35,084 bases of DNA. Source: Verrucomicrobiota bacterium. GTDB lineage: Bacteria; Verrucomicrobiota; Verrucomicrobiia; Opitutales; UBA2995. Each line of letters starts with the position of its first letter. Within the stretch, counting starts at the first letter, position 1. The translations under genes were made by a program, and so were the position numbers. Under the pieces are notes generated by a model. That model did no database searches. It had not been told where the DNA came from and was given only the letters and a program-made list of their open reading frames with translations. Shown here in pieces: positions 1 through 35,084 of this stretch. The stretch is taken from NCBI GenBank assembly GCA_027622555.1, contig JAQBYJ010000059.1, forward strand, positions 1-35,084. The letters run 5' to 3'.

Positions 1-10
1 CTTAGGCGAG

Positions 11-128
11 GGTGCTCGCAAGCACCTAACTCACCTATCGTTCGCTCTCTTGCACTTCAGAATTGAATCCGCCAGTTAAGTAAAACCAGCGGGGAGACCT
101 TAGCCTGGATTATGGAAATCCTCCCCGC
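11..128. other. Intergenic inverted repeats upstream of first operon
   Basis: The first 186 bases hold no supportable gene. Two short hairpin-capable sequences are visible: GGTGCT/AGCACC with a 4-base loop at 11-26, and a perfect 8-bp pair GCGGGGAG (89-96) / CTCCCCGC (121-128) with a 24-base loop. No T-tract follows either, so a standard intrinsic terminator is not evident. They could be the tail of an upstream transcription unit or leader structure for the operon starting at 187. Confidence 0.3.
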
Positions 129-186
129 GTCTTCAGTTGAATAATTACAACCGACACATCTATTTAGATATCATACCTATTCCATT

Positions 187-1461
187 ATGACTTATCCCAA
201 AGACTATGACGCCATTGTAATCGGAGGCGGACCAGCCGGATCTACCGCCGGGGCATTACTCGCCGAAAAGGGATGGAAGGTCCTCATTATTGAGAAGGAA
301 AAGTTTCCGCGCTATCACGTGGGAGAGTCGTTGATGCCTTATTGTTATTTCACTTTTGAGCGTCTCGGTGTGATTGATAAAATCAAGGAAATGGCCTGGA
401 CGGAAAAGCACAGCGTACAGTTCGTTGGTCGAAACGGAAAAGTGTCTACCCCTTTTTATTTCTTCCAACACTACGAACATCCTTCTTCAACGACCTGGCA
501 GGTTAAGCGGGCCGATTTCGATTTGATGCTGTTGGACAATGCGCGGGAGAAAGGTGCAACGGCGTTGGAGGAAACCACGGTCACTGAATTCATTAAGGAT
601 GACAAAGGAGCCGTTGTCGGCGTAAAAGCGCAATCGGTTGATGGACAAGTTTTAGAGTTCAATTCCAGGATAGTGCTCGATGGTTCCGGGCGGGATGCTC
701 TGTTCCTCCGCAAAACCGGTTCACGAAAACGGGACCCTGAGTTAAATAAAATCGCTATCTGGACACTGTTCAAAGGGGCGATGCGTGATCCGGGCTTGGA
801 TGAAGGATCCACTACCGTCGCTTACCTCGATGGGAAAGGATGGTTTTGGAATATACCGATGGCTGATGACATTGTCAGCTCCGGGATCGTGGCCGACAGA
901 GACTATCTCTATCGTGACTCCAGAGACCCAAAAGAGATCTACGAGCGTGAGATTAAAAATAATCCCTGGATCGAAGAGCATTTATCTCAAGGTAAACAAT
1001 TTGGCGAGTACTGGGTAACCGGGGAGTATTCCTATCGCGGAGAACATTGTGCGACGGATGGGTTGGTCTTGATTGGCGATGCCTTCGCATTTCTCGACCC
1101 GGTATTTTCATCCGGAGTTTTTCTGGCAGTCAAATCGGCTGAAATGGCGGCTGACGCGGCAGACGAAGCGTTGAAACAGGATAAGCCGATAAAGGCTGCC
1201 GACTTTGAGGAATACGGGGAGCGCTTATGCAGCTCGATCGAGACCATGCGTCAAGTGGTCTACGCCTTTTACGACGAACGGTTCAGTTTTGCAGATTTAA
1301 TAAAAGCCAATATGCATTTACGTGGCACGTTAACCGATTGCCTGATTGGAGATCTGATAGATCGTGATTATGCGGAGTTGCTCGATGCGATGAAAGATTT
1401 TGCATCTTTGCCGGAACCGTTATCTCATGGTCGGGCAAATATGAATCCAGTGGCCCAGTAA
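187..1461 (+). CDS. FAD-dependent oxidoreductase, flavin halogenase-like
   Basis: This 424-residue protein opens with an FAD-binding Rossmann motif (GGGPAG, residues 13-18) and the segment HVGESLMP near residues 45-52, which is typical of the tryptophan-halogenase/geranylgeranyl-reductase superfamily. It also carries WFWNIP at about 219-224, matching the WxWxIP signature of flavin-dependent halogenases, and a second FAD motif (GDAFAFLDPVFSSG) near residue 297. Family members use reduced FAD to halogenate or oxidise aromatic or polyketide-like substrates. There is no signal peptide, so it is cytosolic. It leads a tight operon with a glycosyltransferase (34 bp downstream) and a hotdog thioesterase, which suggests modification of a small molecule or lipid-like product. 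Many relatives in this superfamily are plain oxidoreductases or reductases, so actual halogenation is not established. Confidence 0.8.
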   Translation: MTYPKDYDAIVIGGGPAGSTAGALLAEKGWKVLIIEKEKFPRYHVGESLMPYCYFTFERLGVIDKIKEMAWTEKHSVQFVGRNGKVSTPFYFFQHYEHPSSTTWQVKRADFDLMLLDNAREKGATALEETTVTEFIKDDKGAVVGVKAQSVDGQVLEFNSRIVLDGSGRDALFLRKTGSRKRDPELNKIAIWTLFKGAMRDPGLDEGSTTVAYLDGKGWFWNIPMADDIVSSGIVADRDYLYRDSRDPKEIYEREIKNNPWIEEHLSQGKQFGEYWVTGEYSYRGEHCATDGLVLIGDAFAFLDPVFSSGVFLAVKSAEMAADAADEALKQDKPIKAADFEEYGERLCSSIETMRQVVYAFYDERFSFADLIKANMHLRGTLTDCLIGDLIDRDYAELLDAMKDFASLPEPLSHGRANMNPVAQ

Positions 1462-1495
1462 ACGGCGTCGTAGGGTTCGCAGCAATTACCTACTC

Positions 1496-2809
1496 GTGAA
1501 GCTTACTTTTCTAACACCTGGCACCGGCAGTTACTACTGCGGCGCCTGTATGCGTGACAACGCTTTGGCAATCGAACTCCACAAAGCGGGAGAAGATGTT
1601 GTGATTTTGCCCATGTATTTGCCTCTCATGTTGGATGAGGAACCGCTCGAAGGGCTTAGGGAAACTCCGGTGTTTTTTGGCGGCATCAATATGTTTTTAC
1701 AGTCCAAGCTTTCTCTCTTCCGGATTTTGCCTGCATTTATGGACCGCTGGTTCAACTCGAAGGGACTCCTTCGGTGGGCTGCCAGAAACAGTCACATGAC
1801 ATCCGCCAGAACCCACGGTGAAATGTGTCTGGATATGTTGAACGTGGAGGAGAGCGGCTTCGGCAAGGAGTTTGAGAAATTGCTGGTTTGGTTGGAGGAG
1901 ATCGGAAAACCCGAGGTGGTTGTTCTATCGACTGCCTTGCAGGCTGGATTGGCGGACAAAATAAAAGAACGGTTGAATGTCCCGATTGTTTTATTTTTCC
2001 AAGGTGAGGATTCCTTTCTCGATGGGTTGCCCGAACCTTATCGCAGTCAGTGTTGGTCTCGCATGGCGGAACGATTGTCTTCCGCCGACCTCCTGATTTC
2101 TCCCAGTCATTTCTACTCCAGGTACATGGAGCAACGCCTTGGGTTTCCTGAAGGAAACATTTCCGTTATGCATAACGGAATAAAGCTCGAAGGCTACGAA
2201 GTAGCTGAAACGCCTCCTGAGTACCCGACGATCGGGTACCTTGCCAGAATGTGTCGCGAAAAAGGGTTGGAGATACTGGTGGATGGATTTATCCACCTGC
2301 GAACCAAACTTGGGAATACGGATGCTCGATTGAAAATTGCCGGTGCTATGACTGCTGGTGATGTCCGGCTCATTAAGGAACTTAAGAAGCGAATTGCCGC
2401 TGCGGGTCTAGAGCAGGATGTCACGTGGTTTCCCAATTTATCGCGCGATGAAAAAATCTCGTTTCTAAAATCACTTTCGCTGTTTTCCGTGCCAGTTACT
2501 TATAAGGAAGCATTTGGTCTCTATTTGCTGGAGGCGATTGCCTGTGGAGTGCCGGTGGTGCAACCGGAAATAGCTTCATTTCCTGAAATTATTGAAGCTA
2601 CGGGTGGTGTCTGTGTCTCAGAAAACAATCCTCACGAATTTGCCGAGGCGTGGTCCACTTTGCTAAACGATCCCCAACGAATGCAAACCATGCGGGATCG
2701 GGGCCGACAAAATATAGAATCACTTTTCAGCGCACCCAGAATGAGCAAACAATTCCTCGATCTTACTCGGGTCTTTAATTCTTCAATTCAATCTGAGAAC
2801 CTCTCCTGA
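1496..2809 (+). CDS. Glycosyltransferase family 4 protein
   Basis: A 437-residue GT-B fold glycosyltransferase. The N-terminal acceptor domain begins with a glycine-rich loop (TPGTGSYYCGACMRDNALA). The C-terminal donor domain contains PSHFYSRY near residue 202, MHNGI near 225, and the EX7E motif EAFGLYLLE near 338-346 that contacts the nucleotide-sugar in GT4 enzymes. It would transfer a sugar from an NDP-sugar with retention of configuration; the acceptor is unknown. The start is GTG at 1496, 34 bp after the halogenase-like gene; no ATG fits the conserved N-terminus better. The thioesterase ATG lies 1 bp beyond its stop, so the three genes are almost certainly co-transcribed. Confidence 0.85.
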   Translation: MKLTFLTPGTGSYYCGACMRDNALAIELHKAGEDVVILPMYLPLMLDEEPLEGLRETPVFFGGINMFLQSKLSLFRILPAFMDRWFNSKGLLRWAARNSHMTSARTHGEMCLDMLNVEESGFGKEFEKLLVWLEEIGKPEVVVLSTALQAGLADKIKERLNVPIVLFFQGEDSFLDGLPEPYRSQCWSRMAERLSSADLLISPSHFYSRYMEQRLGFPEGNISVMHNGIKLEGYEVAETPPEYPTIGYLARMCREKGLEILVDGFIHLRTKLGNTDARLKIAGAMTAGDVRLIKELKKRIAAAGLEQDVTWFPNLSRDEKISFLKSLSLFSVPVTYKEAFGLYLLEAIACGVPVVQPEIASFPEIIEATGGVCVSENNPHEFAEAWSTLLNDPQRMQTMRDRGRQNIESLFSAPRMSKQFLDLTRVFNSSIQSENLS

Positions 2810-2810
2810 T

Positions 2811-3257
2811 ATGAGTCTTCCAGAAACATTTCATTTTACCAAACAGCGCCGCGTTGAATGGGCCGATACGGATTGCGCGGGTATCGTTCATTTCACCAGC
2901 TTCCTACGCTATGTAGAGAACACCGAGCACGCATTCTGGCGCTCTCTTGGACTTTCGGTTCACACAGGGGAAGGTGAGGAACGGCAAGGTTGGCCAAGAG
3001 TGAGTGTAAGGTGCGACTTTACTAAACCTGTACGATTTGAGCAATTGCTGAATGTTTCCCTTCGAATACTAAATGTAGGAAATACAACCCTTCGTTACGG
3101 CTTTTGGATATTCGATGATAGTGAACCGAAGCCTGCTTTGGTAGCCGCTGGTGAATTGACGATTATTCATGTAAGTTTTGAGCCCAATTCTGGAAAAATA
3201 TCTAAAGCCCCGCTACCTGATGCTCTTAAGGAACGAATAATTTCTGCGATGTCCTAA
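2811..3257 (+). CDS. Acyl-CoA thioesterase, YbgC/FadM hotdog family
   Basis: A 148-residue single hotdog domain. Near residues 17-35 it has the 4-hydroxybenzoyl-CoA thioesterase pattern EWADTDCAGIVHFTSFLRY, where the Asp (usually D-x-x-G-[IV]-[VM]-H) is the catalytic residue in YbgC-type enzymes. Length is normal for the family (130-150). It would hydrolyse acyl-CoA or acyl-ACP thioesters in the cytosol. The ATG is one base after the glycosyltransferase stop, so it is the third gene of that operon. Halogenase-like, GT and hotdog thioesterase genes also co-occur in aryl-polyene and related pigment clusters, but no ketosynthase or dehydratase gene is in this window to confirm such a role. Confidence 0.85.
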   Translation: MSLPETFHFTKQRRVEWADTDCAGIVHFTSFLRYVENTEHAFWRSLGLSVHTGEGEERQGWPRVSVRCDFTKPVRFEQLLNVSLRILNVGNTTLRYGFWIFDDSEPKPALVAAGELTIIHVSFEPNSGKISKAPLPDALKERIISAMS

Positions 3258-3303
3258 GCGTTTTTGGAATTTTGGACAGCGTCTAACGTCAAATCTTCAA
3301 GTC

Positions 3304-3999
3304 ATGATACTAAAAAATCACTTCCTAAGCTTCTCTATAGCAGCTCTTACTTTGATTACCTTTCAAGCGAGTTGCCAGCCTATCGATAATCAAAACACGA
3401 GTGACAAGGCCACCAGTCTTTTGAATCTGCCTCCGGTTCAAGTGGAGCCCGTTGACGGACTCAGTCGTGCCTATTTTGCAAGCGGTTGTTTCTGGTGCGT
3501 TGAAGCCGTCTACGAAAGTGTTAAAGGCGTTAAAGAATCTATTTCCGGATATAGTGGAGGACACACGAAAAATCCTACCTATGAAGAAAGTAATACCGGT
3601 AGAACCGGCCATGCGGAAGCTGTTGAAATTATCTACGACGCGAAGGTTGTTTCCTTCAGCACCCTTGTAGACGTTTTTTTTGGTTCCCAAAATGTTACCC
3701 AGGTAAATGGCCAAGGTCCTGATCGTGGTTCTCAATACCGTTCGATTATTTTTTATCAAAACGATGAGCAAAAAAAGATCATCGAAGAAAAGATCGCTGC
3801 GCTTAATAAAACACTCGGTGGTCAAAAGGTTGCAGCGGAAGTTTATCCTTTCCAGAAATTTTGGTTGGGAGAAGCTTATCATCAGGACTACGAAAAGAGG
3901 AACCCGAACAATCCCTACATTCGAGGTGTTTCCATTCCTCGATTGAAACAGTTTCAAGCTAATTTTCCAGAGCTGCTAAAAGAAAACCACGACCATTAG
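3304..3999 (+). CDS. msrA: Peptide methionine sulfoxide reductase MsrA, exported
   Basis: A 231-residue protein containing the complete MsrA domain from about residue 56. It has the catalytic GCFWC motif (first Cys at 62), the SGYSGG and GHAEAVEI segments and QYRSIIFY. MsrA reduces methionine-S-sulfoxide in proteins. Unlike cytosolic MsrA it begins with a hydrophobic signal (residues 4-20) ending FQASC, a lipobox-like site with Cys24, so it is probably a lipoprotein or periplasmic enzyme protecting exported proteins. The Gln at -3 is not the best lipobox residue, so plain secretion is possible. It lies 46 bp after the thioesterase gene and may be a separate unit. Confidence 0.93.
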   Translation: MILKNHFLSFSIAALTLITFQASCQPIDNQNTSDKATSLLNLPPVQVEPVDGLSRAYFASGCFWCVEAVYESVKGVKESISGYSGGHTKNPTYEESNTGRTGHAEAVEIIYDAKVVSFSTLVDVFFGSQNVTQVNGQGPDRGSQYRSIIFYQNDEQKKIIEEKIAALNKTLGGQKVAAEVYPFQKFWLGEAYHQDYEKRNPNNPYIRGVSIPRLKQFQANFPELLKENHDH

Positions 4000-4103
4000 G
4001 CAACCTTCAGCTTTTTAAATTCAGGTGTTTGTCTTTGTTGCGCTATTTGGTGGGTTCTGATTCCTTTATGGGTAGATACAACTTAAAAATCCTGAAACAC
4101 ACC

Positions 4104-5402
4104 ATGAACAGACGTGACTTTCTAAAAACCAGCTCTGTCTTCGCTGGAATATCAATTCTACCTTCACGGGTTTGGGCCGCATCTCCCAATTCCAGATTAC
4201 AGATCGCTCAAGTCGGTGTTGGTAATCGTGGAATGGGGAACCTCGAATCTTTACTTCGATTGCCCAATATCGACATGGTCGGATTCTGCGATGTGGACAA
4301 GAATTACCTGGACGCCGCATCCGCCCTGGTGCCTTCGACCGAGACGTATCGTGATTATCGAAAAATGTTTGAAAAGCTGGATTCGAAGATCGACGCCGTC
4401 TTGGTTGCTACTCCGGATCACATGCACGCTCCTATTGCTATGGCGGCCATGGATTACGGAAAGCATGTGTATTGTGAAAAGCCGCTTGCCCATAATGTTC
4501 AGGAAAACCGCGAACTAAGAACCCTTTCTGAAAAGAAGAACCTGGTTACCCAACTTGGGATTCAAGTTGCTTCGAGTATCGGTCAGCGAATGACCGTTGA
4601 ATATATCCGTTCCGGACTGATTGGGAAAGTCAGTGAAGTTCATGTATGGTCTAACAAACAATGGGGACGTGATGAGGATCGAGCTCCATTGGGAGCCAAT
4701 CCTATTCCGGATTCTCTGGATTGGAATCTCTGGCTTGGCGTGGCTCAGGAACGAAAGTTTATAAATGATTATTATCATCCTGGCCAATGGCGTAAGCTTA
4801 TCGACTTTGGGACAGGCACACTCGGGGATATGGGGGTCCACATATTTGATACCCCTTACAGAGCTCTTGAGCTGACCGATCCTGTTTCCGCTACAGCGAC
4901 TTGCCGAAAGTCTAACTCCTTTGCGCATCCGGTTAGTAATCGTGTGGAGTATGAGTTTGGTCGTACTCAATACTCAGCAAGAAAGCTGAAATGGGTTTGG
5001 TACGATGGAGACTTCGCTCCTCCGACCATTCCCGGGTTTTCTCTGCCGGACGGAATTGAAATGCCAAATCAAGGATGCGTCTTTATAGGTGAAGATGGAA
5101 ATCACCTGATGATGCCGCATATGAGCGGTCCCAGGACCTATCCTCAGGAATTGATTCGTAGTGTTCCCGTCCCAAAGCTTGATCCTATTGATCACCATGG
5201 TGAGTGGGTCGATGCTTGTCTCTCGAATGGAAAGACCAGATCTCCCTTTTCGTATGGAGGACCGTTAACTGAAACACTTCAATTAGGGGTTGTTGCCAGC
5301 AAGTTTCCAGAACGCAGATTGAAATGGAATGCCAAGTCCATGAAGATCACCAACCTCAGAGCCGCCAACCAATATATTGGACGGGAGTATCGTTCGTTCT
5401 AA
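4104..5402 (+). CDS. Gfo/Idh/MocA family oxidoreductase with Tat signal
   Basis: A 432-residue NAD(P)-dependent sugar dehydrogenase-like protein. It starts with a twin-arginine signal (MNRRDFLKTSSVFAG), which fixes the start at ATG 4104; an in-frame TTG at 4029 would bury this signal. The Rossmann motif GVGNRGMGN follows at about residues 39-47, and the catalytic-lysine motif CEKPLAHNV lies near residue 122. Tat export fits folding with bound NAD(P) before secretion to the periplasm. Family members oxidise or reduce sugar hydroxyls. Its neighbours, a DUF1080 (3-keto-disaccharide hydrolase) protein 23 bp downstream and an exported hydrolase, suggest 3-keto-glycoside processing. Confidence 0.9.
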   Translation: MNRRDFLKTSSVFAGISILPSRVWAASPNSRLQIAQVGVGNRGMGNLESLLRLPNIDMVGFCDVDKNYLDAASALVPSTETYRDYRKMFEKLDSKIDAVLVATPDHMHAPIAMAAMDYGKHVYCEKPLAHNVQENRELRTLSEKKNLVTQLGIQVASSIGQRMTVEYIRSGLIGKVSEVHVWSNKQWGRDEDRAPLGANPIPDSLDWNLWLGVAQERKFINDYYHPGQWRKLIDFGTGTLGDMGVHIFDTPYRALELTDPVSATATCRKSNSFAHPVSNRVEYEFGRTQYSARKLKWVWYDGDFAPPTIPGFSLPDGIEMPNQGCVFIGEDGNHLMMPHMSGPRTYPQELIRSVPVPKLDPIDHHGEWVDACLSNGKTRSPFSYGGPLTETLQLGVVASKFPERRLKWNAKSMKITNLRAANQYIGREYRSF

Positions 5403-5425
5403 TATGTTTAGAATTCGATTTTGAT

Positions 5426-6715
5426 ATGAAAAAAACATTTGTAGCCGCGTTGTTTGGGATTATTTTGAATGGAAACCTTTGGTCTGCGAATCCTCCAGAA
5501 GGATTTGAGGCTCTTTTTAATGGGCGAAATCTTGCGGGCTGGCTTGGAGATAATCCACACCAGTCACTCAAGGCTGAAAATCGGACTACCGCGATTGAAG
5601 GCCAGCAGGTGGATTTTCATAAACATTGGAGTGTGGAAAACGGTGAACTGGTAAACGACGGGCACGGTCCATACGCCACCACGGATCGTGATTATGGAGA
5701 CATTGAACTGATGCTCGAATACAAAACGGTGGCGAAGGCGGATAGCGGGATCTATCTAAGAGGGTCTCCTCAGGTTCAGATTTGGGATACCACCGAGGAG
5801 GGTGGAAAATGGGAGCGCGATGCCGACAAGGGATCTGGAGGTCTGTTTAACAATCCAAAAGGGAAACCCGGCCAATTACCTCTGGTGCACGCGGATAAGC
5901 CCTTCGGCGAATGGAACAAAGTAAAAATGAGACAGCTTGGAAGCCGGACCTGGGTTTGGCTGAACGGTAAACTAGTCGTCGATGGCGCCATCATGCATGG
6001 GTATTACGATAAGGAGAAACCTCTGCCTGCTAGCGGTCCTATTCATCTCCAAACACATGGTGGGGAGATTCGTTGGAGAAATATTTTTGTCCGGGAAATT
6101 GATGCCGAAACCGCGAATGCCTGGTTACGAGAAGGGGAACGCAAACTTGGATACCAACCTTTGATTAAAGAAGGAACTCTTGATGGATGGTTTGGCGACA
6201 AGAATGGCAAGGAAGTCATAGGCGATACGATTCACTGGAGGGATGGCAGTCACATTTATACGAATAAAAAATACGGCGACTTTTCGTTTCGATTTGAGTT
6301 CATTATGGAACCCGAAGGAAACAACGGACTAGCTATTCGTTATCCTGGGGAAGGTGCTCCGGCTTATGATGGCATGACCGAATTGCAGATTCTGGACCAT
6401 GACGATAAACGCTATGCAACGATCGATCCACGTCAGGCACATGGTAGTGCTTATGGGATGACCGGAGCGCATCGAGGTTATTTCCGTCCTTATGGAGAAT
6501 GGAATTACGAGGAGGTTACGGTCGTTGGTTCGACCATCCGCGTCGAATTAAATGGCACTGTAATTCTCGATACCGACTTATCGGAAATCCATGAGTACAT
6601 GGCTGACCGAGCCCATCCTGGAAAATTGCTCACTGAAGGTCACCTGGGATTCGCCGGACACGGCGACGAACACTATTTCCAATTTCGCCGTTTAGGTATT
6701 CTGGAATTGAACTAG
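5426..6715 (+). CDS. Exported protein with two DUF1080 (3-keto-disaccharide hydrolase) domains
   Basis: A 429-residue protein with a signal peptide (MKKTFVAALFGIILNGNLWSA); the ATG at 5426 is chosen because it begins that signal. Two concanavalin-like DUF1080 domains follow. The first runs about residues 27-240 (FNGRNLAGW, then YKTVAKADSGIYLRG, then QIWD). The second runs about 245-425 (EGTLDGWFGD, YGDFSFRFEF, NNGLAIRYPG, ELQILDHD). DUF1080 proteins have been shown to cleave 3-keto-glycosides and are usually single-domain, so the tandem arrangement is a fusion or duplication. It sits directly after the Tat-exported Gfo/Idh/MocA enzyme, which could supply keto-sugar substrate. Substrate identity is not visible. 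Confidence 0.88.
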   Translation: MKKTFVAALFGIILNGNLWSANPPEGFEALFNGRNLAGWLGDNPHQSLKAENRTTAIEGQQVDFHKHWSVENGELVNDGHGPYATTDRDYGDIELMLEYKTVAKADSGIYLRGSPQVQIWDTTEEGGKWERDADKGSGGLFNNPKGKPGQLPLVHADKPFGEWNKVKMRQLGSRTWVWLNGKLVVDGAIMHGYYDKEKPLPASGPIHLQTHGGEIRWRNIFVREIDAETANAWLREGERKLGYQPLIKEGTLDGWFGDKNGKEVIGDTIHWRDGSHIYTNKKYGDFSFRFEFIMEPEGNNGLAIRYPGEGAPAYDGMTELQILDHDDKRYATIDPRQAHGSAYGMTGAHRGYFRPYGEWNYEEVTVVGSTIRVELNGTVILDTDLSEIHEYMADRAHPGKLLTEGHLGFAGHGDEHYFQFRRLGILELN

Positions 6716-6726
6716 GTTTTATCGAA

Positions 6727-7629
6727 ATGAAAGAGAAACGGATAGTCCACTTTGTGGTTGTTTCTCTACTATTCGTACTCCGAGCGAATGCGGAAACTCC
6801 GACGTACTCGAATGTCGCTTATGGAGAGTATGAGCGCAATGTCCTCGATTTCTATCAGGCTCAATCCAGCAAACCTACACCACTCGTTGTCTTCATTCAT
6901 GGAGGTGGCTTTCAATCCTTCGACAAGGATCGCATCGATCAGAAATTCCTAAAGGAGTTTTTATCCTCGGGTATCTCGGTTGCTGCCATTAATTATCGCT
7001 ACGTTCAGATGGAACCTTTTCCTTCCTGTTTTCATGATGCTCGCCGCGCTTTACAGTTTCTTCGAAGCAAATCGGATGAATGGAATTTTGATCCTGCCAG
7101 AGTAGGGGCTTACGGCGGATCTGCGGGAGCTATGATTTCGATGTGGTTAGGATTCCATGACGACATGGCCGATCCGGAAAGTGACGATCCTGTGCTAAGG
7201 GAATCCACGCGCTTGACCTGTGTGGCCACCCAGGGAGGTCAGATTACCTTTGATCGCCATTGGATGGAGCAATCGATTCCGGGAAACATGATCCACAAGA
7301 ATCCTGCCATGACTCGCTTGTTTGGCGTTCGGACCCTGGATGATCTCGACAAACCTGAAATTCGAAAATGGATTAAAGAACTTTCGCCTATTACCCATCT
7401 GACTGCTGACGATGTTCCGGTCTATATGGAATACAGCATGAATCCGTCTGATCCCATTCCCGCTGATCCTGCGAAAATTAAATCCTGGGCGCTTCATCAC
7501 GTAATTTTCGGTGTTACCTTGAAAATTCGCATGGATGCCCTCGGCCTTGAAAACCACTTAAATTATCCTGGGCAAGAATCGACGCACCGGAACATACCGG
7601 AATATTTTAAAGAGAAATTGTTGAGATAA
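6727..7629 (+). CDS. Exported alpha/beta hydrolase (esterase/lipase, BD-FAE-like)
   Basis: A 300-residue hydrolase with a signal peptide (residues 1-22, ending RANA). It has the oxyanion-hole motif HGGGF near residue 58 and the nucleophile elbow GGSAG near 134-138 (Ser136). A C-terminal HHVIFG segment resembles the region that provides the active-site His in BD-FAE/hormone-sensitive-lipase-type carbohydrate esterases; the acid residue is not assigned. It lies 11 bp after the DUF1080 gene, so the three exported enzymes (dehydrogenase, hydrolase, esterase) form one unit probably acting on decorated sugars in the periplasm. Family assignment is firm; the substrate is not. Confidence 0.85.
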   Translation: MKEKRIVHFVVVSLLFVLRANAETPTYSNVAYGEYERNVLDFYQAQSSKPTPLVVFIHGGGFQSFDKDRIDQKFLKEFLSSGISVAAINYRYVQMEPFPSCFHDARRALQFLRSKSDEWNFDPARVGAYGGSAGAMISMWLGFHDDMADPESDDPVLRESTRLTCVATQGGQITFDRHWMEQSIPGNMIHKNPAMTRLFGVRTLDDLDKPEIRKWIKELSPITHLTADDVPVYMEYSMNPSDPIPADPAKIKSWALHHVIFGVTLKIRMDALGLENHLNYPGQESTHRNIPEYFKEKLLR

Positions 7630-7679
7630 GTTTTAAGAGAGGCCTACTAGTCGCACAGCATTTTTTATAGAAATCTATA

Positions 7680-7691
7680 GGGGTTAACCCC
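7680..7691. promoter_or_regulatory. Perfect 12-bp palindrome, candidate operator
   Basis: GGGGTTAACCCC is a perfect palindrome ending two bases before the -35 hexamer of the promoter for the giant secreted protein gene. The placement fits a binding site for a dimeric regulator. No regulator gene is adjacent, so the function is inferred. Confidence 0.35.
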
Positions 7692-7693
7692 GC

Positions 7694-7723
7694 TTGACCG
7701 CTATTCCGTCTAGGGTGTATACT
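7694..7723 (+). promoter_or_regulatory. Sigma-70-like promoter for the giant secreted protein gene
   Basis: TTGACC (7694-7699), an 18-bp spacer and TATACT (7718-7723) form a near-consensus housekeeping promoter. A transcription start about 7 bp downstream of the -10 falls at ~7730-7731, at the TTG that begins the long reading frame. The mRNA would therefore have essentially no leader. Confidence 0.55.
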
Positions 7724-7730
7724 TTAATAA

Positions 7731-10700
7731 TTGTTTAGAGTTACCACCATCTTCCTGTGCTTTATTGGAGCGTCATTATTCGGACCGGTTTTGAGCCTTC
7801 ATGGTTTGGAACCCAAGCCTGTGGCGATGGATGCCAATCTGAGTACGCCGGAAGGTGGGAATAAAAACGACCAACCTTACTTTGCGATCGGGCGATCGGT
7901 ACTTTCTTCTGATGGTGACGTTTATTTTTCAGGGGTTCACCGTTTTACAGGCGTTCAGGAGAGAGTGACTTGGCACTATACCGGTGATCAGGTAGCCGTG
8001 GTTGGACCCGGCGACTCGGATGTGACTCCATTTGTAAACCGGGAAGGACAACTCATATATGTGTCACCCATCGATGCGGCGGATCCGTTTTCCGAGTTGG
8101 CTCTTTTTCAGGGTGGCAATCTAGTCGTTCAGGAAAAACTGATACCGGGTTCTGAAGGCTGGAGGATTGGTGAGACCGCAGGATTTCGACTAAGCGATGG
8201 TGGAGACATCCTCGTACAAATGATAGACAACACTGTTTGGGGCTTACTCAAAACACGATTAGGAGGTCCGACAGCTGTCATAGCAAAAGGTGGGAGTGAA
8301 GTGCCGGAGATTCCAGGTTTTACCTATCAATTGACCAAGCAATTTATCGGTCCAAAGATCAACCCGATAGGAGATGTCGCGTTTCGTGCTCAGATCGAAG
8401 GCACCGGACCGGTTTTCGAAGAAGCCATATTACGCTCCACTAATGGCGGGGCACTCGAGTTGGTGGCCAGGACTGGGGTTGGTAGTCCACTCATCAATGC
8501 AATTTCCAATCCCGCCATTAATGAATCCGACATCACTGTTTACTCCGTTCAATATGCTGATTTTTCAAGCGCTCTCGTGATGAAACGACCTGGCGAAGCG
8601 GAAGAAGTTCTGCTGACATCCGGGGTCGAAGTTCAAACGCAAAACGGAGCAGTCACTTTTTCTGGATTATATGTCCCGCCCACCAATGATATCGATTCCC
8701 TGGTATTCGGAGTCGCAAATACGATTCTCGCTGTTGTGGAAGAGCAGGATCCTGTTTTTACCAATTTAAGTAATACCGCGCTTTGGCAATTTAAGATTAC
8801 AGACAATGGCTTGGAGTCGCTTCGCATTGCTCGGGAAGGTAGTATTGTTTCCGGATTTGATCCTGCAGCGACCTGGCTTGATTTTCAGCATCCTGTTTTG
8901 ACGCGTAGCGGAAAAATTGTATTTTATGCAACGCTTTCTATACCGGGAGCAGGAAGTGCAGATAGCCTTTGGATAACGGATGAAAATGAATTGTTGGGTT
9001 TAGTGGCTGTTACGGATTTTCCTTTGAATCTTGATTATTTTTATGGCTTACCAGACGACCGAGTTGCGCCGCTTCGGGACATTGATTTTGCTGGTTCCAG
9101 TGGTGGGTTCGACGGAGTTGTCACTGGTGTAAGCGATAACGCGGAGGTGACGTATGTATCCCGCATGGAACCAGTCGGCGCAGACTTGGGGCCGGGCAGG
9201 GTGGTTTTCGTGGCAACTGAGCCAGAACCCAAACCCAGGCTAAATCCTTTTATTTGGAGGGACGACGCGGTGGAGCCTTACGATTGGACTGTAAAAGGCC
9301 ATTGGAATGATGCGGAGGGGAACGCAGTTGATTCCTTCCCTGGAGAACTTGCCGGAGACAGTGCCCTGATCAATTCATTCATTTTGTCACCGGTGCAATT
9401 GGACCAATGGCCCTTGCTGATCGAAATTGAGGATCTGACAGCCGCCATTCCCGGAGGCTTAAATGTATTTTCAGATTTAACGGTTAATGGTGAAATTGAA
9501 GCCAACCTTATCAATGTAGAACAGAAGCGCCTGGGGGAACCTTCAAAGTTGACCCTAAACGGAACTGGTTCAATTGGGCGATTGAAAATCGAATCGGACG
9601 CTACAGTCGACTTGGGAGAGAATGCGGAGATTTCCATCCCCACGCTTAAACTGGAGAAGAATGCCCGTTTGACGGGATCTGGAACTGTCAGACTTCAAGG
9701 TGATTCTGATATCAAGTGGCAAAGTTTCTTAAATGACCTGCCTGCTTTTGTGAACGAAGCGGGGGCGACCACGACCGTTACGGTTTCGGATGCAGCAGCA
9801 GCTTGGAATCCAATGTCACCTGACTTATCGTTTGAAAATTTTGGCGCCTTGAAGTTTGAGGATGAGGATGAGCCGATTTCATTTATCCAGAAAAATTTCT
9901 ATCAGCACTTAATTATGGGTACAGGTTCGGAGCTCGTTATCGCCTTGTCTCAACCTTCGATGCAGGTTCATTTCAGGGCAGGTTCCACCTTTACTGGATC
10001 CAGTATTATCAGATTTGAATCGAATACACAGATGACGGATACAAAAGTGATTTTTTCGGACGATTCTGACAACGGCAGTGGATTTATTCTGGAAGATGGT
10101 GCCAATGTACAATTCGGACGTCCCAGAGAATCACGAATTCAAATTGATTCCAATATAGAGTTGAGATCTCAGTCTATTTTGGAATTTGTTGGAGAATTCA
10201 ATGGGCTTCGTAATGACAATCTGGAAAATTTTGAAATCAACGGCAATGTTGAAGGAGAGGGAAAAATAATCGCATCCAATTATGCCCGCCTTTTTTTTAA
10301 TGGTGATCTAAACAGCGATCGAGATATCGGTTCTATATCGGTAAGGAACTCTGAGTTTTTTATTAATAATAGACTCGTGCCCACTCGAATACGTGGAGAA
10401 ATTGTTTTGGATAACTCATCCCGCTCAACAATATCCAATTCTCTCCTATTGGATGACGGGGGCATAATAGTAGACCACGGTTCTATTTTACGAATTTCCG
10501 CAGGTGACGAAGGATTTGAAATTTTAACCGGTGACGAAGGGGGAGCATTAGAAGTATTCCCTGGATCTACCCTAATCTTCGAATCTGATTCCAACGATTT
10601 TAGCTCCTATTTCATTGAGGCAGAACTTCACAACGAAGGATCTGTATCGTTTAACGGAGTGGAAGTATTAATAGGTGGTGAGGTCCAACCATTTTACGGT

Positions 10701-11990
10701 GGCCATATTACAGAAGGACATTGGACGCTCGAAGCATCTACGATAAGACTTCATTTTTTAGTATTTTTGCACACCATCGACAGCGGGGCTTCGGTGCTTT
10801 TTGATAACTCTTCTAGTTTTCACGGATTTATATTAAAAGAGAATTCTGGAGTTTTCACTCTTCGGGACTCGGATTCGACTGAAAACACCGACACGAATTA
10901 TTTAAATAGGGGAACGACAAATGTAGAGAGGAGTATTCTAAATGTACCTGGAACGTTGAGTCATTTTGGGAATTTAAGAATCCGAACTGATGGAACCATA
11001 TCAGCCGGTCGAATCGAAGCTTTTGCCGGTTCTTTGATTCGTATAGAAGGTTCCATGGAGTACACTGAGGATGGTTTTGAATATGACAGTGGCGAAAATA
11101 CCTTGAAGGTTACAGGTGAGGTGATTTTTCATCCAGGATCTGAAATGATAAACAATGGGATACTGGATGCTGATTTTATTCGTGCCAACGGTACTACGAT
11201 TGGTGGAAGAGGACAAATCAATGCCTCGATCCTTTCTCAGATTGAATCTGTCATAGTCGTTGGCTCCTCCCCTGGCACTTTCACGGTCAATGGTGATTAC
11301 TCGCAAGACGCACAAAGCGAATTACAGATTGAACTCGGTGACGGTGTTTCGGGCGTTGATTATGATCTAATGGCAATTTCAAATACGGCTACGCTCGCGG
11401 GGACGTTGGCACTTTTCCCTGTGGAACCAGAGTTCATTCCAGAGGTGGATCAGACCTTTACCCTTTTGACTGCCGGAACCATTAACGGTGTGTTTGACCA
11501 TGTAGCGAATAGCTTCCCCAACCGTATCGGTTTTGATTTAGCTTATGGCGCCCAATCAATTACCGCAACTGCCCGGTACGATTCGTTTGCGAATTACGCC
11601 GCCTGGGCATCAACGGTCTTCACAGCTGAAGAGCTGGCAGCTGACACCCTAACTCAACCTCTGCAAGACGGCGACGGTGATGGCATAGGAAATGTTTTCG
11701 AATATGCAATGGCCTTGCAGCAAGGGTTCTTCGATCTAGGGCCTCTGGCCACATTTCAAGCAGTGGAAGAAACGACAGAATTACAGATCAGATTTCCCTG
11801 GGACAACAATGTGACTGATGCCACTTTCAAAGTGCAGACTCCTTTGGACCTCGACAACTGGATCGACAACGAAAATCTCACCTCCGAAGTCCCCGTTGGC
11901 GGAACTGTTTTGAAGACTTACACGATTCCTGCTCCTCAAAATGGAGATTCCTTGTTCGTTCGGATCCTGGTAGATTTGGTCGACGCATAG
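7731..11990 (+). CDS. Giant secreted protein with NxxGxxAF repeats and beta-helix region
   Basis: A 1419-residue exported protein. A signal peptide (FRVTTIFLCFIGASLFGPV) is followed by an N-terminal part (about 30-520) with segments such as NPIGDVAFRA, matching the NxxGxxAF tandem-repeat family. A long Ser/Asn/Gly-rich region (about 540-1240) has repeated 'G-x-L-x-V' beta-strand patterns typical of right-handed beta-helices and autotransporter-associated repeats (SSPGTFTVNGDYSQ near 1180). The C-terminal segment contains DGDGDGIGNVFEYA near 1320, widespread in verrucomicrobial exported proteins. No autotransporter barrel or PEP-CTERM tail is visible. The start is TTG at 7731; an in-frame TAA lies immediately upstream (7728-7730) and no other start keeps the signal peptide. 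It is probably a surface or extracellular protein of unknown role, transcribed alone. Confidence 0.75.
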   Translation: MFRVTTIFLCFIGASLFGPVLSLHGLEPKPVAMDANLSTPEGGNKNDQPYFAIGRSVLSSDGDVYFSGVHRFTGVQERVTWHYTGDQVAVVGPGDSDVTPFVNREGQLIYVSPIDAADPFSELALFQGGNLVVQEKLIPGSEGWRIGETAGFRLSDGGDILVQMIDNTVWGLLKTRLGGPTAVIAKGGSEVPEIPGFTYQLTKQFIGPKINPIGDVAFRAQIEGTGPVFEEAILRSTNGGALELVARTGVGSPLINAISNPAINESDITVYSVQYADFSSALVMKRPGEAEEVLLTSGVEVQTQNGAVTFSGLYVPPTNDIDSLVFGVANTILAVVEEQDPVFTNLSNTALWQFKITDNGLESLRIAREGSIVSGFDPAATWLDFQHPVLTRSGKIVFYATLSIPGAGSADSLWITDENELLGLVAVTDFPLNLDYFYGLPDDRVAPLRDIDFAGSSGGFDGVVTGVSDNAEVTYVSRMEPVGADLGPGRVVFVATEPEPKPRLNPFIWRDDAVEPYDWTVKGHWNDAEGNAVDSFPGELAGDSALINSFILSPVQLDQWPLLIEIEDLTAAIPGGLNVFSDLTVNGEIEANLINVEQKRLGEPSKLTLNGTGSIGRLKIESDATVDLGENAEISIPTLKLEKNARLTGSGTVRLQGDSDIKWQSFLNDLPAFVNEAGATTTVTVSDAAAAWNPMSPDLSFENFGALKFEDEDEPISFIQKNFYQHLIMGTGSELVIALSQPSMQVHFRAGSTFTGSSIIRFESNTQMTDTKVIFSDDSDNGSGFILEDGANVQFGRPRESRIQIDSNIELRSQSILEFVGEFNGLRNDNLENFEINGNVEGEGKIIASNYARLFFNGDLNSDRDIGSISVRNSEFFINNRLVPTRIRGEIVLDNSSRSTISNSLLLDDGGIIVDHGSILRISAGDEGFEILTGDEGGALEVFPGSTLIFESDSNDFSSYFIEAELHNEGSVSFNGVEVLIGGEVQPFYGGHITEGHWTLEASTIRLHFLVFLHTIDSGASVLFDNSSSFHGFILKENSGVFTLRDSDSTENTDTNYLNRGTTNVERSILNVPGTLSHFGNLRIRTDGTISAGRIEAFAGSLIRIEGSMEYTEDGFEYDSGENTLKVTGEVIFHPGSEMINNGILDADFIRANGTTIGGRGQINASILSQIESVIVVGSSPGTFTVNGDYSQDAQSELQIELGDGVSGVDYDLMAISNTATLAGTLALFPVEPEFIPEVDQTFTLLTAGTINGVFDHVANSFPNRIGFDLAYGAQSITATARYDSFANYAAWASTVFTAEELAADTLTQPLQDGDGDGIGNVFEYAMALQQGFFDLGPLATFQAVEETTELQIRFPWDNNVTDATFKVQTPLDLDNWIDNENLTSEVPVGGTVLKTYTIPAPQNGDSLFVRILVDLVDA

Positions 11991-12055
11991 TTTGCTGCAG
12001 GATTAGCAAGAATTTCCCTTTAACTGTGAGAAAATAACCTCCAATCTCTGGAAAT

Positions 12056-12580
12056 ATGAATTGGTTCTATTTTGCACTTATCACTGTATTTACTTGGGGG
12101 CTTTACGGAGTATTCCTCCACAGCGGTCAAATGGCTATGGGCGATCCCGAGTTTGGGCGCTATAAGGCGTTTCTTGTCGTGGGCATTGCCTACTTCATCG
12201 TCGCGGTGTTGGGGCCGTTCATTTTGCTGAAGATGAACGGAGGTAACCTGTCTTTTACTTCAAAGGGGTTTTGGTTATCATTGATCGCCGGGACACTGGG
12301 AGCGGTCGGTGCACTTGGAACGCTGCTGGCATTCGGCGCGAAAGGTTCTCCTGCTGCGGTGATGTCCATCGTGTTCGCCGGTGCTCCGATTGTAAATGCT
12401 GTTACTGCGATCTCTCTTCATCCGCCCAAAGGTGGTTTCGCAGGTGTTCCGTGGCAGTTTTTTGCGGGAATTCTTTTAGCCGCAACGGGAGGATTTATGG
12501 TGATAAAGTTCAAGCCCGACCCTGCCCCGAAAATAGCTCCTGCTTCCCAAGTAGCTGCCGTAGATTCTGATTTAAACTAA
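12056..12580 (+). CDS. Small EamA/DMT-like membrane protein
   Basis: A 174-residue hydrophobic protein with about five transmembrane segments (roughly residues 2-22, 38-60, 75-97, 103-122, 132-152) and a polar C-terminal tail (residues 153-174). Typical EamA transporters have two five-helix halves (~300 residues). This is a single half and would need to dimerise to form a carrier. A glycine/alanine-rich helix (GTLGAVGALGTLLAFGAKG) and a conserved-looking GAPIVNA segment support the drug/metabolite-transporter superfamily. The start ATG is preceded by a weak purine-rich GGAAA. The next gene is in the same direction across a repeat-filled gap, so co-transcription is uncertain. Confidence 0.65.
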   Translation: MNWFYFALITVFTWGLYGVFLHSGQMAMGDPEFGRYKAFLVVGIAYFIVAVLGPFILLKMNGGNLSFTSKGFWLSLIAGTLGAVGALGTLLAFGAKGSPAAVMSIVFAGAPIVNAVTAISLHPPKGGFAGVPWQFFAGILLAATGGFMVIKFKPDPAPKIAPASQVAAVDSDLN

Positions 12581-12606
12581 ATTCAATGCACGAATGTGTT
12601 AGATGA

Positions 12607-12690
12607 GGTAGGGCTCGATCGCCGAGCGAGCCGTCAGACAATCGGCGGTTTTGGCTACCGAGCTTGCGACGTCACCCAAACCGCCCTACC
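12607..12690. repeat. REP-like intergenic repeat (GGTAGGGCTCG family), copy 1
   Basis: A 29-bp sequence at 12607-12635 beginning GGTAGGGCTCG is identical to 34417-34445. A diverged inverse partner ending ACCGCCCTACC closes the unit at 12690. This is the dispersed, hairpin-forming layout of REP elements. It overlaps the 5' end of the longest reading frame of the downstream ligase, which argues for a later start of that gene. Confidence 0.7.
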
Positions 12691-12719
12691 ATAATTTAGC
12701 TCAATTATTTTTATTTCGC

Positions 12720-13976
12720 GTGAACGAATCCCCTAAACAATATTGGTTAGAAGAGCTCAACCGATTGGTTGAAGCTATTGTCGGAACGAATGCTTTTTGT
12801 CGAAAGAAGTTGGAAGAGGCGGACGCTTTGGATGGTTTCAAATCGTTGGAGCACTTCCGTGAACATATGCCATTCACCACAAAGTCCGAGTTGGCTGAGG
12901 ACCAGCTGGCCCATCCACCTTACGGAACTTTCCTGACCTATCCATCGACGCAATACACTCGCTATCATCAAACCAGCGGAACCAGTGGTCGGCCATTGAT
13001 TTGGTTGGACGATCCGGAAAGTTGGCAATGGGTGTTGGACAGTTGGAAGGCGACTTGGCGTGCTGCCGGAGCCCAAGCTGGCGAGTCAGCTATCTTTGCA
13101 TTTTCATTCGGACCGTTTATTGGATTCTGGGCGGCATTCGATTCGGCAACCCAGTTGGGGATGCGCTCCATACCAGCCGGCGGCATGGGAAGCTCAGATC
13201 GCCTTCGATTTATCATGACGCAGAAACCGACCTACCTCTGTTGTACACCGACTTATGCGCTAAGGTTGGTGGAGGTGGCTAAGGAGCTCGGAATTGATTT
13301 AAGTGAGAGTGGTGTGAAATGCATTATTGTAGGTGGTGAACCAGGCGGAAGTATCCCCGAGATTCGTGCGCGTATCGAAAGAGGCTGGACTCCGGCCAAG
13401 TTGCTAGATCACCATGGTATGACTGAAGTAGGGCCAGTTTCGCACGGCGATCTAAACAATCCTAACATTGTCCGCCTTGTTCATGACCATTTCTTTTGTG
13501 AAGTCTTGGACCCTGAAACCGACGAGCCGATAAAAGAAGGCGGAACAGGGGAGCTCGTTTTAACGACCTTGGGACGTTATGCGAGTCCATTGATTCGTTA
13601 TCGTACGCGAGACCTTGTCAAACCCGTCTCTGTCCCGGGTGAACCTCCCGAACTGTTTGTCCTCGAAGGAGGAATCATTGGTCGGGTCGATGACATGGTA
13701 ATTGTGCGTGGCGTAAATCTCTACCCCAGCGCCGTGGATGCTATCGTTCGTTCCGTTCCAGCCATTAATGAATATCAGGTCGACATCGACAAGCGTTCAC
13801 CCCTGACCCAGGTCTCGATTCGAATCGAAACAGACGATGATCCCAAAATGGTATCAGCAGAGTTGCAGAAACAGTTTCGAACAGCACTTCAGATGCGGAT
13901 TGACGTGAATGTGGTTGAGACGGGAACTCTTCCGGTGTTTGAGATGAAGGCCAAGCGGTGGAATATTGTTAAATGA
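12720..13976 (+). CDS. Phenylacetate-CoA ligase-like adenylate-forming enzyme
   Basis: An adenylate-forming (ANL) enzyme of the PaaK branch, about 418 residues from GTG 12720. The open frame extends to TTG 12651, but that extension lies in an intergenic repeat, so the later start is preferred; no strong ribosome site distinguishes them. The P-loop YHQTSGTSGRP is near residue 80, the central GGEPGG and DHHGMTE (PaaK-type A5 region) lie mid-protein, YRTRD follows, and the C-terminal GRVDDMVIVRGVNLYPS is the hinge and small-domain motif. Such enzymes make aryl- or acyl-CoA from acid, ATP and CoA. Substrate is unknown, and there are no phenylacetate-pathway neighbours. It is followed by an ABC ATPase after a 165-bp repeat-containing gap. 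Confidence 0.85.
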   Translation: MNESPKQYWLEELNRLVEAIVGTNAFCRKKLEEADALDGFKSLEHFREHMPFTTKSELAEDQLAHPPYGTFLTYPSTQYTRYHQTSGTSGRPLIWLDDPESWQWVLDSWKATWRAAGAQAGESAIFAFSFGPFIGFWAAFDSATQLGMRSIPAGGMGSSDRLRFIMTQKPTYLCCTPTYALRLVEVAKELGIDLSESGVKCIIVGGEPGGSIPEIRARIERGWTPAKLLDHHGMTEVGPVSHGDLNNPNIVRLVHDHFFCEVLDPETDEPIKEGGTGELVLTTLGRYASPLIRYRTRDLVKPVSVPGEPPELFVLEGGIIGRVDDMVIVRGVNLYPSAVDAIVRSVPAINEYQVDIDKRSPLTQVSIRIETDDDPKMVSAELQKQFRTALQMRIDVNVVETGTLPVFEMKAKRWNIVK

Positions 13977-14043
13977 AGTTTACTCTGACGATTCACTGTT
14001 GATTGTCGGTGCCTGGTAATCGAATATGGATGGTCTAGGTGAA

Positions 14044-14104
14044 TCGCGGTTAAAACCGCTCCTACATTGCTTTCGACCATTTGTAGGAGCAACTTTAGTC
14101 GCGA
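14044..14104. repeat. REP-like inverted repeat pair (TGTAGGAGC family), copy 1
   Basis: Left arm 14044-14066 (ending CGCTCCTACA) and right arm 14082-14104 (TGTAGGAGCAACTTTAGTCG) form an imperfect stem with a ~15-base loop. The same family reappears at 30046-30135. It occupies the gap between the ligase and the ABC ATPase. Confidence 0.7.
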
Positions 14105-14141
14105 CCTCTGTGACAGCAAAATCGGTTTTAAGAATATTCTC

Positions 14142-14813
14142 ATGATTAATGTCAGCAAAGTTTCCAAAGTGTATGAAAGTCCGGCTGGGCCCGTGTCCGT
14201 CTTAAACAATCTGGATTTGCAGGTGGCTGCCGGTGAGGCGGTATCGATTGTAGGACCATCGGGGAGTGGAAAGACGACTCTGCTCAACATTCTCGGAGCG
14301 CTCGATTCACCAACGACAGGATCGGTGGAGATTGGCGGGCAAAACATTGCTGAGCTGGACGAAGCGGCTGCGGCGAATTTCCGTAATCGCTCAATCGGAT
14401 TTATTTTTCAGCTTCATTACCTGCTTCCGCAATGTTCAGTTCTCGAAAATATTTTAGTCCCACGCCTGGCAGGTGGTTGGGAAGAATCGGCGGCTGATAC
14501 CAGGGCTCGTGCCGAGGTACTTCTCGAAGAGGTTGGCTTGAAGGATCGGATGACTCACAAACCCTATCAGCTCTCTGGGGGTGAACAGTTGCGCGTTGCC
14601 ATCGCCCGATCATTAATCAACGAGCCAAAGATCATTTTAGCCGATGAGCCAACAGGGTCTTTGGATCCGTCTACCGGGGAGAAAGTGGCCGACTTGTTGA
14701 TCAAAGCAAATCAGGGAAAAGGAGTTGCGCTGGTGGTCGTGACTCATAATCCCGGTTTAGCTGCTAAGATGGAAAAGACCTATCAATTGTTGGACGGACA
14801 CCTTGTCTCCTGA
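14142..14813 (+). CDS. ABC transporter ATP-binding protein, LolD/MacB type
   Basis: A 223-residue ATPase with all motifs: Walker [10 protein letters not shown] (about residues 39-47), Q-loop [10 protein letters not shown], signature [15 protein letters not shown], Walker [13 protein letters not shown] and switch-His VVVTHNP. The Q-loop and signature sequences are characteristic of the LolD/MacB/FtsE subfamily that powers lipoprotein or peptide export with FtsX-type permeases. The start is ATG 14142; an upstream in-frame ATG at 14067 lies in the repeat. Two bases after its stop begins a permease reading frame that is destroyed after about 28 codons, so its natural partner here is missing. The intact permease lies 11.9 kb downstream. 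Confidence 0.9.
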
Positions 14814-14815
14814 GA

Positions 14816-14899
14816 ATGGGTACGCGACAGTACATCCTGCAGAGTCTCTGGCATTTTCGGAATGCCTACCTGGGTGTATTTCTTGGATCTGTCCTTGAC
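14816..14899 (+). pseudogene. 5' remnant of an FtsX/MacB-type permease gene
   Basis: Starting two bases after the ATPase stop, about 28 codons encode MGTRQYILQSLWHFRNAYLG and a few further residues. Of the first 27, 25 are identical to the start of the intact permease at 26745, while the DNA differs at about 14 of 82 positions. The reading frame then runs into the tandem repeat at 14898 and stops. This is a paralogous permease cut by the island, not a displaced piece of the same gene. Confidence 0.8.
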
Positions 14900-14963
14900 G
14901 ATAGAAAAAAACGATAGAAAAAAGGGTCGATGTTCAAACGATAGAAAAAAGGGTCGATGTTCA
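14898..14963. repeat. Short tandem repeat at left edge of island
   Basis: A 26-bp unit beginning ACGATAGAAAAAAGGGTCGA occurs at 14911-14936 and 14938-14963, with a 13-bp partial unit at 14898-14910. Its reverse complement resembles the unit repeated on the right side of the island (26411-26466); both contain TGARCATYGACCCT. It interrupts the permease remnant. Confidence 0.8.
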
Positions 14964-15091
14964 TATTTCATATTGACCCCTTTGGGACCCGGGCGGCATT
15001 AACCGAGTCAAGATGCGAGCCGGGAGCTTGAGGCAGCAAGCCAGGCTGTATAGAGATTCGCGAAGAAGGAGAGTAAATGACGTCCTTAGAG
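14964..15091. other. Unassigned spacer between tandem repeat and 145-bp element
   Basis: No gene of convincing length is visible here. One + frame reads through about 35 codons of Arg-rich sequence into the 145-bp element, possibly a scrap of a lost gene, but no family is recognisable. Confidence 0.3.
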
Positions 15092-15236
15092 GGGCGCGAC
15101 GGAGTCAATAGGCAATTGTCAAGTTTTCTGGCAACAATAGACCTTCTTCTCAGCGTTACCTATTGCACTTAACCTTTCTTGATCCGGATTGAGGTCCACC
15201 TGAAGTGGTGGACTTGACAATTGAGCATTGACCCTG
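15092..15236. repeat. 145-bp element, left copy
   Basis: This copy aligns without gaps to 26283-26427 in the same orientation, with scattered substitutions. Its ends are imperfect inverted repeats: the left has GTCAATAGGCAATTGTCAAG and the right has CTTGACAATTGAGCATTGAC. An internal hairpin GTCCACC/GGTGGAC lies at 15194-15213. It encodes no protein and looks like a MITE or REP-type non-autonomous element. Its right end abuts the truncated aldolase gene. Confidence 0.85.
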
Positions 15237-15243
15237 CCGAGGT

Positions 15244-15438
15244 CTACAACGCCGCGTAGGTCTGGCACATCCAGCTAAGTTGGGCGCGGTCGAGCGCTAT
15301 GTGCTCGGTGTCGATGAAGACGAAGTCCAACCCGCAGCCTCTCACCACCTCTGGCCAGCGCGGTGAAGGCGAGACGATCAGCGTGCCGAAAACGGTTTTT
15401 CCATCGCGAAGATCTTTTGACAGGTCGGCAGGCGTCAT
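15244..15438 (-). pseudogene. HpcH/HpaI aldolase family protein, truncated N-terminal fragment
   Basis: The 64 residues match the N-terminus of 2-keto-3-deoxy-acid aldolases (HpcH/HpaI family): GKTVFGTLIV, the (beta/alpha)8 strand GLDFVFIDTEH, and WMCQTYAAL. The family is normally about 250 residues. The frame ends at a stop in the junction with the 145-bp element, so three quarters of the gene is missing, including most metal and substrate ligands. The ATG overlaps the stop of the upstream BNR protein by 4 bp (ATGA), so it was the last-preserved gene of the sulfatase/sialidase operon. An intact version could have cleaved a 2-keto-3-deoxy sugar acid. Confidence 0.8.
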
Positions 15439-16625
15439 GGCTTGAGCGTGAGTTTTCCAAACTGAATGTGCGTGCGTGCCGTGTTGGCCGTGCCGCTATC
15501 CCAGACGCAACGGAACTCTCCCGGCGCCACCTCGACGAGCGTGGGGTAGGAATTCTTGATCCCGGCGTCGTAGAAGGTTTTCTCCACGCTCCAGTTGCTG
15601 CCGGGCGCTTTGGTCTTATAGCGCAGGGACGTCCGTCCCCCGTTGGGAAAACCCGGCCAGCTCAAGTCGCGCTGGGCCGGACCGTCGCTGTAGACGTAGA
15701 TGTGGGTGCCATCCGTGGCGCGGTCGAAGAAGCCCTTGGATTTGGCATTGTGCAGATCCGGCTCCTCCCGGGCAACGCTCCAGCTGTGCCCCCCATCCCT
15801 ACTGACACTTGAATAAGCGCGCGGCGGGTCGGTCGTTTTATTGGTATCATCGTAATCGGCCGTGCGCATGACGATTTTCAGTTCCCCCGGATGATCACCA
15901 GGGGCGATGTTACCCTCGTGTAGAAAAACCCGGGGACTTTCGGGTTGGGGTATAAAGGCTTCGAGCTCCCACTCCAACAAACTGCTGCTGCCCAGGATAA
16001 AGTGGTCACGGCTGCCGCGGGGATCGGAGGCCAGGGTATTCCTGTGGGCGGGGAGCAGGTAACGCGGCCGATTTTTTATCTCGCTCTCAACGATCGTCGC
16101 GTTGGTGATCAAAGGCCCCGTATAATGCATGGCCAGCTCCACGGGGGTCCAAGAGCGTCCGCCGTCCGCAGTGAAGGCGGCCACCAGGTAGGATTCCTCA
16201 CTGTTCTCCTGCTTGATGGAACAGCGCATGGCAAAGCACCAGACAATGTCCTGGTCTTCCGGTTTGAAGAGCACCGGGTTGGCATAGGCGAACTGAATGT
16301 CTCCCTGCCATTTATTGTGATCGAAGACAACAACCGGCTCCTCCCAGCTGTCCCCGTCGTTGCGGGAAACCGTGGCGAAAATATCCCCCATGTCCTTTTT
16401 CCCATGAGTCATCGCTCCGAAAGCCGTGATCAAGTGGTTCTTTTTCCACTGCGTAATTACCGGTTGCCAGACTCTCCATGAATCCGGGTGCTGATCCACC
16501 TGTCTAATGACGCGCACATCGGTCACGTCCCCTTGGTACGATGCTGACTGAGCAGGCTCTGCCGACAGGACAAAACAAATGCCAGTCACAGCAAACGTCC
16601 GAATAAATTGAAGAAGATTTTTCAT
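15435..16625 (-). CDS. Exported BNR-repeat (sialidase-fold) protein
   Basis: A 396-residue protein with a signal peptide (hydrophobic residues 10-22, cleavage near AQSAS). Asp-box/BNR motifs mark a six-bladed sialidase-type propeller: SRNDGDSW (87-94), TADGGRSW near 150 and SRDGGHSW near 270. An Arg-Ile-Pro motif and the catalytic Tyr are less clear than in the sialidase at 19739, so it could be a different BNR hydrolase. Its start lies 30 bp after the preceding sulfatase stop, and its stop overlaps the aldolase fragment start. A periplasmic or extracellular role in releasing terminal acidic sugars is plausible. Confidence 0.8.
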   Translation of the reverse strand: MKNLLQFIRTFAVTGICFVLSAEPAQSASYQGDVTDVRVIRQVDQHPDSWRVWQPVITQWKKNHLITAFGAMTHGKKDMGDIFATVSRNDGDSWEEPVVVFDHNKWQGDIQFAYANPVLFKPEDQDIVWCFAMRCSIKQENSEESYLVAAFTADGGRSWTPVELAMHYTGPLITNATIVESEIKNRPRYLLPAHRNTLASDPRGSRDHFILGSSSLLEWELEAFIPQPESPRVFLHEGNIAPGDHPGELKIVMRTADYDDTNKTTDPPRAYSSVSRDGGHSWSVAREEPDLHNAKSKGFFDRATDGTHIYVYSDGPAQRDLSWPGFPNGGRTSLRYKTKAPGSNWSVEKTFYDAGIKNSYPTLVEVAPGEFRCVWDSGTANTARTHIQFGKLTLKP

Positions 16626-16655
16626 AGGTTAATTCTGTTTGGGGTTTAACAATTT

Positions 16656-18116
16656 CTAGGGCTTGGATTTTCCGCTCGAGGGCGGCATATCCTTATTCGG
16701 CAAGCTTGCGGCCAGTTCAGCTTTTATTTGTCTAAACTCTTCCCTGCCGGCGAGATTGTTCCATTCGTTGGGATCGCTCTGATGGTCGTAGAGTTCTTCG
16801 CCACCGTCCGCATAGCGGATGTAACGCCAACGCTCCGTCCGCAAGGCATGGTTTCCTTGACCGTGGGTAGTTAAAGCAGGCCGATCCCATTTGCGTTGAG
16901 GATCTTGAAGCAATGGTAACAGACTGGTCCCATCCAATTCGGCAACCGGCGGTAGACCGCATAGTTCAATCAGCGTGGGAAACAGGTCTATGGTACCTAC
17001 GGGTCGACTTGAGCGAGTTGCCGGATTCGTCACGCCCGGCGCGGCGATAATCATCGGAATCCGCGTAGAACGTTCCCAAAGGGTAAATTTATGCAGGTGT
17101 TCTTTCTCACCGAAATGCCAGCCATGATCGGACCAGAATACGATGATCGTATTGTCGGCCACCGGGCTGGCTTTAAGCGCGTCCAGCAGGCGCCCCAGCA
17201 GGGCGTCAAAGTAGGTAATGTTTGCCAGGTAGGCCTGCAACACCTCGCGATACTTGCCAGCGTCCCTGACAAGCTCGAGATCTCCACGCCGTTCAGCGGC
17301 CATGCGCTGGCCGCCTTCCGGTATGTCATCCAAATCATCGTCCTTTATGGGTGGCGCTTTAATTTGATCCAGCGGATACATTTCAAAATACTTGCGCGGC
17401 GCGTACCACGGCAGATGAGGACGGTAATTGCCCGCCGCAAGGAAGAAGGGCTCACTGGGAGGTTCCTGAAGGAACCTGACCGCCCACTCGACCATCTGGC
17501 CATCACCCATTTCACTGTCTTTCACGTCAAAAGGTCCCCAGTCAAATTCGCGGGGATTCACCGGAGGCTTGGTCAGTGCTTTGACCGATGGAAGCTGGTT
17601 CAGGGGAAACCCTTCCGGCCAGCTGAAGTTTTTAACATCAAGACCGCGCGCCAGTTGATCCTGGTAATGACTGTCAAAGACCTGGTCGAAATACTCGTGC
17701 CAGTCGCTGCGACGGTTGAATCCTGGCGTGTGGTGAAGTACTTTTCCTCCTCCCGCCACATAGTAACCATTCGCTTTGAAATGCTGCGGAATCGACGTTA
17801 CACCGGGCATTGCTTCGTGCCAGATCACGTTGTTGGCATAGATGCCTGTGCTGCCCGGAGATCTGCCGGTGATCATAGCTACCCGTGATGGATTACAAAC
17901 CGGCGCGGCGACATGGGCATTGGTAAACAGCAATCCACGTTCGGCCAGACGATCAAGATTCGGTGTGATAACTCCCGGATAACCCCCAAGACAACCGACC
18001 CAGTCGTTCAGGTCGTCCGCAATAATCATCAGGACATTCGGTTTTGTCGAGTTGGCCGCCAACCCAGGCATAGACAGAGCGAGCAACAGCGCCAGGATTG
18101 TGAAGCGTTTTTTCAT
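16656..18116 (-). CDS. Exported formylglycine sulfatase (C-N-P-S-R type)
   Basis: A 486-residue S1-family sulfatase with a signal peptide (1-20, ending GLAA). The N-terminal metal ligands are in IIADDLND (Asp34/Asp35). The maturation motif CNPSR has Cys74 as the residue converted to formylglycine; a second metal-binding segment FWSDHGWHFGEKEHLHK lies near residue 330. The pattern GKVLHHTPGFN and YRPHLPWYAPRKYF resembles iduronate-2-sulfatase-like enzymes. It would hydrolyse sulfate esters on glycans. The start overlaps the stop of the upstream sulfatase by 4 bp (ATGA). No formylglycine-generating enzyme gene is in the window. Confidence 0.9.
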   Translation of the reverse strand: MKKRFTILALLLALSMPGLAANSTKPNVLMIIADDLNDWVGCLGGYPGVITPNLDRLAERGLLFTNAHVAAPVCNPSRVAMITGRSPGSTGIYANNVIWHEAMPGVTSIPQHFKANGYYVAGGGKVLHHTPGFNRRSDWHEYFDQVFDSHYQDQLARGLDVKNFSWPEGFPLNQLPSVKALTKPPVNPREFDWGPFDVKDSEMGDGQMVEWAVRFLQEPPSEPFFLAAGNYRPHLPWYAPRKYFEMYPLDQIKAPPIKDDDLDDIPEGGQRMAAERRGDLELVRDAGKYREVLQAYLANITYFDALLGRLLDALKASPVADNTIIVFWSDHGWHFGEKEHLHKFTLWERSTRIPMIIAAPGVTNPATRSSRPVGTIDLFPTLIELCGLPPVAELDGTSLLPLLQDPQRKWDRPALTTHGQGNHALRTERWRYIRYADGGEELYDHQSDPNEWNNLAGREEFRQIKAELAASLPNKDMPPSSGKSKP

Positions 18117-19681
18117 TGTGACTGATTCTTGGTCTTCTTGCTTTTGGCGGATGTATTGGATTGAGGCGCCTTTTCCGGCCCGGAAGATGGTTTCTTACCG
18201 AAAAAGTAATCCGGGTAGTCCCAACCATGGTCTTTACCCTCCGCTTTTGACTGCAGACCGTAGACTTCCGCTTTCAGGAGTTGCAAGTTGACTGGATCCA
18301 GGAGCGGATCGTTCGTCTGCCGACGCCAGGAAAGCAGGCTTTGTTTGAGCTCGTTAAATGCCGCCGCAAGTCTGGAATCGTCGACAAGATTGCGAAATTC
18401 ATAAGGATCGGCCTGCAGGTCGTAGAGTTCGAATCTGGGCGGTTTTTTCATCAACGCGTAGGCGGAGCGAACCTCGGGCGCGGCGTTGGCGACGCTTCGC
18501 GCCAGGCCTCCATCGAAACCCGCCTGGCCGCGCTCAACGGCGTCTGCCTCGAGCTTGCGGAAGGTGTCGGCGTAACCGGGATTCTCTTCACTCGAAAGCA
18601 GATTCTCAATGAGTTTGTACCGGCCGTTACGCACGGCACGCTGCGGGTAGAAGTTGGCCTTGGCCGCATGCGTGTGAAACTCGGTGAACAAATGTTTTCT
18701 CCAAGGGACCGGTTCCCCGGTAATCAACGGAAGCAAGGATGCCCCGGGGAGATCCGGAAGAGTCCGGGCCTTGGCCGCGGAGAGCAGTGTCGGCACCAAA
18801 TCGATGGTGGAAACCAGTTCATTGCACACCTGCGGTTTCGCCACGCCCGGCCAACGGACGATTAGCGGAATACGAACGCCGCCTTCGTAACAGGTGCGTT
18901 TGCCGCGCAGCATGTCCGCGCCGTGGTCGCCAAGGTAAACGACGAGGGTGTTGTCCGCCTTGCCGGAGTTTCGCAAGGCCTTGAGTAAATCCCCCACGAG
19001 GGTGTCGAGGCGACTGATCGAGTTGTAGTAATCGGCAATCATTTCACGCATCTCCGGCGGGTCTATTCCGAAATATGGCATGGCCTTCACGTCGCCGCCG
19101 TTTTGTGGATCCTTTGGCAACCCGTCCACCTGGCGCAGCCATGGATCATGTGCATCGGGATAATTGACATGCAGGAAAAAGGGTTGGGTACCGGCTTGCA
19201 TGAAAGCTTCCGCGAAACGGGCGTAATCCCCCAGGTTTTTTCGCGCGAAGTTCCCGGAGGGAATTTCCTTCATGTCGTAGGGAAAAGCCGATTCGGGATT
19301 GATATGCAGTTTGCCAATGAGTCCGGTCCGGTAGCCAGCTTCCTTTAGGCTGCGTGGAAGATTCGGCGTGTCCTCCCGATAGAGCCGGAACCCCCAAGTC
19401 GCGAGACCGATTTGCCCATGTTGGTGCGGATACAATCCAGTTAAAAAACTCGCGCGCGACTGACTGCAACCCGCTTGCGTCACATAAGCGTTATGAAAAA
19501 GAACGCCCTCCCCGGCCAGCTTATCCAGGACTGGTGTCCGCGCATAAGGATCGCCGTAACACCCAAGTTCGGGACCATTATCTTCCGAGACGATAAGCAA
19601 GATGTTCGGCTGGGCCGCCTGCACGGAAATCAACAACGCAAGCAGTAGTCCGGATAGTGAAAGCAGGCAGGTTTTTTTCAT
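18113..19681 (-). CDS. Exported sulfatase, sulfamidase/heparan N-sulfatase-like, with CSQSR motif
   Basis: About 522 residues from ATG 19681 (an in-frame TTG lies two codons upstream). A signal peptide is followed by the metal site VSEDNGPE and by GCSQSRASFLTGLYPHQHG, with the presumed formylglycine Cys at 72. The sequence around it resembles N-sulfoglucosamine sulfohydrolase-like (S1_8-type) enzymes. The usual Pro of C-x-P-x-R is Gln here. LGDHGADM supplies the distal metal ligands. The C-terminus ends in a Lys/Ser/Gln-rich low-complexity tail (KSKKTKNQSQ). A heparan-like or other N- or O-sulfated amino sugar is a possible substrate. It is co-transcribed with its neighbours. Confidence 0.88.
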   Translation of the reverse strand: MKKTCLLSLSGLLLALLISVQAAQPNILLIVSEDNGPELGCYGDPYARTPVLDKLAGEGVLFHNAYVTQAGCSQSRASFLTGLYPHQHGQIGLATWGFRLYREDTPNLPRSLKEAGYRTGLIGKLHINPESAFPYDMKEIPSGNFARKNLGDYARFAEAFMQAGTQPFFLHVNYPDAHDPWLRQVDGLPKDPQNGGDVKAMPYFGIDPPEMREMIADYYNSISRLDTLVGDLLKALRNSGKADNTLVVYLGDHGADMLRGKRTCYEGGVRIPLIVRWPGVAKPQVCNELVSTIDLVPTLLSAAKARTLPDLPGASLLPLITGEPVPWRKHLFTEFHTHAAKANFYPQRAVRNGRYKLIENLLSSEENPGYADTFRKLEADAVERGQAGFDGGLARSVANAAPEVRSAYALMKKPPRFELYDLQADPYEFRNLVDDSRLAAAFNELKQSLLSWRRQTNDPLLDPVNLQLLKAEVYGLQSKAEGKDHGWDYPDYFFGKKPSSGPEKAPQSNTSAKSKKTKNQSQ

Positions 19682-19738
19682 ATTCAATGGTAATCGTTGG
19701 GAAGTTGTTTAACAGGGCCGGTACACGATCTGACGAGG

Positions 19739-20938
19739 CTATCGGACGATCCATTCCAGATTGAAGCGGGCAAGGGTGAGATTGGCATAAGCCCAGTCAC
19801 GTTTACGAATCACAACCGGTTTATCAGTGCCGCTTTCGTAGAAACAAAGAACCGTTCCGTCGGGGAGGACAGCCAGGTCGCTGTAACCGCTGGGCCCCGA
19901 CTGGAGGATCTTTTTCATGGGCCAGGTCATACCGCCATCGCGGCTGAGTTTTATGGTCACATCGCGGCGGGCCGAATGTGCACGCGCGGTGGTATGGGGA
20001 TTGGAAAACAGAACCAGTGGACCTGAAAGGGTGGAATTTCCCGGATGTGCTATTATTCCAGCCATACAACCTGGTTCGAGCAAGTCTTCGGCAAACGCAG
20101 GCTTCGACCACCCGCCTGCTCCATCAGGACTATAGCTTACCAGACGGCGATCCCGCGGGTTGGTATTGCGGGCGGTTATGAGGGCCCGGCCATCGGCCAG
20201 TGGGACTATGTTGGGCTCCCCCGCCCCGGGAATGGCGATTTCGCCGCGTTGCCATGTTTCCCCGGCATCGTCGCTAAAGATAACGCCTACCGCTTTGCGT
20301 AATGAAGCCTCGGAATCGTAGGTAGCCATCCAGAAAGGCACACAGAGTCGTCCATTCTCCATTTCCATGGCATGTCCGGGGCCGGTGGCGATGACTTGCC
20401 AATCCAGTTCGCTTCGAAATTCCTCAAACACGGAAGTAATCTCAATGGGCTTTGTCCAATGAATGCCATCATCGTCACTGCGCAGGTAAAAGCAGCGCAT
20501 ATATTCCACGCAGTAAAGCAAGTGCACCACGCCTTCGCGCGTGGCGATGGCCACCGGATTATTGACGGTTTGTTCGTCGGGGCCACCCATGTCTTTTGCT
20601 TTCTTCTCATCAGACATGTGCGGGTTTCGCGCCAGTCGAGGTCCCAGGTGGGCAACTTGTTTGGCCGGGGAAAATGTGCGGCCTCCATCCGTGCTGCGTC
20701 GAAGGTGAATTTCTATCTCTCCACGGTCGGCGCCACTGAATTTTCGCGCTTCGCAGTAGACCAGCACACTGCCTTTGGCAGTAACCACGATGCCTGGAAT
20801 ACGGTAGGACGTGAAGTCGTTGGTCAATTCCTCAAAGAGCACCGTCTTTGCCAGGAAGGGCTCCGCCGCTTGCGATACTGAAGGGAAGGCAATGCTTCCC
20901 CAAAGAAAACTCAAAATGAAGATGCTCCTGATTGTCAT
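19739..20938 (-). CDS. Exported sialidase (GH33-like exo-alpha-sialidase)
   Basis: A 399-residue propeller enzyme with a signal peptide (1-24). It has the diagnostic Arg-Ile-Pro motif (YRIP, 45-48) and four Asp boxes: STDGGRTF (82-89), SDDDGIHW (154-161), SDDAGETW (222-229) and SRDGGMTW (332-339). A Glu in GEPN (241) and Tyr352 in SGYSDL fit the Glu/Tyr nucleophile pair of GH33. It should release terminal sialic acid or another nonulosonic acid from glycans. Its ATG overlaps the stop of the upstream sulfatase by 4 bp, a sign of translational coupling and of a joint desulfation/desialylation role. Confidence 0.88.
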   Translation of the reverse strand: MTIRSIFILSFLWGSIAFPSVSQAAEPFLAKTVLFEELTNDFTSYRIPGIVVTAKGSVLVYCEARKFSGADRGEIEIHLRRSTDGGRTFSPAKQVAHLGPRLARNPHMSDEKKAKDMGGPDEQTVNNPVAIATREGVVHLLYCVEYMRCFYLRSDDDGIHWTKPIEITSVFEEFRSELDWQVIATGPGHAMEMENGRLCVPFWMATYDSEASLRKAVGVIFSDDAGETWQRGEIAIPGAGEPNIVPLADGRALITARNTNPRDRRLVSYSPDGAGGWSKPAFAEDLLEPGCMAGIIAHPGNSTLSGPLVLFSNPHTTARAHSARRDVTIKLSRDGGMTWPMKKILQSGPSGYSDLAVLPDGTVLCFYESGTDKPVVIRKRDWAYANLTLARFNLEWIVR

Positions 20939-22428
20939 GGTTTACTCAAAGATTTCTTGCCCGAGACATTTAAGGTAACGGGCCGGGTTCTGGCGCGAAG
21001 TTGGACATCCATTTTTTTGCTCATGGTGTTTTGCAGCACTGCAAAGCCGGGATTGTCCGCCAGATTTTCGCGCTCGATGAGAAAATTCGACAACCGTTGG
21101 GTACTGACAGAAGAAGTATAATCGTAAAGCTCCTCAGACAAAATGTTGCGCGATTTCCAATCAATCCAACGCGTGTAGCGATGGTCGGAGTTGCGAATTG
21201 AATAGCCCATGATTTCGGGATTGCCGCCCTTGAAAGGGCGGGAGAACTGGCTGAGTACCAGGTCGTGGCCTGGGGCGGTGGGATGCTCAAGAATAGGCAC
21301 GAGGCTTCGGCCATCGAGATCCGCAGGTGGGCTGAGCATTGCGAGTTCGGCAAGCGTAGGGTAGATGTCGACGTATTCGGTTAAGGAATCGGTGGTGGCA
21401 CCCGGCTGTGGCATTCCGGGTACGCGTATCATAAGAGGAACATGCGTATCCAGTTCGAAGTTGGTGTCCTTGCACCAATGATCCGCTTCACCCAGCGAGT
21501 AACCATGATCACCGAAAAGAACAACAATGGTATTTTCTTCGAGACCTAGTTGTTTTAACGCATCAAGCAGTTTCCCCACCTGTGCGTCCGTGTAGCTGAC
21601 ACAGGCATAATAGCCGTGGCGCAGGTCACGGGCTTGCTCAACTGAAACACGCTCGTCTGACGGGACTCCTTCGTACCCGCCGAGCTCCAGATGGTCAGGG
21701 TAAGCTACCTCGGGAGCGCCCCGTGTTCGGGTGGTATTCCCCTGCAATACGAATTCAGACGGATCATACAGATCCCAATATTTTCTGGGGGCATTGAAAG
21801 GCAAGTGCGGCTTGAAAAAGCCGACGGCCAGGAAAAAAGGCTCCGGCTTCCGGCTGAGAGTTTTCAGGGTTTGGATGGCAAGGTTCGCGAGTTGACCATC
21901 CGGGTATCCATCGTCTGGCACTTCAGCCTTTTCAAATGGTACTCCCTTCCCTTCACGGTGGTTGTTTTCAGGTAGCGCGTAGTTCTTCCAACCCTCAAGC
22001 CGTAACACGTGTGGCACCGACCACGATAACGGGTCTTCTTCTTTCTCATTACCACTGAATACTTTGCCCAATCCCTGAGCATGGTATCCATTATTTTTGA
22101 AAAGCTGCGGCAGAGTTACAAGCTCCGGCAGAGTTTTTCGAAACAAATTTCGATTGTGCCAAACACCTGTATTGTCCGGGAGCTTTCCAGTCAGGATGGA
22201 AGCACGCGACGGACCGCACACCGACTGTTGGCAGTAGGCACGATTAAACAAGCGCGCCGTTGCCGCTAAACTGTCGATATTCGGTGATTTGACCACCGGA
22301 TCGCCATAACAACCTAAAGAAGTTCGTAAATCGTCAACCGCGATAAAGAGCACGTTGGGCTTCTCCAAGGCAGCCTGCGCACTCCCTTGAAGAAGCAGAT
22401 ACAGTAGGGCTAAAAAAAGGATTTTCAT
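20935..22428 (-). CDS. Exported sulfatase, iduronate-2-sulfatase-like
   Basis: A 497-residue S1 sulfatase and the first gene of the - strand operon. A signal peptide (1-20) precedes the metal site AVDDLRTSLGCYGD and the motif YCQQSVCGPSR, with Cys71 as the formylglycine precursor. GLGKVFSG, FFKPHLPFNAPRKYWDLYD and LFGDHGYSLGEADHW are characteristic of the iduronate-2-sulfatase-like subfamily (S1_7-type). It would remove sulfate from uronic acid or hexose units of acidic polysaccharides. No clear Shine-Dalgarno precedes ATG 22428. A palindromic candidate operator lies about 85 bp upstream. Confidence 0.9.
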   Translation of the reverse strand: MKILFLALLYLLLQGSAQAALEKPNVLFIAVDDLRTSLGCYGDPVVKSPNIDSLAATARLFNRAYCQQSVCGPSRASILTGKLPDNTGVWHNRNLFRKTLPELVTLPQLFKNNGYHAQGLGKVFSGNEKEEDPLSWSVPHVLRLEGWKNYALPENNHREGKGVPFEKAEVPDDGYPDGQLANLAIQTLKTLSRKPEPFFLAVGFFKPHLPFNAPRKYWDLYDPSEFVLQGNTTRTRGAPEVAYPDHLELGGYEGVPSDERVSVEQARDLRHGYYACVSYTDAQVGKLLDALKQLGLEENTIVVLFGDHGYSLGEADHWCKDTNFELDTHVPLMIRVPGMPQPGATTDSLTEYVDIYPTLAELAMLSPPADLDGRSLVPILEHPTAPGHDLVLSQFSRPFKGGNPEIMGYSIRNSDHRYTRWIDWKSRNILSEELYDYTSSVSTQRLSNFLIERENLADNPGFAVLQNTMSKKMDVQLRARTRPVTLNVSGKKSLSKP

Positions 22429-22591
22429 TTTGGGGTAAACGCTATCGTCCTCACTATATTTTTGATAGGATTTTTTTTAAAAATACAGTCACATCCGATA
22501 AGTAATACAGTGAGAATTCTCAACTGGAATCCCAACCACTCCTTACTGGTATGGTAAATAGACCAACAAGTGAAGACAACTTAATAGTCAA
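22429..22591. other. Promoter region of the sulfatase operon
   Basis: No gene is visible in this AT-rich stretch upstream of the sulfatase operon. It contains runs of A/T and a 12-bp perfect palindrome. Transcription of the - strand operon must start here or further right, but no single promoter stands out. Confidence 0.4.
22511..22522. promoter_or_regulatory. Palindrome TGAGAATTCTCA, candidate operator of sulfatase operon
   Basis: This perfect 12-bp palindrome is flanked by CAG on the left and ACTG on the right, extending the dyad with a one-base offset. It lies about 85 bp upstream of the first sulfatase start, where a dimeric repressor or activator could act. Confidence 0.35.
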
Positions 22592-22657
22592 TCCAACCCA
22601 ACAAAGATAGAGGAGCTTGCCGCGAACTGGGATGCCTGGGCCGAACGCGTGGGTATT
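22592..22657 (+). pseudogene. Remnant of an arylsulfatase C-terminus
   Basis: A short + strand frame reads NPTKIEELAANWDAWAERVG. This matches the characteristic C-terminal helix of arylsulfatases (…KV-x-ELAA-x-W-x-AWAERVGV…). No upstream sulfatase sequence remains, and the frame stops at a TGA at 22571. It is a relic converging on the integrase 3' end, suggesting an earlier sulfatase gene was lost at this junction. Confidence 0.55.
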
Positions 22658-22723
22658 ACTAGGAATTTGCTTTTTAGCGGCGCAGCCGCGGAGGTGGGGG
22701 TTTTACGACACGGAAAAACTCGT

Positions 22724-24220
22724 TCAGGCCACAAGCGGCGTGGGCAGAGCCATTCCGGGTTTTGAAAGAACATGCAGGTAAATCTGCGTGGTTTCGATAC
22801 TGCGGTGTCCCAGAAGATCCTGCACGCTGCGGATATCCGTTCCCCGTTCCAGTAGGTGGGTGGCGAAACAGTGGCGCAAAGTATGCGAGGTCACCCGTTT
22901 TGCCAACCCGGCCCGCCTCGCCGCTTGCTTGATATGTTTCTGGTAAATGCCCGGATGGAAGTGATGGCGTCGGATTACTCCGCTACGGGGATCCGTACTT
23001 TCGTTCTGTCCCGGCCACAACCAGAACCATTCCCATGCTTCCGCCGACTTGGAAAATTTTCGCTGCAATCCACTACTGGGCATCTCTACTCCGGGAAGCC
23101 CGCGACGGCGGTCTTCCTCATGCAGGGTCCTGGCATAACGCAATTGGGTTTCCAGTTCACCAGCCAAAGGTTCGGGAAGGCCCACCAACCGGTCCTTGTT
23201 TCCCTTGCCGGCCCGCACCACAATTTGACGCCGGGCAAAATCCACATCCTTCACCCGCAATCGCATCAGTTCGCTCAATCGAAGGCCGGTCCCGTACTGA
23301 AGACGCGCCATCAGCCGGTAACGTGCGGGAAGTGCATCGAACAGCCGTTGTAATTCCTCCCGACTGAGCACCACCGGAATCGATCGCCGAATACGACCGC
23401 GCATGAAGGAGGAAAAATCTCCGAGTTCAAGCTTCATGACTTCTCTTAAGAAAAAGACACAGGCATTGAGCGCCTGCTTTTGCGTGGAAGCGCTTACACC
23501 CTCCCTTACCGCCAGGTGGGTCAAGTAAGATTGAAGCGATTCCTGAGACGGATTGCCGTCGCCGCAAACCTTGCAAAACCGCAAAAACCGTTTCAACCAA
23601 CCCAGGTAGCTGCGCTCGGTGGCCAGACTCATGTGACGCACCCTCATAAGCTCGCGGGCCTTGTTCAGATTCGCATCCGCATCTTTCGAGTCAGGCAAGG
23701 TTTCATGAACGCGTTTGGCGGATTTTTCACCGTTCTCCGCTGTTTGAAAACTGGGCCTGATCACCCTGAATTCATGGGGCTCGTCCGGTTTTTCTTTACG
23801 GTCCTGAATCCTGCTTTCCTTTCTATCAGCCTCTCCTTGCAGCCTGGGTGAGGTTTGGGGAGACATGGGTACCATTTGCACGCCGCCACCAAATCGGGCC
23901 AGCGTTTGACCACCCTTGTTTTGGTGAACCGGTACCCGTTCCGGGGCGTTCACAAAAAACCACCGCAACGCCTGACGCCAGCGTTCCGCCATCCAATCCT
24001 CTGGACTTCTCTCCCGTATCAACTCGGCCACAAACTCTCTGGCATTTTGGCAGGTTGCTTTCTCGCCTCGCCGCTTCAGCCACCCCAAATACCACCTGAT
24101 TGTAATCGTGTGAGACTGAATCTTACTGCAATGAAACCCGCTGTTTCGCAGCACGGTTTCCCAATGGGTGAAGAGAATTGTTTTCATGGAACGTATAGTG
24201 AACATAAAATCACTATGCAT
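22724..24220 (-). CDS. intI: Integron integrase (IntI-family tyrosine recombinase), N-terminally extended
   Basis: This 498-residue protein's last ~310 residues align closely with IntI integrases. The core-binding domain (about 198-262) has TERSYLGWLKRF and SASTQKQALNACVFFLRE. The catalytic residues are Arg314 (GTGLRLSE), His446/Arg449 (SHTLRH), His472 (LLGH) and Tyr481 (QIYLHV). The IntI-specific insert is at about 375-415 and is followed by DPRSGVIRRHH. Standard IntI is ~320-340 residues; here ~190 extra N-terminal residues include a second SAM-like core-binding segment (39-92, with IRWYLGWLKR) and a charged linker (100-185). The start may be 24220 or the ATG at 24187 (MKTILF). It inserts and excises cassettes at attI, which by normal geometry lies just beyond its 5' end. 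Confidence 0.93.
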   Translation of the reverse strand: MHSDFMFTIRSMKTILFTHWETVLRNSGFHCSKIQSHTITIRWYLGWLKRRGEKATCQNAREFVAELIRERSPEDWMAERWRQALRWFFVNAPERVPVHQNKGGQTLARFGGGVQMVPMSPQTSPRLQGEADRKESRIQDRKEKPDEPHEFRVIRPSFQTAENGEKSAKRVHETLPDSKDADANLNKARELMRVRHMSLATERSYLGWLKRFLRFCKVCGDGNPSQESLQSYLTHLAVREGVSASTQKQALNACVFFLREVMKLELGDFSSFMRGRIRRSIPVVLSREELQRLFDALPARYRLMARLQYGTGLRLSELMRLRVKDVDFARRQIVVRAGKGNKDRLVGLPEPLAGELETQLRYARTLHEEDRRRGLPGVEMPSSGLQRKFSKSAEAWEWFWLWPGQNESTDPRSGVIRRHHFHPGIYQKHIKQAARRAGLAKRVTSHTLRHCFATHLLERGTDIRSVQDLLGHRSIETTQIYLHVLSKPGMALPTPLVA

Positions 24221-24252
24221 GCAATAAAAAGTTATTCACAAGATTTCGGGGA

Positions 24253-24433
24253 GGGGGTATTTTTTGCCGGGATTTTCTGACAAAGTACTCTTAAGACTAA
24301 CTGGCGCGCGCGAGGGAGATCAGAAAACCCTTGACGTTCAGTGATTTGGAGTTGATCGTTTCGCCGTGAAAAATACCCCCCAACCCCCTCCGGATATCAG
24401 CCGGTTTTTGTTATCTCAATAGTACTGTTCGAG
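24253..24433. other. Putative attI region
   Basis: This is the non-coding stretch between the integrase 5' end and the first cassette. It ends at R' box GTTCGAG (24427-24433), the first recombination point. It contains a 12-bp perfect inverted repeat GGGGGTATTTTT (24253-24264) / AAAAATACCCCC (24369-24380), an inner pair TTTTCTGA/TCAGAAAA (24273-24280, 24320-24327), and AGTACT twice (24284-24289, 24421-24426). No protein is evident. The exact attI limits are inferred. Confidence 0.6.
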
Positions 24434-24474
24434 AAGAGAATTGAAAAAGCTGAGGAATAATCTACTGTCCGAGT

Positions 24475-24651
24475 ATGAGCATTGAACAGATCAAGGAAAA
24501 GATCAGGGAATTAGATCCCTCTGAGCTCGATCAAGTTGCAGCTTTAATCCTGCAGATCCGGCGTACCAACGACCCTGAACGGAAAAAAGAACTGTCCCAA
24601 ATGATTGACGACAAGGATGTTATCCCTTGGAGCGGAGCTACTGAAGATTAA
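24475..24651 (+). CDS. Small antitoxin-like protein (cassette 1)
   Basis: A 58-residue acidic, mainly helical protein beginning MSIEQIKEKIRELDPSELDQ. It ends exactly where the next gene begins (TAA then ATG 24652, no spacer). Size, charge and position directly upstream of a RelE/ParE-like toxin gene indicate the antitoxin of a type II pair; no DNA-binding motif is obvious. It lies 42 bp inside cassette 1, typical spacing for a first cassette gene. Sequence similarity to a named antitoxin family was not recognised. Confidence 0.6.
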   Translation: MSIEQIKEKIRELDPSELDQVAALILQIRRTNDPERKKELSQMIDDKDVIPWSGATED

Positions 24652-24909
24652 ATGGCCGAATCTTACACGGTTTTTCTTCGCCGTACGGCCTCTGTGGCCC
24701 TTAATTCGGTTGGAGGATCTCGAAAGAAGGGTATTGAACGGTTTATCGATTACCTCGGGGAAAATCCGTTTGATGAGGGAGATTTTCCAGAGGTAGATGA
24801 ATCCGGGAGAAAAGTGTTCTGCAAAGTCATTCGGGACTATGCGGTTTCCTATTACCCAGACCATGCAGTCAAAGAATTGAAGATCCTTGAAATCGTACGC
24901 ACTCCATGA
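24652..24909 (+). CDS. RelE/ParE-like toxin (cassette 1)
   Basis: An 85-residue protein with the length and alternating helix/strand layout of RelE/ParE toxins: YTVFLRRTA at the N-terminus, a helical middle (KKGIERFIDYL) and a C-terminal strand pair DYAVSYYPDHAVKELKILEIV. It would inhibit growth (mRNA cleavage or gyrase poisoning) unless bound by the product of the abutting upstream gene. TA pairs are classic passengers of chromosomal integrons and stabilise the array. The attC of the cassette starts 9 bp after the stop. The superfamily call rests on shape, not on conserved catalytic residues. Confidence 0.6.
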   Translation: MAESYTVFLRRTASVALNSVGGSRKKGIERFIDYLGENPFDEGDFPEVDESGRKVFCKVIRDYAVSYYPDHAVKELKILEIVRTP

Positions 24910-24917
24910 AGAAGGAA

Positions 24918-24977
24918 CTCGAACAAGTCGGTTCTGGAAATCCGGACAAGCCGGATTCCTAAGCTTCGGCGTTATAC
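24918..24977 (+). other. attC site ending cassette 1
   Basis: R'' box CTCGAAC (24918-24924), a foldable core with the hairpin ATCCGG-acaag-CCGGAT (24940-24956), and R' box GTTATAC (24971-24977). At 60 bp it matches short attC sites. CTCGAAC is the reverse complement of GTTCGAG, the R' box at the start of the same cassette (24427). Confidence 0.8.
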
Positions 24978-24996
24978 AAAGAATAGTGTTGCCATA

Positions 24997-25013
24997 ATGC
25001 ACACATTGTGCAT
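24997..25013. promoter_or_regulatory. Candidate toxin-antitoxin operator
   Basis: ATGCACA-cat-TGTGCAT is a perfect 7-bp dyad with a 3-base centre, ending 10 bp before the toxin ATG. CATAAT (24993-24998), a possible -10 element, overlaps its left edge. The arrangement fits autorepression of the cassette-borne TA pair by its own antitoxin complex, and gives the cassette its own promoter. Confidence 0.5.
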
Positions 25014-25023
25014 CTTTTAGAGC

Positions 25024-25290
25024 ATGGTTTATGATTGGGATCCAGAAAAAGAAGAATGGCTCAACGAAAACCGAAATCTGAGTTTCCTGCACGTTCTTTA
25101 CCACCTTGATCGGGGTGATCTCCTAGACGTAAGGGAGCACGCCAACAAGGAAAAGTATCCGCACCAAAAAGTGCTTATTGTCAATATGAATGATTATGTG
25201 TATGCAGTTCCATTCGTTGAGGATGACGAGACTTGGTTTTTGAAAACGATTATTCCCAGTAGAAAAGAAACGAAGAAGTATTTGAAATGA
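25024..25290 (+). CDS. BrnT-like type II toxin (cassette 2)
   Basis: An 88-residue protein beginning MVYDWDPEKEEWLNENR, the WDP-x-K start typical of BrnT/DUF497 ribonuclease toxins. It is followed by a helix-strand pattern and a C-terminal region VYAVPFVEDDETWFLKTIIPSRKETKKYL, recognisable in this toxin group. The gene order (toxin before antitoxin) and the 4-bp overlap with the next gene are the brnT-brnA arrangement. It presumably cleaves RNA when unbound. The palindrome at 24997-25013 probably controls it. It lies in cassette 2, which is bounded by matching R boxes. Confidence 0.75.
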   Translation: MVYDWDPEKEEWLNENRNLSFLHVLYHLDRGDLLDVREHANKEKYPHQKVLIVNMNDYVYAVPFVEDDETWFLKTIIPSRKETKKYLK

Positions 25291-25559
25291 AGGCATTAAA
25301 ATTAGACCAGGAAGAGAAAGAATTACTCGAAGAATTAGAAAGAGATGAATGGGTATCCACTCTCGCATCTCCCAAGGATTTCAAGCAGTTTCAAGAGGCT
25401 GCCAAGAACACTTTAAAGAAAGACAAAAGAGTGAACATTCGCATCAGCGAACGAGATCTTTCTTCGATCCAGAAAATAGCACTTGAAGAAGGTATACCGT
25501 ATCAGACTTTGATATCGAGCGTGCTCCATAAATACGTAAACAAAAAGATCAAAGTATAA
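25287..25559 (+). CDS. BrnA/CopG-like antitoxin (cassette 2)
   Basis: A 90-residue protein with an acidic N-terminal helix (LDQEEKELLEELERDEW) likely to wrap the toxin. The C-terminal ribbon-helix-helix (RVNIRISERDLSSIQKIALE then GIPYQTLISSVLHKYV) is a well-known ending of BrnA/CopG-type antitoxins and would bind DNA. Its start overlaps the toxin stop by 4 bp (ATGA). Its own TAA stop falls inside the R'' box GTATAAC of the attC site, so the cassette is packed with no wasted sequence. Confidence 0.8.
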   Translation: MKALKLDQEEKELLEELERDEWVSTLASPKDFKQFQEAAKNTLKKDKRVNIRISERDLSSIQKIALEEGIPYQTLISSVLHKYVNKKIKV

Positions 25560-25622
25560 CCAGTCGGTGGTCCAAATCTCCGGAAGCTGCGCTCCCAGCC
25601 ATTCATCACTTTGACGTTCGAC
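25554..25622 (+). other. attC site ending cassette 2
   Basis: R'' box GTATAAC (25554-25560), a central dyad around CCGGAAGCTGCGCTCC, and R' box GTTCGAC (25616-25622); 69 bp in all. GTATAAC is the exact reverse complement of the R' box GTTATAC at 24971 that opens cassette 2, so the circular form would rebuild a perfect R''/R' pair. Confidence 0.8.
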
Positions 25623-25641
25623 AACGAAATAAACCATCATC

Positions 25642-26331
25642 GTGACCTACTGGCTTGATCTATTTACCGGCGTAACGTGGAATGAATTCCGCAATGCCGG
25701 CAGCAACGTAACTGGCTTCCGAGAAACACGCTGGAAGACGATCCAGCGAATCAAGGAAGGCGACATCTTTTTGTGTTACCTGACTGGTGTTTCCCGATTT
25801 GTCGGTCTGCTCGAAGTCACAGGGAAGCCATTTCAGGACGATACTCCGATCTGGAAGGATGTGGTTTTTCCATGTCGCCTGCAGGTCAACCCCCTACTGG
25901 AACTCGATCCAGAGTATGGAGTTTCAGTCCATGACCTGCGGGACCGCCTTTCATGCTTCCTCAAGTCTGAGGCGTCCAATGCTTGGACTGGTGCATTTCG
26001 AGGATCGCCAGCGAAGTGGTCGCAGTCAGATGGGGATGCAGTTGTTGAAGTTCTCCAACACGCCAAGGCCCATCCCAAGAAGCTCCCAACCGATCCGAAG
26101 AAGCTGGCCCAGAAGCCACGAGCGTTTATTGGCAAGGACAAAAAGCCTGTCACGATCCCCGATGATGATGAACTGCCACTGACGACCAAGGCAGGCACGA
26201 CCGATTCTGCTCCCACCGAGCACACCGAGATTCAGGCTTTACTCCTTCGGCTAGGAGCCGACATGGGTTTTGATGTTTGGGTGGGCGCGACGGGGTCAAT
26301 GGGCAATTGTCAAGTTTTCTGGCAACAATAG
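25642..26331 (+). pseudogene. EVE-domain protein, C-terminal nuclease-like part cut off (cassette 3)
   Basis: From GTG 25642, residues 1-150 form an EVE (PUA-like, modified-base-binding) domain: TYWLDLFTGVTW, GDIFLCYLTGVSRFVGLLEV, and PIWKDVVFPCRLQV. A Lys/Pro-rich linker leads into HTEIQALLLRLGADMGFDVWV (residues 194-214), which resembles the start of a restriction-like or DUF-type nuclease domain in intact homologues. At 26283 the 145-bp element begins and the reading frame ends 16 codons later. The intact protein was probably a modification-dependent restriction or defence factor. It lies 20 bp inside cassette 3, whose terminal R'' box (expected GTCGAAC) has been lost. Confidence 0.75.
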
Positions 26332-26427
26332 ACCTTCTTCTCAGCGTTACCTATTGCGCTTACCCTTTCTTGGTCCGGGTTGCGGTCCACCTTTAGTGGT
26401 CGACTTGACAATTGAGCATTGACCCTG
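26283..26427. repeat. 145-bp element, right copy
   Basis: Same length and orientation as 15092-15236, with the terminal imperfect inverted repeats GGGTCAATGGGCAATTGTC (left) and GACAATTGAGCATTGACCC (right). The sequences are diverged from the left copy, including in the internal hairpin, so the duplication is not very recent. It truncates the EVE-domain gene and runs directly into tandem repeats. Confidence 0.85.
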
Positions 26428-26493
26428 TCTTCTTTCTGATTGAGCATTGACCCTGTCTTCTTTCTGTCTTCTTTGTGACCCTGTCTTCTTTGA
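26411..26493. repeat. Tandem repeats at right edge of island
   Basis: A 28-bp unit (ATTGAGCATTGACCCTGTCT, then TCTTTCTG) occurs at 26411-26438 and 26439-26466, followed by degenerate GACCCTGTCTTCTTTG copies to about 26493. The first unit overlaps the end of the 145-bp element. It is related in inverted orientation to the left-edge repeat at 14898-14963. Confidence 0.8.
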
Positions 26494-26744
26494 CCGTGGG
26501 GTCTTCTCGGAAGCAATAAAGATGAAATAGGAGTTTGCAATTTGGAAAGGTCCAATATCTCTCACACTGTGTCTGTTGTTTCGTACGTTTAATGTTTGAT
26601 TCGGTTTGCCGTACTGGAGGAAATGGTTGTTCGCTATTGTCCATGGTGAAAACTTTTCAATTTGGCCCTCAATACTATGAGATGTTCCCTTATTGTTAAT
26701 TGCAAGGATGTGGCCCGGTTCATTAACTACCTGGTCTCCTAGGA
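26494..26744. other. Intergenic junction upstream of permease
   Basis: No confident gene. The last ~20 bp before the permease (ending CTGGTCTCCTAGGAATGG) match the 3' end of the ABC ATPase gene plus the two-base gap seen at 14804-14819, giving Leu-Val-Ser-stop. It is probably the residue of a second ATPase gene. A - strand frame (about 26505-26754) looks weakly protein-like but is unassigned. Confidence 0.45.
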
Positions 26745-29700
26745 ATGGATACACGACGTTATATTTTACAGAGCCTCTGGCATTTTCGTAACGCCTATCT
26801 GGGTGTATTTCTCGGATCTGTTCTTGGTGCGATGGTGCTTCTCGGTGCTTTGTTTTCAGGTAGTTCGGTCAAGGAATCCTTGCGGCGGATTGGTGAAAAC
26901 CGAATCGGTCAAACCACCCACTTGATAACAGGTGGAGATCGTTTTTTTAGAGAGCAGTTGGCCAGTGATCTTGAAGTTGGCGCCGACCTTGCCGCTGCCC
27001 CGGTTCTTTTTGCCAAAGGCGTTGCCAGCAAGGGAAGGGACGTGGCGAATCAGGTTCAATTGGTTGGCGTAACTTCATCATTCTGGAAGTTCGCTCCGGA
27101 GCCGTTGGATCTAAATCTTAGCGAATCGAATGTAGCGATTAATGGAGTGCTAGCCGAGCGCTTGGGCCTGGGAGTGGGCGATACGCTTATTATTCGTTTT
27201 CAGAGACCGGGTGTAATTGCCGGCAACGCACCGGTTGCGGGTGCAGACGATTCTCTGGAAAGTGTTCGGTGTACCGTCGAACGAGTACTCGATGATGCAT
27301 CGTTTGGAAGGTTCAGTTTGGAAACGACCCAGGTTCCTCAGCCTTCTGTTTTTATGCCCATCAAGTTACTTCAGGAAGCGTTTGAATTCGAAGGACGGGC
27401 AAATCTGTTGCTGCTTAAAACGAACTTGTCCGGGAAGGATATTGAAGCAGCTCTCAAGCAAAGGGCGACGCTCACCGATTACCAAATAAGCCTGGATTGG
27501 TTGGAGACGGCCCAAACCTGGGAAGTAAAATCGGAGCGGGTCTTTATCGATAGCCAAATTGGGCAAGCGATCCTCGATGGAATTCCCCGAGTGCAACCTG
27601 TAACATCCTATTTAGTGAACGGTATTAAGATTGGAGAAAATTCCACACCGTATTCTATCGGTTCCTCGGTGGATCCCAAAACGGTTTCATTTCTGCCTGA
27701 CGATTTGGCGGCAGATGAAGTGGTATTAAACAGCTGGGTAGCTGAGGACTTGAATGCTCGGGTGGGGGATTTCGTGGAACTCAGTTATTACCAAACGGCC
27801 CAGTCAGGACTGTTGGTTGAGCAATCTTCGAACTATACCGTTCGTTCGATCATTCCCATTGAAGGGCAGGCAGCCGACCGTGATTGGATGCCCAATTTTC
27901 CTGGAATCAGTGAGGCGGAGGTTCCCAGTGATTGGGATGCAGGGCTCCCCTTGGAGATGGATCGAATTCGAGACAAGGATGAGGACTACTGGGAAGAGTA
28001 TCGTGGAACGCCCAAAGTATTTTTACCCCTAGAGGCAGGGCAAAATATTTGGTCGACGCGTTGGGGAGATTTTACCGCTTTGAGAATTCCGCGAGGTCAG
28101 CAAGTGGACCTTGAGCCAGACATCCTCGATGTGTTACGTCCTGAAATGAATCAATTGCTCGTGCAGGGCTTCAGGTCCCATGCGCAAGCCTCGGCAAGTT
28201 CGGCGGTCGACTTTGGTGGGCTGTTTGTTGGCATGAGCTTTTTTCTGATTCTCGCTGCCCTAGGTCTGGTGGCCATGTTGTTTCAGTTTTGCCTGCTTCA
28301 ACGTAATAGGGAAGCCGCCCTGTTGAGTTCACTTGGAATTAAGGGAAAGCAATTGATGCGCTGGAGATTGGGCGAAGGGATCCTGATCTTGATTGTCGGC
28401 TGTGTTGTTGGACTACCGCTCGCTGCCTGGTATACCAAGCGCATACTTTCTTTTCTTGAAACGATCTGGGCAGGACAGACTTCTGCTTCGACCTTTGTGT
28501 TTCATGCGGATCCCATGACTATTTCCATCGGTGTGATCAGCTTCCTGGTAATGTCGCTGATTGTCCTCTGGTTAGCGCTTCGAAGGCAGGCAAAGCAATC
28601 CCTTTCAATTCGTCTGAAATCCAATGTTGAAGAAACAACCTATACCTCTGGCAGACCCTGGAAGACTCAGCTTCTTGTTGTCGGTGGATTGGTTCTGGGA
28701 ATCAGCTCTGTCTTGATGTCGGGTTCTCTCATGCCTGCCCAAGGTGCATTTTACATGGCAGGCTTCTCGTTGCTCATTGCAGGCCTCGGTTACTGCAGGC
28801 TTCGCTTACTAAAGTTGGCATCGCACAAGGGTGAGCAGGAGATGGATCCCAGTTATCTGGGTAAACTGAACATCTCCTCCCGCGTGTCTCGAAGCTTGAC
28901 GGTGGTGGGGCTGATTGCGTCTGCGGTATTTATGGTGTTGTCGGTCGCTTCATTTAGAAAACATGTGGGAGACGATTGGCTGGAGCGCTCCAGTGGTACA
29001 GGAGGATTCGCGCTGTTATCTGAAACAACCACAGCGCTAAATCTTCCACGAGATGGGGAAGGTGAAACCTTTGAGATTTTCGAGAACGTCAAAGCGGATG
29101 TTAGCCAAATCGTGCCCATTCGAAAAGGGGCGGGGGACAATGTGAATTGTTTCAACCTGAACACCACGTCCCAACCTCAGTTGATTGGTGTCAATGTCGG
29201 CACATTAAATGAACTCGGGGCGTTTCAACTGAGCAAGCTCGACGAAACCCTTGCAGGTGATAATTGGGAAAAACTCGAAAGTCTGACTGCATCAAACGCA
29301 GTCCCAGCCATCGTCGATGAAACCACCATGATGTGGGCGTTGAAGAAGAAGGTGGGCGATACCTTCCTTTACCAGAATGAAACAGGGCAGGACTTTAGGG
29401 TTCAGATTGTTGGTACGATCAAGGAATCGATATTCCAAGGTTACTTGTTGGTGGATGAGGGACATCTGCTTCGTGAGTTTCCATCGAATCCAGGTTACTC
29501 GATGTTTCTGGTAGATGTGTTGCCGGAGACGGATGTTTCTGAGGTTCGTAATCGCATCGAAAGTGCATCCACCGACCAGGGTGGTAAAGTGGACCTGTCC
29601 CGAGATATTCTAGCTTCGTTCCACGAAATCGAAAATACCTACATCGCTATCTTCAATGTGCTTGGAAGTCTGGGCGTTGTTTTGGGCAGTCTTGGTCTGA

Positions 29701-30020
29701 CCATTGTCGTGGCCAGAAGTATTCAAGAACGGCTGGGTGAATTCTCGGTCATGACTGCGATTGGCATTTCTCGAAAACTGCTTGGGAGATTGGTTTACTC
29801 CGAGTATAGCAGATTGGTTGCGTGGGGCTTACTTATCGGGTTGATCGCCTCCGGTATCTCTGTTTGGCCGAACCTCCAAACTCTACCGGCTGTGCCAACT
29901 GCTGTGTTAGTTGTGGGTCTGCTAACCGGAATTGTCGTACTCAATTTGTTGTGTGGAGTTCTGGCTTTCAAAGCTTCTTTTCCAAAGACGGGAGTGGGGC
30001 TAAATCGGGTGGATCGGTAG
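26745..30020 (+). CDS. Large ABC transporter permease with FtsX domains
   Basis: A 1091-residue permease. An N-terminal transmembrane helix (about 16-38) is followed by a large periplasmic domain (40-480), three helices in a first FtsX domain (about 485-620: FFLILAALGLVAMLFQ, ILILIVGCVVGLPLAAW, ISFLVMSLIVLWLAL), a middle hydrophobic pair (about 640-690), another extracytoplasmic domain with its helix near 715, and a second FtsX domain near 965-1080 (VLGSLGVVLGSLGLTIVVA onward). Proteins of this size in PVC bacteria pair with LolD/MacB-type ATPases for export or envelope remodelling. The gene would normally follow its ATPase by two bases, but the only intact ATPase in view is at 14142, across the island. 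Confidence 0.88.
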   Translation: MDTRRYILQSLWHFRNAYLGVFLGSVLGAMVLLGALFSGSSVKESLRRIGENRIGQTTHLITGGDRFFREQLASDLEVGADLAAAPVLFAKGVASKGRDVANQVQLVGVTSSFWKFAPEPLDLNLSESNVAINGVLAERLGLGVGDTLIIRFQRPGVIAGNAPVAGADDSLESVRCTVERVLDDASFGRFSLETTQVPQPSVFMPIKLLQEAFEFEGRANLLLLKTNLSGKDIEAALKQRATLTDYQISLDWLETAQTWEVKSERVFIDSQIGQAILDGIPRVQPVTSYLVNGIKIGENSTPYSIGSSVDPKTVSFLPDDLAADEVVLNSWVAEDLNARVGDFVELSYYQTAQSGLLVEQSSNYTVRSIIPIEGQAADRDWMPNFPGISEAEVPSDWDAGLPLEMDRIRDKDEDYWEEYRGTPKVFLPLEAGQNIWSTRWGDFTALRIPRGQQVDLEPDILDVLRPEMNQLLVQGFRSHAQASASSAVDFGGLFVGMSFFLILAALGLVAMLFQFCLLQRNREAALLSSLGIKGKQLMRWRLGEGILILIVGCVVGLPLAAWYTKRILSFLETIWAGQTSASTFVFHADPMTISIGVISFLVMSLIVLWLALRRQAKQSLSIRLKSNVEETTYTSGRPWKTQLLVVGGLVLGISSVLMSGSLMPAQGAFYMAGFSLLIAGLGYCRLRLLKLASHKGEQEMDPSYLGKLNISSRVSRSLTVVGLIASAVFMVLSVASFRKHVGDDWLERSSGTGGFALLSETTTALNLPRDGEGETFEIFENVKADVSQIVPIRKGAGDNVNCFNLNTTSQPQLIGVNVGTLNELGAFQLSKLDETLAGDNWEKLESLTASNAVPAIVDETTMMWALKKKVGDTFLYQNETGQDFRVQIVGTIKESIFQGYLLVDEGHLLREFPSNPGYSMFLVDVLPETDVSEVRNRIESASTDQGGKVDLSRDILASFHEIENTYIAIFNVLGSLGVVLGSLGLTIVVARSIQERLGEFSVMTAIGISRKLLGRLVYSEYSRLVAWGLLIGLIASGISVWPNLQTLPAVPTAVLVVGLLTGIVVLNLLCGVLAFKASFPKTGVGLNRVDR

Positions 30021-30045
30021 CTGTGCGAGTCAGTAATTCGACTTT

Positions 30046-30135
30046 TGTAGGAGCTGCTTTAGCTGCGATTCCCCGGGAACGCCAAGCCCCAGCTTGGCAT
30101 CTTTAAGCCACAGATCGCAGCTAAAGCAGCTTACA
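30046..30135. repeat. REP-like inverted repeat (TGTAGGAGC family), copy 2
   Basis: Left arm 30046-30069 (TGTAGGAGCTGCTTTAGCTG onward) and right arm 30114-30135 form a long imperfect stem. Inside is a second perfect hairpin GCCAAGC-ccca-GCTTGGC (30081-30098). It lies 26 bp after the permease stop, where it could also act as an mRNA 3' stabiliser or terminator. Same family as 14044-14104. Confidence 0.7.
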
Positions 30136-30241
30136 ATCTGACAATTGTGCTACCAATGTTATTTTTGAGCTTCATTGGGGCTTGCTCTGACATTTCGTCA
30201 AATTCTAACAATCTATTTTCGTTATCCCCGAAATTGCTTGA

Positions 30242-31594
30242 ATGAAATATCTCCTATCCGCCTTTATTGTTTGCCTTAGTTTTACCTTCTCCTTTGCCGA
30301 TGACTGGGCTTCATGGTTGGGCCCAACCGGGGATTCGGTTTATCATGAAAAGGGGATTATCACTTCGATCCCAGCAGAAGGATTAAAAATCCTTTGGGAA
30401 GCTCCAGTTGCGATGGGTTACTCAGGGCCGTCGGTTGCTGATGGGAGGGTGTTCCTGATGGATTATATTCAAAGGGACGGCGAAATTACCAATCGCGCCA
30501 GCTGGAGTGATGAGATAACCGGCCAGGAGCGAGTTGTTTGCCTGGATCAAAAAACGGGCAAACTCCTTTGGACCTACGCCTATGAACGCCCTTACCGCAT
30601 GTCCTACGCGAGCGGTCCACGTTGCACGACGATTTACTCCGAGGGTAAGGTTTACGCGCTTGGTGCCGAAGGAGATTTCAATTGTCTGGATGCAAATACG
30701 GGTGAGGTGATTTGGAGTAAGAGTTTCCGCAGTGATTACGGAGCGGAAACACCACGCTGGGGACATGCTGCGCATCCGCTAGTCTACAATGATGTAGTTA
30801 TCTGCATCGTGGGTGGAATCGGCAGCGTCGTGGTCGCATTTGACAAAGATACCGGGGAGCAACGCTGGCGAAAGTTGTCCGCTGATTCTCAGGGCTATTG
30901 TCCACCCTCTATCATTCATAGAGCAGGTGTAGACCAACTCATCATATGGCATCCAGAGGGATTGTTTAGTCTAAATCCGTTAAACGGGAATACCTATTGG
31001 TCTCATGATCTTCGACCCAAGCTGGGACTTTCAGTAGGTTCACCCCGAGTATCGGGTTCCCTCATGTATGTTTCCGGTCAAGGTGGTCCCGGTGCTCTAT
31101 TGAAGTTATCAGATGACGTGCCGGGCGCGGAGGTGTTGTGGCTCGGTAATCCTGCAAATGCCCTTTATCCTTTGAACAACACTCCGGTATTTACCGAAAA
31201 TGCCTTGTACGGAGTAGACCTGGAAGAGAGTGCGTTGATCGCGGTTGATCCGGTGGACGGTAGACGTATTTGGCAGACCCAGGAACCTGTTCTTGATCCG
31301 GAAGTTTTGGCGAACAGCAAAAATAAAATTCGCCACGGAACCGCATTTCTAATCCGCCAGGAAAAGAGTGACAGGTATTTTATCTTTACCGAAAACGGTG
31401 ATCTGATTGTTGCCGAAGTATCCCCCGCCGGTTACCGTGAAATCGGACGTCAGAATGTTTTGGAACCTACAAACTTTAACGGAGGTCGCAAGGTGGTGTG
31501 GAGTCATCCGGCTTTCGCTGATAAAACCATGTTTGCGCGTAACGATAAAAAACTGATCGCGGGTGATCTGGATAAGAAAAGTTATCTGAAGTAG
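30242..31594 (+). CDS. Exported PQQ-like beta-propeller protein (1 of 3)
   Basis: A 450-residue protein with a signal peptide (1-19, ending SFA) and repeated PQQ-type blade motifs in which a Gly-x-x-x-W step ends each blade: QKTGKLLWTYAYE, ANTGEVIWSKSF, KDTGEQRWRKLS, PLNGNTYWSHD, PVDGRRIWQTQE. The fold resembles BamB or quinoprotein propellers, but no Trp-disk cysteine pair or PQQ ligand set is evident, so enzymatic activity is doubtful. It is probably a periplasmic scaffold or sugar-binding protein. The next gene is a close paralogue starting 32 bp downstream. Confidence 0.85.
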   Translation: MKYLLSAFIVCLSFTFSFADDWASWLGPTGDSVYHEKGIITSIPAEGLKILWEAPVAMGYSGPSVADGRVFLMDYIQRDGEITNRASWSDEITGQERVVCLDQKTGKLLWTYAYERPYRMSYASGPRCTTIYSEGKVYALGAEGDFNCLDANTGEVIWSKSFRSDYGAETPRWGHAAHPLVYNDVVICIVGGIGSVVVAFDKDTGEQRWRKLSADSQGYCPPSIIHRAGVDQLIIWHPEGLFSLNPLNGNTYWSHDLRPKLGLSVGSPRVSGSLMYVSGQGGPGALLKLSDDVPGAEVLWLGNPANALYPLNNTPVFTENALYGVDLEESALIAVDPVDGRRIWQTQEPVLDPEVLANSKNKIRHGTAFLIRQEKSDRYFIFTENGDLIVAEVSPAGYREIGRQNVLEPTNFNGGRKVVWSHPAFADKTMFARNDKKLIAGDLDKKSYLK

Positions 31595-31626
31595 TCGTGA
31601 TCCCTAACTCCGTTTTGATTTCTACA

Positions 31627-32970
31627 ATGAAACATCTATCTCTACTTTTAATCTGTTTGGTTTCTCCCTCATTCTTGAAGTCTGCTGATTGGCCGAAATG
31701 GTTGGGGCCGACCGGAGATTCGGTCTATCATGAGCAGGGTGTCATTACCGCAATTCCTGACGGAGGACTTGTAACCCTGTGGGAGTATGAAGTGGGCCTT
31801 GGTTACACAGGCCCAGCCGTGGCGAATGGGAAAGTTTACCTTATGGATTATATCCGTAAAACGGGTGAAATAACCAACAACGCCGGTGCCGCCGACCAGA
31901 TTAGTGGCGTTGAACGAATACTTTGTTTGAATGCGGAGACGGGCAGGCTGATCTGGAAATACGACTATGAATGTCCCTATAACATGTCCTACCCCAGCGG
32001 ACCTCGATGTACTCCGACTGTGGTCGATGGAAAAGTCTATGCATTGGGAGCGGAGGGAAACCTTACCTGCCTGGATGCGGACTCTGGTAGGTTGATTTGG
32101 AGCAAGCATTTTCGAGCGGAATACGGAGCAGAAACGCCCATTTGGGGTCATTCAGCCCATCCAATGGTTCATAAAGATACGCTCTATTGTATCGTTGGTG
32201 GGGAGGGTAGTGTTGTGGTGGCTTTTAACAAAGATACGGGAAAGGAACTGTGGCGTGGTCTGTCTGCGGCCAAGCAGGGCTATTGTCCGCCCAGTATTAT
32301 ACATCATGGTGGCAAGGAGCAACTGATCGTTTGGCATCCTGAATCTGTAAATAGCCTGAACCCGCAAACGGGAGATCTCTACTGGTCGGAAGCATTGAAT
32401 CCCGATTGGGGCGGCTCGATTCAAATACCCCGCAAACTAGGATCGCAGTTGTTTGTTGGTGGTCCCCAGGTAGCGGCTCTGTTTTTACTTAAGTCCGTGG
32501 GCGGCACCCCTGCAGTTGAAACGGTTTGGCAGGGCAATCCGAGAAATGCGGTTTATCCGGTAAACAGTGCGCCTATATTCACTAAGGATGCGATTTACGG
32601 AGTTGATAATGGCTCCAGTTCTTTGATGGCCATCAAAGTGGAAGATGGAAGCCGACTATGGGAAACGAATGAACCGGTCGTGAATGACACGGTGCGGCGA
32701 ACCAGACAAGGAACCGCATTCCTGATTCGTCACCGCGATACTAATTTGTATTATTTACTAAACGAAAGTGGAGATTTTATCATAGCGGAAATTTCTCCCC
32801 AGGGTTACGACGAAATCGGGCGAGTCCATGTGATTGAACCCACCAACTCCACCAATGCCGGAGGAGCCCGCAAAGTGGTTTGGAGTCATCCAGCATTTGC
32901 TCAAAAAACCATGTTTGCCAGAAACGACAATAAAATGATAGCTATAGATTTAAACAAGGATAACTATTGA
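31627..32970 (+). CDS. Exported PQQ-like beta-propeller protein (2 of 3)
   Basis: 447 residues from ATG 31627, chosen because it begins the signal peptide (MKHLSLLLICLVSPSFLKSA); a GTG at 31597 is in frame. It is a clear tandem duplicate of the preceding protein: WLGPTGDSVYHE, YNMSYPSGPRCT, YALGAEGNL, AEYGAETPIWGHSAHP, QGYCPPSIIH and KVVWSHPAFAQKTMFARND occur in the same order. Blade-end motifs such as ETGRLIWKYD and KDTGKELWRGLS are kept. The two copies have diverged substantially in the last third, suggesting an old duplication with possible change of ligand. Confidence 0.85.
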   Translation: MKHLSLLLICLVSPSFLKSADWPKWLGPTGDSVYHEQGVITAIPDGGLVTLWEYEVGLGYTGPAVANGKVYLMDYIRKTGEITNNAGAADQISGVERILCLNAETGRLIWKYDYECPYNMSYPSGPRCTPTVVDGKVYALGAEGNLTCLDADSGRLIWSKHFRAEYGAETPIWGHSAHPMVHKDTLYCIVGGEGSVVVAFNKDTGKELWRGLSAAKQGYCPPSIIHHGGKEQLIVWHPESVNSLNPQTGDLYWSEALNPDWGGSIQIPRKLGSQLFVGGPQVAALFLLKSVGGTPAVETVWQGNPRNAVYPVNSAPIFTKDAIYGVDNGSSSLMAIKVEDGSRLWETNEPVVNDTVRRTRQGTAFLIRHRDTNLYYLLNESGDFIIAEISPQGYDEIGRVHVIEPTNSTNAGGARKVVWSHPAFAQKTMFARNDNKMIAIDLNKDNY

Positions 32971-32980
32971 ATTTGCCCTA

Positions 32981-34324
32981 ATGAATTACCCCATGAAAAA
33001 AGTTACACTTCTTCTGTTCGTCCTTTGTGGTAGCCAACTCTGTGCCCAAAACTGGACCCAATTCCGTGGGCAGGACCAAACCGGGATTATTGAAGGAATC
33101 GAGATTCCGACTGAATGGAATTTGGAGGAAAACCTGAAGTGGTCGGTTCCGAATCCGGCCCTGGGATGGTCTTCACCTATCGTCTGGGGTGATCGAATTT
33201 TTATTACCGGCTCCACTCTGGCAGCGGAAGAAATGGAAAACCGAAGCAAAGGCGGAGGCGAGTACCGGACCTCGGCCGGAAACTACATTAAGCTTGAGGT
33301 CATCTGCCTGGACAAAAAAACAGGAGGCATTTTGTGGCGGAAGACTGCCTATGAAGGTCCATCCAAAGTGGCTACTCATGGGGGAAGCCCTTATTCAGCA
33401 GAGACTCCGGTTACGGACGGAGTACATGTTTACGCTTACTTTGGAACGATGGGGCTCCATGCATTTACCTTGGACGGCGAGCTCGTTTGGCAAAAGGATC
33501 TTGGTGTCTTTGAAATGGATGCAGAGTGGGGGACTGGGACTTCACCGATGATCCATGAGGGTATCCTTTTTATGCAGGTGGATAGCATGGATTTTTCTTC
33601 TTTGATCGCGTTGGAAGCGCTGACTGGAAAAGAAAAATGGAAAGTTAATCGTGACGAGGGTCCCAATCGCGGTACGCCCATGATTTGGCGTAACCGGCTT
33701 CGCTCAGAACTGGTGACACAGGGTGCCATTGCACGGTCGTACAATCCGGAAAATGGCGAATTATTGTGGCAAATAAATATGGAGGGCGGTCGTAGCAGTT
33801 CTACTGCCGTAGGAGATAGTGACAGACTCATAATCGCTAACGAGAAACGAGCCGCCGGTGGATTTATGTTTTCGATCAGAGCCGGAGCCTCCGGCGACAT
33901 TTCTCTCGCTGAAGGTCAGACCTCAAACGACGGGGTTGAGTGGAAAAATCCCAATGGCGGGATAGCTATGTCTTCGCCACTTATCTACGAAGGTTGCGTT
34001 TATGCCTTCGAAAGACGGACAGGTATGGTAAGTTGCTACGACGCAAAAACCGGCGACGTACATTACTATCGAAAACACTTAAAAAAGGCTCGCGAGTTCT
34101 GGTCAACTCCTTGGGCCTACGATGGTCATATTTATTGTATCGATGGAAAGGGCATTACTCATGTCCTCGAATCAGGCCCGATTTTAAATGAGGTCCGTCT
34201 CAACGAATTGGATGACCAGATCTGGGCCATGCCGGCGATTACCCCTGGATCGATTATTTTGCGTGGATTGGAGAATATTTACTCAATCGAGGCGAAAGAC
34301 TCTGATGATTTGCTGAGTAATTGA
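32981..34324 (+). CDS. Exported PQQ-like beta-propeller protein (3 of 3)
   Basis: A 447-residue propeller protein. The start may be ATG 32981 or ATG 32993 (MKKVTLLLFVLCGSQLCAQ, a better-formed signal peptide). It begins WTQFRGQDQTGIIEG, the typical 'W-x-x-FRG-x-x-x-x-G' opening of planctomycete/verrucomicrobial PQQ-like proteins. Blades are DKKTGGILWRKTAYEG, TLDGELVWQKDLG, ALTGKEKWKVNRDEG and PENGELLWQINMEGG. It is only distantly related to the two preceding paralogues, and lies 10 bp after the second, so the three are likely one transcript. A role in periplasmic substrate handling is inferred from neighbours of such proteins. Confidence 0.85.
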   Translation: MNYPMKKVTLLLFVLCGSQLCAQNWTQFRGQDQTGIIEGIEIPTEWNLEENLKWSVPNPALGWSSPIVWGDRIFITGSTLAAEEMENRSKGGGEYRTSAGNYIKLEVICLDKKTGGILWRKTAYEGPSKVATHGGSPYSAETPVTDGVHVYAYFGTMGLHAFTLDGELVWQKDLGVFEMDAEWGTGTSPMIHEGILFMQVDSMDFSSLIALEALTGKEKWKVNRDEGPNRGTPMIWRNRLRSELVTQGAIARSYNPENGELLWQINMEGGRSSSTAVGDSDRLIIANEKRAAGGFMFSIRAGASGDISLAEGQTSNDGVEWKNPNGGIAMSSPLIYEGCVYAFERRTGMVSCYDAKTGDVHYYRKHLKKAREFWSTPWAYDGHIYCIDGKGITHVLESGPILNEVRLNELDDQIWAMPAITPGSIILRGLENIYSIEAKDSDDLLSN

Positions 34325-34362
34325 AGTGGTCGGAGAAAATGAGAGCGTATTGGTGCACTGAC

Positions 34363-34445
34363 GACGGCGCCCTCGGCGAGGCCGCCCTACCGCAATTGAA
34401 AATACGCCTGTGACAGGGTAGGGCTCGATCGCCGAGCGAGCCGTC
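34363..34445. repeat. REP-like intergenic repeat pair (GGTAGGGCTCG family), copy 2
   Basis: Two 29-bp arms in inverted orientation: 34363-34391 (ending GCCGCCCTACC) and 34417-34445, the latter identical to 12607-12635. The 25-bp loop is AT-rich. The pair lies between the convergent propeller gene and the - strand DUF1501 gene and may double as a bidirectional terminator. Confidence 0.7.
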
Positions 34446-34501
34446 TTTTAGGAACAGAAAAACGAGCCGTTTTTTCGCAATCTCAAATGGAGTTGGCGAA
34501 C

Positions 34502-35084
34502 CTACGCGATCAACTCCGGAATGATATCCGCACCTTCAACTCCGACCAATTTCTTTTCCAATCCACCGTGGAGGAAAGTTAAATGGTTGGGGTCCAGGCC
34601 CATCAAATGTAAGATGGTGGCGTGCAATTTTTTGACATGTGTCGGGTTTTCTACTGCTTCGTTGCCCAGTTCATCTGTTGTGCCAAAGGATAGGCCTCCT
34701 TTGATTCCGCCTCCAGCCATCCACATGGTAAATCCGGCTGCATTGTGATCGCGTCCGGTTCCTTTGGCGTATTCTGCAGTTGGTTGACGACCAAACTCGC
34801 CGCCCCAGACTACCAGGGTTTCTTCAAGTAATCCTCGACGTTTAAGGTCTTTGAGCAAACCGGCAATTGGTTTGTCAGTTGCACCGGCGTGTTTGTTGTG
34901 GTTAAATTCGAGATCGCCATGAGCATCCCAGTTGCTGTCCGTGTGGGCTCCACCGGAGTAAAGTTGAATAAAGCGCACGTCTCGTTCCACCAGGCGGCGG
35001 GCCAGGAGGCACTTTGTGCCGAATTCACGGGTACGCTCCTCGTCGATTCCGTAGAGTCGTTTGGTGGCCTCCGATTCCTGAGAC
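34502..35084 (-). CDS. DUF1501 domain-containing protein, C-terminal part (runs off window)
   Basis: The reading frame is open to the window edge, so the gene continues to the right; about 193 residues are visible. The sequence ATKRLYGIDEERTREFG, then VERDVRFIQLYSGG, WDAHGDLEFNHNKHA, LLEETLVVWGGEFGRQPTAE, GRDHNAAGFTMWMAGGGIKGG and LHATILHLMGLDPNHLTFLH is the conserved C-terminal half of DUF1501 proteins. These have an alkaline-phosphatase/sulfatase-like fold, are usually Tat-exported, and are abundant in Planctomycetes and Verrucomicrobia. They generally pair with DUF1549/DUF1553 cytochrome-type proteins, which would lie beyond the window. The biochemical function of the family is not settled. 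Confidence 0.9.
   Translation of the reverse strand, partial: SQESEATKRLYGIDEERTREFGTKCLLARRLVERDVRFIQLYSGGAHTDSNWDAHGDLEFNHNKHAGATDKPIAGLLKDLKRRGLLEETLVVWGGEFGRQPTAEYAKGTGRDHNAAGFTMWMAGGGIKGGLSFGTTDELGNEAVENPTHVKKLHATILHLMGLDPNHLTFLHGGLEKKLVGVEGADIIPELIA

Follow-up and report, generated by a model that had tools for sequence, protein, structure and literature searches.

A gene predicted to encode an integron integrase (IntI) with a second core-binding-like domain in front of the regular one was found in the window, the whole stretch of 35,084 nucleotides of Verrucomicrobiota DNA that was analysed. The longest open reading frame (ORF), at 22724–24220 on the reverse strand, encodes an intact-looking integron integrase of 498 amino acids (aa). 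According to sequence profiles and structural models, the protein almost certainly consists of an N-terminal domain resembling a core-binding (CB) domain (the N-domain), a flexible linker, the CB domain and the catalytic (CAT) domain. As a whole, the protein may represent a functional-looking integron integrase subtype with two clamp-like domains, in which the N-domain would act as an accessory DNA-contact module; this complete reading is given slightly less than an even chance. The ORF, its strand, its 498-aa length and the two peptides quoted in a preliminary description of this DNA (IRWYLGWLKR and RSYLGWLKR) were all present. The gene is arranged as follows.

22724..24187, reverse strand: integron integrase gene with the added N-terminal domain, from the probable start at Met12 of the longest ORF; the ORF itself extends to 24220.
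23921..24187, reverse strand: predicted N-terminal second core-binding-like (SAM-like) domain, ORF residues 12–100 (HMM match to 17–100, hhalign, four helices in AlphaFold2, Foldseek and VIA).
23669..23920, reverse strand: linker, residues 101–184, predicted to be disordered (pLDDT < 50; linkers of relatives).
23438..23668, reverse strand: regular CB domain, residues 185–261 (PF13495 at 185–267, family E 5e-23; helices in the full-length model).
22727..23437, reverse strand: catalytic domain with R314, K339/K342, H446, R449, H472 and Y481 (PF00589 at 285–485; invariant columns).
22961..23107, reverse strand: IntI-specific insert region, approximately residues 372–420 (alignment to IntI4 2a3v, interrupted by a one-residue gap).

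The C-terminal portion had been described as approximately 310 residues of canonical IntI, and this was borne out. The integron integrase profile TIGR02249 matched residues 185–496 with 373.1 bits, passing its curated cut-off of 265, and the best solved relative, IntI4 (PDB 2a3v), could be aligned over residues 187–496, including the insert stretch. Since the two matches begin at residues 185 and 187, approximately 184 residues are extra, close to the N-terminal extension of ~190 residues claimed earlier. Residues ~372–420 are taken to be the IntI-specific insert or additional domain (I2 helix region), and this stretch aligned with 2a3v with a single one-residue gap, as expected of the IntI-specific domain. 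R314, K339/K342, H446, R449, H472 and Y481 were invariant in an alignment of 23 sequences. These residues, which presumably hold the catalytic roles, make up the R-K-H-R-H-Y set, and because they are invariant the enzyme looks catalytically intact from its sequence. Structural comparison of the full-length AlphaFold2 model with 2a3v gave a match at E 2.8e-25 with 38% identity in the structural alignment. The protein is like IntI (TIGR02249; IntI4 2a3v) in its CB and catalytic domains, its catalytic residues and its IntI insert, and unlike IntI4 it carries a second CB-like domain and a linker in front of its CB domain. Integron integrases have been placed among the simple tyrosine recombinases, which hold CB and CAT domains only (Smyshlyaev et al. 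2021, PMC8138268, in the portions available); the additional N-domain sets the present protein outside that definition.

Profile comparisons and structural models supported the homology of the N-domain to the regular CB domain, with a predicted CB-like fold. A profile of 108 N-domains aligned with the canonical IntI CB domain over 81 columns with an hhalign probability of 97.1 (E 4.8e-11, score 54.0). Among the controls, 50 column shuffles reached scores of 14.8 at most with a best E of 0.022, and four windows of the catalytic domain scored 8.4–9.2. The N-domain HMM, which places the domain at ORF residues ~17–100, also matched the CB domain in most of the listed frames. When eight N-terminal fragments were compared with PF13495, the N-domains of two passed the cut-off (L076, 5.1e-8; L054, 1.8e-7), the fragments of L002, L012 and L102 gave no match, and the match of L119 fell at the start of its regular CB domain. 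PF13495 was also matched at E ≤1 by six of the ten close N-domains (best 2.9e-4), and the window's own N-domain remained below the gathering score (13.8 and 15.9 of 27 bits, E 0.078). A PDB sequence search with the N-domain profile A3 returned one unrelated match (E 0.64), and a viral scan with the same profile gave 55 pattern matches, of which none was confirmed.

The second domain had first been suspected from the echo of IRWYLGWLKR in RSYLGWLKR, and as evidence this echo failed, as the profile alignment paired YLGWLKR of the N-domain with FLRFCKV in the CB domain, so that the two copies of the motif are offset by 7 residues. The window's N-domain and its own CB domain shared 8 identities in 80 aligned columns, and a phmmer comparison of the window's core with its own N-terminus produced a 12-residue match alone (E ~20). 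On the profile alignment, the peptide echo is an accidental clue to a right conclusion. With regard to origin, the N-domain profile scored 54.0 against the IntI CB domain, 50.2 against CB domains of other named tyrosine recombinases and 32.6 against the Xer-like CB domain of the phylum; on these profiles, the scores do not separate internal duplication from capture.

The fold of the N-domain was predicted with AlphaFold2 from an input of six N-domains (that of the window and five distant ones) with zero CB rows. The model of the N-domain alone revealed four helices (2–15, 20–40, 46–60 and 64–80) and no strand of at least three residues, with block pLDDT values of 74–93 over the first 80 residues. 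The full-length model (pTM 0.63) contained the same N-domain helices and CB helices at 167–183, 188–208, 215–227 and 233–250 (numbering from Met12). In the Foldseek search with the N-domain, the first four rows were IntI4 2a3v (three chains) and the archaeal Xer 4a8e with probability 1.00 and E 0.11–0.27, and no row reached E 0.001 or better, the best being 0.11. VIA-align returned Z 11.5 against 4a8e and 11.3 against residues 1–90 of 2a3v_C, both of which fall below the value of ~13 under which, by the tool's own caution, scores may be common among helical bundles. All of the top 26 rows in Foldseek and the top 25 in VIA were tyrosine recombinases or integrase domains; Fur (Z 6.0) was the first protein in the VIA ranking that is clearly unrelated. 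The assignment of a CB fold gains its weight because the sequence profiles and the fold search name the same domain. The four predicted helices, with IntI4 2a3v as the first Foldseek row, do not refute a CB-like fold at the N-terminus; the proposed second core-binding-like domain stood in its fold (by profile, fold search and conservation in the phylum), whereas its proposed extent of residues 39–92 had to give way to ~17–100.

The distribution of the N-domain was evaluated in the host phylum, where TIGR02249 matches were present in 114 of 387 genomes surveyed. A set of 150 integrase frames was drawn from among the matches listed, leaving out matches with in-frame stops and some incomplete ones; it includes near-identical copies (e.g. 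three of G040) and four frames whose start lies within the core (L009, L011, L093 and L099). These frames were bimodal in their length before the core, 114 of the 150 having at least 75 residues there. In a held-out test over 47 clusters (40% identity), HMMs built from the remaining clusters recognised the N-domain at E < 1e-3 in 108 of the 114 long frames, the same frames that were retained for coverage in the N-domain alignment, and in the window's protein at E 2.2e-18. The doubled architecture, present in 108 of the 150 frames examined, is common among IntI of the host phylum and not a one-off.

These counts bear on the possibility of a start-site artefact, in which a chance upstream frame would precede a protein that starts near residue 185. 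Six of the 114 long frames had no N-domain match (L050, L051, L072, L104, L151 and L176) and may be such cases. For the other 108, a chance upstream open frame was ruled out by the HMM matches, obtained with similar clusters held out; with the E-value of the window's own match and dN/dS values well under 1 in relatives also standing against it, such an artefact is extremely improbable. A translation start near residue 190, which would have undone the proposal, is likewise disfavoured by the conservation of the N-domain and by dN/dS, the latter measured in relatives and not in the window's own gene. The start common to relatives corresponds to Met12 at 24187 (MKTILFTHW; MKRIVFKNW and MKIVRFPRW in relatives), where translation probably starts. 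By eye, no ribosome-binding site was evident at the later starts GTG153 and TTG175, nor at Met12, and because all of them are alike in this respect the comparison favours none; it is the conservation of the N-domain that supports the long start.

In a search of 53 relatives, G009 gave the best foreign match (58% identity over residues 160–498) together with a separate upstream match to residues 4–102 (E 5.6e-26), and G028 and G046 showed the same two-match arrangement at lower identity. The genome of the window itself holds a second integrase with an N-domain (a 421-aa frame). Fragments of intI were also observed elsewhere in this genome on contigs C35, C99 and C106, those of C99 and C106 at contig ends, and C35 also carries a short frame matching residues 8–67. 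A 16S gene was not found in this genome. The 18-mer target of a Verrucomicrobia probe, present in 7 of 52 genomes of the order including one of the window's genus, was absent from it and from the single-contig genomes G001, G011 and G040; by these markers alone, the assignment to Verrucomicrobiota would be a mere leaning. In genome G040, three near-identical intI genes with an N-domain (L039, L040 and L044) share the same chromosome, and several matches to a 342-aa recombinase lie nearby. Five IntI frames without an N-domain (L052, L055, L057, L066 and L075) extend 59–115 residues beyond the end of the core profile.

For named genomes and viral contigs, the 80 loci most similar to the window protein were used instead of a random draw, and a frame was counted if its core score was at least 280 and its core started within it. 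The N-domain was present in 5 of the 40 frames of named genomes so chosen, with strong matches in Desulfonema, a Desulfobacteraceae metagenome-assembled genome (MAG) and a Nitrospiria MAG (E 4e-11 to 7e-14) and weak ones in a gammaproteobacterial MAG and Fibrobacter (~1e-4). It was found in none of the 78 frames on IMG/VR contigs chosen in the same way. The 80 best IMG/VR loci by likeness to the window protein (L278–L357) yielded 79 integron-integrase-like frames, and some of these loci may be integron arrays filed as viral.

On a tree of 214 rows (FastTree only, with every third viral locus number and with L099_1886 and L223_89 left out), the presence of the N-domain required 12 changes, 9 of them forced by starred branches, compared to 71.5 in shuffles; judged from this tree, the trait is clustered but gained or lost several times. 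The nearest N-domain neighbour was among the five nearest by catalytic domain in 90 of 108 cases, and N-domain and catalytic-domain similarity were correlated (Spearman 0.33; 200 permutations gave 0.09 at most). The N-domain has been co-inherited with the core in the long term. Median identity was 16% for the N-domain, 36% for the CB domain and 48% for the CAT domain, so the N-domain diverges faster. Its dN/dS was 0.04–0.15, close to that of the CB domain, in the 11 informative of 19 pairs of relatives; among the others, four were saturated in dS, one had no synonymous change and three G040 pairs were too close (0.22–0.69). The N-domain is under purifying selection in these relatives, the window's own gene being without a close enough relative.

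The linker agreed with the ~85 residues given in the preliminary description, and 81 of them (84–164 of the model, numbering from Met12) had pLDDT < 50. Linkers of relatives have a high content of P, G, S, A, E and D and vary fast, with a length of 0–143 residues (median 39) across N-domain integrases and a dN/dS of ~0.2–1.3 in informative pairs of relatives with estimable dS. A flexible tether, together with the likeness of the N-domain to the neighbouring CB domain, would also suit an autoinhibitory or regulatory role, in which the N-domain would act as a brake and shield the clamp until its release. Linker lengths from 0 to 143 residues suit a fixed intramolecular lock poorly, and a brake of this kind is considered distinctly unlikely.

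The integron context of these genes was examined by scanning for attC sites. Upstream of N-domain intI, attC-like hairpins with matching R boxes could be observed in 8 of 19 longer stretches of 1.6–12 kb (L259, L260, L261, L262, L266, L268, L274 and L275), with up to 7 sites in one array; single weak matches in L263, L269 and L272 were left out of this count. Genome G183, with loci L123 and L259, shows 7 attC-like sites beside its integrase. In L259, the cassette ORFs are directed away from intI, as usual. Seven further loci were scanned alongside: L044 had attC-like sites upstream of intI, L042 had one weak match, and none was found in L038–L041 and L046. Short flanks showed an attC-like site at only 3 of the 78 N-domain loci and at 3 of the 28 that lack the domain, and at none in either group after shuffling. 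As attC-like arrays lie upstream of N-domain intI, at least some of these enzymes belong, on sequence grounds, to ordinary integrons, and since the attC sites adjoining these relatives are ordinary-looking, the N-domain alone does not imply another attC class.

Near the window's own gene, a strict scan of the window found no attC, with one doubtful match at 24–81, far from the gene. The attC model R1 found nothing in seven sources or in the window's genome, the genome search being without a positive control. On these results, this copy may lack a live array. Three features lie upstream of the gene or beyond.

24253..24380, no strand assigned: 12-bp perfect inverted repeat GGGGGTATTTTT / AAAAATACCCCC with 104 nt between its arms, upstream of intI where the attI/promoter region is expected.
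25024..25559, forward strand: BrnT-like/CopG-like toxin-antitoxin pair in cassette position (BrnT_toxin under its cut-off, CopG_antitoxin over).
25642..26331, forward strand: EVE-domain-like protein (PF01878, E 1.5e-4, 22.2 bits, just under the cut-off of 23).

The BrnT/CopG-like pair and the EVE-like protein without attC would fit a lost or decayed array, but do not demonstrate one. Repeats were counted upstream of 96 intI genes with the N-domain and 28 without it. Inverted repeats of at least 12 occurred in 13 and 4 of these regions, respectively (simple shuffles 2/480 and 0/140), and direct repeats of at least 12 in 15 and 8 (shuffles 1/480 and 1/140). Repeats are above the shuffled level in front of both kinds of intI, so these counts show no association with the N-domain, and no attI repeat pattern separated the two kinds in these regions. 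Beyond the EVE-like gene, a 27-nt inverted repeat (89%) and a 28-nt tandem repeat occur at 26289–26491; the segment ATTGAGCATTGACCCTG of this repeat recurs at ~15230–15260 and looks like a dispersed short element. Beside the integrase, at 15435–22428, lies a sulfatase-like gene cluster (one by Pfam, two by eye) with two BNR-repeat proteins and a GC content higher than most of the window.

A functionless relict fusion would accord with the lack of any attC found near the window's gene and with the intI fragments elsewhere in its genome. In addition, a 2008 survey treated longer integrases among pseudogenes, though thought possibly functional (PMC2426708, in the portions available). Against this stand the purifying selection on the N-domain in relatives and its long-term co-inheritance, and a relict is considered very unlikely.

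The preliminary description had suggested that a duplicated SAM-like domain could alter the recognition of attC hairpins or the assembly of multimers. For the role of the N-domain, contact with DNA is proposed as the likeliest function, a little short of an even chance. A second clamp-like unit on a tether would most simply offer a second contact, either with DNA or with a neighbouring protomer. The N-domain may be an accessory nucleic-acid-contact module which, on its flexible tether, would contact DNA beside the crossover site, i.e. the outer attI or the DNA held by a neighbouring protomer of the synapse, and this second contact could raise affinity or order the synapse. In its mode of action the module would resemble the arm-binding domain of phage integrases, except that a second CB-like domain would supply the structure. 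In IntI, helices one to four make up one side of the DNA clamp (PMC7790495, in the portions available). The net charge of the N-domain (median +2.9 per 85 aa, compared to +3.0 for the CB domain; +6 in the window) appears compatible with DNA contact; a quarter of N-domains without net positive charge are counted against it. The most conserved IntI CB positions (R-x-R-H-Y-S-x-R-T-E and S-T-Q-N-Q), certain of which touch DNA, are not retained in the N-domain, a point that likewise counts against such contact. Its own commonest pattern is DWQxxQAxxA, part of which is retained in the window (DWMAERWRQA), and because of this replacement a distinct contact would be expected rather than a second core-site clamp.

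The same replacement of the CB signatures by a different pattern would favour an N-domain that keeps the CB fold but serves protein–protein contacts (oligomer or partner binding), as would the tryptophans W8, W31, W64, W69 and W75 (counted from Lys13), which are invariant among the 10 N-domains closest to that of the window. The median charge of the N-domain, being like that of the CB domain, speaks against such a role, which is regarded as possible but rather unlikely.

Compared with other recombinases, the reading of the N-domain as a DNA-contact module has a functional parallel of probably different build. The window's N-domain was modelled as all-helical and CB-like and would thereby differ from arm-binding domains, which generally have another fold. 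The parallel lies in the layout of the phage and ICE arm-binding tyrosine recombinases, in which an extra N-terminal domain likewise precedes the CB and catalytic domains (PMC8138268, in part). TnpR of Tn4401, with an N-terminal DUF3701, is similarly a simple tyrosine recombinase with a helical N-terminal domain of unassigned function (PMC8138268, in part); unlike in TnpR, DUF3701 was absent among the Pfam matches listed for the N-domain integrases.

Nemergut et al. (2008, PMC2426708, in the portions available) reported a deltaproteobacterial group, 'clade 15', whose IntI share a gene fusion that makes them ~120 aa longer on average. The present case is like clade 15 in that a longer IntI is common to a group of relatives, and loci L210 and L212, from Desulfonema and Desulfobacteraceae, have the N-domain in the present survey. 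In the portions of that paper available, the identity of the extra residues and the end at which they lie are not stated, and the likeness of clade 15 to the present proteins is one of length. The open-access literature as far as available (including PMC9668308, PMC9176274, PMC7790495, PMC3108266 and PMC3414803) yielded no account of IntI with a second CB-like domain, subscription papers lying mostly outside it. Within these sources, the length anomaly of IntI is already known (PMC2426708), and the CB-like nature of the added domain is new.

Descriptions of IntI give it a single DNA clamp and a single catalytic domain, and the way it recognises single-strand hairpins has been accounted for on the basis of that anatomy. 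A phylum with a second clamp-like domain in most of its examined integrases offers a natural experiment on the discrimination of attI from attC and on the building of the synapse. It is conceivable, though more doubtful than probable, that IntI of the host phylum and a few others independently reached the arm-binding principle through a second, diverged and tethered CB domain gripping a second element of attI or attC. If true, these integrases would be bivalent, and the one-clamp textbook IntI would be just one of two widespread designs.
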